Below are positions 1 to 64,000 of a stretch of 64,000 nucleotides of DNA, piece by piece. Where the stretch lies: assembly GCF_015767245.1 (NCBI RefSeq), contig NZ_JADOTV010000003.1, positions 62,001-126,000 of the forward strand, written 5' to 3'. The position numbers and the translations under genes were made by a program. The notes beneath the pieces are model-generated. The model did no database searches, had not been told where the DNA came from, and saw only the letters and a program-made list of their open reading frames with translations. This DNA comes from Aureivirga sp. CE67 (lineage in GTDB: Bacteria; Bacteroidota; Bacteroidia; Flavobacteriales; Flavobacteriaceae). Position 1 is the stretch's first letter, and every line of letters starts with the position of its first letter.

Positions 1-707
1 ATCTTCTTAGAGATCAATCTTTACTACCAATTCAAGATCATTTAGAAATGAATGAAACTCTGGATAATGTTATTTTAAAATTAAAAGCAAATGCTGATTA
101 TGTGGAACGTTTTCAGGATGTTTTCGAGGATGGTGAAATTAATTCTTTTAACATTTCTCTAGCATTAGAACAGTTTATGAATTCGATTGTGTCGAATAAT
201 AGTAAATATGATAAATTTCTACAAAATAAAGCAAACTTATCAGCTTCTGAAGAACGAGGACGTGTTTTATATTTTAGAGCTTATGATCCTTTAAAACCAA
301 ATCAAGCGTTTGGAAACTGTATAGACTGTCATGGTGGAGCAAATTTTGAAAATGATAGTTATATGAATAATGGTTTAGATACGGATGAGGAAATGACAGA
401 TTTGGGGCGTGGAGCTGTAACAGAAAGAGCTGTAGATAGAGGTACTTTTAAAATTCCGTCACTTCGAAATATTGAACTTACCCCTCCATATATGCATGAT
501 GGTAGGTTTGAAACTCTAGAGGAGGTAATTGATCATTATAATTCGGGTGTAAAACTTTCTACGACTTTAAATCCTACCATGTTAAGTTTAGCAAATGAAG
601 GTTCTAAAATGAATGAACAAGATAAAAAAGATCTGATTGCATTCTTAAAAACACTTACAGATTATGATTTAGTTACAAATCCAAAATATTCAGATCCTTT
701 TGAGTAA
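1..707 (+). CDS. Di-haem cytochrome c peroxidase family protein, C-terminal part (5' end outside window)
   Basis: The reading frame is open to the window edge (first whole codon at base 3), so an internal ATG at 48 is not the true start. The visible ~235 residues match the C-terminal half of the bacterial di-haem peroxidase/MauG family: a typical MNETLDNV..KL stretch, one c-type haem site CIDCH encoded at 318-332, then PSLRNIELTPPYMHDGRF, whose Met is the usual distal ligand region. The N-terminal haem domain would lie upstream. Proteins of this family are periplasmic and reduce hydrogen peroxide or oxidise other substrates using electrons from small cytochromes. The real substrate cannot be told from this fragment. 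A perfect hairpin follows the stop codon. Confidence 0.85.
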   Translation, partial: LLRDQSLLPIQDHLEMNETLDNVILKLKANADYVERFQDVFEDGEINSFNISLALEQFMNSIVSNNSKYDKFLQNKANLSASEERGRVLYFRAYDPLKPNQAFGNCIDCHGGANFENDSYMNNGLDTDEEMTDLGRGAVTERAVDRGTFKIPSLRNIELTPPYMHDGRFETLEEVIDHYNSGVKLSTTLNPTMLSLANEGSKMNEQDKKDLIAFLKTLTDYDLVTNPKYSDPFE

Positions 708-714
708 AAACAAA

Positions 715-744
715 ATATCCCAGTATAAAATTATACTGGGATAT
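715..744. terminator. Bidirectional terminator between converging genes
   Basis: A perfect 14-bp inverted repeat (715-728 with 731-744) with a 2-base loop lies 7 bases after the peroxidase stop codon and 25 bases after the stop of the opposing VCBS gene. It is flanked by A- and T-rich runs, so it can end transcription from both sides. Confidence 0.75.
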
Positions 745-769
745 GTTTGTTTATTATTTCAAATAGGCA

Positions 770-2164
770 CTATTCAATCACCAATTGTTTAATAATAGAA
801 GAGTCTTTAAAATCAACTTTTATAAAATAAGTTCCAGAAGTGAACTTTGAAATATCTATTTTACTTCCTCTAAAATTATTATTATCCATTATAATTTTTC
901 CTGATGTATCATATATTACAAGTTTATTAATTTGTTTTTCTGTTTTAATTTTCAAAATATTTGAAGCAGGATTAGGTAACAATTCAAAAAAATCAACAGA
1001 ATTTTCCTCAACAGAAACAACTTCACCAGTGGTGTTTTTGTACAACTTTGTTATTACTTCATCATCTTCTGTTAATCCTGTTATTAAAATATCTATATCA
1101 TCATCATTTTCAATATCATCATATGAAATAGAAGAATAAGCTACTCCTTCAAAAAAAACATCCTCGTTTTCAATGAAGTTACCATTTTGGTTATTAATAT
1201 ATAATTTAGTGATGGTATTATTATTTTCATTAATTCCAGAAATTATAAAGTCATCATCATTGTCATGATCTATATCTAGAACTAAACATTTACTTTGATA
1301 AACTGGCTCAAATGGAGAATTTTCTTCAGTAAAATTACCATTTCCGTCATTTAAATATAAAAGACTAACTATTACTTGTTGATTATCTCTACCCGTTATA
1401 ATAATGTCAAAATCACCATCATTATCAAAATCAATTGAATTAATCGAGCCTAATGACGTATTTTTAAAAGTAAAATCTTCATTTGTAACAAAATTTCCAG
1501 AACCATCGTTTAAATGATAAAATTTTGCAACCAAATCAATATCACCATCATTATCAAAATCTTCAGCTACACACTTATTGAATTGATTAAAATCAAAAGA
1601 AGATTCTTCAAAAGTACCCGAACCATCATTAAATAATATTTTAGGAGCAATTCCATTATAAACTAAAATATCATTAAAATCATCATTATTAAAATCATTA
1701 ACTACAAATTTTTTACAGCTATATTCTTGGCTAAATGCTTCAAGGTGTTCTTCAAAATTACCGTTACCATCATTTTTATAGACTAGGATTTTATTTTTAT
1801 ATTCTGATGGTGTTAAATCATAACCTGAAATAATAATATCTAAATCATTGTCATTATCAATATCTGAAAGGTCTATTTTTGGTCTACTTAATCCTAAAAA
1901 TGAAGTATTTTCATCTAAAACATAATTACCGCTACCATCATTTAAATATATTGAGACTTTAACTAAATTATTAGTATCTGCTCCAGCAAAAATTATATCA
2001 TTGTCATTATCGCCATCAATATCAGAAATTGATACAGAACAATAATAAAATTGATCAAAATTTTGTTCATAATTAACAGGTGTAGAATATTCAGTAAATT
2101 GAATTTCTTGGGAAAAACAAAAGTTCGATAATAAAATAAAAACTAGTAATTGTATTTTTTTCAT
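770..2164 (-). CDS. Secreted FG-GAP/VCBS-repeat protein with T9SS sorting tail
   Basis: 464 residues. A signal peptide (about residues 1-18, ending FCFSQ) is followed by about seven VCBS/FG-GAP repeats, each with an Asp-rich loop such as DIDGDNDND or DFDNDGDID that is expected to bind calcium and build a beta-propeller. From about residue 390 there is a type A T9SS sorting domain (LLPNPASN ... GTYFIKVDF), so the protein is exported through the outer membrane and probably anchored or released at the surface. The repeats are commonly adhesive or carbohydrate-associated, but no enzyme domain is visible and no partner is encoded next to it. The start ATG is supported by the signal peptide and by a good promoter 24 bases upstream. 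Confidence 0.85.
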   Translation of the reverse strand: MKKIQLLVFILLSNFCFSQEIQFTEYSTPVNYEQNFDQFYYCSVSISDIDGDNDNDIIFAGADTNNLVKVSIYLNDGSGNYVLDENTSFLGLSRPKIDLSDIDNDNDLDIIISGYDLTPSEYKNKILVYKNDGNGNFEEHLEAFSQEYSCKKFVVNDFNNDDFNDILVYNGIAPKILFNDGSGTFEESSFDFNQFNKCVAEDFDNDGDIDLVAKFYHLNDGSGNFVTNEDFTFKNTSLGSINSIDFDNDGDFDIIITGRDNQQVIVSLLYLNDGNGNFTEENSPFEPVYQSKCLVLDIDHDNDDDFIISGINENNNTITKLYINNQNGNFIENEDVFFEGVAYSSISYDDIENDDDIDILITGLTEDDEVITKLYKNTTGEVVSVEENSVDFFELLPNPASNILKIKTEKQINKLVIYDTSGKIIMDNNNFRGSKIDISKFTSGTYFIKVDFKDSSIIKQLVIE

Positions 2165-2187
2165 AATTATATTTTTTAATTAGACAG

Positions 2188-2216
2188 CAAAAATATAATT
2201 ATTTTACAAAATACAA
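2188..2216 (-). promoter_or_regulatory. Bacteroidota-type promoter of the VCBS gene
   Basis: On the minus strand a TTG (2214-2216) is followed after 18 bases by TATTTTTG (2188-2195), matching the flavobacterial consensus TTG-N17-23-TAnnTTTG. It lies 24 bases before the ATG, giving a very short leader. Confidence 0.6.
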
Positions 2217-2241
2217 GTTTTTAACATTATTATTAAATAAA

Positions 2242-3519
2242 CTATAATTCATTCAAAAACTTATCCTGATCTTTTCCAAGTAAATTATTTTTTGGAACTC
2301 CAATTTTTTGTGCACTATAAATTCCTGTATGACCAGAAAAAAGATAAGCACTCACACAAGCAATTCCAATAAAAACTCCTGCTTCGATACCAAAAAGTTC
2401 AATTCCCATTAAAGTACAAGCAATTGGAGTATTTGTTGCTCCAGAAAAAACTGCAACAAATCCCATTCCAGCTAAAAGCGCCATTGGCAAAGGAAGAAAA
2501 GAAGAAAGAAAACTTCCTAAAGTTGCTCCAATAAAGAAAAGTGGTGTTACTTCTCCACCTTTAAAACCAGCTCCAATTGTGAAAGTTGTAAAAAGTATTT
2601 TTATAAAAAAATCATAGAAAGCTTGTTGTTCTGTAAAAGAAGCCACAATAGTAGGAACACCAAGTCCAATATATTTTGTAGTTCCAATAAAGTAAACTGC
2701 CAAAGCAATTACAATTCCACCATAAAATGGACGAAGTGGTGGATATTTTATTTTTTTAAATAAATTTCCAAAATAGTGAACTAATTTCGAAAAGATTCTT
2801 CCAGAAAAACCAAAAAGTATTCCAGCAAAAATAGCAATACAAACTCCTAAGAAATCTACATCAGGTGTAAAGGGAATTTCATAATGCGTGTGTTCAACAT
2901 GCCAAAAATGAGAAAAATAATTCGCCAATACAGCTGCTAAGAAAGTTGGTAAAATTGCATCGTATTTAATTCTACCTATAATTAAAACTTCTAAAGCAAA
3001 AACAGCTCCAGCTAATGGTGTTCCAAAAACAGAAGCAAAACCTGCACTAATTCCCGCATATAGAAGAATTTTTCTGTCTCTTGGTCTTAATTTAAAATAT
3101 TTTGAAAATTGATCTGCAATTGCACCTCCCATTTGTACTGCAGTTCCCTCTCGACCAGCTGAACCACCAAAGAAATGCGTTATGACAGTTCCTATTAAAA
3201 TAAGTGGAGCCATTCGAAATGGAATTACTTTTTTTGGTGAGTGAAGTTCTTCTAAAAGTTGGTTATTTCCTTTTACAACATCTTTACCAAGATAATGATA
3301 CATTAAACCAACAATAATTCCACCTATAGGCAACAAACTAATAATCCAGAGGTGACTTTCTCGCCAGTCCGTTGCCCAATTAAGTGAAATTAATAATATT
3401 GCGGATGCAGAGCCTGCTAGTATTCCAATTATGGTACAAATTAATAACCATTTTAAGACATAATAAATCGTTGGTAAAATTTCTAAAGATGTCTTTCTGG
3501 TAATTTTTGTAGTTTTCAT
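2242..3519 (-). CDS. CLC-type fluoride/proton antiporter (CLC-F class)
   Basis: 425 residues with about ten hydrophobic segments. It is a CLC family member: GREGT at 122-126 carries the gating glutamate (E124), and GGEVTPLF around residue 320 replaces the usual GxFxP motif. At the place of the chloride-selective GSGIP motif it has GNNQL (84-88), lacking the chloride-coordinating serine. This pattern is that of the fluoride-exporting CLC-F (EriC-F) branch. The assignment is strongly supported by a fluoride riboswitch in its leader, since these riboswitches typically precede crcB or eriC-F genes. It should sit in the inner membrane and expel fluoride in exchange for protons. It is monocistronic between two T9SS protein genes. 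Confidence 0.9.
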   Translation of the reverse strand: MKTTKITRKTSLEILPTIYYVLKWLLICTIIGILAGSASAILLISLNWATDWRESHLWIISLLPIGGIIVGLMYHYLGKDVVKGNNQLLEELHSPKKVIPFRMAPLILIGTVITHFFGGSAGREGTAVQMGGAIADQFSKYFKLRPRDRKILLYAGISAGFASVFGTPLAGAVFALEVLIIGRIKYDAILPTFLAAVLANYFSHFWHVEHTHYEIPFTPDVDFLGVCIAIFAGILFGFSGRIFSKLVHYFGNLFKKIKYPPLRPFYGGIVIALAVYFIGTTKYIGLGVPTIVASFTEQQAFYDFFIKILFTTFTIGAGFKGGEVTPLFFIGATLGSFLSSFLPLPMALLAGMGFVAVFSGATNTPIACTLMGIELFGIEAGVFIGIACVSAYLFSGHTGIYSAQKIGVPKNNLLGKDQDKFLNEL

Positions 3520-3560
3520 ATATACTTCTTCTATTTAATTTCGTAATAAAAATTATTTAA

Positions 3561-3613
3561 AGTAGAAGTCATCAGCCACTAGTGTGGCGGTTCAAGGCAG
3601 ACATCATTGCCTA
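3561..3613 (-). promoter_or_regulatory. Fluoride riboswitch (crcB RNA motif)
   Basis: Read on the minus strand the leader contains, in order, GGCAATGATGTCTGCC (3596-3611), a short link with AACCGCC, a small hairpin loop, and GGCTGATGACTTCTAC ending at 3562. These are the conserved pieces of the fluoride aptamer: the GGNNATG start, the CC-AACCGCC pseudoknot partner and the GCTGATGACTYCTAC end. It sits 42 bases upstream of the CLC-F start codon, the expected target gene. No terminator-like T-tract hairpin lies between aptamer and ATG, so control is probably at translation or through structure near the start. A TAGAAG at 3528-3533 (minus strand), just before the ATG, can pair with the CTTCTA at the aptamer end. 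Confidence 0.93.
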
Positions 3614-3624
3614 TATATTTTCTG

Positions 3625-3632
3625 CAAATATA
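3625..3632 (-). promoter_or_regulatory. -7 promoter element of the fluoride riboswitch transcript
   Basis: The minus strand reads TATATTTG here, matching TAnnTTTG, and is followed by C. Transcription starting about 7 bases further would begin near 3617, directly before the aptamer at 3613. The element lies between the stop codon of the upstream large gene and the riboswitch. Confidence 0.6.
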
Positions 3633-3634
3633 AA

Positions 3635-6600
3635 TCATTTTTTAAAAAACTTATAAGAATTACCGTTAATTTTTAAAATATACATTCCTTGTCTTAGATG
3701 TGAAATGTTTAGTTTAACAAGATCACTACTAGGAATTTTCTTACTTTCAACATTATGAACTAATTGTCCAAGAGTATTAAATAACCTTATATCTTCATTT
3801 ATGATTTGTGAAGTATTGTTTTGAATATATAAAATACCATTAGAAGGATTTGGATAAATCATAAAATCTTCTGGAGTTTCTTCATATTCTTCTGTTCCTA
3901 TGATTTCTTCTCCTTCATAAATTTGAATAGCATCAATTGCAATATCAGAAGTATATCCACTACCAGTCAAACCTCTAAATCTAACTTTTACAACACTTCC
4001 AACATAATCATTTAAATTAACTTTCTGAACCTGCCATTGTTGTCCTTTATCTCCTACAATTGGAGCCATTACATCTGTTTTCCATTCACCATTATGATAA
4101 ATATCTACATGTAAACTTCCCATCGCATTTCCATACATATGATATGCAAAACTCATTTCTATAAAATCAAATGTTGAAAAATCAAGACATGGTGTCACAA
4201 GAAAAGCTTCTAGGTTATTACAATTCGAAGATTCAATATAAGCATATTTTCCTTCGGGAGTTTGAAGATTATAATCAACTATCGGCCCTGTTTCTTCAGA
4301 AACTGTTTCACCTGCATTTATTAACCAATCTGTGTCATCTGTTCCTGTTGCATTCGTCCAATCATTTGGTAAAACGCATGTATTTGTAAAACAATTTACA
4401 CCTGCTTGACACACATCTGCACTTTCAAAATCTTCAGAATAAGGTAAAGGATAACTTTCACCCTGAACCTCAACAGTAATTTCATTTATATTTTCATCAG
4501 AACCTAAAGTATTTGTACTTTTTAAAGTTATATGATATGAACCTGCACTTGTAAATTTTATATAAGGAGATTTACTTGATTCACTATTCCCTTCAATAAA
4601 TTCATAATTATTAGGAGTAATTTTCCATTCCCATTCTGTAGGTCCGTAAGCAGAAAAGTCAATCAGTTGGATAGTTTCACCTATACAAGCTTCTGTTTTA
4701 CTTACTTCAAAACAAGCTACAGGGGCTTTATCTCCAGGGTTTTTAAGTGGAGTTTCCCAAAGACCTCTTCCATAAGTAGATGCTCTAAGCATATCTTTTC
4801 CTTCACAGGTTTGATCATAATAAATTTCTAACTCAGTAACTTCAAGATTTGGTAAACCATTATTATAAGGTATCCAATCGTTTAAATCAGAATCTGTATA
4901 ATATACACCAACATCTAAACCAACATATATTGCATCATTTGTACTTCTGTGATCATATACAATTGTATTAATTGATAAATTAGGTAAAGTTCCATCTACA
5001 TGCTCCCAACTATCTCCACTATCTATAGATTCATAAATAGAAGTACCAATAGAAATCCACAAATGATCTGGATTATTTGGATTAATTTCTATATCATTAA
5101 TATTTCCGGCTGGTTTATTTATTTCAGTAGTTACAGGAGAACTTGTTGTTGCATTTGTAATTTTATATAAATCACCTTTAGCAAAATAGACAATATCTGA
5201 ATTACTTGGAGCTATTGAAATATCTCTTACTTTGGTCCCTCCATTAAAAGGAGTTACAGTTCTCCAAGAAACATCAGAAGTATTTAATGTTTTTATATTG
5301 TCAGATACCCAAACATTACTATAACCAATGTACATTCTATTAGTATTATTAGGATCAATTTTATAAGGTGTTACCCATGAACCAGATTCTGTAATACCAT
5401 TTGTTCCACTTCTTGCAATTCTACTAAAAGATTGTCCTCTATTTACTGATCTTCTTATATCTCCATAATAAAGAGCAGTATACATATAATTATCATCTTC
5501 AAAATCTATGACACATTCCATACCATCACCTCCAACTTCAGTTCTAAAAGCTCCATTATCGAAAACGGTAGTTCCATTGTCTTGATGACCGTTAATAACA
5601 AGATCTTTTGATCTTTGACTTTGCCCTATTTTATATAACTGACTAATAGGTAATTTTGATGAATAGTTTATCCAAGAATCATCTGACTCATCTAGTTTAT
5701 AAATTCCTCCATCATTACCAGCATAAAATTCTTTCGTATGTGGTGAAAACTCAAAGGCATGTTGATCTGCATGAATTTCCGTAACCCAATATCCCATCAT
5801 TTCCCATGTAACTCCAGCATCTTTTGATCGCCATACATTAATACCACCAGCATATAAAGTATTTTTATCATTTGGATCACAAGCTAAAACTAAATCATAC
5901 CAAGCTTGACTATTAAAATCATTTCCTGAAGAGCTGTATCCTAAAATATTTGGAGAATTAGACATTTCGGTAAACGTGTCACCAGAATCATCAGACATCA
6001 CAAGCGATTTCATACCACTAGAACCTCCTCTTAACCCGTATAATCGATTTGGAGCATCTTCTGTAACTGCTAAAGCAATTCTTTGTGCACTATCATGGTT
6101 AGAATAAACTTCTGTAAAAGTTTGACCACCATCACTAGATTTTAAAATATTATTACCTCCCACATAAACAATATCTGGATTAGTTGGGTGTAATGCTAAA
6201 TCTTTTGCTGTTGAAGTAATACTAGTTTGTGTCCATGTAGCACCAGCATCATCTGAAGTAAAAACTCTTCCACTGGCTACAGCAATTAATTTATTATAAT
6301 TATCAGGACGAATTATAACCTCGTTAATGGTAATATGACCCATTCCAGTATTTGAAGGACTCCATGAATTACCTCCATTTGTTGATTTCCAAACACCATA
6401 ACCTGGAGCATCACCAGCATCACGATCTCCAGTTCCAACATAAATAATATTTGGATTTTCTGGATTAATAGCAATACTACTGATTCCTAAACGTACAAAA
6501 TCATTACTTAAATCTTCCCAATTATATCCTCCATCAGAAGATTTCCAAATCCCTCCAGAAGGAGTTCCAACATAAATTACTTTATCATCTGTTGGGTGAA

Positions 6601-7006
6601 AAGCAATACAATTAATTCTACCAGCACCATTAGATTGTGAGGTTCCATTTTTAGGTAAATCAATTGGACCAATTATTTTCCAATCACCTTGTATAGAACT
6701 CCTATTATTCGAAAATCTCTGAAAATATTCTTTGGCTATTTCTCTGGTCTTATTTAGTGAAGTAACATTATCTGTTGGAGCTAATCTTTGTTGTTTATAA
6801 TATTCCCATCGTTTATATGCTTTCCAACCTGTACCTTTTTTCTTTCCAACCACTTCAAAATAAGCATCTGCTTTGTTCTGTATCGTTTCAAAAGGTACTG
6901 AAGGGTCATCCAACAACTCAAACCATTCTCTTTGATCATTTTCTTGTGAATAAGAAATAAAACAAACAAAAAATAGGATTAATATGGAGCTGATTTTAAA
7001 TTTCAT
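3635..7006 (-). CDS. Large secreted BNR-propeller / PKD / MAM protein with T9SS tail
   Basis: 1123 residues with signal peptide (1-20, ending SYSQ). Residues ~110-740 hold repeated blocks of the type KSxDGGxxW and NPxNPNIIYVGT, that is, BNR/Asp-box repeats like those of sortilin or sialidase propellers. A PKD domain follows (~745-840, starting APVACFEVSK and ending in a beta-strand typical of the fold). A MAM-like jelly-roll domain follows (~850-1030, from LPYSEDFES to IAIDAIQIYEG). The end is a type A T9SS sorting domain (MIYPNPSNG ... GMYILKING). The protein is predicted to reach the cell surface. No glycosidase or protease active site was recognised, so a binding or glycan-recognition role is only an inference. 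The same-strand CLC-F gene downstream has its own promoter. Confidence 0.85.
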   Translation of the reverse strand: MKFKISSILILFFVCFISYSQENDQREWFELLDDPSVPFETIQNKADAYFEVVGKKKGTGWKAYKRWEYYKQQRLAPTDNVTSLNKTREIAKEYFQRFSNNRSSIQGDWKIIGPIDLPKNGTSQSNGAGRINCIAFHPTDDKVIYVGTPSGGIWKSSDGGYNWEDLSNDFVRLGISSIAINPENPNIIYVGTGDRDAGDAPGYGVWKSTNGGNSWSPSNTGMGHITINEVIIRPDNYNKLIAVASGRVFTSDDAGATWTQTSITSTAKDLALHPTNPDIVYVGGNNILKSSDGGQTFTEVYSNHDSAQRIALAVTEDAPNRLYGLRGGSSGMKSLVMSDDSGDTFTEMSNSPNILGYSSSGNDFNSQAWYDLVLACDPNDKNTLYAGGINVWRSKDAGVTWEMMGYWVTEIHADQHAFEFSPHTKEFYAGNDGGIYKLDESDDSWINYSSKLPISQLYKIGQSQRSKDLVINGHQDNGTTVFDNGAFRTEVGGDGMECVIDFEDDNYMYTALYYGDIRRSVNRGQSFSRIARSGTNGITESGSWVTPYKIDPNNTNRMYIGYSNVWVSDNIKTLNTSDVSWRTVTPFNGGTKVRDISIAPSNSDIVYFAKGDLYKITNATTSSPVTTEINKPAGNINDIEINPNNPDHLWISIGTSIYESIDSGDSWEHVDGTLPNLSINTIVYDHRSTNDAIYVGLDVGVYYTDSDLNDWIPYNNGLPNLEVTELEIYYDQTCEGKDMLRASTYGRGLWETPLKNPGDKAPVACFEVSKTEACIGETIQLIDFSAYGPTEWEWKITPNNYEFIEGNSESSKSPYIKFTSAGSYHITLKSTNTLGSDENINEITVEVQGESYPLPYSEDFESADVCQAGVNCFTNTCVLPNDWTNATGTDDTDWLINAGETVSEETGPIVDYNLQTPEGKYAYIESSNCNNLEAFLVTPCLDFSTFDFIEMSFAYHMYGNAMGSLHVDIYHNGEWKTDVMAPIVGDKGQQWQVQKVNLNDYVGSVVKVRFRGLTGSGYTSDIAIDAIQIYEGEEIIGTEEYEETPEDFMIYPNPSNGILYIQNNTSQIINEDIRLFNTLGQLVHNVESKKIPSSDLVKLNISHLRQGMYILKINGNSYKFFKK

Positions 7007-7326
7007 AATCTACACTTTTAGGGTTTTTATACGACTGAAATAAAAATCAAATTGCGGGGGAACAATCTCTCTTTTTTATTGTTTAATAAAATTAATTCTT
7101 TAAAAATGAGACAGTTTGTAAGGATTTGTTAAATCCAGATGGAAGTGTTTTCTTTTATCTTTTTCTTAGGAAAATAGTTGGATTTCTTTAAGGTTTAGAA
7201 AACTCTAAATAGCTGAAAATAAAAGTATTAAATCTTATTTTTAATTTGAAAAGTTTGAGAATTGTTTAACTAATTAAAATATTGATTATAAGTAATTTAA
7301 GTGAATATTTTTCAAAACTTATAGAT
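7007..7326. other. Divergent intergenic region, no gene recognised
   Basis: About 320 AT-rich bases between two divergently transcribed genes; it should carry both promoters. No convincing RNA gene or conserved site was recognised. A short open stretch around 7108-7172 reads like a fragment (CKDLLNPDGSV) but has no start and is not called. Confidence 0.4.
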
Positions 7327-8322
7327 ATGAAAATACTTTATGCAATTCAAGCAACTGGAAATGGACATGTTAGTAGAGCAAAAGAAATTGTACCAGCATT
7401 TTTAAAAAGAATTAACATGGATATTCTACTAAGTGGAATTCAAACGGAAGTAAAAGCTCCATTTGATGTAAAATATCATTACAAGGGTTTGAGTTGGATT
7501 TTTGGTAAACAAGGAGGTGTAGATTTATATCAAACTTTTAAGAGGAATAGTATTCCTAGATTTATAAAGGAAATAAGAAATTGTCCTGTAGAAAATTATG
7601 ATTTAGTTATTAATGATTTCGAACCAATTACTGCTTGGGCGTGTAGAATTAAAAAAGTTCCATCTATTTCTTTAAGTCATCATTGTGCGCTTTTATCAGA
7701 AAAAGTTCCACAGCCAAATTTTAAAGATTTTTTAGGTAAAATGATGTTGAAATACTATGCTCCTACAAAAACTCATTACGGTTTTCATTTTGAAAAATAT
7801 GATAATCATATTCATCATCCAATAATTAGAAGTGGAATACGTGAATGTAACAATACAGTAAATAATCATTATACAGTTTATTTACCATCTTATAGTGATA
7901 AAAATATTATTGAGACTTTAAGTGAGTTTCAGAAAATTAATTGGCAGGTATTTTCAAAACATTCAGATCAAACATATCAATATAAAAACATAAAAATTCA
8001 CCCTATAGAAGGAAAATTATTTGAAGAAAGTATTACTTCTTGTGAAGGAATTATTTGTGGAGCAGGTTTTGAAACTCCAGCTGAAGCAATTTATTTGAAA
8101 AAGAAATTATTGGTAATCCCAATGAAAAATCAATACGAGCAACATTATAATGCAGAAAGTCTTCGAAAAATTGGAGTTCCAGTTTTGGACAAATTATGTT
8201 TAAATCACTCAGAAATAATTAGAAACTGGATAAATTCACCTCAACAATTAGATGTTAATTATACAGATGACACACAAAATATTGTAGATTCAATTTTAGA
8301 AAAACATGTTTTCACCAAATAG
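7327..8322 (+). CDS. Glycosyltransferase-like protein (GT-B fold, GT28-like)
   Basis: 331 residues from the ATG at 7327. A longer frame from 7282 adds 15 residues that do not look conserved, while MKILYAIQATGNGHVSRAKEI has the glycine-rich N-terminal loop (GNGHVSRA) of GT28-type and MJ1255-like transferases. Towards the C-terminus IICGAGFETPAEAIYLKKKLLVIPMKNQYEQ resembles the nucleotide-sugar binding segment (GG.xTxxEA..xxxP.x..P...EQ) of this fold. No transmembrane segment is evident, so it is probably cytoplasmic or peripheral. Donor and acceptor are unknown. Its 3' end overlaps the converging EamA gene by 11 bases. Confidence 0.7.
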   Translation: MKILYAIQATGNGHVSRAKEIVPAFLKRINMDILLSGIQTEVKAPFDVKYHYKGLSWIFGKQGGVDLYQTFKRNSIPRFIKEIRNCPVENYDLVINDFEPITAWACRIKKVPSISLSHHCALLSEKVPQPNFKDFLGKMMLKYYAPTKTHYGFHFEKYDNHIHHPIIRSGIRECNNTVNNHYTVYLPSYSDKNIIETLSEFQKINWQVFSKHSDQTYQYKNIKIHPIEGKLFEESITSCEGIICGAGFETPAEAIYLKKKLLVIPMKNQYEQHYNAESLRKIGVPVLDKLCLNHSEIIRNWINSPQQLDVNYTDDTQNIVDSILEKHVFTK

Positions 8323-9238
8323 AATGTTTTTTCTTTTGTCCACGAATTACTAATAAAACCCCAATAAAAACGATTAAACAAGCTATTATTTTTGCTACTG
8401 TAAAATCTTTAATAAAGTTTTTATCTGTAACAAAAAAGCTTAAAATAATTATTAACAAAAAAGCTGTAATTGGTTGTAAATAAATATAAGCTCCAGAAAC
8501 GGAAGGATTCAATTTTTTTAATGAAAAAACTCCAAAGACATAACCTAGAAGTGTTCCGAAAATTACTACATACAGAATTAATAAATAATTCATTCCTGAT
8601 ATTTCTCCCCAATTTGTATTAATTACGGGTTCTATTGTTGTAGGAATAATAGTAAAACCTCCTATAAAAAACACCCAAAAAATAACTGTCGGTGCATTGT
8701 ATTTTTCAATTAATGGCTTTGATACGACGATATATAAACCATAGGCAATAGCTGAAAGTAAAAAGATGAGGTTTCCTTCCAAACTTGCATGTACTGATGT
8801 TTCGGCAGAACTTTCAAATATTAAAAAAGCAGCACCTAAAAATCCGAGAATTACTCCAAGGGTCTTAGATCTTGAATTCTTTTCATATCCTAAGAATACA
8901 CTGAAAAATAAAACAAAAATTGGAGCACAGGTAGCAAGAATAGATGCATCAACTGGTGATGTTAGATTTAACCCTTTAAAAAAACAATCTTGGTTGATAG
9001 TTGTAGAAAGAACTCCACACAATAGAAACATTAAAAAATCTTCTCGTTTTATTCTTTGAATTATAGAAAAAAATAGAATCAATAAAAAAGGAACGATTGC
9101 CCAGGATCTAATAAAAAGAAATACTTGTGGAGATAAAACTTCGGGCATTAACATTTTTATGAATAAATAATTGGAACCAAAAAATACATTGGCCAAAATC
9201 ACTGCAGTATGATATTTTGTCAAATTTTCTTTTTGCAT
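8312..9238 (-). CDS. EamA/DMT-family transporter
   Basis: 308 residues with ten predicted hydrophobic helices arranged as two EamA halves of about 150 residues. Conserved features include FFGSNYLFIKM in helix 1, the GLNLTSPVDASIL stretch at the end of the first half, and AYIYLQPITAFL in the second. These inner-membrane carriers export amino acids or other metabolites; the substrate cannot be told. It is related to the EamA gene at 11651-12574. Its stop codon overlaps the end of the opposing glycosyltransferase gene by 11 bases. Confidence 0.88.
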   Translation of the reverse strand: MQKENLTKYHTAVILANVFFGSNYLFIKMLMPEVLSPQVFLFIRSWAIVPFLLILFFSIIQRIKREDFLMFLLCGVLSTTINQDCFFKGLNLTSPVDASILATCAPIFVLFFSVFLGYEKNSRSKTLGVILGFLGAAFLIFESSAETSVHASLEGNLIFLLSAIAYGLYIVVSKPLIEKYNAPTVIFWVFFIGGFTIIPTTIEPVINTNWGEISGMNYLLILYVVIFGTLLGYVFGVFSLKKLNPSVSGAYIYLQPITAFLLIIILSFFVTDKNFIKDFTVAKIIACLIVFIGVLLVIRGQKKKHSIW

Positions 9239-9334
9239 TCAAAAAAATATTAATCACTTCTATTAAAGATAGTGATAAATAATGATGAAAAGCTAGATTT
9301 TGCTAATTTTAGCATCTCTTTTAAAAAACGAAAC

Positions 9335-10711
9335 ATGAAACACCAATTAATAGAAATAAACAATCAAAGTGATCTAAATATAAAGAAGCAACACACACTT
9401 ACCTTACATAATAGAATTCATAAAATTTTACATGAAATAAGAGAGCAAAACGATACAATTTCTTTTGATTCAAAAATGAAGAAATATTTCAAAATGGCTC
9501 AAAATCCTTATGCTTTCTATAGAGGTTCAAACCATTTGTATTGGGAAGATTTTTTCAATGATTGGCGTTTTCGATTTTTTGGTGGAAGACCTGAAACTTT
9601 AACTTGGGTTCAAGGAGATGCGCATATCTATAATTTTGGAGCTTTTTCTAATCATCAAGGAGAAGTTATTTATGGTTTAAATGATTTTGATGATAGTATT
9701 GTTGCAGATTATCAATATGATTTGTGGCGTATGGCAATCAGTATTGTTTTGGATGCTAGAGTCAATGGTTATTTTGATTTTAAGCAACAAAAAAGAGCTT
9801 TAGATTCTTTTGTTGAAGCTTATTTAGAGAAAATTACTTTCTTTTCAGAAAGAGAAAATTGGACAGAATGGCATTATACTAAAAAAACGACAGATGGTAA
9901 ATTAAAGAAATTCTTGAAAAAAGTAGAGAAAAAGAAAAGTCGTTTGAAAATGTTGGATAAATGGACTATTGGTGAAGGAACAGAAAGAAAATTCAACACT
10001 GAATTGGAAAAACTTTCAGAGATTTCTACTGATATGAAATTGAAGATTCAAGAGAGTTTTGTAGATTATTGTAAGTTGTTTTCTTTAAAAAATGAGCAAT
10101 TCAAAATTTTAGATATTGCAGAGCGACAAGGAGCTGGAACAGGATCTCTTGGAACAAAAAGATTTTATGTTTTAATTGAAGGAGATGAAGAAACCAATAA
10201 TCTTCCAATTATTTTAGATGTAAAAAAACAACAAACACCACCAGCTTGTGCTAAAATGAATCAGGAAGAAATAGAAGAATATAATAACACTTTTCAACAC
10301 GAAGGTGAAAGACATCTCTTGGCTTTTAAAGCAATAGCAGAGCATCCTGATTTATATTTGGGTTGGCTAGATTTTGAAGGGGAAATTTATTCTGTTAGAG
10401 AACGTTCGCCTTTTAAAGAAGCTTTTCCAACAGAAAAATTGAAAGATGAAGATGATTTTTATATGATTTCAAAACAATGGGGGAAAATTTTAGCTACCGA
10501 ACATCAAAGAGCTGCTTATGCTTTACATGAAAATTATGATTCGTTTATTTTTTCTAAATATTTAGTTTCAAAAATTAATGCAGAAAAAGAAAAATTCTTA
10601 TTTACAGTTAGAGAAATAGCTTTTAATTATGCAGATTGTGTGCAAGATGATTGGAAGAGTTTTGTAAATGCTTTGAATTTAGAAATATCAAAACAAGAAG
10701 AAACAATATAA
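9335..10711 (+). CDS. DUF2252 family protein
   Basis: 458 residues from the ATG at 9335 (an in-frame ATG at 9272 would add 21 residues that overlap a likely promoter, TAATTTTAG, and is less likely). The hallmarks of DUF2252 are present: NPYAFYRGS, QGDAHIYNFGAF and NDFDDSIVADYQYDLWRM in the first third, and a second block with QRAAYALHE near the end. The family shares distant similarity with kinase-like (aminoglycoside phosphotransferase-type) folds, the GDAH and NDFDD pieces resembling catalytic and metal-binding loops, but no biochemical function is established. It is alone on its strand and is followed by a strong terminator. Confidence 0.85.
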   Translation: MKHQLIEINNQSDLNIKKQHTLTLHNRIHKILHEIREQNDTISFDSKMKKYFKMAQNPYAFYRGSNHLYWEDFFNDWRFRFFGGRPETLTWVQGDAHIYNFGAFSNHQGEVIYGLNDFDDSIVADYQYDLWRMAISIVLDARVNGYFDFKQQKRALDSFVEAYLEKITFFSERENWTEWHYTKKTTDGKLKKFLKKVEKKKSRLKMLDKWTIGEGTERKFNTELEKLSEISTDMKLKIQESFVDYCKLFSLKNEQFKILDIAERQGAGTGSLGTKRFYVLIEGDEETNNLPIILDVKKQQTPPACAKMNQEEIEEYNNTFQHEGERHLLAFKAIAEHPDLYLGWLDFEGEIYSVRERSPFKEAFPTEKLKDEDDFYMISKQWGKILATEHQRAAYALHENYDSFIFSKYLVSKINAEKEKFLFTVREIAFNYADCVQDDWKSFVNALNLEISKQEETI

Positions 10712-10715
10712 AATG

Positions 10716-10742
10716 AAAAAGACCACGATTTGTGGTCTTTTT
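10716..10742. terminator. Bidirectional terminator
   Basis: A hairpin of at least 9 bp (10718-10726 AAAGACCAC with 10732-10740 GTGGTCTTT), five-base loop and T-run, right after the DUF2252 stop and just before the stop of the opposing bestrophin gene. Confidence 0.8.
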
Positions 10743-11639
10743 TTATAATAAATAAAATTGTTTTTCATCTGTTTTGGGCATTTCATGTTTCTCATTTACC
10801 AATTGTTTTAGGTTTAGTTCAATCGTGTTAGAAATTGCCGTTGTTGGTGTATCTGTTGGTTTATTTTCAAAAGGATCTTGAAGGTTAAAAGCTGTTCTTT
10901 CTAAAAGAAAAAAAGTCATAGCGATCACAAGAATAATCAAAAACTCAAATACTGGATGAATATCAACCATCGCAATATCTAGAATACATAAAAATACATA
11001 AATAAAAACGTGTAATAAAAGACAATACATTTTTGGGAAAACTGTATTTTTAATTCGTTCAGCTTTTCCCATAGAAGCAACCAATCTCACAAAAGTTGCA
11101 TCAATTTCTACATATTGAAAATTATTAATCACATTCATCGCAAATAACTTTTGAACTTTACTAGAATTCAAATCCACTAAAGCTAAAGGAACATTACTAT
11201 GTTTCGAAACCTGTTCTTTTTCTTCTTTTGAAATATATTTATCCAGAAAATCTGTAGCATTTTGTTTACGTAAACTTTTAGAAAGCGCATGACACCAAGC
11301 TATTTGAATATTTGCTATTTCTTTAATAATATTTTCCACTTCTGGTGTTTGATGTGACCTAGAAAAGTTTTTAACCTGAACAACTAAACTTCGAGAATCA
11401 TTTACAATTGCTCCCCAAATTTTTCGAGCTTCCCACCATCTTTGATAAGATTGTGCTAGGCGAAAAGATAAGATTAGAGAAATTGCAGTTCCAAGAAAAG
11501 CAGGAATGGTAAGCGGAATATTTAAGGTGATAAATTGTTCTATAACGAACATTGCAATTGCAAAACCTACAACATAAACCAAATCCACACGAATTTGACC
11601 AATAATATAAGGAATAGGAATACTTTTATCTAAAATCAT
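10743..11639 (-). CDS. Bestrophin-family (RFP-TM/UPF0187) channel
   Basis: 298 residues. The N-terminal hydrophobic helices and the stretch FRLAQSYQRWWEARKIWG (about residues 59-76) with VNDSR after it are the signature of bacterial bestrophin homologues. Bacterial members form pentameric pores; the best-studied one (KpBest) passes cations, eukaryotic ones anions. The C-terminal region is soluble and ends with EKQFYLL. It lies 11 bases downstream of an EamA transporter gene on the same strand, so the two are probably co-transcribed, but no functional link is known. Confidence 0.85.
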   Translation of the reverse strand: MILDKSIPIPYIIGQIRVDLVYVVGFAIAMFVIEQFITLNIPLTIPAFLGTAISLILSFRLAQSYQRWWEARKIWGAIVNDSRSLVVQVKNFSRSHQTPEVENIIKEIANIQIAWCHALSKSLRKQNATDFLDKYISKEEKEQVSKHSNVPLALVDLNSSKVQKLFAMNVINNFQYVEIDATFVRLVASMGKAERIKNTVFPKMYCLLLHVFIYVFLCILDIAMVDIHPVFEFLIILVIAMTFFLLERTAFNLQDPFENKPTDTPTTAISNTIELNLKQLVNEKHEMPKTDEKQFYLL

Positions 11640-11650
11640 AACTTATAATA

Positions 11651-12574
11651 TTATTTGATTTTTATCGTCTTTTTCTTTTTAGATACTAAGAAAATTCCAA
11701 CAAAAATCATTAAACAACTTACTATTTTTAAAACAGATAAATCTTCAGTATATGCAGGGCTATGTGTGATTGATTCGTATATTTCTATCGCTATATAAGT
11801 AACTACTGGTTGTAAATAAATATAACTTCCGATAATAGAAGCTGGTAAATGTTTTAACGAATAAAGATTGAAAAGATACACCAGAAAAGTAGAACAAACA
11901 GTAACATATAAAATTACAAACAGTGCAAATGGAGTAATCAGCGTCCAGTCCGTATGAATAACATAAGAATAACTAAAAGGAATACTCGTAATTAATGCAA
12001 CAAAAAACACCCAGCTAATTACAGTAATATGATGATATTTTTGCATTAAAGGTTTTGCAATTACAATATAAGCTCCATAACTCAATACTTTCAATAAAGT
12101 CAAAAGATTTCCATAAATAGATGAAGTACCTCCAGATTCATGATTTCCAAACCAGATTAGTAGAAATGTTCCTCCAAAACCTAAAATAATTCCTAGAATT
12201 TTTAGAAATCCCATTTTTTCCTTTAAAAGAAAATAACTAAAAAATAAAATTGCAACTGGTGTAAGTGTACTAATGATGGAGGAATCTATAGGAGAAGTAT
12301 GTTCCAATCCTTTGAAAAATGCAAGTTTACTAATCGTAACACCTAAAAGACCACAGAAAAAAATACGGAGATAATCTCGTTTATCAATTTTCTCTTTTCT
12401 AAAAATATAAATACTCCAAAATAAAATCGTAGCTCCCAAAATACGTAGAAAGAAAAATGATTCTGCTGCAATGTTTTTTGGAATTACTTCTTTTGCTAAT
12501 AAGTAAGTAATTCCTACAATTGTATTTGCAAGAAAAATTAAAGTATGGGACCTAAGATGATTTTTGGTAATCAT
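11651..12574 (-). CDS. EamA/DMT-family transporter (paralogue)
   Basis: 307 residues with ten hydrophobic helices in two EamA halves. It is clearly a paralogue of the product of 8312-9238: FFKGLEHTSPIDSSIIST matches GLNLTSPVDASIL, and SYIYLQPVVTYIA matches AYIYLQPITAFL. It is a predicted inner-membrane metabolite exporter of unknown substrate. It is the first gene of a likely two-gene operon with the bestrophin gene. Confidence 0.87.
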   Translation of the reverse strand: MITKNHLRSHTLIFLANTIVGITYLLAKEVIPKNIAAESFFFLRILGATILFWSIYIFRKEKIDKRDYLRIFFCGLLGVTISKLAFFKGLEHTSPIDSSIISTLTPVAILFFSYFLLKEKMGFLKILGIILGFGGTFLLIWFGNHESGGTSSIYGNLLTLLKVLSYGAYIVIAKPLMQKYHHITVISWVFFVALITSIPFSYSYVIHTDWTLITPFALFVILYVTVCSTFLVYLFNLYSLKHLPASIIGSYIYLQPVVTYIAIEIYESITHSPAYTEDLSVLKIVSCLMIFVGIFLVSKKKKTIKIK

Positions 12575-12653
12575 ATTTTTTGCATTTACTTCAATTTACA
12601 AAAAAATGAGAGAAATTTATTTAAAAAACTATTAATCAGAGTGTTAAAAAATA

Positions 12654-12689
12654 AAAAATCCATTTCTAAAAAAATAGAAATGGATTTTT
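12654..12689 (-). terminator. Terminator of lnt
   Basis: A perfect 15-bp inverted repeat (12654-12668 with 12675-12689) lies 22 bases after the lnt stop codon, with a T-run on the minus strand. Confidence 0.78.
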
Positions 12690-12710
12690 AAATTGTATAT
12701 TTTAAAAAAT

Positions 12711-14312
12711 TTACATCATTGCTTTTCTTCTTGTGAAAGTTACAACTAAAAGTAAAATAGCTACAAAAGCAGAAACTTTTGCAATATAATCTCCTTGTTG
12801 CACATAATATGTAAATTTATCATTTGAAATAATATCTCCTTTAATTACACCTTTTTCTCCATAAGGAATTGAAGATAAAATATCTCCTTTTTGATTGATA
12901 ATTGCAGAGATTCCAGTGTTTGCAGAACGAGCAACACCTCTTCTCGTTTCAATTGCTCTAAGTTTAGAAAAAGATAAATGTTGTTTATGCCCTTGTGTGT
13001 TCTCCCACCAACCATCATTTGTAATTACAGCAATAAAACTTGGATTTAATTTTAAATAATCTGTAACATATTCACCATAAACGGATTCGTAACAAATAAC
13101 AGGAGCAACAGTATTTGTAGAACTATCTGATTCAAAAGTAGAACGGTATTTTTGAGTTCCTAAAGAACCTGTAATTCCACCCAAATCAAGTGTCAAACTT
13201 CCTAAAATAGGATTCAACACATTATGAAAAGGCATTTGTTCTACACCAGCAACTAATTTTGATTTATGATAAACCTGAATGTTATTTGATTTATTGATTA
13301 AAATTGCTGAATTATAAACATCATACCAATCAAACTTTACATTATTTCTTTTTCTTGCAGTTTCAGTTGGTTGTTTCTTTTTATTATGATAAAGTTTTAC
13401 AGAAGTAATTCCTGAAAGAAAATTTGCTTTCGGATATTCATCTACCAAATCTTTAATCAATTTATAAGAATTTGAATTTTTAAAACGACTTAATGTAATT
13501 GATTCTGGTAAAGTTGTTTCCGGAGCAAGAATAAATTCTGTGTTTGGAGTGATTTTTTCTTTAGCTAGTTCAACTAAATCAAAAGCAAATTGCCCATTTG
13601 TTTTACTATATTTTTCTGTATATGGATCTATATTTGGTTGTAAAGCAATCACTTCTATTTTCTCACCTTTTTCTTCATAATCATTATAAATTTTGTAAGA
13701 AAAACCAATTGGAATCACAATTAATAAAATATAAAAAACAACTTTTCTGATTAAAACAGGTTTGTGTTTTGTTTCAAGAAATTGTTCTATAGCTTTAAAT
13801 AACCCAATATTTATAATCCAAACCCAAAGTGAACCTCCAAATATTCCAGTAAATTCATACCATTGAATCCATTTATGGAAAGAAGCAAATCCATTTCCTA
13901 GATTTAACCAAGGAAAAGATAAATCCCAATGCATATTGAATTTTTCAATAGCTATCCAAGCTGTCATTAAAAATAAATAACTGGAAGGAATTATTTTCTT
14001 TTTGGCAATTATGTGGAAAATTAAAAACACTAAACTCATCAAAAGTGAATTGATAATAATGGCAGCAAACATTCCGAAAACGGAAGCATGTCTAATCCAA
14101 GATGTAGTGATGAAAGTAAAAATCAGAAAAGTTAACATGAAAATTCCAAATAATTTCTTTTTGGTGAAATTTGGAAATTTCGTTCTAATATTCTTCTCTG
14201 CAAATAGTAAAGGAATGAACCCTATAAATAATAATCCTGGAAATCCGTACGTTGGCCAACCTAAAGCTAACAATACTCCAGATAATATCGCTAATAATAA
14301 ATTATTTTTCAT
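12711..14312 (-). CDS. lnt: Apolipoprotein N-acyltransferase
   Basis: 533 residues. The N-terminal ~205 residues are about seven to eight membrane helices; the rest is a carbon-nitrogen hydrolase domain. The catalytic triad of Lnt is visible: E265 in LAPETTLPES, K350 in YHKSKLV, C407 in APVICYESVYG. It transfers an acyl chain from a phospholipid to the N-terminal cysteine of lipoproteins, the last step of lipoprotein maturation, in the inner membrane facing the periplasm. The window encodes several lipoproteins that would be substrates. The length fits the family. It is divergent from the M28 peptidase gene and has its own terminator. Confidence 0.93.
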   Translation of the reverse strand: MKNNLLLAILSGVLLALGWPTYGFPGLLFIGFIPLLFAEKNIRTKFPNFTKKKLFGIFMLTFLIFTFITTSWIRHASVFGMFAAIIINSLLMSLVFLIFHIIAKKKIIPSSYLFLMTAWIAIEKFNMHWDLSFPWLNLGNGFASFHKWIQWYEFTGIFGGSLWVWIINIGLFKAIEQFLETKHKPVLIRKVVFYILLIVIPIGFSYKIYNDYEEKGEKIEVIALQPNIDPYTEKYSKTNGQFAFDLVELAKEKITPNTEFILAPETTLPESITLSRFKNSNSYKLIKDLVDEYPKANFLSGITSVKLYHNKKKQPTETARKRNNVKFDWYDVYNSAILINKSNNIQVYHKSKLVAGVEQMPFHNVLNPILGSLTLDLGGITGSLGTQKYRSTFESDSSTNTVAPVICYESVYGEYVTDYLKLNPSFIAVITNDGWWENTQGHKQHLSFSKLRAIETRRGVARSANTGISAIINQKGDILSSIPYGEKGVIKGDIISNDKFTYYVQQGDYIAKVSAFVAILLLVVTFTRRKAMM

Positions 14313-14457
14313 GAAATTTTAACACGTTTCATTATGTGAAATAAACCCTGTGTTTTCAAGGGAATTTTAAAAAATCAAATGTATTAATTTTATATTTTTA
14401 ATTTAGTCATTTTTTAAAATAATATGAGTCCTATTTCGTTAATATTTTAAAATAAAA

Positions 14458-15372
14458 ATGATGAAACAAACTTACTTTTCTTTATTATTCTTTTCAATTT
14501 TTAGTTTAAATCTTTTTTCTCAGACTAGCACATCTGAAATCGAAAATCATTTAGATAAAATTATAAATACTGAAAAACCCAGAAATTATAAAAATGTAGA
14601 AACACTTAATGAAGTTAGTCAATACATTTATGATGAATTTTGTAAAAACTCAGCTGAAGTTAAATTTCAAGATTATAAAGTAAACAAAAATAATTATAGA
14701 AATGTAATCGCATATTTTGGTCCTGAAGATAAAAAGACAATTGTTATTGGGGCACATTATGATGTTTGTGGAGATCAAGATGGAGCGGATGATAATGCAA
14801 GTGGTGTCGTTGGACTTTTAGAACTTTCAAGACTCTTGAAAAATGAGAAGTTAAATTATAGAGTTGAACTTGTAGCTTACTCTTTAGAAGAACCACCTTT
14901 TTTTAGAACTAAAAATATGGGAAGTTATATTCATGCAGCATCTTTAAAGAAAAATAAAATAGATGTTTTTGGAATGATTTCTTTAGAAATGATTGGTTAT
15001 TTTGATAATAAAGAAAACTCACAAAGCTACCCTTCACCAGAAATGAAACAAATGTTTGGAACAAAAGCAGATTTCATCACTGTTGTTTCCAATGATGGAG
15101 AGTCAAAATTCAATACGAAGTTTATGAAGCATTTTGTAAATCAAAATATTATTAAGGCCTTCCCTATTGTCGCTCCATCTAGTGTGCAAGGAATAGATTT
15201 TTCAGACCATTTAAATTATTGGAAATTTGGATTTAATGCTGTTATGATTACAGATACTGCTTTTTTCAGAAATAAAAATTATCACGAACACAGTGATACT
15301 ATTGAAACTTTGGATATAAATAAAATGTCAAAAGTAATTGATAATCTATATCAAACGCTTATTCAGTTATAA
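14458..15372 (+). CDS. Secreted M28-family zinc aminopeptidase-like protein
   Basis: 304 residues with a signal peptide (about 1-21, ending LFSQ). The co-catalytic zinc site of M28 peptidases is recognisable: H100 in GAHYDVC, D111/D112 in ADDNASG, the catalytic glutamate pair E144-E145 in SLEEPPFF, and a late histidine in NYHEHSDT. The enzyme is expected to release N-terminal amino acids from peptides in the periplasm or outside the cell. No sorting tail is present. Two adjacent ATG codons (14458, 14461) are possible starts and differ by one residue only. Confidence 0.88.
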   Translation: MMKQTYFSLLFFSIFSLNLFSQTSTSEIENHLDKIINTEKPRNYKNVETLNEVSQYIYDEFCKNSAEVKFQDYKVNKNNYRNVIAYFGPEDKKTIVIGAHYDVCGDQDGADDNASGVVGLLELSRLLKNEKLNYRVELVAYSLEEPPFFRTKNMGSYIHAASLKKNKIDVFGMISLEMIGYFDNKENSQSYPSPEMKQMFGTKADFITVVSNDGESKFNTKFMKHFVNQNIIKAFPIVAPSSVQGIDFSDHLNYWKFGFNAVMITDTAFFRNKNYHEHSDTIETLDINKMSKVIDNLYQTLIQL

Positions 15373-15374
15373 AT

Positions 15375-15402
15375 AAAAAAGCTACCATTTGGTAGCTTTT
15401 TT
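15375..15402. terminator. Terminator after the M28 peptidase gene
   Basis: A perfect 12-bp inverted repeat (15375-15386 with 15391-15402) with a four-base loop, A-run before and T-run after. It can also stop transcripts coming from the L-domain cluster on the minus strand. Confidence 0.8.
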
Positions 15403-15559
15403 CCTTTCAATTTAATACTAAATTTTTCACGCTATAATTTAATAATAATCGTTTTTATTAGACAACTAATATTTTTTAAATAAAACTTAAGTCAAAGTTA
15501 CAATTTACTTCGTTTGTTAAAATGTAAAATTTGGACAATTTTATGTATAAAATGGACTA

Positions 15560-17401
15560 TTATTGTTTTAGGAATTTATGAAACGTATATTTTTTATTTT
15601 CTTCAAATATTTTTATAATGTAAACTCCTTTTGTCAAATCTGAAACATTGATAGAATTCGAGTTAGATTTTTGTACTATTAATTTACCCGATAAATCTTG
15701 TATTTGAATAGTGTTTACTTCTGAGATATTTTCAATAAATAATGTGTTTTTTATTGGATTTGGATAAATAAAAAGATTTGATTTATCCTCTACTGAAATA
15801 TTTAAATCTGAACAAAAATATTCAGCATTGAAATCTTTAAAATTATTAACAATAATTATGTCATTTTCAATTTCGTTTTCATATAAATCTGTTACAATAT
15901 TACAACTGACAAATACATCTTCTAAAACAGAATTGTTTATGAATAATAGAGAAGAATTTATTACAAGATTATCTAGATAAACCGACTTTAAATTGTCGTT
16001 ATTTTGAATTTGAATATCATGAGAAAATTCATCACTTAATGTATTATAACTACCAATTGTTATTAACAAACTTTGCAAGTTTAGACTTGAAAGATTCGTA
16101 TTATTTATATTTAAATTGATTACACTTTTTAAAATTGGAAGATTCAGAATTTCTAAAGCACTTCCATTTATATACATGGGAACATAAACAGAATTTAGAA
16201 TAGGAAAAGAAATTTCTTCAAGTGCATTATTTTCAGATATATTAAAAGAATAATTAATTGAAATAGGAAAATCAAAATTTGTATCAATCTTATATAAATT
16301 TGGAAAAACGATACTTTGTAAATTTTCATTATTAATACATTTAAATCTACCCATTTTTTCAATATCTAAATTTAGATTAAGTGTTTCTAAAAAGATATTA
16401 TTTGTAAAATAAAAACCTGAATTTATAAGAGTTAAATTACTTAGGTTTAATGTCTCAATTTTTAAATTATGAAATTGCAAATAATTTATTGTAGATACTA
16501 AAGGCATTGAAATATTAACATTATTTGCAGTAGGTTCATTAATATTAATATTCCCTACATTATTTAAATTTGGGAATTCTAAATTAAGATTTGTAACATT
16601 ATTATTTTCTAAACTTAAACTTTCAATACTTTGTAATCCTTCAAAATTAATATCATAGTCTAACTTCGGATTATTTGTTATATTAATTTCTTGTAAAGTT
16701 GATAAGTGAGAAATAGTTGGAATGGTTTCAAGATTGGGATTATTTAATATATTTACATTATTAATATTTTGTAAATCATTATCTGCATCAAAATCATTAG
16801 GCGTTGTTATTTCTTTTAATTTTGAATTATTTGAAACTTTTAATTGAATAAATTCATCTAAGCCTTCAACATCAATTAAAACAGGATTATCTTTTATAGT
16901 TATATTTCCAGAAAAAGCTTCTTCTAAAAAAATTATAGTCTCAAGAGAATTATTATTAGAAAATTCAGATTGGTAATTAGTAAGTCCATTAAATACAATA
17001 TTCTTTAATGAATCATTATTCTTTATTTCAAGACGTTCATTTAACGAATATCCGTTAGAATTATCAATAAATAATACAATATTTTGTAATGCATCATTAT
17101 CTAATATTTCTACACCGCTTGCTTTGTAAATATTACCAATATTTATCAAAGAGTTATTGTTTTCTAATTTAAAAGTACCTTGTATATCTTGTAAATTCGG
17201 TAGTTCTTCTAAAGATATTATATCTGTATTTTTTATAATTAAATCTCCATTTATTTCTGTACAATTAGGGTAATTAGAAATAAAATCATTTAATTCATTT
17301 TGAGATGAAATAATTACGTCTCCTGCAGGACATTGAGAATAGAAAGAAACTGAAAATAGAACAAAAATCAGTTTCATCGTATTTCTAAAATACTTTTTCA
17401 T
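15560..17401 (-). CDS. Secreted L-domain/LRR-like T9SS protein (cluster member 1)
   Basis: 613 residues. The signal peptide ends FYSQ, followed by CPAGDVIISSQNELNDF and YPNCTEINGDLII, the head shared by all five cluster members. The body is a run of irregular leucine-rich beta-solenoid repeats with regular Asn/Asp turns (NN.L..I), resembling receptor L-domains rather than classical bacterial LRRs. A type A T9SS tail is present (IYPNPIKN ... GVYIIKIFEENK). It is predicted at the cell surface in binding or adhesion; the ligand is unknown. Of the cluster members it is the most divergent at both ends and lacks the family terminator immediately downstream. The start is fixed by the signal peptide. 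Confidence 0.85.
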   Translation of the reverse strand: MKKYFRNTMKLIFVLFSVSFYSQCPAGDVIISSQNELNDFISNYPNCTEINGDLIIKNTDIISLEELPNLQDIQGTFKLENNNSLINIGNIYKASGVEILDNDALQNIVLFIDNSNGYSLNERLEIKNNDSLKNIVFNGLTNYQSEFSNNNSLETIIFLEEAFSGNITIKDNPVLIDVEGLDEFIQLKVSNNSKLKEITTPNDFDADNDLQNINNVNILNNPNLETIPTISHLSTLQEINITNNPKLDYDINFEGLQSIESLSLENNNVTNLNLEFPNLNNVGNININEPTANNVNISMPLVSTINYLQFHNLKIETLNLSNLTLINSGFYFTNNIFLETLNLNLDIEKMGRFKCINNENLQSIVFPNLYKIDTNFDFPISINYSFNISENNALEEISFPILNSVYVPMYINGSALEILNLPILKSVINLNINNTNLSSLNLQSLLITIGSYNTLSDEFSHDIQIQNNDNLKSVYLDNLVINSSLLFINNSVLEDVFVSCNIVTDLYENEIENDIIIVNNFKDFNAEYFCSDLNISVEDKSNLFIYPNPIKNTLFIENISEVNTIQIQDLSGKLIVQKSNSNSINVSDLTKGVYIIKIFEENKKYTFHKFLKQ

Positions 17402-17508
17402 ATTAATATTTTTTTATTTTATGCGAATATATGATTTTAACATAAATTAAAAAACTAATATTTGATTACAATTTAATATGATAATAAAATATCATTTTAT
17501 AAAAATAA

Positions 17509-17537
17509 AAAAGCGATTAACTATGTTAATCGCTTTT
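17509..17537 (-). terminator. Cluster-type terminator after L-domain gene 2
   Basis: A 13-bp perfect stem (17509-17521 with 17525-17537), loop of three, built on AAAGCGATTAAC/GTTAATCGCTTT. Almost the same stem follows three other members of the cluster. Confidence 0.8.
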
Positions 17538-17557
17538 AATAAACCTTTTAATATTTA

Positions 17558-19177
17558 TTATTCTTTTACAAACTTCTCTGTTATTATATTATTTCTAGAA
17601 TCAAAAATCTTTATAAAATAAATTCCATTTTCTAAATTTTGAACATTTATTTGATCAGTATTAAATTTTTGAATAATTTTCTTACCGGTAATATCGAATA
17701 TTTCAATTTTAGAAATATTTAAATTAGAAACAACTGTAATCTCTTTAGATGCAGGATTAGGTAGAATAGAAAATTCAATTAATTCTTCTTCATCTACATT
17801 TATAATAATATCAAGACATATTGAATCTATAGAACAATTCTCTCCATTATTTTCTATAAAAATATCATTATTATAGTAATTATGATACAATTCAGATATT
17901 TTATCACAATCAATAGAACATAAATCTAAATTAGGATTATCAATAATCTCAATTAAAGTTAATTCATCTGAATTTGGAATATTTATACTTCCTAATAGAT
18001 CATTTTCAATAATTTTTAATTCATATAAATTATCTGTATTGCTAATATTTAAATTCTCAAGAACTTCGGTATTTTCGATAGTTAATTTGTTTAAACTTCC
18101 TGAATTTTCAATTGTTAAGTTTTCAATACTTACATTATTTTGTATAGAAATTTCTTTTAAAGAAGAACTATTTAAATTTTCAAACATAAAATTTCCAGAA
18201 ATATATAAATTTTCCAAATCTGAAATATTTTCTATTTCGTTGAAATTACTTACTTGACCATGATAATTATATATTTTTAATGTTTTACAATTTTGTATCA
18301 TTGGAAAAACAGGTTCAAAGTAAAAAAAATCTTGTTTAGCAATTCTGATGTTAATTTCTTCACTTGTTGTTAATTTTGAAAAAGTATTATTTAAACCTAT
18401 AACATTATCATTTTTAAAGTATAAGAATAAATTATCTACTATTTCTAAATTTGAAAAAGAAATATTTGTCAGATCTTCATTAAAGTGAGTATAAGTATCA
18501 TATATACTCAAATCACTATTATCTATTCTTAAACTTCCTATAGTTATTATAGAATCAAAAATTAAATTTATTAAAGTTGGATTTCCTTCAGGAAAAAGTT
18601 CTCCAGAAATTGTTGTTAAACTATCAAATCCTGTGGTGTCATAAAGCTCTTCGTTAAAAGAGAAATGAAAATCCCCACCTATAGATTCTAGCATATCAAA
18701 TCCTTCAAAATTTAAAATTGAATCATTATTTTCTATAATTAAATTCCCTCCAATAGAAGTTAAAAGATTCAACCCTTCAAATGAAATTAAATAATTATTA
18801 TTTTCGACTGTAACATCTCCAGAAACAGTTGTGATATTTAAACCTTCTAAATTCGTTAAACTTATATTTTTAATAACAAGTTCTCCAACAGTCTGAATAT
18901 TCAAATCATTGAAATTTTCAATATTAAATAAATTTTGAATATTTAGAGAGTTTGCAACAGAGGTGATATTTTCTAATCCGCTTAAATTTTCTGCATCAAA
19001 ACTGATAATATTCAAATCACCTGAGATTTCAGTACAATTAGGATAATCAATGATAAATTGATCTATATCTTCTTGAGAATTTAAGGTAACATCTCCATCA
19101 GGACATTGAGCAAAAGAGTTAAAACTAAAAATAGAAATAAGAGCAATAAGCAATTTTTTTGGAGTATTTTTTTTCAT
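17558..19177 (-). CDS. Secreted L-domain/LRR-like T9SS protein (cluster member 2)
   Basis: 539 residues: signal peptide ending NSFAQ, head CPDGDVTLNSQEDIDQF, repeats such as LLTSIGGNLIIENNDSILNF, and a type A sorting tail (ILPNPASKE ... GIYFIKIFDS). The first ~52 residues differ from those of member 3 at only one position. The last ~50 residues are nearly the same as those of member 4. The middle is different from both. It is predicted to be exported by T9SS to the surface. Function is unknown; protein or glycan recognition is an inference from the L-domain-like fold. Confidence 0.85.
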   Translation of the reverse strand: MKKNTPKKLLIALISIFSFNSFAQCPDGDVTLNSQEDIDQFIIDYPNCTEISGDLNIISFDAENLSGLENITSVANSLNIQNLFNIENFNDLNIQTVGELVIKNISLTNLEGLNITTVSGDVTVENNNYLISFEGLNLLTSIGGNLIIENNDSILNFEGFDMLESIGGDFHFSFNEELYDTTGFDSLTTISGELFPEGNPTLINLIFDSIITIGSLRIDNSDLSIYDTYTHFNEDLTNISFSNLEIVDNLFLYFKNDNVIGLNNTFSKLTTSEEINIRIAKQDFFYFEPVFPMIQNCKTLKIYNYHGQVSNFNEIENISDLENLYISGNFMFENLNSSSLKEISIQNNVSIENLTIENSGSLNKLTIENTEVLENLNISNTDNLYELKIIENDLLGSINIPNSDELTLIEIIDNPNLDLCSIDCDKISELYHNYYNNDIFIENNGENCSIDSICLDIIINVDEEELIEFSILPNPASKEITVVSNLNISKIEIFDITGKKIIQKFNTDQINVQNLENGIYFIKIFDSRNNIITEKFVKE

Positions 19178-19288
19178 AAAATTAATTTTTAATTGTTTTT
19201 TTTTAAATATACAAATATTCAGTTAAATTTATATCATATTTTTAAATTCCCAGTAGTTCTACATAATTTACTAAATTATATAAGTAAA

Positions 19289-19318
19289 AAAGCGATTAAC
19301 AACATTGTTAATCGCTTT
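19289..19318 (-). terminator. Cluster-type terminator after L-domain gene 3
   Basis: A 14-bp perfect stem (19289-19302 with 19305-19318) with a two-base loop; the same AAAGCGATTAAC core as the other cluster terminators, with two extra base pairs at the loop end. Confidence 0.8.
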
Positions 19319-19339
19319 AAATAAATCTGTTAATATTTA

Positions 19340-21580
19340 TTATTCTTTAATAAACTTCTCTGTCATTGTATTGTTTTTAGAGTCTGAAATATTCAAAAAA
19401 TACACACCTTTTTCAAGTGATATAATATTAATATTTTGAGTTTCTTTAGTTTTCAAAACCGTTCTTCCAGTTAGATCAACAATACTAATTTGAGAAATAT
19501 CTAGATCTGTATTAATCCTAATTTTGTTTTTTGCAGGGTTTGGTAAAATTGAAAATTCATGTATTACTTCTTCTTCAATATTAATTATCTCTGGACAATA
19601 TTCTTCAATATCAAATATATATTCACCATTTTCTATTATAACAATACTTAAAGCCTCTCCATTCCAATATAAGCTTGATAAAACCTCACATGGTATTTCT
19701 AAGCTCTGTAATTCTGAATTATTTTTGATTTCTAATCTAGTTACATTAATAGTTAAAGCATTTAATTTTATATCTTCAATTTTAGTGTTATTAATTACTA
19801 GTCCAAATTCTGAATACCATATATCAAAATCATGTGGTACTTCATTCACCTCTTCTAAAGCATCTAAATCTAGTGTTGTCAACGATTCCTCACCATTAAT
19901 ATTAATACCAACAGACTTTTTTAATGACTCAAAATTAACTTCCTCAATCTCTTCATTACCTGATATTTGCATAAAATCTTTAAATTCTAATATAGAAGAA
20001 AAATTGATTTTCTTTAATCCTGAATTGTTTTCTATTCTATTACTATCAAATAAATAATCATCTACATTTGTTAACTCATTAAGATTTTGGAAATTAATTT
20101 CTTCTAGATTTTCATTACCTATGAATTTTACATTTCCAATAAAATTAAGATTTGGAAGATTTAAAACTGAATTATCAATAAAATTATTTTCACTTATTTC
20201 AAAGAACAACTCAACTTCTTCTAGATTGGGAATATTAATAGATGCTATAGAATTTTGATCAAATAATAAATATGTAATTTTTTTTAAATCAGGTAAATCT
20301 AAATTCATTCCATTACCATTATCAATAATATCTAGTTCACTTTCAATTCCATTTTCAAAATTTAAAATAGTTAAATTCTCTAATAAAGGATTATGACTAA
20401 TTCTAATAGTATTCGAAGTTATTTTATCAAATCCTCCAATTGTAAAAATCTTTAAGGAACTATTGTTATAAACTTCAGGACCTGGACTACCTCCATAATA
20501 ATGATCATTATTTGTCAATTCTACATCTGAAATAGTACTGCTGTTTGAAGCAATATTTATAGTTTCTAATGCATTATTATCTCTAATATTAATTCCGTGA
20601 AGTTCTGTCACATTACTTAAACCTATTTCGTTTAATAATGCATTACCAGCAATTGTAATACCTCCTTGTAAATCAGTAATAGATTCTGAATTAATAGAAA
20701 CTAACTCATTATTATCATTAATAATTAGATTTCCATTTATAGCATTTAAATTAGTGAAATTTATAGACTGAACAGAAGCATTATCCGTAATTTCAATAGC
20801 TCCTATTTCAGAGCCAATAATTTCGGAAAAATCAATTGTATCAATTTCAGGATTATTGATTATTTTAATTTGACTATTAATTTTATTAATTAAATTTAGT
20901 TCATAAAGGTTAGTATTGTTTGTAATGATTAATTCATCAATAATCAAATTATCATTAGTAATACTTAATGAGGTCATCGACTCATTTGCATCGATTTCAA
21001 ATTTTTGTATGGAAATACCAGTATCAAAAATCATACTACTTAAATTATCATTATTTCTAATCGTAATATTTCCATCAAAGTTTTGCAAAGATTGAATAGA
21101 ACCAGCATGGTGTAATAAAGAATTCCCCTCAATTAATATATCACCTTCAATTGATATAATATTTTGAAGTACTTCTAAATCTAATATGTGATCATTATCT
21201 TTAATTATTAAATCACCATTAATTTCTGTAAACGGTATAAATATATCTTCAAGGGCATTATTTTTAATTTCTAACCCACCAATAGAAGTGAAATTTAACC
21301 CATCGAAATTTTCAAAAAGTGAATTATTTAAAATGATTAATTTCCCTGTAACAGTAGAAATATTATTTAGACCATTAAAATTTAAAATCTCAGAATTAGA
21401 ATCTGAAATAATTTTCAATTCACCAGAAATCTCTGTACAATTAGGATAATCAATGATAAATTGATCTATATCTTCTTGAGAATTTAAGGTAACATCCCCA
21501 TCAGGACATTGAGCAAAAGAGTTAAAACTAAAAATAGAAAAAAGAGCAATAAGCAATTTTTTTGGAGTATTTTTTTTCAT
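19340..21580 (-). CDS. Secreted L-domain/LRR-like T9SS protein (cluster member 3)
   Basis: 746 residues, the longest of the cluster. The signal peptide and head are almost identical to those of member 2 (over 159 bp, 21437-21595, I count two base differences). A long series of beta-solenoid repeats follows (for example ITDLQGGITIAGNALLNEI), then the T9SS tail ILPNPAKNK ... GVYFLNISDSKN. The length difference to the other members comes from the number of repeats in the middle. Predicted surface protein of unknown ligand. It has its own terminator downstream, so it is probably transcribed alone. Confidence 0.85.
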   Translation of the reverse strand: MKKNTPKKLLIALFSIFSFNSFAQCPDGDVTLNSQEDIDQFIIDYPNCTEISGELKIISDSNSEILNFNGLNNISTVTGKLIILNNSLFENFDGLNFTSIGGLEIKNNALEDIFIPFTEINGDLIIKDNDHILDLEVLQNIISIEGDILIEGNSLLHHAGSIQSLQNFDGNITIRNNDNLSSMIFDTGISIQKFEIDANESMTSLSITNDNLIIDELIITNNTNLYELNLINKINSQIKIINNPEIDTIDFSEIIGSEIGAIEITDNASVQSINFTNLNAINGNLIINDNNELVSINSESITDLQGGITIAGNALLNEIGLSNVTELHGINIRDNNALETINIASNSSTISDVELTNNDHYYGGSPGPEVYNNSSLKIFTIGGFDKITSNTIRISHNPLLENLTILNFENGIESELDIIDNGNGMNLDLPDLKKITYLLFDQNSIASINIPNLEEVELFFEISENNFIDNSVLNLPNLNFIGNVKFIGNENLEEINFQNLNELTNVDDYLFDSNRIENNSGLKKINFSSILEFKDFMQISGNEEIEEVNFESLKKSVGININGEESLTTLDLDALEEVNEVPHDFDIWYSEFGLVINNTKIEDIKLNALTINVTRLEIKNNSELQSLEIPCEVLSSLYWNGEALSIVIIENGEYIFDIEEYCPEIINIEEEVIHEFSILPNPAKNKIRINTDLDISQISIVDLTGRTVLKTKETQNINIISLEKGVYFLNISDSKNNTMTEKFIKE

Positions 21581-21684
21581 AAAATTAATTTTTAAAATAT
21601 TTTTTTATAAATATAAATCATATTTAGTTAAAAAAACACTATAAACACAATTATATTCAATATTAAGTATTTTTACGTAATAAA

Positions 21685-21711
21685 AAAGCGATTAACTATG
21701 TTAATCGCTTT
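21685..21711 (-). terminator. Cluster-type terminator after L-domain gene 4
   Basis: A 12-bp perfect stem (21685-21696 with 21700-21711), loop of three; same stem and loop sequence as the terminator after member 2. Confidence 0.8.
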
Positions 21712-21726
21712 AGATAAATTAATTTA

Positions 21727-22911
21727 TTATTCTTTAATAAACTTCTCTGTTATTATATTATTTCTAGAATTAAAAATCTTTATAAAATAAATTCCATTTT
21801 CTAAATTTTGAACATTTATTTGATCAGTATTATATTTTTGAATAATTTTCTTACCGGTAATATCGAATATTTCGATTTTAGAAATTTGTTTCTCAGTCTG
21901 AATTGAAATCGTATTCTTTGCTGGATTTGGTTTAATAGAAAACTGTAACTTACTTTCTTCATTTACATCTAAAATCTCAGGACATATTTCAATCACACTA
22001 CTACACCCTTCTTTATTCTCATAAAAATAAAGGTCTGTATCAATAGAATTCCAATAAAGACCAGATAATAAAGGACAATAGAAATCACATTCACTCAACT
22101 GATTATTAGATATAACATTAATTAACTTTGCATCATTCAAATTTGAAAGATTCAAATCTACAACATCATTATTATTAATAAATTCAAACTTATTCACAGA
22201 TTCAAGTATTGAAAAATTAGAATGATAGTGGTGATTATTATCCTTAATATAGATATTATTAGCAGACACTAGTTTTGGGAAAATAATTTGATCATATTCA
22301 GAATTATTATCCATTATAAAATTATTGTCTTCAATATTCACATCGTTTACACTTATCAAATCTGGAAATGATGTAGCTATAAGTTGTATATTATTTTTAA
22401 AAACAACACTACCCGTAACCATCTCTAAATCAAAAAAATCAAAACTAAATTCATATTCGGAAGAATTATTTTCTATAAAAATATTATTTATTGTATTTGG
22501 CCCACTCAATGAAATAATTTCTAATGTATCATTATTTTTAATTACTATTTCATTTATATTGACTATTTCAAATATCTCGATTGTGACTAGACCATCATTA
22601 TTATCAAGTATTATTTTATCTACACTAGTTAATGCATCTAAGAAAAATTCATCTCTATTTGTATTTTTCAGTATTAAATCTCCATTTATTGAAGTAATCT
22701 GATTAAAATGGTTAAAATAATCATATGCATTATCCCCATCAATTATTAAATCTCCATTTATTTCAGTACAATCGGGATAAATAGAATTAAAGTTTGCTGT
22801 TTCTTCTGCTGTAGTTAAAATTACATCTCCTTCTGGACATTGAGCAAAAGTAAATTTAGAAAATAAAATTACACTTGCTAATAGCAATAGTTTTTTTGAA
22901 AAAAATTTCAT
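21727..22911 (-). CDS. Secreted L-domain/LRR-like T9SS protein (cluster member 4)
   Basis: 394 residues, the shortest complete member. The signal peptide ends FTFAQ and the head is CPEGDVILTTAEETANF, divergent from members 2 and 3. The repeats are fewer. The tail (IKPNPAKNT ... GIYFIKIFNSRN) is almost identical to that of member 2, also at the DNA level. Predicted to be exported through T9SS. The different pairing of shared heads and shared tails among the cluster members is discussed as a finding. Confidence 0.85.
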   Translation of the reverse strand: MKFFSKKLLLLASVILFSKFTFAQCPEGDVILTTAEETANFNSIYPDCTEINGDLIIDGDNAYDYFNHFNQITSINGDLILKNTNRDEFFLDALTSVDKIILDNNDGLVTIEIFEIVNINEIVIKNNDTLEIISLSGPNTINNIFIENNSSEYEFSFDFFDLEMVTGSVVFKNNIQLIATSFPDLISVNDVNIEDNNFIMDNNSEYDQIIFPKLVSANNIYIKDNNHHYHSNFSILESVNKFEFINNNDVVDLNLSNLNDAKLINVISNNQLSECDFYCPLLSGLYWNSIDTDLYFYENKEGCSSVIEICPEILDVNEESKLQFSIKPNPAKNTISIQTEKQISKIEIFDITGKKIIQKYNTDQINVQNLENGIYFIKIFNSRNNIITEKFIKE

Positions 22912-22980
22912 ATTTGTTTTTTTAAATTTTCAAGACAAATATAATATTTTAACATTATTACTAAATTATTTAAAATTAAA

Positions 22981-23007
22981 AAAGCGATTAATAATATTAA
23001 TCGCTTT
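22981..23007 (-). terminator. Cluster-type terminator after L-domain gene 5
   Basis: A 12-bp perfect stem (22981-22992 with 22996-23007) built on AAAGCGATTAAT; a variant of the stem found after members 2, 3 and 4. Confidence 0.78.
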
Positions 23008-23028
23008 AGAATAATTAATTTTCTATTA

Positions 23029-24471
23029 CTATCCTTTAATAAATTTATCTGTTAATATATTATTATTAGTATCAAAAACCTTAATTATATAAATACCATT
23101 CTTTAAGTTTTCGATTTTTATACTTTTCGATTTTAATTTCTCCAAAACTTGTTTACCAGTTATTTCCAAAACTTGAATTTTAGAAATATCATTTTTTGAT
23201 TGAATTGAAATATAATCTTTTACTGGATTTGGAAATAATATAATTAAATTTTCAATATTTTCTTCTTCAATTCCAATTTGTGGGCATAAATCCGAAATAT
23301 CATTTAAAAAACTACTGTTATTCTGAAAATATAAATCATCTTCAATAGTATTTGTATTTAACGCTTCAAAAATTGAACAATCAATCGTACAATTAGTCAA
23401 CGAAGGATTTTCTTCGATTCTAATACTTTCGACTGAATTTAGATTTGAAAATAAAATATCTTCCAATTTATTATTGTCTTTAATATGTAAATCTAAAGGA
23501 ATATAACCTGGATAATCTCCTGTGATTTCAGCTAAATTCCCAAATTCAATTTTTTCTAAATTTAAATTTCCTTCTACTTTAATTGGACCTATTTCAGTAA
23601 CATTATTAAAAGTTATATTTTTCAATTCATTATTATTTTCAATAACAGTTCTGTGAATTGAGTTTAAGTTTTGTGTTTTTATTTCAACTAAATTCAAATT
23701 TTCTTCAATAGTTAAAATATAAGTTGAGGTAATTGAATTTAAATCTAGACTCAACATAGATTCATTTGAGATAAAATCAAAGTCTTCAACAGTTTCTAAA
23801 GAACTAATATTAAGTAAAATTAAAGAATCATTTTTATGTACAGTAAAATCATCAGCTGTGGTCAAACTCGGAAAATTCACAGCATTAAGTTCATCATTTT
23901 GATAAATTTGAATATTATTTGTAGAATTTTCTAGGCTTAAAAAGGTTAGAGATTCTAAATTATCATTATTTCCAATTAATAAATTATAAACTGTAGAAAG
24001 ATCAAATAAATTTAAAGTATTCAGAGAAGCATTTCCATAAATATCAATTTCATTTGCAGACTCTAGACCAGTAGCATTTATTTTTTCAAGATTTGGATTT
24101 AACCTAATAAAAAGATCATTTAAATTTTCGGAGTTTAATGAAATTTCGGTCAATTGCGCATTATTCGTAATTTTCAAAAATCCTGAAACTGTTTCTAAAT
24201 TAGATAATTCATCTAAAACTGTAATGGAAGTGTTGGAAATGAAAAGGTTTCCTCCAATTGATGTGATATTTTGAAGTGGTTCTAAGGTCGTGATATCCTC
24301 GCCCGAAATTGTTAAGTTCCCTGATAGTTCCGTACATTCAGCATAATTTGTAGAAAAAGAATTAATCTCAGCTTGACTAGACAAATTTATATTAGGATCA
24401 TCACATTGACTAAAAGAATAAATTGGAATCGAAAGTAAGATTAGCGCTTTTTTAAAATAATTTTTTTACAT
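23029..24471 (-). pseudogene. L-domain/LRR-like T9SS protein (cluster member 5) with stop codon right after ATG
   Basis: The coding frame continues upstream of the first conventional non-ATG start (TTG at 24384) through a normal signal peptide (KNYFKKALILLSIPIYSFSQC) to codon 2. The only well-placed ATG (24469-24471) is followed at once by TAA, where the paralogues have AAA. The rest of the frame (480 codons) is intact, with L-domain-like repeats and a T9SS tail (LFPNPVKDY ... GIYIIKVFDTNN). Initiation at the TTG would give a cytosolic protein without signal peptide, so it is either a recently silenced gene, uses a rare start codon, or reflects a base error in an A-rich run. The lack of further damage suggests a recent or apparent lesion. 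Confidence 0.65.
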
Positions 24472-24554
24472 ATTTGTAGTAATTAATTTCAATCAAAACT
24501 ACATTTATGGTTAAATATAAAAACTAACAAAAAAGACAAAATATTGTAAAAAAA

Positions 24555-24584
24555 AGACATTCCACTAATAAAAGTGAAATGTCT
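24555..24584 (-). terminator. Terminator after the metallophosphoesterase gene
   Basis: An 11-base stem with one mismatch (24555-24565 with 24574-24584) followed on the minus strand by a long T-run, 36 bases after the stop codon. Confidence 0.65.
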
Positions 24585-24620
24585 ATAAATATTTGTTAAA
24601 GTTTATTATAACTAATTCTT

Positions 24621-25868
24621 TTAACTCAACTCAATAACCGTAATTTCTGGCCAAATTCCAACTCTTCCTGGAAAACCTAAAAATCCAAATCCACGGTTTA
24701 CATAAAGAAATTGATTTTTTTCTTCATAAAGTCCTGCCCATCTTGGATAGATAAATTTCGAAGGACTCCATTTAAATCCAGGAATTTCAATTCCAAATTG
24801 CATTCCATGTGTATGCCCAGATAAAGTCAGATCAATATGTGTTTGGTGCTCTAAAACTTTTTCATCCCAATGTGTTGGGTCATGTGACATAAGAATTTTA
24901 AAACTATCATTTTCTGTATTGGTAAGAGCTTTGTCTAAATCTCCAATTTTTGGAAATCTTCCTAAACTCCCCCAATTCTCCACACCAACAATATCGATAA
25001 ACGCTCCATCTTTATGAATTCTTCTACTTTCATTGTTTAGTAATTGGAAATCCATTTTTTCATGTTGTTGAAAAAGAAGTTGCATATTCTGCTCTTTTGC
25101 TTCTTTAGTTCCCCAATCTTTATAATCTCCATAATCATGGTTTCCTAAACAAGAAAATTTCCCAAATTTCGAATTAATAGATTTAAAAACATCCACATAT
25201 TCTGTAATTTCTCTTGCATCATTATTTACTAAATCTCCAGTAAAAAATACAGCATCCGGATTTTGTGCATTGATTAAATCAATTCCTCTTTGCACATCTT
25301 CCTTACTATCAAAACTTCCTGCATGTACATCTGAAATATGTACAATTTTGAATCCTTTGAAAGCATCTGGTAAATTCTTTAGTTTCAGATTTACATTTTT
25401 TACAGTATAACGATATTTTCCTTTTGAAATTCCATAAATCATAGAAGCAAAAGGAACCGAAGCAGCTAAAAGTCCTAATTGACCAATAAATTTTCTTCGT
25501 TCTTTAAGTGTTACTTTCTTTTCTCCTTTTTTTCTTTTTATTATTAAATAAATATATTTTATGTATCTGTATATATCATAATTAAACAGATATAATGCTA
25601 GTAGTATTTTAAAAATAAAAAAGGATATAAAAACACCAGTTGTAATGTTCTTAAAAATCGAAGCATTGAATGATTCATTTTTTAAAACAAATCTTAATAA
25701 GTAAATATTTATAACTCCAACATAAGCTATAATTCCAAAAATCACATATAAATATTGAAAAACACGCTTTGACAACGTGCTTTTCAATAATCTATGGTAA
25801 ACTCTTAATATATAAATATCGATTCCTAGAAAAACTAGTAAAAAAGCGATAAAAAATAATAATTCCAT
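24621..25868 (-). CDS. Membrane-anchored metallophosphoesterase (YkuE/YaeI-like)
   Basis: 415 residues. The first ~155 residues contain about five hydrophobic helices. The rest is a calcineurin-like phosphoesterase domain with the metal-binding motifs in order: HISDVHAGSFD, FFTGDLVNND, LGNHDYGDY and LSGHTHGMQ. Related proteins hydrolyse lipid or nucleotide phosphates at the membrane; the substrate here is unknown. It begins 2 bases after the proline dehydrogenase stop codon, so the two are very likely co-transcribed. Confidence 0.87.
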   Translation of the reverse strand: MELLFFIAFLLVFLGIDIYILRVYHRLLKSTLSKRVFQYLYVIFGIIAYVGVINIYLLRFVLKNESFNASIFKNITTGVFISFFIFKILLALYLFNYDIYRYIKYIYLIIKRKKGEKKVTLKERRKFIGQLGLLAASVPFASMIYGISKGKYRYTVKNVNLKLKNLPDAFKGFKIVHISDVHAGSFDSKEDVQRGIDLINAQNPDAVFFTGDLVNNDAREITEYVDVFKSINSKFGKFSCLGNHDYGDYKDWGTKEAKEQNMQLLFQQHEKMDFQLLNNESRRIHKDGAFIDIVGVENWGSLGRFPKIGDLDKALTNTENDSFKILMSHDPTHWDEKVLEHQTHIDLTLSGHTHGMQFGIEIPGFKWSPSKFIYPRWAGLYEEKNQFLYVNRGFGFLGFPGRVGIWPEITVIELS

Positions 25869-25870
25869 TC

Positions 25871-27040
25871 TTACATTTTTCTTCTTTCTCTCTCTGTCTT
25901 CAATAAGTTAAGCTCTCTACTTGTTTGCCCAGCAACAGAAGTATTTTCTTCAGCTCTACGAATCAAGTATGGCATCACATCACGAACAGGTCCAAACGGA
26001 AGATACTTTGCAACATTATATTGATGAGCAGCCAAATTATAAGAAATATGATCACTCATTCCATAAAGTTGTCCAAAGAATACTCTTTTATCATCGTGTT
26101 TCACACCTGCTTTGTTCATTAATTCCATTAAAAGATAAGAGCTATCTTCATTATGTGTTCCAGCAAAAATTGACATCATGTCTAAATTTTCAAACATATA
26201 AGTCATTACACTGTTATACATATTATCCGTATCTGGTTTTGTAGCACAGATTGGATCTTTATATCCCATTTCTTGAGCTCTTTCTCTTTCCTTCTCCATG
26301 TATGCACCACGAACAATTTTCATACCAATATAAAATCCTTGCTCTTTAGCTCTTCCATGTAATTCTTTTAAATAATCTAAACGATCCCAACGGTAACATT
26401 GAAGTGTATTGAAAACGATAGCTTGCTCTTTATTATATTTCACCATCATTTCTTCTACTAAATCATCTGCTGCATCTTGCATCCAAGTTTCTTCTCCATC
26501 AATCAAAATAGGAATTCCTGCATCATGACATGCTTTACAAACAGTATCATATCTATTCACAACAACTTCCCATTCTTTTTTCTCAGCATCTGTTAATTCT
26601 TTTCCTTCTGTGATTTTTTGATATAAAGCAAATCTTCCAAATCCAGTTGGTTTAAATACAACAAAAGGAATATTTTTTTTGTCTTGTGCGAATTTGATAA
26701 TTTTTAACGTAATATTCATAGCATTATCAAACTGTTCTTCTTCCTCTTTTCCTTCTACAGAATAATCTAAAACAGAACAAACATTTCCTTTTTCATACAT
26801 TTTATCCATTACAGGTAGACAATCATCTTCTGTTACTCCTCCACAAAAATGATCAAAAACAGTTGTCCTAATCAAACCTTCAACTGGTAATTTTGCTTTT
26901 AAAGCAAAGTTTGTTAAAGAAGTTCCTATTTTCACTAATGATTCTTTTTGAATCATGTTAAATAAAAAGTAAGCTCTGTTTAACTCAGAATCAGACTTTA
27001 ATTTGAACGCTACCTCTGTGTTGTTAAAAATTCTATCCAT
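25871..27040 (-). CDS. Proline dehydrogenase (FAD-dependent)
   Basis: 389 residues, a stand-alone PRODH beta/alpha barrel. Typical pieces are FVVFKPTGFGRF, GMKIVRGAYMEKER, and near the end PYLIRRAEENTSV, where the RRxxEN motif contacts proline. It oxidises proline to pyrroline-5-carboxylate and passes electrons to the respiratory chain; the second enzyme (P5C dehydrogenase) is not in the window. It is the first gene of a two-gene unit with the metallophosphoesterase and is divergent from aroB. Confidence 0.92.
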   Translation of the reverse strand: MDRIFNNTEVAFKLKSDSELNRAYFLFNMIQKESLVKIGTSLTNFALKAKLPVEGLIRTTVFDHFCGGVTEDDCLPVMDKMYEKGNVCSVLDYSVEGKEEEEQFDNAMNITLKIIKFAQDKKNIPFVVFKPTGFGRFALYQKITEGKELTDAEKKEWEVVVNRYDTVCKACHDAGIPILIDGEETWMQDAADDLVEEMMVKYNKEQAIVFNTLQCYRWDRLDYLKELHGRAKEQGFYIGMKIVRGAYMEKERERAQEMGYKDPICATKPDTDNMYNSVMTYMFENLDMMSIFAGTHNEDSSYLLMELMNKAGVKHDDKRVFFGQLYGMSDHISYNLAAHQYNVAKYLPFGPVRDVMPYLIRRAEENTSVAGQTSRELNLLKTERERRKM

Positions 27041-27126
27041 GTCTTAAAAAAGTTTTCACAAATATACTTACTAGCTTTGAGTTTATCAATAATTTCAACG
27101 TAATTTGCAGTGTTAAAATATAAAAT

Positions 27127-28185
27127 ATGAAAACGATTCAGGCAGTAGATTATTCGATACATTTTCAAGAGGAAGGATATAAACATTTAAATAGCTATTT
27201 AGCAAATAAAAAACCTTCTACAATTTTCATTATTGTAGACGAACATACGAATGATAATTGTTTGCCAAAGCTTCTTCAAGAAATGGCTACAGAGGCTACT
27301 TTGGAAATTATTGAAATTGAATCTGGAGAAGAAAATAAAAATCTTCAAACTTGTACGCATATTTGGGAAGCTTTTACAGAGCTAAAAGGTGATAGAAAAA
27401 GTTTGGTGATAAATCTTGGTGGAGGTGTAATTACAGATTTAGGAGGTTTCGTTGCTTCTGCTTTCAAACGTGGAATTCCATTTATAAATATTCCAACTAC
27501 TTTGCTTAGTATGGTAGATGCTTCCGTTGGAGGAAAAACAGGAGTTGATTTAGGTGTGCTGAAAAATCAAATCGGATTTTTTGCAAATCCTGAAATGGTT
27601 CTTATAGATACTTATTATTTAGGTTCAGTTCCAGATAGAGAATTACGTTCTGGACTTGCTGAGGTTATTAAATATGGATTGACTTATGATGCTAAAGTTT
27701 GGGAAGCTTTTTATGATTTAGATACTTTGGATGTTGATCATTTGATTCATAGAAGTATTGAAATTAAAAACGAAGTTGTTCTTCAAGATCCAAAAGAACA
27801 AAGTTTACGTAAAATTTTAAATTTTGGTCACACACTTGGTCATGCTATTGAATCTTATTGTTTAGATTCTGATAAGAAAGAAAATATTACACATGGAGAA
27901 GCTATTGCTCTTGGTATGATTATGGAATGTTATATTTCTAGTAAATTGCTTGACTTCCCTATGGAACTTGTAGAAAAACTAAAATCTATTTCACATAATA
28001 TTTACGGTAAAATTGAAGTAAAATCAGAAGATTATGATGGTATTCTAGATTTACTAAAACATGATAAAAAGAATGTTGGTGGAAAAGTGAATTTTGTTTT
28101 ATTAGAAAACGTTGAAAAATATAAAATCGATTGTCAGGTAGAAAATGATTTACTTGTGGAAGCTTTAGATTTTTATAGTAAATAA
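27127..28185 (+). CDS. aroB: 3-dehydroquinate synthase
   Basis: 352 residues, the normal length. Conserved NAD- and metal-site motifs are visible: NLGGGVITDLGGFVASAFKRG, the PTTLLSMVDASVGGKTGVD block, and FGHTLGHAIE with HGEAIALGM, whose histidines bind zinc. It converts DAHP to 3-dehydroquinate, the second step of the shikimate pathway, in the cytoplasm. Promoter region is shared with the divergent proline dehydrogenase gene. A dispersed repeat lies between its end and recQ. Confidence 0.96.
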   Translation: MKTIQAVDYSIHFQEEGYKHLNSYLANKKPSTIFIIVDEHTNDNCLPKLLQEMATEATLEIIEIESGEENKNLQTCTHIWEAFTELKGDRKSLVINLGGGVITDLGGFVASAFKRGIPFINIPTTLLSMVDASVGGKTGVDLGVLKNQIGFFANPEMVLIDTYYLGSVPDRELRSGLAEVIKYGLTYDAKVWEAFYDLDTLDVDHLIHRSIEIKNEVVLQDPKEQSLRKILNFGHTLGHAIESYCLDSDKKENITHGEAIALGMIMECYISSKLLDFPMELVEKLKSISHNIYGKIEVKSEDYDGILDLLKHDKKNVGGKVNFVLLENVEKYKIDCQVENDLLVEALDFYSK

Positions 28186-28205
28186 AATTAGTTATCTTTT
28201 CATTT

Positions 28206-28273
28206 GGAGACTGAGCGAAGCCGAAGTCGGATTTAAATCTAATTTTAAATTTATTAGACTTCGCTCAGTCTCC
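28206..28273. repeat. Dispersed inverted repeat (GACTGAGCGAAG type)
   Basis: Two perfect 15-base arms (GGAGACTGAGCGAAG at 28206-28220 and its complement at 28259-28273) enclose 38 bases. From memory, similar ACTGAGCGAAG/CTTCGCTCAGT units are scattered between genes in many Flavobacteriia genomes. It may also fold in the transcript between aroB and recQ. There is no T-run, so it is not a typical terminator. Confidence 0.6.
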
Positions 28274-28314
28274 GAAATAAACCAAACTGAAATAGTTATT
28301 AAAGAGAAAAATAC

Positions 28315-30468
28315 ATGATTCAAAAAAGAGAAATTTACGACGCACTTAAAAAATATTTCGGTTACGATGAATTTCGTCCACTTCAATATGATATTATAAA
28401 AAATATTTTTGCTAAAAATGATTCCTTGGTAATTATGCCAACAGGAGGAGGAAAATCTATTTGTTATCAATTACCTTCTACGCTACTTCCAGGAATCACG
28501 ATTGTAATTTCTCCTTTAATTGCTTTGATGAAAGATCAGGTAGATGGTTTAAATGCAAATGGAATTACAGCCGCTTTTTTAAATAGTAGTCAAAGTCAAG
28601 AAGATCAAGCTGAGGTTTTTCATTTAGCAGAAAAAAAAGAATTAAAAATTCTATATATAGCGCCAGAGAGTCTTTCCATGTTTGATAATTTTCTGAAAAC
28701 TTTAGAAGTTTCTTTAATTGCAATTGATGAAGCACATTGTATTTCTGCTTGGGGTCATGATTTTCGTCCGGCATATACACGATTGAATTTTCTTAAAAAA
28801 GCATTTCCAAAAGCAGCTCTTATTGCTCTTACTGCAACAGCAGATAAAGCTACAAGAGAAGATATTCTAAAACAGTTAGAAATTCCTAATGCTTCAAAAT
28901 TTATATCTTCATTTGATAGACCAAATCTTTCTTTAGAAGTTCGTCCAGCAAATGATCGTATTAAGCAAATTGTTAAATTTATTCAGCAAAGACCAAATCA
29001 GAGTGGAATTATTTATTGTCTGAGTAGAAAGACAACGGAAAGTATTGCTGAAAAATTACAAAATTCAGGGATTAATGCAGCCTGTTATCATGCAGGGATT
29101 GATCATGAAAAAAGAGCAGATATTCAAGAAAAATTTATTCAAGATAAAATTGATATTATTTGTGCAACTGTTGCTTTCGGAATGGGAATTGACAAATCCA
29201 ATGTACGATGGGTAATTCATTATAATTTACCAAAAAATGTAGAAGGTTATTATCAAGAAATAGGTCGTGCAGGAAGAGATGGTTTAGATTCGGAAACAAT
29301 TCTTTTTCATAGTTATGGTGATGTAATTCAACTACAAAAGTTTGCTAAAGATTCTAAAAACGCTGAGGTACAACTTTCTAAAATTGAACGAATGAAACAA
29401 TATGCGGATGCATTAAGTTGTCGTCGTAAGATTTTATTAAATTATTTTGGTGAGCATATTATCAAAGATTGTGGAAATTGTGATGTTTGTAAAAATCCAC
29501 CAACATTTTTTGATGGAACCATTTTAGCGCAAAAGATTCTTTCTGGAATTATGCGTTTACAAGAAAAAGAACCTCTTAATGTTGTTATTGATTTTCTAAA
29601 AGGTTCAAAGAATTATCATATTCTAGAAAAAAATTATCAGAATTTAAAAACGTATGGAATTATCTCTGATATAAAATGGAAGGATTTACAACAATATATG
29701 ATTCAATTGATCAATTTAGGTTTTTGTGAAGTTGCATTCCATGAATCAAATCATATAAAAGTAACACCACTTGGAAGAAATGTATTATTTCAAGGAACAA
29801 AAGTTTCTTTAACTTCACTTCAAGACTTTAATAAAAAGAAAACAAAACAAGTCGAAGTTATTGTTGATTCTTCAGAATATGCAGAACTTTATGAAATTCT
29901 TCGTACGCTTCGTAGAACAATTGCTGACGAAAAAAACATTGCTCCTTATCTAGTTTTTGGAGATGCTGCTCTGAGAGATATGCAGAAAAAACTTCCCTTG
30001 AATGTTACTGAATTTCTAGAAGTTTCAGGAGTTGGTCAGAAAAAAGCAGATACTTACGGAGAAATTTTCATTTCTGAAATTAAAAAATATGTAGAAGAAA
30101 ATAATATTGAAATTAAAAAAACAACTATAGAAGTAGCAACTCCTAAAAAAGAAAGAAAAAAAAGAGAAAAAGGTGGTACTTATAAAACATCTTATAATCT
30201 TTATGAACAAGGACTTTCTATAGAAGAAATTGCAAAAGAAAGAAAATTAGCAAAAACAACAATTCTAGGACATCTTCTTAAAATGTATGAAATGGGATTT
30301 GAATTAAAAATTTCTGATTTTATTACAGATGACGAATTTGCAAAAGTTAAAAAAGCAGTGAATGAAGTCAAAGACCCATCTGGAATGAAGGATTTCTTTA
30401 TTTATTTAGAAGAGAAAATTTCTTATGATAAAATCCGAGTTGGACTTGCTCTTTTAAATAGAGGATAA
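28315..30468 (+). CDS. recQ: ATP-dependent DNA helicase RecQ
   Basis: 717 residues. Helicase motifs: Walker A PTGGGKS (42-48), DEAH box (138-141) in AIDEAHCISAWGHDFRP, and GIDKSNVRWVIHYNLPKN and QEIGRAGRDG in the second helicase domain. The RecQ zinc site is formed by a Cys near 367 and CGNCDVC (about 386-392). A winged-helix region, an HRDC domain (~525-600), and a C-terminal helix-turn-helix of the type often attached to Bacteroidota RecQ proteins follow. It unwinds DNA 3'-5' in recombination and repair. It is alone on its strand and followed by a terminator. Confidence 0.95.
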   Translation: MIQKREIYDALKKYFGYDEFRPLQYDIIKNIFAKNDSLVIMPTGGGKSICYQLPSTLLPGITIVISPLIALMKDQVDGLNANGITAAFLNSSQSQEDQAEVFHLAEKKELKILYIAPESLSMFDNFLKTLEVSLIAIDEAHCISAWGHDFRPAYTRLNFLKKAFPKAALIALTATADKATREDILKQLEIPNASKFISSFDRPNLSLEVRPANDRIKQIVKFIQQRPNQSGIIYCLSRKTTESIAEKLQNSGINAACYHAGIDHEKRADIQEKFIQDKIDIICATVAFGMGIDKSNVRWVIHYNLPKNVEGYYQEIGRAGRDGLDSETILFHSYGDVIQLQKFAKDSKNAEVQLSKIERMKQYADALSCRRKILLNYFGEHIIKDCGNCDVCKNPPTFFDGTILAQKILSGIMRLQEKEPLNVVIDFLKGSKNYHILEKNYQNLKTYGIISDIKWKDLQQYMIQLINLGFCEVAFHESNHIKVTPLGRNVLFQGTKVSLTSLQDFNKKKTKQVEVIVDSSEYAELYEILRTLRRTIADEKNIAPYLVFGDAALRDMQKKLPLNVTEFLEVSGVGQKKADTYGEIFISEIKKYVEENNIEIKKTTIEVATPKKERKKREKGGTYKTSYNLYEQGLSIEEIAKERKLAKTTILGHLLKMYEMGFELKISDFITDDEFAKVKKAVNEVKDPSGMKDFFIYLEEKISYDKIRVGLALLNRG

Positions 30469-30605
30469 TGAACTTATTTAAAATTTTTCACAAGCCAGTT
30501 ATGAACATGCTTGAAACGAATTTTGAGTTAAAAAGTCTAAAGGAGTTCAATATTTTAATCCATTTAAATTTAACTCCTTAATTTTATATTTTAAAGAGTT
30601 TATAT

Positions 30606-30642
30606 AAAAAGGGAAGAATTCGAGAAGAGTTCTTCCCTTTTT
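30606..30642 (+). terminator. Terminator downstream of recQ
   Basis: A perfect 13-bp inverted repeat (30606-30618 with 30630-30642) with 11-base loop and T-run, about 140 bases after the recQ stop codon. Confidence 0.75.
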
Positions 30643-30739
30643 TAAATAGAAATTTCTAGTATTTTTTCTTTTTTTCATTGAACTTGTTTAAAGGAGTTCA
30701 TTTGGTCGAAACCATTTTTCTTCATTTTAAAAAATGCAG

Positions 30740-30880
30740 AAAAAGGTCGGGCTTTACATTGCAAGTTTTATTTTTTAGAAAAAGAATTTTTAAAGAATAC
30801 GTGGGCTTCTTAGGTCGCCTCCGTTTCTTAAAAACTTCTAATTCCTCAAAAACAAAAGCTTTTCATTACAATCCCTTTCG
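30740..30880. repeat. Probable dispersed intergenic element
   Basis: The stretch has higher GC patches than its surroundings: GGTCGGGCTTTACATTGCA near 30745, GTGGGCTTCTTAGGTCGCC near 30801, and CATTACAATCCCTTTCG near 30864-30880. From memory, elements with the same order (a GGTCGGGCTTTCC-like start, a CAATCCCT-like end, AT-rich centre) recur between genes of Flavobacteriia. A 69-codon frame across it (30678-30887) looks like a chance frame. The remainder of the 550-base gap between recQ and the next gene holds the recQ terminator and presumably the promoter of the following lipoprotein gene. Confidence 0.45.
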
Positions 30881-31019
30881 AATATAAACATTAAAAAATT
30901 GTATAATTTACGCTACATTTTATGTAGTTTCTTCTTTTATAAAAAGAAAAAAAGAACATATTCAATTCTTATATTCTATACTTTAAGAGTATATTTGAAA
31001 AATTTTAAAAAATAGAAAA

Positions 31020-31793
31020 ATGAAGAAAATTTTACTTTTATTAGTAACCTCTGTTGCTCTATTCTCTTGTAGTATGAAAGAGCGAATTGTATTCAATGAA
31101 GACATGACAGGAAAATATGAAATGTCCATTGATTTAACACCAATGCTAGAATTTGCTAATTCTATGGGAGGTGGTAGTAAAAATGACGCTAAGAAAAAAA
31201 ATCTAACTTATGATACTATTGCTCACTTCGATGATTTCATTGAGCTTTATAAAGACAGTTTAGATTCCCCAGAGAAACAAAGATTAAGTAAGCTTAAAGG
31301 TTTAACAATGCAATCTAAGTTTAATGAAGAAAGCGGAGAAGCTTTTATAAAAGTCTACAAGGATTTTGACAGCATGGACGATTTGAATTTAATGCATCAA
31401 AATTTTAACTATGCAATGGACAAATCAAAACAAAACTCGGGTATTGATGGAATTGAAAAAAAATCAAAAGGAACGCCGAAAGTAAATGATAATGTTGAAT
31501 ATTCTTATAAAAGAAGAACTTTTAAAAGGACTTCTAAAGCTTTACCAAAAAATGAAGAATCTAATGAAGATGATTTAAATAAAGAAGATAATGATAGATT
31601 CAAGAAAATGATAAAAATGCTTGGAAAAACAATGGATTATGAAATTGAATATGTTTTTCCTAGAAAAATTAAAAAAGTTTCTACAGATAAAGCTATGATT
31701 TCTGAAGATGGAAAAACACTAAGAATCAATTATGATTTACAAGTTGTTTTAGATAAACCTGAAACGATGTCTTTTGAGGTTAAATTGAAATAA
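31020..31793 (+). CDS. Hypothetical lipoprotein
   Basis: 257 residues. The signal sequence ends in a lipobox (VALFSCS, Cys at about 17), so the mature protein should be lipid-anchored. No known domain was recognised. The mature part starts with MKERIVFNEDMTGKYEMSIDL, a beta-rich beginning common to uncharacterised flavobacterial lipoproteins, then a charged Lys/Asp/Glu-rich middle (about 150-195) and a final beta-stretch. It is followed by a terminator, so it is probably transcribed alone. Confidence 0.8.
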   Translation: MKKILLLLVTSVALFSCSMKERIVFNEDMTGKYEMSIDLTPMLEFANSMGGGSKNDAKKKNLTYDTIAHFDDFIELYKDSLDSPEKQRLSKLKGLTMQSKFNEESGEAFIKVYKDFDSMDDLNLMHQNFNYAMDKSKQNSGIDGIEKKSKGTPKVNDNVEYSYKRRTFKRTSKALPKNEESNEDDLNKEDNDRFKKMIKMLGKTMDYEIEYVFPRKIKKVSTDKAMISEDGKTLRINYDLQVVLDKPETMSFEVKLK

Positions 31794-31816
31794 TTTTAAT
31801 TAAAACTTATAGTGAT

Positions 31817-31845
31817 AAACGAGATTTAGAAAATAAATCTCGTTT
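31817..31845 (+). terminator. Terminator after the lipoprotein gene
   Basis: A perfect 12-bp stem (31817-31828 with 31834-31845), five-base loop and a run of Ts. Confidence 0.8.
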
Positions 31846-31860
31846 TTTTATTTCAAAACC

Positions 31861-31885
31861 TGCATCATTTTTCTACACCTTCGTC
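31861..31885 (+). promoter_or_regulatory. Candidate ECF-type promoter of the Cys-rich gene
   Basis: TGCATC (31861-31866) and CGTC (31882-31885) are spaced by 15 bases. CGTC is a common -10 element of extracytoplasmic-function sigma factors, and no TAnnTTTG element is seen at this place. The start would be about 30 bases before the ATG at 31919. This would fit autoregulation by the SigZ-like factor encoded downstream, but it is an inference from the element alone. Confidence 0.35.
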
Positions 31886-31918
31886 TTTATAAGTGAAAAC
31901 AATTAAATATTAGAACTT

Positions 31919-32098
31919 ATGAAAGATTTAAATAAATTCAGAAACGCAGAATTAAATTCAAATACTAACTGTTGTACTTGTCCACCTGATTGTTGTACTT
32001 GTTGTTCAGCAGATTGTTGTTCAGATGAAAAGTACAATGCATGTTGTGATAACGGAACGGATGATTGTTGTAATAGCGAAAACAAAACTTGCTGTTAA
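31919..32098 (+). CDS. Cysteine-rich miniprotein (metallothionein-like)
   Basis: 59 residues with 15 cysteines, all in the last 42 residues and mostly as CC pairs: CCTC, CC, CC, CC, CC, CC and CC, with the pattern CCTCPPDCCTCCSADCC in the middle and CC at the very end. There are no aromatic residues in that part except one Tyr. No signal peptide is visible, so it should be cytosolic. Such density and spacing suggest binding of several soft metal ions, like a metallothionein; this is inference, and no family was recognised. It lies upstream of a sigma factor with its own Cys motifs, separated by a hairpin. A longer frame on the opposite strand at the same place (31903-32085) is Gln/Ser-rich and looks like a shadow. 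Confidence 0.75.
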   Translation: MKDLNKFRNAELNSNTNCCTCPPDCCTCCSADCCSDEKYNACCDNGTDDCCNSENKTCC

Positions 32099-32107
32099 TT
32101 AAAATCT

Positions 32108-32142
32108 AAAAGTTTGTGAGGATTCGCTCTTCACAAACTTTT
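32108..32142 (+). terminator. Hairpin (attenuator or terminator) between the Cys-rich gene and the sigma gene
   Basis: A perfect 12-bp inverted repeat (32108-32119 with 32131-32142) followed by TTATTATTT. If only partly effective it would give much short Cys-rich mRNA and little sigma mRNA from one promoter. Confidence 0.65.
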
Positions 32143-32164
32143 ATTATTTAATTTTATTGAAAGA

Positions 32165-32704
32165 ATGAATTTGATTATGAATAAAGAAATTGATGAAATA
32201 TACGCTCCTCTCCTATCTTTTGTAAAAAAAAGAATTAATAATCGAGAGGATGCTGAAGATATTACCCAGGAGGTATTTTATAAATTTTCTAAAGCAGCCT
32301 TTGATGAAAAATCGAACTTTAAAAGTCTACTATATCGAATAGCAAAAAATTCGATTATTGATTATTATAGAAAAAAGAAGATTTATACAGAAGAGATTAC
32401 AGATTTTAAATTTTCGGAAGATGAAAAATCACCTAGAATCACAAATGATATTTGTACTTGTATTTTTAAATTTATTGACAAACTTCCAAAAGAATATCAA
32501 GATGTTATAGAAATGTCGGAAATTCAAGATTTCTCGCAGAAAGATATTGCAGAAAATCTCGAGATGAATTATACTACAGTTCGATCTAAAATTCAAAGAG
32601 GAAGAAAAAAATTACAAAATCTTATTTCTGATTGTTGTGATATTATTCAAAATGAAAAAGGTAGAATTGTAGATCATAAATGCTCAAATAAAAATTGTGA
32701 TTAA
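32165..32704 (+). CDS. SigZ/CorE-like ECF sigma factor with Cys motifs
   Basis: 179 residues (or 175 from the second ATG at 32177). Region 2 is at ~10-75 (EDITQEVFYKFSKAAF, LYRIAKNSIIDYYRK) and region 4 at ~105-155 (PKEYQDVIEMSEIQDFSQKDIA ... TTVRSKIQRGRKKL). The linker carries a CxC (C97, C99), and the C-terminus has CC (C157-C158), C173 and C178. The tail matches SigZ. The CxC linker plus Cys-rich tail also resembles CorE-type sigma factors, which in Myxococcus respond directly to copper. No anti-sigma gene is adjacent. A metal- or metalloid-sensing role that switches on the Cys-rich gene is the best inference. Confidence 0.8.
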   Translation: MNLIMNKEIDEIYAPLLSFVKKRINNREDAEDITQEVFYKFSKAAFDEKSNFKSLLYRIAKNSIIDYYRKKKIYTEEITDFKFSEDEKSPRITNDICTCIFKFIDKLPKEYQDVIEMSEIQDFSQKDIAENLEMNYTTVRSKIQRGRKKLQNLISDCCDIIQNEKGRIVDHKCSNKNCD

Positions 32705-32747
32705 ATTTTCGCTACACTTTTTGTAGTTATTTCAGTTTAAGCCAAAA

Positions 32748-32772
32748 AAACACGATTTAAATAATCGTGTTT
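32748..32772. terminator. Terminator between converging genes
   Basis: A 10-bp stem (AAACACGATT at 32748-32757 with its complement at 32763-32772), shortly after the sigma gene and before the end of the opposing membrane protein gene. Confidence 0.65.
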
Positions 32773-32793
32773 CAAATTTTGTCTTCGAAGATT

Positions 32794-33213
32794 TTAGAAA
32801 AAACTCTGTGTCTCGAAATATCCTTTATAAAATAAATAATGAACTAAATATCCTATTCCTATTCCGGTTATTAAGTTAATTATAAAGATTCTCCAAAATA
32901 ATTCACTCCAAAATATTCCTGTAATCAAAGAAGTGATAATAAAAAATATTATTGAAAATGGTTTTGCTAAACGTGCATATTTTTTGGATATAACTCTATT
33001 TCCATTAACATCTTGGTGAATAAAATTAGACTTTTCTCGAGTGAAATAACTAGTTACTCCAATGATAAGTGGAAATAATGAAAAATATAATAATGAAGCT
33101 AAACTTAGTCCTATTCCAAGAATAAAAGGGTAAATAATTCCTAATACAAATGGACTTCCAAGATAAATAAGCATTGTAAGTAAAGTTTTACTTATATTAT
33201 TTTCTTCGTTCAT
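32794..33213 (-). CDS. Small four-helix membrane protein, unknown
   Basis: 139 residues with four hydrophobic helices (about 12-35, 38-58, 83-102 and 105-132). No conserved catalytic motif or named family was recognised. It follows another small membrane protein gene with a gap of 3 bases, so the two probably form one transcript and may work together. Confidence 0.7.
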   Translation of the reverse strand: MNEENNISKTLLTMLIYLGSPFVLGIIYPFILGIGLSLASLLYFSLFPLIIGVTSYFTREKSNFIHQDVNGNRVISKKYARLAKPFSIIFFIITSLITGIFWSELFWRIFIINLITGIGIGYLVHYLFYKGYFETQSFF

Positions 33214-33216
33214 GTT

Positions 33217-33477
33217 TTATTGAGTTTTTAAGTTATTTTTAAGTGTACTAACGATAATTTTTGAATTAAAATAACCAAAAATTAAACCAACAAATATCCA
33301 AATAGAAATAATTATACTTTTAAGTGTAAACTCTGAATCATAAATTAAATAATTTAATAAAAACTCATTAAACACCAGCATAAAAGCTCCCCAAATCAAA
33401 CCTTCTATTATCCAACCTTTTCCTTTATAATATTTTATTATTTCTTCTGGGTTTTTATTTTTAAATCTTTTCCTCAT
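33217..33477 (-). CDS. Small membrane protein, unknown
   Basis: 86 residues: a charged N-terminus (MRKRFKNKNPEEIIKYYKGKG) and two hydrophobic helices (about 23-43 and 50-70). Family not recognised. It is the first gene of the pair with 32794-33213. The charged head could bind a partner or nucleic acid, but nothing in the sequence decides this. Confidence 0.65.
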   Translation of the reverse strand: MRKRFKNKNPEEIIKYYKGKGWIIEGLIWGAFMLVFNEFLLNYLIYDSEFTLKSIIISIWIFVGLIFGYFNSKIIVSTLKNNLKTQ

Positions 33478-33554
33478 AATAATCTAATTTTTAATATTTG
33501 CTAAACATATGAAAATGTCAAGCATATTTTACTACACGTAAGGATAGTTTTTGA

Positions 33555-34112
33555 TTATTCACGAATTATTTCTTGTAAAAATTTCACAGGAACTTCATCT
33601 GTTAACCAAACTCCATTTTCAGATTCAAAAAACTGAATATTTTCCGCTACCATTTTTGTAGTGTCTAATTCAAAAACGACTAATTTTCCGTGACGTCTTC
33701 CTACTTTTTTAGCAGTTTCAATATCTTTACTTAGATGCACATGATGACGATTTTTCTTTTTTAAACCTTCCTTATAAATACTATTTGTAAACTTTGAAGC
33801 AGTTCCATGAAATAATTTCAAAGGTGGAGTTTTCACTTCATAACCAAGGTTAATTTTTATTGAATGCCCTTGATTTGCTCTAATTTTTGTTTTATCAGTA
33901 TTGAAAGAAAATCGTTTTTTATCATTTGTAGCAACAACATTTTCTAATAAACTTAAATCTATTTTATACTGATATTTATTCATTTTAGAAATTAAATCTT
34001 CAACAGAGACCCAACCATTTTCATCCATTTCTAAATGTAATTTTTCTGGTTGATGTCTTAGCACAAGACTTAAAAACTTACTTATTCTTTTATTATTTTT
34101 ATCTGGTTTCAT
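33555..34112 (-). CDS. kptA: RNA 2'-phosphotransferase Tpt1/KptA
   Basis: 185 residues, typical length. N-terminal winged-helix part with SKFLSLVLRHQPEKL (R19-H20 of the conserved RH pair) and DENGWVSVEDLI; C-terminal ADP-ribosyltransferase-like part with LFHGTA, HHVHLS and GVWLTDEVPVKFL. Tpt1/KptA removes an internal 2'-phosphate from RNA using NAD+; in fungi the phosphate comes from tRNA splicing by a special ligase, while the bacterial role is mostly unknown. Here it follows an RNA-ligase-like gene and a small secreted protein gene on the same strand with gaps of 10 bases, suggesting an RNA repair operon. Confidence 0.92.
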   Translation of the reverse strand: MKPDKNNKRISKFLSLVLRHQPEKLHLEMDENGWVSVEDLISKMNKYQYKIDLSLLENVVATNDKKRFSFNTDKTKIRANQGHSIKINLGYEVKTPPLKLFHGTASKFTNSIYKEGLKKKNRHHVHLSKDIETAKKVGRRHGKLVVFELDTTKMVAENIQFFESENGVWLTDEVPVKFLQEIIRE

Positions 34113-34122
34113 ATTCTACTTT

Positions 34123-34818
34123 TTATTCTTTAAAAAGGTCATTTGAATAATCCAATGAAGGACTAATATCAAAATAAAACCCCTTTATACCATCTTCATT
34201 TTCTTGCACTTTTAAAAAATCACATTTTTTAATTAATTGTTGAGTTCCACCAAATTCATATCCTAGCATATTTAATATATAATATTCATGAGATATTAAT
34301 AAAACATAAAAAGGATCTTTAAGCTTTCTCCCTGATCCAGATGAAAGAATGGCACCAACTAAAGTTTTAAATTGCTTTGATCTTAATTTATATTTATCTC
34401 CTTCATTATTTAGTTGTTCTAAAAAATACAATTGATAATTATATACATTTAAATTTATAATATCTTTTTCTAAAACCTTATCAGCCAATTCTACAATTTT
34501 CTTATAGTCTTCCTGAACTAATTTTTCTTTATTTAAAATTGTATAAATACTATCAGTAAACACATCTTTACCGAAATTTGGAGAATATGCATCTTGATAA
34601 CGATATCCATAATAGAAATGTCTTTTTTCTTTTAAAGAAAGTTCAGCATCTTTATCATTGAATTTTTTCAACAACTTTTCATAATAAAACTCTGAGTTTT
34701 CATTCAAGGTTTGTTTCTTAATTGACTTATAATTTGGTTTTTTGTATTTAATTTTATTTTGAGAAAAACTATAAATGGAAAAAAACAATGTAATTAATAA
34801 AAGTAATTTTTTAATCAT
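34123..34818 (-). CDS. Secreted DUF4919-like protein
   Basis: 231 residues with a clear signal peptide (1-19, ending IYSFSQ). The mature part is mostly helical and charged, with LKEKRHFYYGYRYQDAYSP (about 60-80), a block that I associate with DUF4919. It ends with a short beta-like segment GIKGFYFDIS. No enzyme motif was recognised. Its place between two cytosolic RNA enzymes, with 10-base gaps on both sides, is odd: an exported protein would not meet the RNA enzymes directly. Confidence 0.65.
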   Translation of the reverse strand: MIKKLLLLITLFFSIYSFSQNKIKYKKPNYKSIKKQTLNENSEFYYEKLLKKFNDKDAELSLKEKRHFYYGYRYQDAYSPNFGKDVFTDSIYTILNKEKLVQEDYKKIVELADKVLEKDIINLNVYNYQLYFLEQLNNEGDKYKLRSKQFKTLVGAILSSGSGRKLKDPFYVLLISHEYYILNMLGYEFGGTQQLIKKCDFLKVQENEDGIKGFYFDISPSLDYSNDLFKE

Positions 34819-34828
34819 AATATAAATT

Positions 34829-35419
34829 TTAAATTAATACTTCTTTTTCTTTTCTTTTTAAACCAAAATCCGATTGTCTAATTTTACACATATCCTCAGT
34901 TTCTGGGTTTATAAACACAATTCCTTCGATATCATTTTGACTTAAAAATTCTTGAATTCCTTCATAAGATAAATCATGAATTTCTAAAACTTCGGAACCA
35001 TGTTTTATCAATTGATGACCAATTATATTTTCAGGATTTGATTGCACTTTCTCTCCACACAATTCATAAGTTCCGTCAATTTTATTCTCTAATAAATCAA
35101 AAGCTTGAAAATGATACTGATCTGCTTTATTATTTCTATCACAAGCTATCCAATGTGGATGATGTCCTGATTTAAAGTCTGCTTCTTGACAAGGAATCGC
35201 ATTTTCTGGAATCGGCTTTTTATAATTTCCAGTCTTTTTATTTATTCTAGCGTCATATCTTTTAAATAATTCTCCTTGAAAAATAGCGCAAGAAGTTCCA
35301 TCAAATTTTCTAGTAGCAATTCCATTTTCTAAAACCCAAGTATTTTCAGGGTTTAATTCATTTATAACTCTTCCCAGATCTTCTGGATTTTTTTTAAATA
35401 ACGTAGTAATTTTTTTCAT
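34829..35419 (-). CDS. RLIG1-like (DUF5565) RNA ligase
   Basis: 196 residues. The nucleotidyltransferase motifs are in the right order: ATRKFDGTSC with the likely AMP-accepting K38 and D40-G41 (motif I), the stretch GHHPHWIACDRNNKADQYHFQAF (about 85-107), IEGIVF (164-169, motif IV) and CKIR (178-181, motif V). The pattern resembles human RLIG1 (C12orf29), a 5'-3' RNA ligase, more than T4-type ligases. It would be a cytosolic ATP-dependent ligase of RNA ends with 5'-phosphate and 3'-OH. It probably forms an operon with the two downstream genes including kptA. Directly upstream, with no gap, lies the end of a truncated frame. Confidence 0.72.
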   Translation of the reverse strand: MKKITTLFKKNPEDLGRVINELNPENTWVLENGIATRKFDGTSCAIFQGELFKRYDARINKKTGNYKKPIPENAIPCQEADFKSGHHPHWIACDRNNKADQYHFQAFDLLENKIDGTYELCGEKVQSNPENIIGHQLIKHGSEVLEIHDLSYEGIQEFLSQNDIEGIVFINPETEDMCKIRQSDFGLKRKEKEVLI

Positions 35420-35539
35420 TTATTTTTCAATAATTAAAAGTGGTGTTTGTTCAGATGAATCATACATTTCTATCTTGAACATAAATTCATTAGCAATATG
35501 TAATTTTTCAAAAGCACCTTTTATAAATATTTTTTCAAC
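35420..35539 (-). pseudogene. 3' remnant of a gene upstream of the RNA ligase gene
   Basis: On the minus strand a 3' coding tail of about 40 codons (VEKIFIKGAFEKLHIANEF ... PLLIIEK, then TAA) ends exactly one base before the ligase ATG. Its upstream side is cut by an in-frame TAG inside a dispersed repeat (35539-35571). The composition looks protein-like and the tight junction is typical of operons, so it may be what is left of a gene that once preceded the ligase gene. No family was recognised. Confidence 0.4.
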
Positions 35540-35571
35540 ACATCCCTAGCCCCTCTCAAGATGGGAAATTC
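35539..35571. repeat. Dispersed repeat CCCTAGCCCCTC, copy 1
   Basis: Contains CATCCCTAGCCCCTCTCAAG followed by ATGGGAAATTC. A closely similar unit in the same orientation lies at 39007-39039. The unit is an imperfect palindrome (CCCCTCTC/GAGAGGGG in the second copy) and much richer in GC than its surroundings. Confidence 0.6.
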
Positions 35572-35632
35572 ACAATCTTACATAATTTAAATAAAGTCTA
35601 ACATGATTAAGTTTAATCTAAAAATCAAATTT

Positions 35633-36142
35633 CTACTTTTCCCAAACATAAAGCATAAGTTCTTCCTCATCATCGCCTATGGATATATTTTTTTGAAATT
35701 TTAAACCTAGTTTTTCTAAAAGTTTTCGGGAACCAAAATTCTCTTCCAAAGTAATTCCGCTTAATTTTTCCAATCCTTTTTCAACGAAAATATCTCTAAG
35801 TTTTGCAACGCTTTCATAAGCATAACCTTTCCCTTCAATTTCTGGTAAGAAAGCAAAACCAATATCTACTCCATCTAATTCTTTTCTATCATAAATTCCA
35901 CAAGTACCAATTGGAATGTTATTTTCTTTAATAAAAACTGTAAAAGATCCACTCCCATATTTTTCATACTTATGCAGCATTTTTTCCTTGATATGATTCT
36001 CGGCATCTTCTTTTGATTTGACATTTCTATCTCCTATAAATTGAATAAACTTTGGAGAATTTGTCAATTTTAAAACTAGATCATAATCCTCCAGGGTAGA
36101 AGATTTTAAAATTAGTCTTTCTGTTTCATATATTTCCATCAT
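35633..36142 (-). CDS. GNAT-family N-acetyltransferase (RimJ/RimL type)
   Basis: 169 residues. It starts with TERLILKSSTLEDYDLVLKL, the usual beginning of RimJ/RimL-like acetyltransferases, has the acetyl-CoA pyrophosphate loop PEIEGKGYAYE (motif A) and NFGSRKLLEKLGLKF near the end. It should move an acetyl group from acetyl-CoA to an amine, possibly a protein N-terminus or small molecule. It begins 6 bases after the stop of a PrsW-like membrane protein gene, so both may be on one transcript. Confidence 0.85.
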   Translation of the reverse strand: MMEIYETERLILKSSTLEDYDLVLKLTNSPKFIQFIGDRNVKSKEDAENHIKEKMLHKYEKYGSGSFTVFIKENNIPIGTCGIYDRKELDGVDIGFAFLPEIEGKGYAYESVAKLRDIFVEKGLEKLSGITLEENFGSRKLLEKLGLKFQKNISIGDDEEELMLYVWEK

Positions 36143-36148
36143 CCTTTT

Positions 36149-37501
36149 TTAGTTTAAAATTAATTCTTCTTTCACTTCTAAAAGCACCATTTTTTGCCAA
36201 TACATTAATACAAAATCTTCAATATCTAATTCTTCCTCCTTTAAATCTATACTTTTATTCAAACTATAAACTCCTACTACAGGATGCTTTTCATCAATTT
36301 TTGTAACACCTTGTAATTTTGGATAAAGAATAACTTTTGTTTCTTTTTCATCTTTGTAAATAGTTGCTAGAAATCCTAATTCATCTCCTTCAAAAAATAA
36401 TTTTCGATTTATTCTTACATAATCTTCATTTTTCTGAGCAGTTGAAATATTTTGATTCACATTGAAAAGATTAAAATTTTCCTCATAAAAAGGTAAAAAA
36501 TCATTCTCATCTCCAGAGAAACCTCTTATTGCTAATTTACCTCCGTATCCTCTAGGATAAAATGGTAACTGAATTTTGAACGCATACCATTTACCTTTTA
36601 CCAACTTCATATGACATAAACTCACAGAAGCAATTCCTGCAATATATCCGGTAGAAAAAACCATAAATAAAATGTGAGAAACTGCATGACCAGTATCAGC
36701 AAAAGAAACAATTAGAATAAATTGAAGTAAAAATATTACTCCAAACATTATTAATAATTGATTTCTAACTAAAGAACTATTTATAATCTTTTTAATTGAA
36801 AAATATGGACTTTGGTTTAAACTATTATTGATAATATGTTTTAGAATAGAAACCGAAAAAAGGAAAAATACTAAACTAAAAACAGCTATTAATCTCGGTA
36901 ATTCAAAATAATCATCTAAAATTCTAACGAGCGTAAAACAAGCATTAAATAATATAGAATAGATCAAAAACTCTGGTACTGAAAATTTATTTTTTTTATA
37001 ATCTTTTAATACAAAACCATAAGCGAAAATTGCTGTAGAACAAATAGTAACAAATAAATCAATTGTAAAAATGGAATCTATATTTAAAACTTCAGCTAAA
37101 GTAAAATGATTTGAATATAAAATGAATTCTGCACCAAAAAAACCAGCTGCCATCATGCAAGCATACAATATCTGATCTATAGGTTCATTTATTTCCTTTT
37201 TAAAGAATTTTTGAAACAAATAAAATGCAACAAATAATAGACCTGTTTTCAATAAATTATCATTGATAAACGATTCAAGAAAAGTTTTAAAATCGTTGTA
37301 TTCATCAATTTTTACATAAAGAAAAGCATCATATATATAAACAAAACCAACGAGAGAAGCACCAATAAGAATCGATATTATAATTGTAACTATAGATTCT
37401 TTCTCAAAAACATCAATAGATTTGAAATAGTTTAACCATAAAAAAATACCTGCTAGTGCAATTGCAATAAAAATTAAAGTCATTTTTCTTTTTTGCTGCA
37501 A
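36149..37501 (-). CDS. PrsW-like multi-pass membrane protein (tandem copy 1)
   Basis: 450 residues; about eight to ten hydrophobic helices, then a soluble C-terminal region (~300-450). The N-terminal NYFKSIDVFEKES and the block NEPIDQILYACMMAAGFFGAEFIL resemble the beginning and the EPxDGIxYGxxVGLGFAxxEN stretch of PrsW (CPBP superfamily) proteases. However, the first motif EExxK is LESFINDNLLK and the expected late His (in HALFSA-like) is replaced (CSTAIFAYGF). It therefore looks like a degraded or changed active site. The C-terminal domain has IRGFSGDENDFLPFYEENF and LYPKLQGV, conserved in all three copies. Function unknown. Confidence 0.72.
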   Translation of the reverse strand: MQQKRKMTLIFIAIALAGIFLWLNYFKSIDVFEKESIVTIIISILIGASLVGFVYIYDAFLYVKIDEYNDFKTFLESFINDNLLKTGLLFVAFYLFQKFFKKEINEPIDQILYACMMAAGFFGAEFILYSNHFTLAEVLNIDSIFTIDLFVTICSTAIFAYGFVLKDYKKNKFSVPEFLIYSILFNACFTLVRILDDYFELPRLIAVFSLVFFLFSVSILKHIINNSLNQSPYFSIKKIINSSLVRNQLLIMFGVIFLLQFILIVSFADTGHAVSHILFMVFSTGYIAGIASVSLCHMKLVKGKWYAFKIQLPFYPRGYGGKLAIRGFSGDENDFLPFYEENFNLFNVNQNISTAQKNEDYVRINRKLFFEGDELGFLATIYKDEKETKVILYPKLQGVTKIDEKHPVVGVYSLNKSIDLKEEELDIEDFVLMYWQKMVLLEVKEELILN

Positions 37502-37587
37502 TATATAGAAAATACTTAATTTAAAGCTAATCTTGATTTCCTATTAGTAAATTTAATAATTCATTCCTTTTTAACTTAAATGTTATT

Positions 37588-38922
37588 TTAATTTAGAACT
37601 AAAACTTCCTTTTCCATAGGAACCATTTTCTGCGGATAAAGAAATATAAAATCATCTAAATCATAATTATCTTTTGTGAAATCTAAATTCTGATTTAAAC
37701 TATAAACATTTACGATTGGATATTTATTTTCCATGATTGAAACGCCGTCTAGTTTTGGATAAAGTATAACTTTTCTTTGCTTAAACTCTTCTTGAACCTC
37801 AGCTAAAAATCCTAATTCATCACCTTCGAAATATATTTTTTGAATAATCCTTGTAGGAACTTGGTTACCTCCTAGTTGTGATATATTTTGGTTGATATCA
37901 CATAAAAAGAAATTCTCTTCATAAAAAGGAATAAAATAACTTTCTTCTCCAGAAAAACCTCTAATTCCGAGATTTCCCTGTTTTCTTCTGTAAATCGGAA
38001 ATTTTAATTTAAATGAAAGCCATTTTCCCTGAATCAGCTTAAAATCATTAAGACTAAACGAAGTGATCGCTGCAGCATAACCAGTAAAGAACAAAATAAT
38101 CATTAGATAAAAATAAGAATCTTCAAAACTAGTTTCTCTGATAATTAAGATATTTTGAAGCAAAAAAATTAAGGTAAAATTAAGCAACATTTGTGTCCTA
38201 ACTTTTCTACTATTGATTGTCTTTTTAAAAGAAAAAAATGGACTTTGGTTTAAACTATTATTAATAATAATCCTTAGAATTGGCATTGTAAAAATAAAAA
38301 ACAGCAAACTCATCAGCGAAAATGAAGAAGGAAAACCTATTAAATAATCAATTTCTTTAAAATAAAGATAGCCTGCTCTATAAATAAAAGATAATCCAAG
38401 AAATATTGCTACGTAATTTTTGTTAGCTGGTTTCTTATATTCTTTTAAGACAAATCCATAAGTGAAAATTGCAGTAGCACAAACATTTGTACACAAATCC
38501 ATCGTAAAAATAGAATCTATACTAAATAAATCTGTTGAAGTAAATTGCAATGATTTTAAAAGAAAATCGACATTAAAAAGACCAACTGAAATCAAACTCG
38601 CATGCATTATTTGATCAATTGGTTCTTTGATTACTTTCTTATTGTATTTATTCAAAAGGTAAAAAGCACCAAATAACAATATTGTTTTTAATAAAGCATC
38701 ATTTATCAAAAATTCAACAAAATGTAGAAATTTATTAGTTCCTTCAAATTGTACATACAAATATTGATCATATAAAAAGATCACAAACACCAACGAAATA
38801 CCGATAAGCAAAGAAATAATAGTATCTAAAATGGAATCTTTTTCAAAAATATCTATAGTTCTAAAATAATTCACCCATAAGAAAATACTAGCTAAAGCAA
38901 TAGCAATCAAAAACAATATCAT
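37588..38922 (-). CDS. PrsW-like multi-pass membrane protein (tandem copy 2)
   Basis: 444 residues, same layout as its two neighbours: NYFRTIDIFEKDS at the start, then helices, KEPIDQIMHASLISVGLFNVDFLL, the His-less CATAIFTYGFVL, and the shared C-terminal part (IRGFSGEESYFIPFYEENF, LYPKLDGV). The motif-1 region is VEFLINDALLK, keeping one Glu, and motif 2 has Asp instead of Glu (NVDFLL), so it is the most degraded of the three compared with active PrsW proteases. Gaps of 86 and 156 bases to the neighbouring copies suggest that each may have its own promoter. Confidence 0.72.
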   Translation of the reverse strand: MILFLIAIALASIFLWVNYFRTIDIFEKDSILDTIISLLIGISLVFVIFLYDQYLYVQFEGTNKFLHFVEFLINDALLKTILLFGAFYLLNKYNKKVIKEPIDQIMHASLISVGLFNVDFLLKSLQFTSTDLFSIDSIFTMDLCTNVCATAIFTYGFVLKEYKKPANKNYVAIFLGLSFIYRAGYLYFKEIDYLIGFPSSFSLMSLLFFIFTMPILRIIINNSLNQSPFFSFKKTINSRKVRTQMLLNFTLIFLLQNILIIRETSFEDSYFYLMIILFFTGYAAAITSFSLNDFKLIQGKWLSFKLKFPIYRRKQGNLGIRGFSGEESYFIPFYEENFFLCDINQNISQLGGNQVPTRIIQKIYFEGDELGFLAEVQEEFKQRKVILYPKLDGVSIMENKYPIVNVYSLNQNLDFTKDNYDLDDFIFLYPQKMVPMEKEVLVLN

Positions 38923-39006
38923 ATCTTTTTTAATGCAATATAAAAAAATTACTTAATAAACATATTTACAAATAATTCTTATGAGAATGTTTTATGTAAT
39001 TTAAAA

Positions 39007-39039
39007 CACACCCCTAGCCCCTCTCGAGAGGGGAATTTG
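39007..39039. repeat. Dispersed repeat CCCTAGCCCCTC, copy 2
   Basis: CACCCCTAGCCCCTCTCGAG continues as AGGGGAATTTG; CCCCTCTCGAGAGGGG is a perfect 16-base palindrome. Same orientation as copy 1 at 35539-35571. It lies between two of the PrsW-like genes. Confidence 0.6.
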
Positions 39040-39078
39040 ATAATCTATTTTTTTAAACAAAATCAAATGTGATAATTT

Positions 39079-40518
39079 CTAATTAAAAACTAAAGCTTCC
39101 TTTTCTATAGGAATCATTTTTTTCCAGCCATGAAACTGAAAGTGTTTAATTTTTAAAATATGTTTGCTTAAATCATTTGATTCGTCGAAATAGTAAATCC
39201 CTACAATTGGATATTTATTTTCCATAGTGATAACTCCATCTAATTTTGGATATAAAATGATTTTTTCGTTATCAGCATCATTTACACTTTCAGCTAAAAA
39301 CCCTAATTCATCTCCTTTAAAATATAGTTTTTGAAGAATTCTAAATTTCTGATTCGATAGAAAATCTGAATTTTGACTTACATCTAACATTTTAAACTCT
39401 GTATCATAGAAAGGAATAAAATCACTTTCATTTCTAGAAAAACCTTTAATTGCAATATTTTTTTTACCTGGTTTATAGATTGGAATTTCTAATCGAATTG
39501 GATACCATTTTCCTTGAATTAATTTATAATAACTCAAAACGACAACACTAACAAAAGCAACAAAACCTGTAGATTGAATAATAATTACAAGATAATGAAC
39601 AGATAATTTTAAGTTTTCAATCTCAGCATTTAATAATAATTGAAGAAAAAACAAAGTTCCAAACATGTATAAAAGTTGGTTCCTTATTCTCTTAGAGTTT
39701 AGGATTTTCTTTTTATCAAAAAACGGACTATTATTTAGAGAGTTATTAATAATTGTAGAAAAAACAGAAATACAAAAAAGCACATAAATAGCCTGAAATA
39801 AAGGCCAAAATGGTAAGAATATAAAATCATTTAAAAAAACAACTACCGGATAAAGACTATATAAAACAATTGAAAAAATAAAATATAAAGGAAATAATAA
39901 AATGTTTTTTGTTTTGTATTTATATAGTACAAACGCATAAGCAATCAAAGCTGAACTAGATAAAAAGATTACACTTTCATAAATAAAATAAGTATCTAAA
40001 GTGAAAATTGCTTGTGACTTTATATTTCTTGCAATCAAGAAAAACTCTGCATTGAAAAAACCTACACCAATTAAAACTCCAGAAATGATATAATCTAAAG
40101 GTTCGTTTAATTGTTTTTTAAATAATAATCTAAAAAAATGAAAAACTATAAATACTAGAATTATTCGTAAAACAAATTCTTCAAAAACATATTTGAACAA
40201 ATCTAATAAAGGTGATTTTTTGGAAACTTCAATTTCAATTGTTTGTGGTTCTATAGAATAATATTCTGAGGAAAAGATCATTTCTTTTTTTTCTGTTCCC
40301 GTTATTTTTACGAGTTGTGTATTTATAAAATCAATTGTGGCTTCAGATAAATAAACATCATATACCCAAATTAAACCTATTAAAGAAATTCCTAACCCAA
40401 ATGCGGAAAGAAGTGTTATCCATTTTTCCTTTTCATAAATATCTATTGTTTTAAAATAATTAATCCAAATTAGAGAATTAACAATACTTATTAATAAAAT
40501 TAAAACCTCAACTATCAT
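39079..40518 (-). CDS. PrsW-like multi-pass membrane protein (tandem copy 3)
   Basis: 479 residues, the longest copy; it has an extra ~30 residues around 75-105 between the second and third helices. NYFKTIDIYEKEK starts the family pattern. FEEFVLRII keeps the two Glu of motif 1, and NEPLDYIISGVLIGVGFFNAEFFLI keeps Glu in motif 2, while the late His is again missing (SSSALIAYAFVL). The C-terminal part (IKGFSRNESDFIPFYDTEF, LYPKLDGV) is shared. Of the three it is closest to a proper PrsW active site but still lacks one expected residue. Function unknown. Confidence 0.72.
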   Translation of the reverse strand: MIVEVLILLISIVNSLIWINYFKTIDIYEKEKWITLLSAFGLGISLIGLIWVYDVYLSEATIDFINTQLVKITGTEKKEMIFSSEYYSIEPQTIEIEVSKKSPLLDLFKYVFEEFVLRIILVFIVFHFFRLLFKKQLNEPLDYIISGVLIGVGFFNAEFFLIARNIKSQAIFTLDTYFIYESVIFLSSSALIAYAFVLYKYKTKNILLFPLYFIFSIVLYSLYPVVVFLNDFIFLPFWPLFQAIYVLFCISVFSTIINNSLNNSPFFDKKKILNSKRIRNQLLYMFGTLFFLQLLLNAEIENLKLSVHYLVIIIQSTGFVAFVSVVVLSYYKLIQGKWYPIRLEIPIYKPGKKNIAIKGFSRNESDFIPFYDTEFKMLDVSQNSDFLSNQKFRILQKLYFKGDELGFLAESVNDADNEKIILYPKLDGVITMENKYPIVGIYYFDESNDLSKHILKIKHFQFHGWKKMIPIEKEALVFN

Positions 40519-40610
40519 AGTATATTTTTAAATAAAGCCAATATACAATTTTATATTTATGTTAATATCAATATTTTAACTATAATTGTATTTCAAAAAA
40601 ACAAACTTAT

Positions 40611-41776
40611 ATGAAAAAATTAATACTCTTCGTTTTAGTATCCATTGTTATTATTTCTTGTACGGAAACTCAAAATCATAGAAAAAATAAAGGTTTTAAA
40701 ATAGAAGCAAAAGTATCTGGATTAAAAGATAGTACTCTTATGTATCTTAAAGATATAAATCATGCAACTACAATTGATAGCGCTTATGTAATAGATGAAA
40801 AATTTAGCTTTTCTGGAAAATTCGATTCGGAACCTAAGTTTTTAAATATTTCTACAAATTTCAATTTAGACTTTGATAAGATAAACAAAGACACTAGAAC
40901 TACCGATTTAGCAATTAGCAAAGCTATTTTAATTGGTAATGAACACATAATAATAGATGCTACAAAAGAAAATTTTGACATGACAATTAATGCAAAAGGC
41001 TCTAAATACAATGATTCTTATAATAAAAAAATAAAGAGTATTGGAAAATTAAATAATGAAAGAAGTGCTCTTTTTTGGAAATATCAGCTGATGTCTGGTG
41101 GTTTTATAGAATACAGTGATAGTTTAAAATCTTTTATAACCAATCGAATGGATGCTATAAAAGAGGAAGTGCAGGATAAAAGAATGCAGTTTATTAAAGA
41201 GAATACAGATAATTATACTGGAATGATTGAATTGAGCTATTTAATTCAAAATTTTCAACAAGAGAAAGCGAAAGAACTTTTTGACCAATTTCCTAAAGAA
41301 ATACAAGAAAGCGACTTTGCTGAAAAAGTAAGAACTTATATAGGCATTAAACCAACTTATGATAATTCATTTTCAGATTTTACAGCGCAAGATCAATTTG
41401 GAAATACAATACAATTCTACGATTTAGAAAAGAAAAATATACACTTATTGATTTTTCAACTTTAAATTGTGGTGCTTGTGTAAAATCTATTCCAGAGCTG
41501 AAAGAAATTGTAAAAACCTATGAAAATAAATTAAACGTTTTCACTTTTTCTGCTGATAAAAATGAAAAAGATTGGAAAAAAAGTATTCAAAGAGATTCTC
41601 CAACTTGGTTAAATCTTTGGGATGGAAAAGGTTCAAAAAGTAAAACTGTTATTCAAAATCAAGTTACAGCATACCCAACTTTTATTTTAATTGATGAAAA
41701 TAATCAGATAGTAGAAAAATGGTCAGGTTATAGTGATGGGAAGTTAAAGAAAAAACTAAATAAATACATTCAATAA
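40611..41776 (+). pseudogene. DUF4369/thioredoxin-fold lipoprotein, frameshifted
   Basis: The first frame (40611-41465) encodes a lipoprotein signal (IVIISCTET), a DUF4369-like N-terminal domain and the start of the thioredoxin part, then runs out at IHLLIFQL. A second frame, shifted by one missing base, continues without gap from about 41430: KYTLIDFSTLNCGACVKSIPEL with a CGAC redox site, down to the stop at 41774-41776. Both halves align well with the two paralogues downstream, so a single 1-base deletion in an A-rich run (41427-41438) is the simplest reading. Alternatives are a sequence error or ribosomal slippage. The repaired protein would be about 388 residues, anchored in the periplasm as a thiol-disulfide enzyme. 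Confidence 0.75.
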
Positions 41777-41783
41777 TATTACT

Positions 41784-42965
41784 ATGAAAAAATTATTACT
41801 CTACGTTTTATTATCCATTGTTATTGTTTCTTGTAATGAAAATAATTCTAAAAAAAATCCGAAGGGGAAAGAATATTCAATTTCTGTAGAACTTAAAAAT
41901 GCGGAAGCTAAAGACAGTACTATAATTTATTTGGAAGAAAATGAATTAAAGATTGATAGTACTTATATTATTGATGGAAAATTCAACTTTTCTGGAAAAT
42001 TTGATTCAGAACCAAAATACTTAAAAATAAGTAGTGGAAATAGAGGAAGATTTTCAATTGAAAATATTAATGCTAACACAAAATTTTCTGATTTTTTTAT
42101 TAGTAAATATATTTTAGTTGGTAATGAAAATGTAACTATAAAAAGTAATCTAGATAATTTCGAATACTCTACAAACGTTACAGGTTCTGAATTTCATAAA
42201 AATATGAGTGATTATCAAAAAATCATGAATCCTTATGATAAAATAATTGACTCACTAACTTTTAAATGGAAATTTTTACCAGTTTACGATCCTTTAGCTT
42301 ATGATACTTTAAAAAATTCAATCTGGAATGAAATAGATAATTTAAGAGCTGAAAGAGAAGTTAAAAATCTAAATTATATAAAGAACAATACGGACAATTA
42401 TTATGCTATGATTCGTTTAGGTTATATAAAAGAAGATTTTTCTAAAGATCTACTTAACGATATATATAAACAATTTCCAGAAGAAATAAAAGAAAGTGAA
42501 CATGCTATCAAGATTCGAAATTATTTAAATTTTGATCTTTTAGAAATTGGAAATGATTATGCGGATTTTGAAGCTAAAGATAACTTTGGGAAAAAGGTAA
42601 AGTTTTCAGATTTAGTTCAGCAAAAATATACTCTTCTAAAATTTACTGCGGCAAATTGTGGTCCTTGTAAGAAGTCTATTCCAGAAATGAAAAAATTAAA
42701 TTCTGAATATTCAGATATTTTAAAAATGATTTCTTTCTCTGTAGATAGTGACAAAAAAGTATGGAAAAATAGAATAAAAAAAGATTCCATTACTTGGTTA
42801 AGTCTCTGGGATGGAAAAGGAAGAAAAAGTGAGGTTCTAGTTAAATATCAAATTACAGGATATCCGACTTATGTTTTAATTGATGATAATGAGAAAATAA
42901 TTGACAAATGGATAGGATATAGTGATGGTATGTTAAAAAGAAGACTTGGAAAATATTTAAATTAA
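41784..42965 (+). CDS. DUF4369/TlpA-like thioredoxin-fold lipoprotein
   Basis: 393 residues. Lipobox IVIVSCNE at about 12-19; DUF4369-like beta-rich N-terminal domain (IYLEENELKIDSTYIIDGKF, then GKFDSEPKYLKI); a helical middle; and a C-terminal TlpA/ResA-type thioredoxin domain with redox site CGPC (in AANCGPCKKSIPEM) and the cis-Pro piece GYPTYVLI. It is expected to reduce or isomerise disulfides of exported proteins. It lies 7 bases after the frameshifted paralogue, so the two belong to one transcript. Confidence 0.87.
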   Translation: MKKLLLYVLLSIVIVSCNENNSKKNPKGKEYSISVELKNAEAKDSTIIYLEENELKIDSTYIIDGKFNFSGKFDSEPKYLKISSGNRGRFSIENINANTKFSDFFISKYILVGNENVTIKSNLDNFEYSTNVTGSEFHKNMSDYQKIMNPYDKIIDSLTFKWKFLPVYDPLAYDTLKNSIWNEIDNLRAEREVKNLNYIKNNTDNYYAMIRLGYIKEDFSKDLLNDIYKQFPEEIKESEHAIKIRNYLNFDLLEIGNDYADFEAKDNFGKKVKFSDLVQQKYTLLKFTAANCGPCKKSIPEMKKLNSEYSDILKMISFSVDSDKKVWKNRIKKDSITWLSLWDGKGRKSEVLVKYQITGYPTYVLIDDNEKIIDKWIGYSDGMLKRRLGKYLN

Positions 42966-42970
42966 AAAAG

Positions 42971-42994
42971 AATCCCTCCTATTTTGGAGGGATT
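42971..42994. terminator. Bidirectional terminator
   Basis: A 9-bp GC-containing stem (AATCCCTCC at 42971-42979 with its complement at 42986-42994), six-base loop, between the converging lipoprotein and SIMPL genes. Confidence 0.75.
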
Positions 42995-42999
42995 TAATT

Positions 43000-43737
43000 T
43001 TATTCTATCTCAAAAAGCGCATAAATTTCATATCTCAAAACAATCTTTTTAGATTGGGCGAATTTGGATTTAGAACTTGGTTTTGCATAACTATATCCAG
43101 CATAAGAATTACTATTATTAGAACTTATTATATTTGATCTAGAAGTAGTATTCCAATCATATCCTGTATCTACATCTTCTTTAATTTCAATTGGTTTTCC
43201 TAATTTACTTCCAATCGCTTCTAATAAATATTGTGCTTTATCTCTTGCTGCTTTTATCGCATTGATTTTTGTTTGCTTTCTATATTCTGTAATTTTTGAA
43301 TGATCATAACCTGAAATTCTGATATCCTCTAATCCTTTAAAATTCAACCCTTTTATTAAATCATTTGCTTTCTTAAAACTATTTAAAGTAATAATGTATG
43401 ATTTTCCGATAAGTGTTTCTTTCCCTTTATAGCTACCAAAATCTAATAAAGCAGAAATAACAATCTCATCATTTTTTACACCTTTATTTTTAAGATTTTG
43501 AAATAATTCATTTTCAAGAGTTTCTATATTAACTTTTGTTTTAAATCGTTTCACTTTTTTCCCTTCAAATTCTTCTTTGAAATATTCCTTTAAAACAATT
43601 TCGACGCTTACCTCATCCGGTACAATTTCCATTGTTGCACTTCCTGTAACTTCTATGGATCTCTGAGCAATTTCTTTATTTTGAGCAAAAAGATTTAATG
43701 CTGTTAAAACTAAAAATAATGGTAATAATTTTCTCAT
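43000..43737 (-). CDS. SIMPL-domain (DUF541) periplasmic protein
   Basis: 245 residues with signal peptide (ending LFAQ). The SIMPL/DUF541 pattern is visible: IEVTGSATMEIVPDEVSVEIVL after the signal, a middle stretch with GLEDIRISGYDHSK, and ARDKAQYLLEAIGSKLGKPIEIKED. Such proteins (for example BP26, YggE) are periplasmic or outer-membrane associated, can form rings, and are often linked to stress. Their exact role is unclear. It interrupts the row of plus-strand thioredoxin-fold genes. Confidence 0.85.
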   Translation of the reverse strand: MRKLLPLFLVLTALNLFAQNKEIAQRSIEVTGSATMEIVPDEVSVEIVLKEYFKEEFEGKKVKRFKTKVNIETLENELFQNLKNKGVKNDEIVISALLDFGSYKGKETLIGKSYIITLNSFKKANDLIKGLNFKGLEDIRISGYDHSKITEYRKQTKINAIKAARDKAQYLLEAIGSKLGKPIEIKEDVDTGYDWNTTSRSNIISSNNSNSYAGYSYAKPSSKSKFAQSKKIVLRYEIYALFEIE

Positions 43738-43820
43738 AATATTATGTTTGTTGATTTTTTTATATTAACTGATTTTATTTTGTAATATTGTCAATAATTA
43801 AATAAATAACTAATAAAACT

Positions 43821-44960
43821 ATGAAAAAACTAATCTTGAGCGCTTTAGTAATAAGTACTTTAATTGCTTGTAATGAAGCTAATTTTAAAAAAAATGAACA
43901 AGAAAAAGGGTTTACCATTAATGTAGAACTTTCAGGTGTAAAAGATAGCACTTATTTGTTTTTAAATAATCCTAATTTGGGGATATTAGATAGTGCGATG
44001 GTAATCAATGAAAAATTTCAATTTGATGGAAAATTAGAAAAAGAACCTGTCGGTTTATTCATCAATACTTCTTCAAATGAAACTACTGACTTTATATTAA
44101 AATATATTTTAATTGGTAATGAAAATGTGACAATTAAAAGTTCTAAAAAAGATTTTCAATATACAACTAATGTAAAAGGTTCTAAATATCATGATATTGA
44201 AAATAAAAAAAATCAATTATTAAAAGATCTTAATCAAGAATTTGATATTTTAATTACAAAATTAAAAAATATCAATGAAATAGATCCTGTGAAAATTGAT
44301 AGTATTTACAATCATTTGATGACAAAGCTGAATAAAATTGATTCAATAAAAAAAGTAAAAACTCTTCAATTCATTAAAAATAATCCAAAAACTTATACAA
44401 GTATAAACGAACTTTATTATTTGAAAGATGAAATATCCAGAGAAGAACTAAAAAAACTATTTCAAAATTTTCCTAAAGATATTCAAGAAAGTGAAAATGG
44501 TATAAATATTAACACCATTTTAAATACAAAACTTGTAAATATCGGCGATACTTATGTTGATTTCACTGCAAAAGATATAGAAGGAAACGAAATTACATTC
44601 TCAGATTTAAAATCAAAAAAATATACATTGATTGATTTTTCTACTGCTTATTGTGGGCCATGTGTTCAGTCGGTTCCAGAACTTAAAGAAATAGCAGAGA
44701 ATTATAAAGACAATCTCGAAATTGTTACTTTTTCTGGTGATGAAAATGAAAAATATATGAAAGCTGCTCATAAAAGAGATAATTTCCCTTGGAAAACTCT
44801 TTGGGATGGAAAAGGTCATAATTCTGAAACGATAATAGCTTATCAAGTAAAAGGATTTCCTACTTTTTGTTTAATTGATGAAGAAGGAAAAATTGTTGAT
44901 CAATGGTTTGGATATGGTAAAGGTAGTTTGAAGAAAAAAATGAATACATATTTTAAATAA
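43821..44960 (+). CDS. DUF4369/TlpA-like thioredoxin-fold lipoprotein
   Basis: 379 residues. Lipobox (LIACNEA), DUF4369-like N-terminal domain, helical middle, and thioredoxin domain with the redox site CGPC in AYCGPCVQSVPEL and GFPTFCLI at the cis-Pro. It is the third member of the local family and differs from the second mainly in the middle. Expected to act on disulfides in the periplasm; specific partner unknown. Alone on its transcript between the SIMPL gene and a strong terminator. Confidence 0.87.
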   Translation: MKKLILSALVISTLIACNEANFKKNEQEKGFTINVELSGVKDSTYLFLNNPNLGILDSAMVINEKFQFDGKLEKEPVGLFINTSSNETTDFILKYILIGNENVTIKSSKKDFQYTTNVKGSKYHDIENKKNQLLKDLNQEFDILITKLKNINEIDPVKIDSIYNHLMTKLNKIDSIKKVKTLQFIKNNPKTYTSINELYYLKDEISREELKKLFQNFPKDIQESENGININTILNTKLVNIGDTYVDFTAKDIEGNEITFSDLKSKKYTLIDFSTAYCGPCVQSVPELKEIAENYKDNLEIVTFSGDENEKYMKAAHKRDNFPWKTLWDGKGHNSETIIAYQVKGFPTFCLIDEEGKIVDQWFGYGKGSLKKKMNTYFK

Positions 44961-44980
44961 GTAATTTTTTAGATAAATAA

Positions 44981-45008
44981 AAAAACTAGTTCTTTCGAAC
45001 TAGTTTTT
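44981..45008 (+). terminator. Terminator after the third thioredoxin-fold gene
   Basis: A perfect 12-bp stem (44981-44992 with 44997-45008), loop TTTC, T-run. Confidence 0.8.
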
Positions 45009-45488
45009 CCCCTTTTCTACCTTATTATAAAAAACCTTGAATCATAGAATTGAATATTACAAAAGAGTAATTTTTCTAACCTTATTTTTATTCTATGATA
45101 TTTTTTTATAAAAAATTATTCAAATTAACTCGAATTCAAATTCTTCTTTTTCTTCAGAAACCTCCCACAATTTCATTTAGAATTTAAACAATAATAAAAA
45201 GTAAGCAAAAGTATCATGTTGACATTATTTTATTACTAACTCGAGTGTGTATTAGATGAATTTTAACTTCTTCTTCTACAAAAAATACATGATTCCTGAG
45301 GACTGCAAACTTTTAAATGGAAATTTTTTTAACTCAAAAACTTAAAACCTTTAATTCGTATTTTAAAGTAATGACATTATTATTTGTAAACTTAATTTTG
45401 ACTTTTAAACTTGAATTATAAGCTAATTTGAATATCACAAATTTGTACATTTAGTTAATTTTGAGGAACTGTATTTTTACTTAAAAAA
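45009..45488. other. Intergenic region, no gene recognised
   Basis: About 480 AT-rich bases between two terminators, on neither strand preceding a gene: it lies downstream of both neighbours. There is no good open frame. An inverted pair (ATCATAGAAT near 45038 and its complement near 45091) is the only structure I saw. Such a gap with two gene ends facing it could hide a small RNA, but I see no promoter-terminator pair that would support one. Confidence 0.35.
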
Positions 45489-45514
45489 AAATATCCGTAT
45501 TTATACGGATATTT
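45489..45514 (-). terminator. Terminator overlapping the response regulator stop codon
   Basis: An 11-bp perfect stem (45489-45499 with 45504-45514), loop of four, which includes the last codons of the response regulator gene. A T-run follows on the minus strand. Confidence 0.75.
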
Positions 45515-46169
45515 GATACTTTAAATTGGGAGTATATATTTCATTTGCTATAGCGTAAATAACAAGTCCTGCTGTATTCTTTGCGCCAATTTTTGCAATT
45601 ATATTTTTCCGATGACTTTCGATTGTTCTTTTGCTTAAAAATATTTCATCTGCAATTTCTTGACTTGTTTTTTCATCGCAGATTAATTTTAAAATTTCAA
45701 CTTCTCTTTTGGTTAATTTCTCTTTTACATCAAAAATTTGTTTTTGTTGATTTTTATTTTTCACCAAATTTGAAAGCATCAAACAATCTTGCTCTGTAAA
45801 GTAGACACCTTTTTTATAAACTTCATTTATTGCTTGGACAAATACTTTCTTCTCTACATCTTTTGGTATAAAAGAAGAAACTCCCATTTTTACCATTTGT
45901 CTAAAATTTGAATTATTATAATGCGATGATAAAATTATTATATGGCTTTTTATATCTCTTTCTTTAATAATTTCCACAAGCTGAAATCCATCTATTGGTT
46001 TCATTTGTAAATCTGTAACAACTACATCAAAATTTTCTATCTCAGAATGATTTAAATAATCACTTGGTTTAGAAAAAATGTAAATATCTTTCTCTTTAAA
46101 ATCAGAAGACAATAATAATTTCAATGCTTGCACATACATTATTTCATCATCTATTAATGCTATTTTCAT
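45501..46169 (-). CDS. LuxR/NarL-type response regulator
   Basis: 222 residues. Receiver domain 1-120 with phospho-accepting Asp in VVTDLQMKP (about residue 52), Thr/Ser and Lys of the pocket in ILSSHY and SFIPKD; LuxR-type helix-turn-helix at ~150-210 (LTKREVEILKLI, SQEIADEIFLSKRTIESHRKNI). A DNA-binding transcription regulator controlled by phosphorylation. It starts 3 bases after the histidine kinase gene, its probable partner. Confidence 0.92.
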   Translation of the reverse strand: MKIALIDDEIMYVQALKLLLSSDFKEKDIYIFSKPSDYLNHSEIENFDVVVTDLQMKPIDGFQLVEIIKERDIKSHIIILSSHYNNSNFRQMVKMGVSSFIPKDVEKKVFVQAINEVYKKGVYFTEQDCLMLSNLVKNKNQQKQIFDVKEKLTKREVEILKLICDEKTSQEIADEIFLSKRTIESHRKNIIAKIGAKNTAGLVIYAIANEIYTPNLKYQISV

Positions 46170-46172
46170 GCT

Positions 46173-46892
46173 TTATTTTTGTATTAAATACATCAGTTTT
46201 AAACCGCTATTTTTTTTAGTTTTCCATTTAAAATTAGCTTTTAAATACTGAAGTCTAGTTTCTATATTTTTAATTCCCATTCCTTTTTTCTTAAACATTT
46301 CCTCATCAACTCCTTTTCCACTATCACCAATAAGAATGGCAATATAATTATTTGTTTCTCTAAAATGATAAATAATTGATTCTGATTCTGAATGTTTAAT
46401 AGTATTCGAAATAAATTCTTGAAGAATACGATAAATATTTAATTCCTCTTCTATTGAAAAATAGCTACAAGTAGAAACATTAAAATGTGTATCCAACTTT
46501 AATATATTTTGAACATTAAAAAGAACCTCATTTATAGAATCTATCAATCCAAATCTTTCTAAATAAACAGGATAAAGCGTATGCGAAATATTTCGAGATG
46601 TATTTGATAACTCCTTTACTAAACCTGTTAATTGTTCTTTACTTTGTTTTATATTTTCATTATTGATATTTTGCAATAATAAAGAAAGAATATTTATTTT
46701 ACTTCCCAAATCATCATGTACTCTTTTTGCAATCTGTTCCCTTTCTGATTCTTGAACTTGAATATTTTGTTCTAATAAATTGTTTTGAAAAATTAATTCT
46801 TGTTGCTTTTGAAAGTTTTTCTCTTCAATTATCCTTTTAATATAAACATGATAAATCACAATCATTGAAACAATTATAATCAAAAAAAACAA
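46173..46892 (-). CDS. Sensor histidine kinase (HisKA_3 type)
   Basis: 239 residues from a TTG at 46892. One N-terminal membrane helix, a coiled-coil region, the phospho-acceptor helix with RVHDDLGSK (about residues 57-65), and an HATPase_c domain with EFISNTIKHSE (N box) and IGDSGKGVDEE, KKKGMGIKNIETRL (G boxes). It has no sensing domain, so the signal may come through the co-encoded membrane protein 46925-47551. The start is uncertain: the frame is open for about 20 more codons upstream and would complete the membrane helix, but contains no ATG, GTG or TTG there; an ATT might be used. Confidence 0.85.
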   Translation of the reverse strand: MFFLIIIVSMIVIYHVYIKRIIEEKNFQKQQELIFQNNLLEQNIQVQESEREQIAKRVHDDLGSKINILSLLLQNINNENIKQSKEQLTGLVKELSNTSRNISHTLYPVYLERFGLIDSINEVLFNVQNILKLDTHFNVSTCSYFSIEEELNIYRILQEFISNTIKHSESESIIYHFRETNNYIAILIGDSGKGVDEEMFKKKGMGIKNIETRLQYLKANFKWKTKKNSGLKLMYLIQK

Positions 46893-46924
46893 TAGAATTA
46901 ATACAAAATGATATATATGTAAAG

Positions 46925-47551
46925 TTATTTCGATAATTTTCTAAATGTATTAAATGAAACAATATAAAGTATGATTAAAAAAACAATATTTAATGGCCAT
47001 AGTAAATATAATATTCTTGGGTTCTTGATCAATTGATTTAAAACTGAAAACATTAATAAAGACAATGAATAATAAAATAATAAACCTAAAATAAGGTTTT
47101 TATATCGATATAATTTATTCTTCTCTGTTCCTTTTAATAATACCACTAAACTCATTATAGAAATAATTAATAGTGAAAATTGTGATGAAACCTTTACTAT
47201 ATTTATATATGAATAATTATAAACATCCCAAATTAAAAAAGAAACAGAAAGAATTAAAATCGAAAATAAAGTAATCCATTTTTTTAAATTATATTTAAAA
47301 CTAGAAGTCAAAAATAGAGATGCAAAAAAGAATTCACCAGAAATATAAAATGGAAAGAGTAATTGATTCGACATTTTTAATTCCTTACAAATTAGAGATA
47401 TTACCTCAACTATTAGGTAGAAAGATAAAAACCCTAAATAATATTTTATTGGAGTGTCTTTTTCTTTAACTGTCTTTACTCCAAAAAAAATAACAATAGC
47501 TAAAATAAAATCAGCTAGAATCACTAGTGTTTTATAAAAATTATAATCCAT
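46925..47551 (-). CDS. Seven-helix-like membrane protein, possible signal input for the kinase
   Basis: 208 residues with about seven hydrophobic helices (first about 8-26, last about 183-200) and short loops. No enzyme or transport motif was recognised. It is the first gene of an operon with the histidine kinase (32-base gap) and response regulator. Because the kinase lacks a sensor domain, this protein could detect the signal; this is inference from context only. Confidence 0.7.
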   Translation of the reverse strand: MDYNFYKTLVILADFILAIVIFFGVKTVKEKDTPIKYYLGFLSFYLIVEVISLICKELKMSNQLLFPFYISGEFFFASLFLTSSFKYNLKKWITLFSILILSVSFLIWDVYNYSYINIVKVSSQFSLLIISIMSLVVLLKGTEKNKLYRYKNLILGLLFYYSLSLLMFSVLNQLIKNPRILYLLWPLNIVFLIILYIVSFNTFRKLSK

Positions 47552-47746
47552 TAAATTATCTTTTCAATCTTTGTATAAAGCAAATATTCAACATATGTTA
47601 ATTTAACATCATGCTTACAAAACTCTGACAAAAATCATATTTTTAACAAAAATATAAAATACTTTAATTATAAAACAATTAAACCTGAAAGTATATTGGT
47701 TTTTTAACATAATTTAAAATCAACCAAACCTTATAAATAAATGATT

Positions 47747-47801
47747 AAACAAACCTATAAAAAAAGCTCTTATTTGAAGAGCTTTTTTTATAGGTTTGTT
47801 T
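47747..47801. terminator. Long bidirectional terminator hairpin
   Basis: A perfect 25-bp inverted repeat (47747-47771 with 47777-47801) with a five-base loop, including AAAAAAGCTCTT/AAGAGCTTTTTT. It touches the stop codon of the lipoprotein gene that follows on the minus strand. Confidence 0.85.
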
Positions 47802-48715
47802 TAAGAACAATTACAAACACCTAAGAACTTAAATCCATATTCTTCATTAGGTGCTAATTTCGTATGAGTTTTTGTATGAACCTCATAAATTCCTTTTTTA
47901 TGGAAAACTTTATCGCCTATATTATATGTGTTTTCTGGATTCCAAACTTCATATGAATCACAGTTTTCTTCTAAAATCGGATAATTTTCGTCCTCTATAG
48001 TACCTCTTTCTTGCCAAAGTGGATTTTTCTCAGGATCTACAACTCCAAGGTTTACATAACTTATATTTTCATAAACTAAACCATTATAAAGAACATAAGA
48101 ACCTTTTGGATATGCTCTATACGGAACCCAATCTGGAATTCCTGAATTACATTCACAAACCTCATCAGGGTTTTTAATTTTTGAACAATCATATTCAAGT
48201 TCCATTTCTCCATAATTAAAATGGAATTCATTATCCTTTAATGCTAAACCTTGATAAGAAACATCTGGTGTAAAAATCGTAAATTGTGGTGTAATTGGTA
48301 TAATGAAAAGAGTTAACTTCATTGATTTCACTCTAGCATAAGTAGAGATAATTAGATAATGTTCACGCGTATCTTTTCCTACATCTGCTCCTCCTAAAAA
48401 TGTTCCTGTATTTTTATAAGGATTATAGTTTTCATCTCCTAATAAAATCTGAAAACCGTTTAACTCTAAATAACCTGTGTTGTTTTCAAATTCCCAAGCA
48501 ACTTTTATAGCAGCATCTATAGATGTAGGTTCTAGAAAGGAATTATCTTTCACTTCAAGAATATTTACTTTTGAGCCGTCTACTCTACTTGTAAATTCTG
48601 TACTTCTTAGTTGATTTTCTTCTGTGGCAGCTGTTCTTTCTTCGATCATTTCATCTTTTGTACAAGACACAACTGTAAAAAGAACAATTACAGCTATTTT
48701 AACTAGATTTTTCAT
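47801..48715 (-). CDS. Lipoprotein with two carbohydrate-binding-like (CBM5/12) modules
   Basis: 304 residues. Lipobox TVVSCTK at about 13-19 suggests lipid anchoring. Residues ~50-185 are beta-rich and not recognised. Two C-terminal modules follow the chitin-binding type 3 layout: VPYRAYPKGSYVLYNGLVYE ... NPLWQERG (about 195-237) and YEVWNPENTYNIGDKVFHKKG ... GFKFLGVC (about 252-302), each with spaced aromatic residues and a late Trp or Phe. Binding of a polysaccharide on the surface is an inference. Cysteines near the end (CECN, CNC) could form disulfides. Confidence 0.65.
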   Translation of the reverse strand: MKNLVKIAVIVLFTVVSCTKDEMIEERTAATEENQLRSTEFTSRVDGSKVNILEVKDNSFLEPTSIDAAIKVAWEFENNTGYLELNGFQILLGDENYNPYKNTGTFLGGADVGKDTREHYLIISTYARVKSMKLTLFIIPITPQFTIFTPDVSYQGLALKDNEFHFNYGEMELEYDCSKIKNPDEVCECNSGIPDWVPYRAYPKGSYVLYNGLVYENISYVNLGVVDPEKNPLWQERGTIEDENYPILEENCDSYEVWNPENTYNIGDKVFHKKGIYEVHTKTHTKLAPNEEYGFKFLGVCNCS

Positions 48716-49178
48716 CGGAAAGTGGAGTTTATATGATTAGTGATTTTAATAAAAAATACAGAAGTAAAGTATTGTACGACCTTCTTTAATTCATTCTTAT
48801 TAATTTATAACACTTTACCTCTTAGTAAACCCTAAAACATTTCTTATTTCTGAAATATTTATATGGAGAATTATTTAATATTTTTTCATGTAAAAGAAAT
48901 TAATAATTCAAATACGACTTTATTTTATTTTTAGAAATAATTAAGCACAAAATGTATGCCCGATTACGATTAAAATAAGATTTTATCAAAAGTATAACAT
49001 TTAGATTCTTGATTTATAGTCAGTTTTCAATCTCCTAAAACTTTAGACTAAATCAAGGGTAAAAAAGTTTCTGATTTTTATCAATAAATCTCAATTTTTA
49101 GAATTAAATAAGAATAAAGATTGTACAGTTTTTAATATATTTGAGAATTAATTTTTAGCCTTTTAAAAAACAAAAAAC
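48716..49178. other. Divergent intergenic region upstream of glyA
   Basis: About 460 AT-rich bases between the lipoprotein gene and glyA, presumably with both promoters. TATATTTG at 49136-49143, 36 bases before the glyA ATG, is a good -7 element. I looked for a riboswitch in the long leader and saw none that I could recognise. Confidence 0.4.
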
Positions 49179-50450
49179 ATGCAACACGACAAAATAATAT
49201 TCGATTTAATAGAAGACGAAAAAGACAGACAAGTAGAAGGATTAGAACTTATTGCTTCTGAGAACTTTGTAAGTGATCAAGTAATGGCAGCAATGGGATC
49301 TGTTCTTACAAATAAATATGCGGAAGGGTATCCTGATAAAAGATATTACGGAGGATGTGAAGTAGTAGATGTAGTAGAGAAGATTGCAATTGATAGAGCA
49401 AAAGAACTTTTTGGAGCAGAATATGTAAACGTACAACCTCATTCAGGTTCACAAGCAAATGCTGCTGTTTATCTTGCAGTTTTAAAACCTGGAGATAAAG
49501 TTTTAGGGTTTGATTTATCACACGGAGGGCATTTAACTCATGGTTCGCCAGTGAATTTCTCTGGAAAATTATACGAGAATGTATTCTATGGTGTAGATAA
49601 AGAAACTGGAAGATTAAACTATGACGAGATTGAAAGAATTGCAAAAGAAGAAAAACCACAATTAATTATTGCTGGAGCTTCTGCTTATTCTAGAGATATG
49701 GATTTTGCTCGTTTTAGAGAAATCGCTGATTCGGTTGGAGCTATTTTAATGGCAGATATTTCGCACCCAGCAGGATTAATCGCAAAAGGATTACTTTCTG
49801 ATCCTCTTCCACATTGTCATGTTGTAACAACAACTACTCATAAAACATTAAGAGGTCCAAGAGGAGGAATTATCATGATTGGTAAAGATTTCGAAAACCC
49901 ATTTGGACAAAAATGGAAAAGCGGAAAATTAAAGAAAATGTCTGCTTTAATTAACTCTGCAGTTTTCCCAGGAACACAAGGAGGACCTTTAGAGCATGTA
50001 ATCGCAGCTAAAGCAGTTGCTTTTGGAGAAGCTTTAACGGATGAATTCTTACACTATCAAGTTCAAGTAAAGAAAAACGCAGCTGCTATGGCGGAGGCTT
50101 TCGTTAAGAGAGGATATGAGTTAATTTCTGGAGGAACTGACAACCATATGGTGTTAATTGACCTAAGAAATAAAAATTTAACAGGAAAACAAGGTGAAGA
50201 AGCTTTAGTTCAAGCAGATATTACTGTAAATAAAAACATGGTTCCTTTTGACACAGAATCTCCAATGGTAACTTCTGGAATTCGTGTTGGTGTAGCAGCA
50301 GTTACAACTCGTGGATTAAAAGAGTCTGATATGGAAACAGTTGTTGCTTTAATGGATGAAGTTTTATCAAATGTAGACAATACAGAGGTAATTGAAAGCG
50401 TTTCTAATAAAGTAAATGATTTAATGAAAGATTTACCTTTATTTCAATAA
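49179..50450 (+). CDS. glyA: Serine hydroxymethyltransferase
   Basis: 423 residues, normal length. Typical motifs: [10 protein letters not shown] near the N-terminus, [22 protein letters not shown], the PLP-lysine segment [14 protein letters not shown] with K222, [11 protein letters not shown], and [14 protein letters not shown]. It moves a one-carbon unit between serine and tetrahydrofolate, supplying glycine and methylene-THF, in the cytoplasm. It is transcribed alone. GC content and codon use seem higher than in the neighbourhood, as expected for a highly expressed gene. Confidence 0.97.
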
Positions 50451-50515
50451 ATCAAAAAAAATAGTAAAATAATGCTATTTTTTAAACAAAAATTTTAAAT
50501 TGCCGTTTTAAAATT

Positions 50516-50547
50516 AAACTGGTTTAGTTATCTTACTAAACCAGTTT
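50516..50547 (+). terminator. Terminator after glyA
   Basis: A perfect 13-bp stem (50516-50528 with 50535-50547), six-base loop, T-run. Confidence 0.8.
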
Positions 50548-50576
50548 TTATATAAATCTAATTTAACTATTAAACT

Positions 50577-50975
50577 ATGAAGAATTTTATTTTTACTTTA
50601 TTATTTTCAGTATTCACTTTAGGAGCATTTGCTCAAGAACCAACTCAATATGAAAAAGATACTAGAGAGTTAGTAGAGATGGTTTACCAAGAGCAATATG
50701 AGTCTACGATTAAATCTGTTAAAAATACTGTACAAAGTAAGTTTAAAGAAACTTTTTATGGACAAGGAAAGAGACAATTGAAATCTTTATTCTCAAAATA
50801 TTCTAAAACTTACATGGAAATGTATTCTCACCAAGAAATTCAAGATAAATTAACTTCTTTAAAAAATGGAAATCAAGGAGAAGTTCTTGAAAAAACTACT
50901 GCTATTGAGCAATTAGAAACTAAATGGGAGCAAAACTTACAAGGATTAGCTAGTAAGTACAATTCAGCTTCTTAA
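50577..50975 (+). CDS. Small secreted protein, unknown
   Basis: 132 residues with signal peptide (1-20, ending GAFAQ). The mature part is almost entirely helical and charged (KDTRELVEMVYQEQYES, KETFYGQGKRQLKSLF), with no cysteine and no recognised domain. It could be a helical periplasmic protein. It follows glyA but sits behind that gene's terminator and is followed by its own terminator, so it is a separate unit. Confidence 0.75.
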   Translation: MKNFIFTLLFSVFTLGAFAQEPTQYEKDTRELVEMVYQEQYESTIKSVKNTVQSKFKETFYGQGKRQLKSLFSKYSKTYMEMYSHQEIQDKLTSLKNGNQGEVLEKTTAIEQLETKWEQNLQGLASKYNSAS

Positions 50976-50997
50976 AACAAAATAAAGTTTAAATTAT

Positions 50998-51029
50998 AAA
51001 GGACTAATTCATATTTGAGTTAGTCCTTT
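50998..51029 (+). terminator. Terminator after the small secreted protein gene
   Basis: A 10-bp stem (AAAGGACTAA at 50998-51007 with its complement at 51020-51029), T-run following. Confidence 0.75.
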
Positions 51030-51334
51030 TTATTTGTAATAATTTCTGATAAATATTTTTAAATCTATTAGCTATTTAATTATTTCTCTATTTATAATTA
51101 ATGTAAATTGAAAAGATTCTAATAGATACATTAAGTTTTTTAATACTTTTGGTATCGCTTTTTAAGCTACTAAATTTTAATGCTTTATGTTTTAAATGTT
51201 TTTTTATGGGGTAGATGATTTTTATGTTAAAACTAATATTTAAATCATAATAAAATAACATTTTCATTGAGTAATATTTAAAATGGCACACAGTTTGAAA
51301 AGCAGCAAACAAATACTAAATAAATATTTTAAAA
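51030..51334. other. Intergenic region, no gene recognised
   Basis: About 300 AT-rich bases that should contain the promoter of the DUF4476 pair. A 74-codon minus-strand frame (51088-51312) has no family resemblance and a composition like translated AT-rich DNA; I do not call it. Confidence 0.35.
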
Positions 51335-52279
51335 ATGAAAAAAAAGTACGTATTACTAGTTTTAGCAATTATTTTCTCAGCAAACCTATTTGCACAGAAA
51401 AAGTATAATGTAATAGTTTATACAAATGAAGGTGAAAATTTTTGGTTAACATTAAATGGAATTAAACAAAATGAAGAAGCGTCAACAAACGTAAAAGTTA
51501 CGGATTTGAAAGCGCAAAACTATGCTGTAAAAGTTATTTTTGAAAATCAACAAGAACCTTTAGAAAAAACACTTTGGCTACCAGAAAACTCTTCTGAGAT
51601 CACTTATCGAATTAAAAAGAAAAGAAATGGAAAATTAGTTATGAGATTATTCTCTGCTGTTCCAATTCAAGAATCTGTAATTCAAAAAGAAGATAAAAGT
51701 GTTGTAAAGTACACTCCTGTAGAAAGAACACCAAGTTCAAATACTGTTTCAGTAACTACAACTACAAAAACGGTTACAGCTGGTGGATCTAAGAAAAAAG
51801 GAAACGGAAAATCTGGAAGTATCAGCGTAAATATTGGAGATAATAGTTTTGGTCTAAATGTGAATGTCAATGATGGTGAAGATGAGGATGAATCTTCAGA
51901 AGAAATCACGATTACCAAAACAGTTACTACAACAACTACATCAGAGCCAGAAGAAATAGGTGTTGTATATGTAGAAGAAGATTCTTGTCAGCCTATAGAA
52001 ACTGGTGATTTTAATAGAGCAAAACAATCAATTTCTTCAAAAACTTTTTCTGACACAAAATTAAGAGTTGCAAAGCAAATTATTGATAATAACTGCTTCA
52101 ATGCTGGACAAGTAAAAAGCTTAATGTCATTATTTACTTTTGAAGATGAAAAATTAGATATTGCAAAATATGCTTATAATAAAACAACTGACAAAGAAAA
52201 TTATTATAAAGTGAACGATGCTTTTGAGTTTGAAATGACAATTGGAGATTTACAAGATTACATCAAAACACAAGAATAG
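51335..52279 (+). CDS. Secreted DUF4476-domain protein
   Basis: 314 residues. Signal peptide ending NLFAQ; an N-terminal beta-domain (YNVIVYTNEGENFWLTLNGIKQ); a low-complexity middle rich in Ser, Thr, Gly and Asp/Glu (about 125-215); and a C-terminal DUF4476 domain beginning at CQPIETGDFNRAKQSI, with VAKQIIDNNCFNAGQVKSLM and a YYKVNDAFEF end. DUF4476 is a frequent helical domain of unknown role in Bacteroidota. It is followed after 1 base by a paralogue. Confidence 0.85.
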   Translation: MKKKYVLLVLAIIFSANLFAQKKYNVIVYTNEGENFWLTLNGIKQNEEASTNVKVTDLKAQNYAVKVIFENQQEPLEKTLWLPENSSEITYRIKKKRNGKLVMRLFSAVPIQESVIQKEDKSVVKYTPVERTPSSNTVSVTTTTKTVTAGGSKKKGNGKSGSISVNIGDNSFGLNVNVNDGEDEDESSEEITITKTVTTTTTSEPEEIGVVYVEEDSCQPIETGDFNRAKQSISSKTFSDTKLRVAKQIIDNNCFNAGQVKSLMSLFTFEDEKLDIAKYAYNKTTDKENYYKVNDAFEFEMTIGDLQDYIKTQE

Positions 52280-52280
52280 T

Positions 52281-53012
52281 ATGAAAAAACAAATTTTAAT
52301 CCTTTGTGCTTTATTAATTTCAGTAGTTTCTTTTGCTCAAAAAAATTATGAACTAACTGTTTTTAATAAGAAAAATCAAGAATTTACTTTGTTTATTAAC
52401 GGAATCAAACAAAATGATGATCCTTCTACAGAAGTAACTGTACATGATTTGAATCTTAGAAAATATAATTTGATGGTTATTTTTAAGAATTCAAAATTCA
52501 AGTCTTTTCAGGAAGAAGTTAAAATGCCTGATGAGTCGGGAGAAATTGTATATAAAATTAAAAGAAAAAAACGTGGAGATTTCTTTTTAAAACTTTATGC
52601 GCAAATTCCTGATGAAATGAAAGATTTCGATCATAATTCTGAAAATCAAGTTGATGAAGTAGAAGCTCCAGAAAAGATTGAAGTTGTAGAGGTAATAGAG
52701 GTTGTTGAAGAAGATGTTTGTACTTCTATGGATGCAGATGAATTTGACACTGCAATTGCTTCTATTAAATCAAAATCATTTGCTGATACGAAGAAGAAAG
52801 TAGCAAAACAAATCATTGACCATAACTGTTTTGATACGAATCAGGTTTTACAAATGTTAGAACTTTTTACTTTTGAGAGTGGGAAATTAGAAATGGCAAA
52901 ATATATGTATTCTAAAACAAGTGATCAAAAGAATTACTATAAAATTAATGATGTTTTTTCGTTTAGTTCTTCTATTGAATCTCTTCAGAATTACATCAAA
53001 AAACAACAATAA
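52281..53012 (+). CDS. Secreted DUF4476-domain protein (paralogue)
   Basis: 243 residues from the ATG at 52281; a frame from 52242 overlaps the upstream gene and puts the signal peptide (MKKQILILCALL...SFAQ) inside, so the later start is right. Same layout as the upstream paralogue but without the Ser/Gly-rich middle, having a short Glu/Val-rich link instead; DUF4476 at the C-terminus (CTSMDADEFDTAIASIKSK, KQIIDHNCFDTNQ, YYKINDVFSF). Co-transcribed with the first copy; function unknown. Confidence 0.86.
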   Translation: MKKQILILCALLISVVSFAQKNYELTVFNKKNQEFTLFINGIKQNDDPSTEVTVHDLNLRKYNLMVIFKNSKFKSFQEEVKMPDESGEIVYKIKRKKRGDFFLKLYAQIPDEMKDFDHNSENQVDEVEAPEKIEVVEVIEVVEEDVCTSMDADEFDTAIASIKSKSFADTKKKVAKQIIDHNCFDTNQVLQMLELFTFESGKLEMAKYMYSKTSDQKNYYKINDVFSFSSSIESLQNYIKKQQ

Positions 53013-53018
53013 AAAATT

Positions 53019-53043
53019 AAAGACCTCTTTTTTAGAGGTCTTT
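53019..53043. terminator. Bidirectional terminator
   Basis: A 10-bp stem (AAAGACCTCT at 53019-53028 with its complement at 53034-53043), loop of five, flanked by A- and T-runs, between converging genes. Confidence 0.8.
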
Positions 53044-53046
53044 TTT

Positions 53047-53988
53047 TTATAAACTATTTACAAATTCCTTTTTAAGTTCTTCCACTTCTTCAGTGTTATA
53101 TTTTCTAGAATAATGAACAGGAATTGGGTTTTTGATTTTACATCTTTTCATTATTTCTCCCGAAGCACTTGCATAACTATGATAATTTAACATTGCAGCT
53201 TCTTTGTCTTCATCTTTATAAAAAGCTTCTATAAACACTGTATTTACTTCAGAAAATAATTCTTCTATTTTAGCATGATTTTCTTCATTTGCAGCATGAT
53301 CCATGATTATTCCAAAAGAATCCCCTTTTTTTTGTTCTAATAAATGATATAGATCTTTGGCTACATATTTATTTCCTTCGATTTCAATTTCAGTAGCATC
53401 TAAATTATTTTCAAAACACTCTTTTAATTGTCTTGCCCAAATTCCCCCTTTAAATCCACTGTCTTTTATATTTAATTTTACAGTATCAAATTCTTTAAAT
53501 AAATATGAAATAGAAGGTGTTTTATGATCCAAGATTGTAAACTTCACATCAAATGTTTTAGCTGTAAAAATAGCATCAGATTTAATCGTTTTAATTTTCT
53601 TTAAATCCCAAACTGGTGGAATAATTTCAAAAACATTTATAGTATTTTCATCTAAAATTTCTCGAATTTCATAAATAATTGCTCCTTCTTGAATCAGATT
53701 CCAAGTATAACCAAGAATTCTAGCTTGTACTTGTTTTGCAATATCTTTAGGTCCGCAAATAATTACTCTTTTTTGTAAACCAATTTGATGGCGTAATAAT
53801 GTATCGAAATTTATAAAATGATCAATGTGTGTATGACTGATGAAAACAGCTTCTAATTCATGACAATCTTTTATGGTAAGATTACTAGCATCTCCACAAT
53901 CACATAAAAAGCTTCCTCCGTAGTTAGAAACTTTTACCATTACCGAAATATCTTCGTTCGGATTGTTTTTTAATTCTGGTGTAAACAT
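53047..53988 (-). CDS. Metallo-beta-lactamase-fold protein (RNase Z-like)
   Basis: 313 residues. After FLCDCGDASNL comes the metal-binding motif SHTHIDH (HxHxDH); a later metal ligand Asp/His pair is in FGIIMDHAANEEN, and a terminal His in PVHYSRKY. The layout resembles RNase Z/ElaC-like hydrolases. However, the family's exosite and usual start are not clear, so tRNA 3'-processing is not certain; another phosphodiester or ester substrate is possible. It should be a cytosolic zinc hydrolase. Confidence 0.78.
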   Translation of the reverse strand: MFTPELKNNPNEDISVMVKVSNYGGSFLCDCGDASNLTIKDCHELEAVFISHTHIDHFINFDTLLRHQIGLQKRVIICGPKDIAKQVQARILGYTWNLIQEGAIIYEIREILDENTINVFEIIPPVWDLKKIKTIKSDAIFTAKTFDVKFTILDHKTPSISYLFKEFDTVKLNIKDSGFKGGIWARQLKECFENNLDATEIEIEGNKYVAKDLYHLLEQKKGDSFGIIMDHAANEENHAKIEELFSEVNTVFIEAFYKDEDKEAAMLNYHSYASASGEIMKRCKIKNPIPVHYSRKYNTEEVEELKKEFVNSL

Positions 53989-54183
53989 ATTTTTTTTTGC
54001 GAAAATACTTTATTTAAAAATATAATTGGAATATTTCTTCTACATTATTGATTAATTGAACTTTTATGAAGCTCTTTTTTATTAAAAAAAATAAAAAAAA
54101 GTGGAATTTAAACTATATTCGCAGGCTTTTTAAACAAAAATGAAAAGTAAATTTTTATAGTTATATTCATAAAAAAATAGAAG

Positions 54184-54795
54184 ATGGATTTTTTTGAAAT
54201 ATTAGAGATTTTAGGAACGTCAACTTTTGCTATCTCAGGTGCTTTGTTTGCCATTGAGAAAAGATTTGATCCTTTTGGAGTATTTATTATTGCTTTTGTT
54301 ACTGCTTTAGGGGGTGGAACAATTCGAGATGTATTGATAGATAGAAATCCTATCGGATGGATACATAATGTGAATTATATTTATGTAGTTATTGTTTCTA
54401 CTTTAATTGCTATCATTTTTAGAAAATCAATAGGAAAATTTAGTAGATCTCTTTTTTTATTTGATGCTATTGGATTGGGAATGTTCACAATTATTGGTGT
54501 TAAACTTGGGTTTGATGCTAAATTAGCTCCGATTATTTGTATTGCACTCGGAACAATGTCTGCTTCTTTTGGAGGAATCGTAAGAGATCTTTTATGCAAT
54601 GAAACTCCAATTATACTAAGAAAAGAAATTTATGCAACTGCAAGTATTATTGGAGGAACTGTATATTTTCTTCTAAAAACTTACGAAAATCCATATATCA
54701 TAAATTATTTAGTTACAATATCTATTGTAATCCTTATAAGAGTAATTTCTGTAAAATATCATTTATCTTTACCTACTTTTTATAAAAAAAGATAA
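54184..54795 (+). CDS. TRIC-family (UPF0126) membrane channel
   Basis: 203 residues, normal length. Two repeats of three helices with glycine-rich signatures: TSTFAISGALFAIEKRFDPFG, FVTALGGGTIRDVLI, and IGLGMFTIIGVKLGFD with SFGGIVRDLLCNETPII. Bacterial TRIC proteins form trimeric cation channels with one pore per subunit. It is followed after one base by the Nudix gene, so they probably share a transcript. Confidence 0.92.
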   Translation: MDFFEILEILGTSTFAISGALFAIEKRFDPFGVFIIAFVTALGGGTIRDVLIDRNPIGWIHNVNYIYVVIVSTLIAIIFRKSIGKFSRSLFLFDAIGLGMFTIIGVKLGFDAKLAPIICIALGTMSASFGGIVRDLLCNETPIILRKEIYATASIIGGTVYFLLKTYENPYIINYLVTISIVILIRVISVKYHLSLPTFYKKR

Positions 54796-54796
54796 A

Positions 54797-55426
54797 ATGA
54801 CTTTCAAACATTTTTTAGAAATACAACCAAAATTAGAAAAGGCTAATCTTTCACCAGAAGAGCCTTTTTTAGAAATGATGCCAGCGAATAGAAAAAATAT
54901 TGATTACTCAAACATCGATTTTTCTCAAGCTAGAAAAGCAGCTGTAATGTGTATTTTTTATCCTAACAAAAACAAAGAAGCTTGTATTCTTTTAACTTTA
55001 AGAGCTTCTTATAATGGTACGCATTCTAATCAAATCAGCTTTCCTGGAGGAAAAAAAGATCCTTCAGATTTAAATAGCAAAGAAACTGCGCTCAGAGAAA
55101 CTTTTGAAGAAATTGGGATTGAAGATGTACATGTATTCAAGAAAATGTCTAAAGTTTACATCCCTCCTAGCAATTTTTATGTTAGTCCATATATAGGATT
55201 TGTGAATCATGAATTAAAAATTGTAAAAAATCATGAAGTTGAGCAAATAATTGAGCTTCCTGTAGAGAAATTACTAGACAACTCTTATTTTACAGAAGAA
55301 AAAATCAATACAAAAAATAATCTAAAAATGAGTGTACCTTGTTTTAAATTAGATGAATACATAATTTGGGGTGCTACAGCAATGATGTTAAATGAAATCA
55401 AATATCTTATAAAATTACATAAATAG
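54797..55426 (+). CDS. Nudix hydrolase, CoA pyrophosphatase-like
   Basis: 209 residues. Nudix box from FPGGKKDPSDLNS to ALRETFEEIGI, with the upstream piece LLTLRASYNGTHSNQISFPGG resembling the CoA-pyrophosphatase signature LLTxRSxxLxxHxGQxxFPGG. Expected to cleave coenzyme A or a derivative to 4'-phosphopantetheine and adenosine 3',5'-bisphosphate. One-base gap to the TRIC gene. Confidence 0.87.
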   Translation: MTFKHFLEIQPKLEKANLSPEEPFLEMMPANRKNIDYSNIDFSQARKAAVMCIFYPNKNKEACILLTLRASYNGTHSNQISFPGGKKDPSDLNSKETALRETFEEIGIEDVHVFKKMSKVYIPPSNFYVSPYIGFVNHELKIVKNHEVEQIIELPVEKLLDNSYFTEEKINTKNNLKMSVPCFKLDEYIIWGATAMMLNEIKYLIKLHK

Positions 55427-55438
55427 ATATTTCTTTTG

Positions 55439-55446
55439 TAAATTTG
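55439..55446 (+). promoter_or_regulatory. -7 promoter element upstream of the PlsC-like gene
   Basis: TAAATTTG matches TAnnTTTG, 31 bases before the ATG at 55478 and 12 bases after the Nudix stop codon. It suggests that the acyltransferase gene has its own promoter. Confidence 0.5.
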
Positions 55447-55477
55447 CAGTCTAAAAACGTAAAAGAACCAAAAATAA

Positions 55478-56293
55478 ATGACTATTTTTAAAAGAAATCC
55501 TTTTGGTCATGTTTTATTTATAAAGAAAGTATTAATCCGTGTTTTAGGAATTATTTCTCATAGAAGATATCACGGTTTTAACAAGTTACACATTGAAGGG
55601 TCGGAAATAATTAGAGATTTACCACCTAATAAAGTTTTATTCATTGCAAACCATCAAACTTATTTTGCTGATGTAGCTGCAATGCTTCATGTATTTAATG
55701 CTTCTTTAAAAGGACGTGTAGATTCATTGAAAAACGTTGGATACATTTGGCATCCAAAATTAAATATATATTATGTTGCTGCAAAAGAAACGATGAAAGC
55801 TGGTCTATTACCAAAGATTTTTGCTTACACAGGATCCGTTTCAATTGATAGAACATGGAGAAGTGCTGGACAAAATGTGAAAAGACAAGTAAAAATGTCT
55901 GATATTTCAAACATTAAAAAAGCACTTGATGATGGATGGGTAATTACTTTCCCGCAAGGAACAACAAAACCATTTAACCCAATTCGTAGAGGTACTGCAC
56001 ATATCATTAAAACACATAAGCCAATCGTAATTCCTATTGTGATTGACGGATTTAGAAGATCTTTTGATAAAAAAGGTTTATTAATCAAGAAAAAAGGTGT
56101 TTTACAATCAATGGTTATTAAAGAACCATTAGAGATTGATTACGAAAATGAAAGTATTGATGATATTGTTACAAAAATTGAATACGCAATTGAGCAACAT
56201 CCATCTTTCTTAAAAGTAATTCCTGTAAAAGAATTAGAAGCTTATAAAAAGCAAGAACAAGAATTAAATAAGAAAAGAAATTTCTGGAATTAA
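55478..56293 (+). CDS. 1-acyl-sn-glycerol-3-phosphate acyltransferase-like protein (PlsC family)
   Basis: 271 residues. PlsC-type acyltransferase blocks: ANHQTYFADVAAM (motif I) and TFPQGTTKPFNPIRRGTAHI (motif III, from FPEGTR), then KPIVIPIVIDGF (motif IV). Motif I here is H-X5-D rather than the usual H-X4-D. It should acylate lysophosphatidic acid or a related lipid at the inner membrane. C-terminus is charged and coiled-coil-like. Probably last in the TRIC-Nudix-PlsC row, with its own promoter. Confidence 0.85.
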   Translation: MTIFKRNPFGHVLFIKKVLIRVLGIISHRRYHGFNKLHIEGSEIIRDLPPNKVLFIANHQTYFADVAAMLHVFNASLKGRVDSLKNVGYIWHPKLNIYYVAAKETMKAGLLPKIFAYTGSVSIDRTWRSAGQNVKRQVKMSDISNIKKALDDGWVITFPQGTTKPFNPIRRGTAHIIKTHKPIVIPIVIDGFRRSFDKKGLLIKKKGVLQSMVIKEPLEIDYENESIDDIVTKIEYAIEQHPSFLKVIPVKELEAYKKQEQELNKKRNFWN

Positions 56294-56312
56294 TAATTCC
56301 AACAAAATATTC

Positions 56313-56344
56313 AAAAACCACCAAATTAATATTTGATGGTTTTT
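56313..56344 (-). terminator. Terminator of the P-type ATPase gene
   Basis: A 14-base stem with one G-U pair on the minus strand (56313-56326 with 56331-56344), four-base loop, directly after the ATPase stop codon. It may also serve the opposing acyltransferase gene. Confidence 0.75.
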
Positions 56345-58282
56345 TTATTTATATTCAAATCTTAATAATCTTAAAGCATTAAAAACTACTAAAACAGTAG
56401 ATCCTTCATGGATGATTACTGTCCAACCTATCCCTGTGATTCCAAAAGCTGCAAGTGGAATAAGTGTAAGAATTACAAGTAAACTTATAATTAGATTTTG
56501 AATGATAATTCCTTTTGCTTTTTTGCTTAAAGAAAGTAAAAAAGGTAGTTTTTCAATTTTATCTGAAAGTAAAGCTACTTCAGCTGTTTCAAGAGCAATT
56601 TCTGACCCAGCAGCTCCCATTGCAACCCCAATATGACTTGCAGCCATTGCTGGAGCGTCATTTACACCATCGCCAATCATTGCTACAGTTTTCCTTTTTT
56701 TAATTAATTCATTTATTTCAAGTAGTTTTTCAGAAGGTAAAAGATTTCCTTTTACACTTTCTATAGAAATTTGTTTAGCAACTTCAGCTCCTACAATTTG
56801 AGAATCTCCCGTAAGCATTGTAATATATTTGATACCAAGTTTTCTTAGGTTTAAAATTGTTTCTTTTGACTTATCTCTTGGTAAATCTTTAAAAGCAATC
56901 AAACCAATACATTCATTATCGTATTTTAAGAAGGAAACTGTTTTCCCTTCAGAATTAAGTTCAAATATTAATTCTTTTAATGCCTGAGTTTTATTTTCTA
57001 AAATATTCTCTTTTCCAAAAATAATTTCTTTTTCATCCCAAATAGCTTTTAAACCAATACCTTTTAATTGTTCAGGATTTTTAAAATCATAAATAGCAGG
57101 TTCTATTTTTTGTTTTGAAACTTCATTAAAAATCGCTTTACCTAAAGGATGTTTACTTATTTTTTCTAATTGATTGGCTAAAAATAAAACTTCTAATTCT
57201 TCAAAACCATTAAAAGCATAAACATCTGTTACTTTCGGTTTTCCATAAGTCAGAGTTCCGGTTTTATCAAATGCAATTGAATTTACTTTAGCTAGAATTT
57301 CAATTGCTCTACCTCCTTTAATTAAAACTTTATTTTGTGCTGCACGAGCAATAGCGCTAAGAACTGCACTTGGAGTAGAAATAGCCAAAGCACAAGGACT
57401 AGAAGCGATTAAAACAGAAATTGCTCTATAAATACTATCTTTTGGAGTTTCGTTAGTAATTAAAAAAGCGAAACATAAAAGAACAACAAAAATTAAAATA
57501 ATTGGAACAAAATACTTCTCTACTTTTTTAGAAAATATTTGGGCTTTCGATTTTTTAGCATTTGCTTCTTTTACCAAATAAATCATTTTTTGAAGAACAG
57601 TGTCTTTATATTCTTTTAAAACTTTAATTTCTAAAACTTGATCTTCATTAATAGTTCCACCAAAAACCTTATAAGTTGAATCTAAAGCGTCAAAAGGTTT
57701 ATTTTCATGAATATTTGGGTAAGCTTTTTTAGGAACAGGAATACTTTCTCCGGTAATAGCAGCCTGATTCACCATACTTTCCCCAGAGATGACCACACCA
57801 TCAATAGGAATTTTATCATCAGGATTTACAATAATTACATCTTCAATTTTTAATTTATTTACCTCAATTTCCTTCGTACCATTATTAGTTTTTAATAAAG
57901 CTTTTTTGGGAAGCAAATCTCCAAGCTTAGAAATAGTGTGTTTTGCTTTATGAATGGCATAATGTTCTAAAGCATGACCTAAACTAAATAACAACAGTAA
58001 AAAACCACCTTCTAACCAATCTCCAAGAAAAGCAGCTCCGATTGCTGCAACAATCATTAGAAAATCAATTTCAAACTTTCCTTTAATGATTTTGATAAAT
58101 GATTCTTTCAAAATAAAAAAAGAACCAAAAAAATACGTGAGGATATTTAAATATAATGTTTGCTTAAAATGAAAATTTTCGCCTAAAAAAGCTAATAATA
58201 AAAAAAGGGTTGTTAAATAAACAAATAAGATTTCTATGTTATTTGTAAGTATGTATTTTTTTCTTTTTTGAAGAGTTTTCAT
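56345..58282 (-). CDS. P1B-4-type heavy-metal-transporting ATPase
   Basis: 645 residues. TGES (about 186-189), the transmembrane metal site SPC near 294, phosphorylation motif DKTGTLT (about 339), an HP dipeptide (HPLGKA) and GDGVNDAPAMA. The N-terminus has no HMA metal-binding domain, and the last membrane helices contain HEGST (about 622). SPC together with HEGxT and no HMA domain define the P1B-4 group, whose members export Fe2+, Co2+ or Zn2+ and related ions. It should pump a divalent metal out through the inner membrane. It stands alone; no metal regulator lies next to it. Confidence 0.88.
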   Translation of the reverse strand: MKTLQKRKKYILTNNIEILFVYLTTLFLLLAFLGENFHFKQTLYLNILTYFFGSFFILKESFIKIIKGKFEIDFLMIVAAIGAAFLGDWLEGGFLLLLFSLGHALEHYAIHKAKHTISKLGDLLPKKALLKTNNGTKEIEVNKLKIEDVIIVNPDDKIPIDGVVISGESMVNQAAITGESIPVPKKAYPNIHENKPFDALDSTYKVFGGTINEDQVLEIKVLKEYKDTVLQKMIYLVKEANAKKSKAQIFSKKVEKYFVPIILIFVVLLCFAFLITNETPKDSIYRAISVLIASSPCALAISTPSAVLSAIARAAQNKVLIKGGRAIEILAKVNSIAFDKTGTLTYGKPKVTDVYAFNGFEELEVLFLANQLEKISKHPLGKAIFNEVSKQKIEPAIYDFKNPEQLKGIGLKAIWDEKEIIFGKENILENKTQALKELIFELNSEGKTVSFLKYDNECIGLIAFKDLPRDKSKETILNLRKLGIKYITMLTGDSQIVGAEVAKQISIESVKGNLLPSEKLLEINELIKKRKTVAMIGDGVNDAPAMAASHIGVAMGAAGSEIALETAEVALLSDKIEKLPFLLSLSKKAKGIIIQNLIISLLVILTLIPLAAFGITGIGWTVIIHEGSTVLVVFNALRLLRFEYK

Positions 58283-58561
58283 CTTAAAAAGGTTTGTTTA
58301 TTCTAAAAATACAACCATTATATGGCATTTAAAAAGTATTATGAGCTTTTATGGTATGTTTTCAATGTTTTACTAAAGTTAATATTATGTTAAAATGAAA
58401 TTTATAAAAGTTTACTGTTTTTTCTGAAAACTCTAATTTTTAATAATTTAACTTATTTAACTCTTCTGTTAAATATGAATTGTTTTAACTATATGTTTAC
58501 ACAGAATATACTTTATAACGTTTTATGTAATTTATATAATAAAATTCCTTATATTTGCTTC

Positions 58562-58690
58562 AGAGTAATTTTTTAAAGTGACAATTTATAGAATCCTACA
58601 ATTTTATAATATTGAACAATAACTTTATTATTTTAGATGTAAGTTTTTTAAAAAGACTGTCTCAATTTGAGATGGTCTTTTTTTGTTTTA
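58562..58690 (+). ncRNA. Candidate small RNA (promoter-terminator pair)
   Basis: TATATTTG at 58550-58557 matches the Bacteroidota -7 element, and a 15-base stem with two G-U pairs (58650-58664 with 58668-58682) followed by a T-run ends the unit. The enclosed ~125 bases have no coding frame. It is not followed closely by any gene it could lead into, as the next gene has its own TATATTTG at 58770. No known RNA family was recognised. Confidence 0.35.
58650..58682 (+). terminator. Terminator-like hairpin in the intergenic region
   Basis: Stem 58650-58664 with 58668-58682, three-base loop, two G-U pairs, then a run of Ts. Confidence 0.65.
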
Positions 58691-58769
58691 AAAATAAAAT
58701 TGATGTATTATTTACATAATTTTAATATTAAAAAGCTTATTATTTAATAAGGGAATCTCAAATCTTTTA

Positions 58770-58777
58770 TATATTTG
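58770..58777 (+). promoter_or_regulatory. -7 promoter element of the haem-binding protein gene
   Basis: TATATTTG, a match to TAnnTTTG, 20 bases before the ATG at 58798. Confidence 0.55.
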
Positions 58778-58797
58778 ACGCTTTCAAAATTTAAACA

Positions 58798-59223
58798 ATG
58801 AAAAAAGTATTTTTAATTGTAGTAGTAGTTTTAATAGGTATTCAATTGATTAGGCCTAGTAAAAATGTTTCAGAAGAAGTTTCTGCTAATAAATTGGAAA
58901 ATATACCTCCTAGAATAGAAAGTATTCTTAAAACATCTTGTTATGATTGTCACTCGAACAATACTGTTTATCCTTGGTATAATAATATTGCACCTGTTTC
59001 TTGGGTAATCGCAAATCATGTAAATGAAGGGAAGGAACATTTGAACTTTGATGAATGGAAAAAATATAATGAACATCAGAGAGAGCATGCTATTCATGAA
59101 CTTAAAGAAGTAATTGAGGAAAACAAAATGCCAATGTCAAGTTATACTATTTTACATAAAAATGCCGTTTTAAAAGACAAGGATAAAAAAGATTTGTTGG
59201 AATGGATAAATACATTAAAATAA
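58798..59223 (+). CDS. Haem-binding-domain protein (Haem_bd)
   Basis: 141 residues. One N-terminal membrane helix (about 3-18) and a periplasmic domain with a c-type haem site CYDCHSNNTVYPWY, the hallmark of the Haem_bd family, followed by SWVIANHVNEGKEHLNFDEW and NKMPMSSYTILH, whose Met or His may be the other haem ligand. Probably a membrane-anchored cytochrome; redox partner unknown. Five bases separate it from the next gene, so the two are probably co-transcribed. Confidence 0.9.
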   Translation: MKKVFLIVVVVLIGIQLIRPSKNVSEEVSANKLENIPPRIESILKTSCYDCHSNNTVYPWYNNIAPVSWVIANHVNEGKEHLNFDEWKKYNEHQREHAIHELKEVIEENKMPMSSYTILHKNAVLKDKDKKDLLEWINTLK

Positions 59224-59228
59224 AAAAT

Positions 59229-59930
59229 ATGAAGAACAATACAATTATTACACTTATAACAGCTTGCTTTATTTCTGTAGTTTCATTTGCTCAATCTGTA
59301 AATCAATTTGACAAAAATGGAAAAAGACATGGAAAATGGAAAAAGTTTTATAGTAATAATCAAGTGAGGTATGAAGGTCAATTTAATCATGGAAAAGAAG
59401 TAGGTGTTTTTTTATTTTATGATGAAAAATCAGATGGAAAACCTTCTATCATGAAAAAATTTGAAGAAAACTCATCTATTTCTGAAGTAATGTTTTTCTT
59501 CCCTTCTGGTAAAAGAAAGAGTGAAGGAAAAATGGATTATAAAAATAGAATAGGAACTTGGACTTATTATTTTTCAGATGGGTTGAAAGTTCTTTCTACA
59601 GAAAATTATAAAGATGGTTTATTAGATGGAATTTCTATTACTTATGATCGAACTGGAGTAATCATTGATGAAACAAGTTTTTCAAAAGGAAAGAAAGAAG
59701 GTCTACAAAAAAAATATACGGATAAGAAAAAACTTGTAGAAGTTATTACTTATAAAAATGGAAAGAGAAATGGAGAAGCTTCTTTTTATGATAATAATGG
59801 TAATTTAATTAAACGAGGAAATTATCTAGATGATAAAAAAGTTGGGAAGTGGACTCGATATAAAAATGGAAAAATTATCGGTACGGATTATCCAAATAAA
59901 AAAAAGGAAAAACCTCAACCAAAAAAATAA
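59229..59930 (+). CDS. Secreted MORN/YwqK-type repeat protein
   Basis: 233 residues from the ATG at 59229, which gives a proper signal peptide (ending VSFAQS); an upstream frame from 59202 overlaps the haem-protein gene and hides it. The mature part has repeats of the type NGKRHGKWKKFYSNNQVRYEGQF and KNGKRNGEASFYDNNGN, that is MORN_2 units found in proteins annotated as YwqK-family antitoxins. Here the signal peptide and lack of an adjacent toxin make that name doubtful; a structural periplasmic or surface role is possible. The C-terminus is Lys/Pro-rich. Confidence 0.85.
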   Translation: MKNNTIITLITACFISVVSFAQSVNQFDKNGKRHGKWKKFYSNNQVRYEGQFNHGKEVGVFLFYDEKSDGKPSIMKKFEENSSISEVMFFFPSGKRKSEGKMDYKNRIGTWTYYFSDGLKVLSTENYKDGLLDGISITYDRTGVIIDETSFSKGKKEGLQKKYTDKKKLVEVITYKNGKRNGEASFYDNNGNLIKRGNYLDDKKVGKWTRYKNGKIIGTDYPNKKKEKPQPKK

Positions 59931-59936
59931 AATAAA

Positions 59937-59961
59937 AAACTGCTTCATTTTGAAGCAGTTT
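59937..59961. terminator. Bidirectional terminator
   Basis: An 11-bp stem (59937-59947 with 59951-59961), loop TTT, flanked by A- and T-runs, between converging genes. Confidence 0.8.
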
Positions 59962-59987
59962 TTTTATGTATTATATTTAAAATAACA

Positions 59988-62345
59988 TTAGCTAATCACT
60001 TTCAATTTTGCAAACTTCAATAAAAGCTTCTTCACTCCTATCGGAAATTTAATTTCTGCTTTTTTATCTCCTCCTGCTCCTTCAATATTAAGTACAGTTC
60101 CTGTTCCAAATCTTTCATGAGAAACAACATTTCCTACTGCTAAATTCATCTGAGTAGTTCCTCCATTTGCAGAAGCTCCTGCTGAAGAAATCTTCTTTAA
60201 GTTCTTTGGTGGTGTAAATCTTTGTGAAGGCGTTACATTCACCGTATTAGGTTTTGTTTTTGTCTGAGGTTTTTTAAAACGAACTGTTTTAGCTGTTGTA
60301 TTATCATCAAACAATCCTGAATCTAAAAATGGATTTGCTCTTGGATTAACTGGTGGAGCTAATTGTTCTAAATATTGTTCATCAATTTCTTCGATAAATC
60401 TACTTGGCTCAGCATCTACTAATTTTCCCCAACGGAATCTAGATTGCGCATAAGATAAATAAGCTTGTTTTTCTGCTCTGGTTAAAGCAACATAAAACAA
60501 TCTTCTTTCCTCTTCTAATTCGCTTCTAGTATTCATACTCATTGCAGATGGGAAAAGATTTTCTTCAAGCCCTACAATAAACACATGCGGAAACTCTAAA
60601 CCTTTTGCTAAGTGAATTGTTAATAAAGAAACTTTAGGTTCCTCATCTTCTTTATCTGAATCCAAATCTGAAGCTAAAGCAACATCTTCCAAAAAGAATG
60701 AAAGGGAAGCATCTTCTCCTTTTTCCTCTTGTGTATCTATAAAATCTTTTAATCCATTAAGTAACTCTTGAATATTTTCTACTCTTGCAACATCTTCTGG
60801 AGTACCTTCGCTTTCGATATCTTTAATGATTCTTGTTTGCTTAATTACATGCTCAGCAATATCAAATGCATTTTTAGATTTTGCTTCCACCTGAAAACTT
60901 TGAATCATTGTCGCAAAATTCGTAAGCTTCGTTTTGGTTCCACTATTTATTTTAAGATCAACCTTATCTAAATTTAAAAGAATATCAAAAATTGATTTTT
61001 TATAATGATTTGCAGCAACTGTTAATTTATCCATCGTAGTTTGACCTATTCCACGAGCTGGATAATTTATAATTCTTTTTAAAGCTTCTTCATCATTAGG
61101 ATTGATCAAAACTCTTAAATAACCTAAAACATCTTTGATTTCTTTTCTTTGATAAAAAGACAATCCTCCATAAATTTTATAAGGAATATTTTTCTTTCTT
61201 AAAGAATCTTCAATCGCACGAGACTGTGCGTTTGTTCTATATAAAACAGCAAAATCATTATTTGATAATTGCTCTCTCATTTTAGTTTCAAAAATCTTTT
61301 CGGCTACAAATCTTCCTTCTTCATTTTCAGAATGCGTTCGCATTACTTTCACCAAATTCCCTTTATCATTTGCTGTCCAAATTGTTTTATCTAGCTTCGT
61401 TTGATTTTTATCAATTACGCTATTTGCAGCTTCAACAATCGTTGATGAAGAACGATAGTTTTGTTCCAATTTATAAATCTTCACATCATCATATGCTTTT
61501 TGGAAATTCAAAATATTCTGAATATTCGCTCCACGGAAAGCATAGATACTTTGCGAATCATCTCCTACTACACAAATATTTCTAAATCTATCAGCCAAAG
61601 CTCTTACGATTAAGTACTGCGAATGATTCGTATCCTGATACTCATCTACCAAAATATATCTAAATCTATCTTGATACTTTGCCAAAACTTGCGGAAATCT
61701 TGTTAGAAGTTCGTTTGTTCTTAACAATAAATCATCAAAATCCATTGCTCCAGACTTAAAACATCTTTCTACATATTGATGATAAATTTCTCCAAGTTTT
61801 GGTCTTTTTGCCATCATGTCTGCTTCTTGTAAATCTGAATTTCCAAAATATGCTCTAACAGTAATCAAGCTATTTTTTAATTGTGAAATTCTTCCTAAAA
61901 CTTGTTTTGGCTTATATTTATCTTTATCCAAATTCATTTCTTTGATGATTGAAGTAATCAAACGAACTGAATCTTGTGTATCATAAATTGTAAAACTTGA
62001 TGGATATCCTAAATGATCTGCTTCGGATCTTAAAATTCTAGCAAATACAGAGTGAAAAGTTCCCATCCACAAATTTTTTGCTTCAGAACCTACAACTTTC
62101 GAAATTCTCTCTTTCATTTCTTTCGCTGCCTTATTTGTAAAGGTCAGAGAAAGAATATTAAAAGCATCTACTCCATTTTGCATTAAATTGGCGATTCTAT
62201 AAGTCAAAACTCTAGTCTTACCAGATCCGGCTCCTGCTATGATTATCATCGGACCATCTTTGTGTAAAACTGCTTCTTTTTGTGCTGGATTTAAATTTTC
62301 TAAATAATTTGACACGTTGTATTTTTTTAGTTTTAGAATAGTCAT
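59988..62345 (-). CDS. pcrA: UvrD/PcrA-family DNA helicase
   Basis: 785 residues. SF1A helicase motifs: Walker A GAGSGKT (38-44), TFTNKAAKEMKERI, VDEYQDTN, GDDSQSIYAFRGA, QNYRSS, TIHLAKGLEFPHVFIVGL and VALTRAEK. The C-terminus ends in a small beta-domain (VSHERFGTGTVLNIEG) that binds RNA polymerase or other partners in PcrA/UvrD. Unwinds DNA 3'-5' in repair and at conflicts with transcription. An alternative GTG start at 62315 (VSNYLENLNPAQ) is possible and would remove 10 residues. Confidence 0.93.
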   Translation of the reverse strand: MTILKLKKYNVSNYLENLNPAQKEAVLHKDGPMIIIAGAGSGKTRVLTYRIANLMQNGVDAFNILSLTFTNKAAKEMKERISKVVGSEAKNLWMGTFHSVFARILRSEADHLGYPSSFTIYDTQDSVRLITSIIKEMNLDKDKYKPKQVLGRISQLKNSLITVRAYFGNSDLQEADMMAKRPKLGEIYHQYVERCFKSGAMDFDDLLLRTNELLTRFPQVLAKYQDRFRYILVDEYQDTNHSQYLIVRALADRFRNICVVGDDSQSIYAFRGANIQNILNFQKAYDDVKIYKLEQNYRSSSTIVEAANSVIDKNQTKLDKTIWTANDKGNLVKVMRTHSENEEGRFVAEKIFETKMREQLSNNDFAVLYRTNAQSRAIEDSLRKKNIPYKIYGGLSFYQRKEIKDVLGYLRVLINPNDEEALKRIINYPARGIGQTTMDKLTVAANHYKKSIFDILLNLDKVDLKINSGTKTKLTNFATMIQSFQVEAKSKNAFDIAEHVIKQTRIIKDIESEGTPEDVARVENIQELLNGLKDFIDTQEEKGEDASLSFFLEDVALASDLDSDKEDEEPKVSLLTIHLAKGLEFPHVFIVGLEENLFPSAMSMNTRSELEEERRLFYVALTRAEKQAYLSYAQSRFRWGKLVDAEPSRFIEEIDEQYLEQLAPPVNPRANPFLDSGLFDDNTTAKTVRFKKPQTKTKPNTVNVTPSQRFTPPKNLKKISSAGASANGGTTQMNLAVGNVVSHERFGTGTVLNIEGAGGDKKAEIKFPIGVKKLLLKFAKLKVIS

Positions 62346-62441
62346 ATTTCAACTTTTCTTTGCTGAAATATCAAACCTCAAAATTACTTTTTTAATTTGA
62401 AAAACATCAAACAATTTCTAAATTTGTTCAAAAATTGACTT

Positions 62442-62933
62442 ATGAAAAATAGCTATAAAATTATTATTTTCTTTCTCTTAGGAATATTCAGTATTTTAAA
62501 TGCAATGGAAGTTCTTAGCCTGAGGTTTCATTTTGTATTTTTAGGATTAAAAATTTTCTGGGTATGCTGGGTATTTTATATTATTTATAAATTAAAAATA
62601 AATGATTTTATTAAAGCCTGTTTTACTTTAATTTTTATGATTGCTTCTTTTTTTATTTTAAACATTCATAATTATTTTAAGTTCTTCCCAACATTCGGAG
62701 ACTATACTTTTGGAGCTGCCTTTTATCAAAATTGCGAAGCATCCTATAACTCTCAAGATAGAATTGAAGTTTATTATAAGGATTATGGTCTAAATGATTC
62801 TTCAACCAAATTTGTTTCTGTAAAAAGCTATTTTTACTTTTTTGAAACTAGAGAAGAAATCTATCGAATCTCTCCTCCAGATTCCCCTTGTCAAACTTGG
62901 ATTGATGAGGATTATTATAAAGTATTTCCTTAA
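62442..62933 (+). CDS. Hypothetical membrane protein
   Basis: 163 residues: three hydrophobic helices in the first ~80 residues and a soluble C-terminal part with aromatic residues (FYQNCEASYNSQDRIEVYYKDYG) and several cysteines (CEAS, PCQTW). No family recognised. The soluble part should face the periplasm if the first helix runs inside-out. It stands alone between the helicase gene and another small gene. Confidence 0.65.
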   Translation: MKNSYKIIIFFLLGIFSILNAMEVLSLRFHFVFLGLKIFWVCWVFYIIYKLKINDFIKACFTLIFMIASFFILNIHNYFKFFPTFGDYTFGAAFYQNCEASYNSQDRIEVYYKDYGLNDSSTKFVSVKSYFYFFETREEIYRISPPDSPCQTWIDEDYYKVFP

Positions 62934-63021
62934 AAGTATATATTTAAAAAATTATACTAAAAATCTTATTAAATTGTTTATATATTTGCTTTTTAAAATG
63001 CTATAATATAACAATCAAAAA

Positions 63022-63693
63022 ATGAAAAATTCTTTTTATTATTTATTAATCTTAAGTGTATTTATAAATAGTTGTAGTTCATCTGATACAAACAAAAAAA
63101 ATGAAATAACAATTAATTCTAGTAAAACTTCAATTGATTCACATCCAAATAAAAATGCATTGAAAAAAGCTTTCAAAGAATGGGAAAGTATTATGATCAA
63201 TAATTCATATCATGATTACGTAACCAATAAAGATTGTGAAAATTTACCAAAAATGAATGTTTTATATGACAATGGAAAGTATCCGATGCATTCTAGAAAT
63301 CAATATGTAATGGAGCTTAAGGATTCTAATGTTTTAAAAGATTATATTTTAAGTTATGATCTTAAGAACTGTGTTGCAGGCTCAGGAGTTTCAGATGACT
63401 TTATATTTATTCGTATTTCAGGAGTAGATTCGCCTGAGATTTTAGAAGATTTAACTAATGATTTTAAAGAAAAATATTCCGATTTTGTAGAAAGTAATCT
63501 AGGTTATGAGTTTCAAAAAAATTCTAGTTCAAATTTTATAAATACAAGTGGAGTAGAATTTTTAAATTTTGAAAATGATGAAATATTTGGTAATATAAAT
63601 ATTCCTGTTTCAAATGCTAAAAAAGAAAAGAGAGGGAGTTTTATTTACAATCTAAAAACACATAAATTTCTAGGAAATACTAGAGATAATTAA
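63022..63693 (+). CDS. Hypothetical lipoprotein
   Basis: 223 residues. A lipobox (VFINSCSSS, Cys at about 18) indicates lipid anchoring. The rest is not recognised: a helical, charged beginning after the Ser-rich linker, then mixed strands with the stretch YILSYDLKNCVAGSGVSDDFIFIRISGV. Two further cysteines (KDCEN, NCVAG) may pair. Followed by a terminator. Confidence 0.7.
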   Translation: MKNSFYYLLILSVFINSCSSSDTNKKNEITINSSKTSIDSHPNKNALKKAFKEWESIMINNSYHDYVTNKDCENLPKMNVLYDNGKYPMHSRNQYVMELKDSNVLKDYILSYDLKNCVAGSGVSDDFIFIRISGVDSPEILEDLTNDFKEKYSDFVESNLGYEFQKNSSSNFINTSGVEFLNFENDEIFGNINIPVSNAKKEKRGSFIYNLKTHKFLGNTRDN

Positions 63694-63704
63694 GAAACTA
63701 AATA

Positions 63705-63741
63705 AAAAGTATCAGTATTTTATTTTAATACTGATACTTTT
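63705..63741. terminator. Bidirectional terminator
   Basis: A perfect 15-bp stem (63705-63719 with 63727-63741), seven-base loop, between the lipoprotein gene and the opposing amine oxidase gene. Confidence 0.8.
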
Positions 63742-63757
63742 ATAAATATTCTTTTCC

Positions 63758-64000
63758 TTAATAAGAATTCAATGATTTGATAGTAATTGGAACATCAACA
63801 TCATCAGGAACTTCTTTAGGTTTCATATCATTTATTAGCATCACTACATGTTCGGCTGACATCATTGCTCCTTCTTGCCAACCAGGAATTGTAGAAACTT
63901 GATCACCCGTAATATAAAATCTTCTATCAGGCATTAATAATCTTCTATACGCATCGGAATGTGTCGCATCAATAACGTCATGATGATTCCATAATGGCCA
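63758..64000 (-). CDS. Flavin-containing amine oxidase, C-terminal end (cut by window edge)
   Basis: On the minus strand an open frame of 80 codons enters from the right edge and ends with TAA at 63758-63760. The peptide contains RFYITGDQVSTIPGWQEGAMMSAEHVV, which matches the C-terminal FAD-binding segment (GD..S...GW.EGA..SG/A) of the monoamine oxidase/tryptophan 2-monooxygenase family. The start and the Rossmann part lie outside the window. Substrate not inferable. Confidence 0.78.
   Translation of the reverse strand, partial: WPLWNHHDVIDATHSDAYRRLLMPDRRFYITGDQVSTIPGWQEGAMMSAEHVVMLINDMKPKEVPDDVDVPITIKSLNSY

Follow-up and report, generated by a model that had tools for sequence, protein, structure and literature searches.

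What does a miniprotein with a quarter of its residues cysteine do directly ahead of a sigma-factor gene, and do the two form one functional unit? The question is raised by a locus of Aureivirga sp. CE67, a member of the Flavobacteriaceae with a genome of 4.81 Mb, whose nearest relatives found here, Aureivirga marina and a further genome (G033), are both placed in the same genus. In the window, the 64,000-nucleotide stretch that was analysed, the plus strand carries a compact unit consisting of a promoter-like element, a 59-residue cysteine-rich frame, a hairpin and the gene of a SigZ-like ECF sigma factor. The candidate ECF-type promoter, TGCATCATTTTTCTACACCTTCGTCT (31861–31886, +), joins a -35-like TGCATC (31861–31866) to a -10-like CGTC (31882–31885) across a spacer of 15; these letters, like those and the coordinates of the miniprotein (31919–32098, +), agree with the first-pass annotation, which had described a protein of 59 residues with 15 Cys, mostly as CC pairs. 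There are seven such pairs and one single Cys. A hairpin of 16 pairs with a T-rich tail after it (32107–32143, +) separates the miniprotein from the sigma frame (32165–32704, +). The unit is flanked on both sides by terminator-like hairpins. One of them, followed by a T tract (31817–31845, +), lies 3' of the upstream gene at 31020–31793 (z -4.7 for 31810–31860) and would isolate the miniprotein/sigma unit from that gene; the other (32747–32773) lies between the sigma gene and a convergent gene and was scored as terminator-like on both strands in a scan. In A. marina (L009), gene order, promoter, miniprotein and hairpin arms are all kept; between the two genomes the promoter elements and the hairpin arms are conserved, and most of the spacer and the hairpin loop has changed.

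The cysteine-rich frame is the sole frame of 20–100 residues in the window with at least six Cys and at least 12% Cys, and frames of at least 30 residues with at least ten Cys and at least 20% Cys were absent from 40 Markov-resampled windows, indicating that it did not arise by chance. Its A. marina counterpart has 58 residues and 14 Cys. The alignment spans 58 codons, of which 32 are the same in both species, 12 carry silent differences and 14 encode a different amino acid, with 9, 9 and 19 changes at codon positions 1, 2 and 3, respectively. The amino-acid changes are concentrated in the N-terminal part; the final 32 codons, which align without gaps, give a dN of 0.052 and a dS of 0.824. Judged by this comparison, the frame is under purifying selection and very probably a gene, and it is this selection that suggests its translation. 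No Pfam or NCBIfam family matched the protein at E<=1, described metallothionein families included, and a PDB search returned one weak match (E 0.32) that we take as chance. With 15 Cys in 59 residues and purifying selection acting on it, the miniprotein has a make-up of the metallothionein type, known here from sequence; in this sense it is metallothionein-like, outside any described family.

The first-pass annotation had coupled the miniprotein to the sigma factor, and a search of the neighbourhoods of related sigma genes, where a lack of conserved Cys-rich frames would have spoken against it, bears this out. A first search with the sigma protein gave matches in 13 of 397 genomes of the family at E<=1e-25, with other Cys-rich frames already beside the gene. 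A profile built from these 13 sigma relatives found 112 places in 102 of the 397 family genomes; a sample of 296 genomes taken from the phylum added another 29 (both at E<=1e-36, places counted by hand). For each of the resulting 141 SigZ-like loci of Bacteroidota, we inspected the sigma gene together with about 5 kb of flanking sequence in both directions, or as much of it as the contig contained; A. marina is represented by L009. A miniprotein was counted if it lay on the same strand within 300 bp of the sigma gene, had 20–80 residues and contained at least eight Cys amounting to at least 17%. Such a frame is present at 79 of the 141 loci, the window's own included, upstream of the sigma gene in 74 and downstream in 5, compared to three qualifying frames elsewhere in the 1.29 Mb around the loci and none equally close on the opposite strand at any of the 141. 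Three further cases stand outside the 79: at L269 and L274 the mechanical extension of the sigma frame runs into a Cys-rich frame, and at L082 a 26-residue peptide ending in GCCGGGGCC, below the count threshold, lies between the promoter and the sigma gene and is followed by an inverted repeat (by eye). The loci are related by descent, so that their counts are not independent, and since the kinds of miniprotein do not constitute one alignable family, the recurrence is one of Cys content, position and strand. Counts of pairing, promoter and cysteine conservation cover all 141 loci; neighbour clusters, tree and hairpin counts cover an earlier set of 122 of these places (69 with a miniprotein), the other 19 being low-ranking profile matches. 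In the open-licence literature (PubMed Central) we found no description of a pairing between a SigZ-like sigma factor and a Cys-rich miniprotein.

Among plasmid records with a SigZ-like match, 13 of 17 were examined, and the two Priestia plasmid genes among those examined have no Cys-rich frame within 300 bp. Actinobacterial records have CC-paired peptides as well. In Nonomuraea (L256, 2356–2460), one of 34 residues with 8 Cys precedes the sigma match by about 40 bp. Four Rhodococcus loci carry, convergent and downstream of the sigma gene, a CC-paired peptide of 58 residues with 7 or 8 Cys (L251, 3194–3370; L257, 3200–3376; L259, 3195–3371; L260, 3194–3370).

The pairs share more than their arrangement. 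The element that recurs upstream of them is TGCATCTTTTT-N-CGTCT, with variants; in a relaxed form it occurs within 450 bp upstream of the sigma gene at 61 of the 74 upstream pairs and at 9 of the 62 loci without a counted miniprotein (53 of which lack it), compared to 0 of 141 loci for the reversed control. The remaining 13 upstream pairs do not have the promoter as written. Across the 397 family genomes, a pattern that excludes the Aureivirga variant, TGCATCTTTT-N10-12-CGTCT, has 41 sites in 37 genomes, while its reversed control has 10 matches. Thirty-one of these sites lie 186–386 bp upstream of a SigZ-like match, one just downstream and nine elsewhere; of the ten off-operon sites seven were read, placing five within genes, one between genes (L227) and one just downstream of the sigma gene (L220). 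The Aureivirga sp. CE67 genome contains the strict form, TGCATCNTTT-N9-13-CGTCT, once, at this operon, and its reversed control not at all. The promoter was found at none of 7 examined among 20 other ECF matches in the same genome; one of these seven (L006) has, at a distance of about 650 bp, a 50-residue frame with 6 Cys. We also looked for a wider regulon in this genome and rejected it: a looser pattern gave 4 matches against 2 for the reversed control, no clear excess, and allowing up to two mismatches at fixed spacing gave 11 against 14. At L084 and L087, the same promoter shape precedes the sigma gene and appears again just after it, ahead of ArsM, and at L081 it stands before a gene for a CC-tailed flavoprotein, before an operon of CCG peptide, MFS transporter and sigma factor, and before a small Cys-bearing protein. 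This recurrence before the pairs, before ArsM and before the L081 genes provides the strongest, albeit indirect, support for recognition of the shared promoter shape by the SigZ-like sigma factor. The autoregulated transcript that the annotation had postulated likewise gains support from the comparison, with one promoter shape before most pairs.

SigZ (TIGR02959, NF007215) is an ECF sigma factor of unknown function from Bacillus subtilis. It is the best family match of the Aureivirga protein, which scores 149.5 of 168.65 bits for TIGR02959 and 156.3 of 212 bits for NF007215 and by these scores is a SigZ relative below both curated cut-offs; of six relatives scanned, L084 (169.1) and L188 (174.7) pass TIGR02959 and none passes NF007215. 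The protein probably starts at 32177 (MNKEI..., 175 residues), since the four codons before this position are not conserved in A. marina. Its PDB matches, by sequence and by fold, are ordinary ECF sigma factors, and its predicted structure shows ECF-type helices with a long last helix (136–157) that ends at C157 and is followed by a short beta hairpin. This model was computed from an alignment of 69 rows, in which the Aureivirga protein is joined by 68 selected among the other 121 sigma factors, leaving out the PhzF-linked and several other rows; its confidence is moderate in the tail, with one block mean good and the other lower, and the overall pTM is rather low.

All six sigma cysteines listed in the first-pass annotation (C97, C99, C157, C158, C173 and C178) are present, but the conserved set is C99, C157, C158 and C178. 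The linker CxC to which the annotation had pointed is there by letter (C97-T-C99); C97, however, is Cys in only 2 of 141 sigma factors, both from Aureivirga, leaving C99 as the conserved linker Cys. Within the 122-locus set, C99 (codon 32459–32461, +) is Cys in 99 sigma factors and in all 69 with a miniprotein; C157 and C158 (32633–32638, +), the CC pair ending the last helix of region 4, are Cys in 118 and 100, and C178 in the tail (32696–32698, +) in 105. The complete quartet is found at 78 of the 79 miniprotein loci, the exception being L279, which its contig cuts short, compared to 12 of the 62 others. These 12 include L269, L274 and L082, so that besides L269 and L274 ten loci have the quartet and no counted miniprotein. 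C158 and C178 have both been lost from all 16 sigma factors encoded beside PhzF genes, none of which is paired with a counted miniprotein (L091, L122-L124, L126, L127, L131, L134, L136, L139, L140, L144, L146, L149, L158, L174), and 8 of 9 ArsI-linked and 4 of 8 ArsM-linked sigma factors lack C99 only. Plasmid-encoded SigZ-like proteins of Priestia, Rhodococcus and Vibrio likewise have C99 and the CC pair; C178 is present in those of Rhodococcus and Vibrio and absent from the aligned Priestia SigZ, and the Arenibacter plasmid protein is without C99.

The miniproteins themselves are of several kinds. The commonest kind, of about 33 residues with 11 Cys (49 of 122 loci), has its Cys regularly spaced as CxC and CxxC and is conserved at residues other than Cys as well (by eye). 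Other kinds have 37 residues with 14 Cys (8 of 122), 36–41 residues (2) or, downstream of the sigma gene, 26–27 residues (3); five are single ones, and the CC-paired Aureivirga kind is found at 2 of the 122 loci. These kinds do not look alignable with each other. Of nine related peptides scanned, eight matched no family in either Pfam or NCBIfam at E<=1, the ninth, a 51-residue CCG peptide, having weak unrelated matches only, and a PDB search with one 33-residue relative gave no match. In a maximum-likelihood tree of the 122 sigma factors with midpoint root, each larger miniprotein kind falls on one side of a branch. The 33-, 37- and 36–41-residue kinds group together (60 rows, one without a miniprotein; support 100/97), and Aureivirga lies elsewhere, grouped with L081-L083, L085, L086 and L165 (support 100/97).

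The reading that we prefer, and consider fairly likely, is that of a self-contained metal or metalloid stress unit, in which an autoregulated SigZ-like sigma factor senses a thiophilic ion and produces more of a thiol buffer peptide than of itself. It starts from the conserved pairing, the coding-type selection, the shared promoter shape, the hairpin and the co-conserved sigma cysteines, as computed here, and infers from them that the miniprotein is translated in the cell and binds metal, which ion is sensed, which way the switch works and that read-through is partial. C99 in the linker, C157 and C158 at the end of region 4 and C178 in the tail would form a soft-metal site on the sigma factor, which would become active once a thiophilic ion is bound, be it As(III) or a different soft ion (Cd, Hg, Zn, Cu and Ag are examples). 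It would then direct RNA polymerase to TGCATC-N15/16-CGTC ahead of its own operon, yielding in quantity the Cys-rich miniprotein, a putative metal or metalloid thiol buffer, while the hairpin would let only a fraction of transcription read on into the sigma gene. By binding the ion, the miniprotein would protect the cell and take the signal away from the sigma factor, closing the loop.

Genes near the related loci suggest which ion this might be. Directly beside the pair in the window there is no metal gene, and by eye we recognised no ars-type genes among the adjoining frames. Within 4.5 kb of the 122 related sigma genes, however, ArsM is found at 8 loci, ArsI/CadI at 9 and PhzF at 16, none of these 33 having a counted miniprotein. 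The names are taken from NCBIfam, whose cut-off is exceeded by each of the five ArsM members scanned and by three of four ArsI members, the fourth narrowly missing it (112.5 of 116). At L081, ArsO scores above its cut-off and is accompanied by an MFS transporter and by proteins that are CC-rich or end in a CC tail. Considering that a near relative stands with ArsO and that other relatives appear to drive ArsM, arsenite or another soft ion would be at least as likely a signal as copper. From the neighbour genes, we would assign about one half of the probability to arsenite or antimonite, and most of the rest to other soft ions.

Near this group of sigma genes, at L081 (2763 to 1935 bp upstream of the sigma gene), L165 and L183, there is repeatedly a flavoprotein whose C terminus is a tail of CC pairs; it is weakly like ArsO, and the L081 copy has no NCBIfam family over cut-off and one short weak match in the Aureivirga sp. 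CE67 genome. The same genome encodes an ArsM-like methyltransferase below the cut-off that ends in HYDGGGCC (G000:C15; L245, 1249–2217), and a second SigZ-like sigma factor (G000:C1:702361-702882; L196) whose neighbours likewise favour arsenite or a soft metal: an ArsP_1 permease and an HMA protein, both over cut-off, and a MerT-like protein that falls below its own. A heavy-metal P-type ATPase of the cadmium family is encoded in the window at 56345–58282 (-), about 24 kb from the pair, with TIGR01525 and TIGR01512 over cut-off. Also in the window (15560–24384, -) lie five neighbouring genes for long, apparently secreted repeat proteins whose C-terminal ends look alike by eye.

The neighbourhoods also bear on a different kind of signal, namely thiol or electrophile stress, such as disulfide formation or depletion of bacillithiol, which would act through reversible disulfides among the sigma cysteines, with the miniprotein as a thiol reserve. 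Indeed, a gene for a YpdA-type putative bacillithiol disulfide reductase lies within 4.5 kb at 12 of the 122 loci, each of the 33-residue kind, within an otherwise mixed cluster of 19 loci with flavoprotein neighbours. These 12 loci, however, fall within one clade and their neighbourhood looks like inherited gene order, while the ArsM, ArsI/CadI and ArsO neighbours point to ions and the CxC/CxxC spacing is metallothionein-like; we therefore regard this explanation as unlikely.

The first-pass annotation had itself favoured copper, by likeness to CorE. Passages of PMC8999054 describe CorE and CorE2 of Myxococcus xanthus (formerly ECF44, now ECF238) as sigma factors that are regulated by their own C-terminal extension and respond directly to metal, and as dependent on cysteines in the sigma2-sigma4 linker and the tail, both features being essential. 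The Aureivirga protein resembles them in being an ECF sigma factor with cysteines at both places, as far as its sequence tells, and it has the linker CxC by letter; it would work like CorE, whose group is activated directly by copper, or by Cd and Zn, if the sigma factor itself senses the ion. Yet this CxC is private to the Aureivirga genus within the SigZ-like group studied here, and the tail spacing, given for CorE and CorE2 in a section of PMC9023288 as C-X4-C-X2-C-X-C or CC-X3-C-X2-C-X-C, is CC-X14-C-X4-C in Aureivirga, which argues against membership. As targets of CorE, part of PMC10141476 names a multicopper oxidase and a copper ATPase; beside the pair we recognised no copper gene, and the nearest sigma relatives include loci of the arsenic type. 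Copper is thus not favoured as the ion, and a CorE-type copper sensor proper, paired with a miniprotein that buffers copper, is decidedly unlikely.

The hairpin between the two genes raises a further alternative. Its stretch in Aureivirga folds at -19.3 kcal/mol (z -5.9), with 0 of 200 shuffles as good, in line with the annotation's claim of a hairpin following the miniprotein, and a hairpin with z below -2 occupies this position at 53 of 57 loci tested (of the 64 upstream pairs in the 122-locus set, gaps under about 25 nt having been left out), its sequence varying widely. At most loci tested, a run of Cys codons directly precedes a terminator-like hairpin and a regulatory gene, as would be expected if the frame were a leader peptide of a cysteine attenuator, on which ribosomes slow when cysteine or charged tRNA-Cys is short, so that the hairpin opens and the sigma gene is transcribed. 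Against this, the 5' arm of the hairpin has no alternative upstream partner beyond that seen in shuffles (51 loci; mean z +0.57, 1 below -2), which makes a partial terminator setting the product ratio likelier than a leader-peptide switch. Moreover, the 33-residue kind has its regular spacing and conserved non-Cys residues, 5 of the 79 miniproteins lie downstream of the sigma gene, and several neighbour genes of related loci are metal(loid) genes. A cysteine attenuator is accordingly very unlikely. In place of the attenuator proposed by the annotation, the hairpin would favour the miniprotein over the sigma factor, presumably as a partial terminator with partial read-through. Ordinary co-location, with the sigma factor regulating something else and the Cys-rich frames being incidental, is extremely improbable given 79 adjacent frames, all on the sigma strand, against 3 elsewhere in 1.29 Mb, a shared promoter before most pairs and a single strict promoter in the Aureivirga sp. 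CE67 genome.

Bacterial metallothioneins, which hold metal ions in thiolate clusters, include SmtA, BmtA, PmtA, NmtA and MymT. The Aureivirga miniprotein is likewise small and Cys-rich, and by analogy we propose that it may buffer metal. A difference would lie in its control: two papers name AzuR, of the SmtB/ArsR family, as the regulator of NmtA (PMC8790569) and RicR as that of MymT (PMC10141476), and the regulators they describe are of the repressor type, whereas here a neighbouring sigma factor would take this role. An on-board Cys sensor in the tail of an ECF sigma factor also has a counterpart in OrbS of Burkholderia cenocepacia, which, however, is inhibited by Fe(II) and controls a siderophore, as stated in part of PMC9023288.

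Whether the stress unit of Aureivirga exemplifies a general principle is a more far-reaching matter, to which we give about an even chance. The SigZ-like group would then sense metals or metalloids without requiring an anti-sigma factor and, in Bacteroidota and at least some Actinomycetota, would form minimal circuits, often with a single target, in which non-homologous thiol miniproteins replace one another rapidly. These miniproteins would amount to a large unannotated metallothionein-like class under the control of a sigma factor rather than a repressor. If true, this would provide an orphan sigma-factor family with a testable function and reveal a set of unannotated Cys-rich miniproteins spread across one phylum. 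The circuit itself would be minimal, comprising a sensor sigma factor, one promoter, one effector and one hairpin, with an exchangeable effector, be it another thiol peptide or an arsenic enzyme, and a constant promoter and sensor; as such, it may also offer a design for metal reporters in Bacteroidota.
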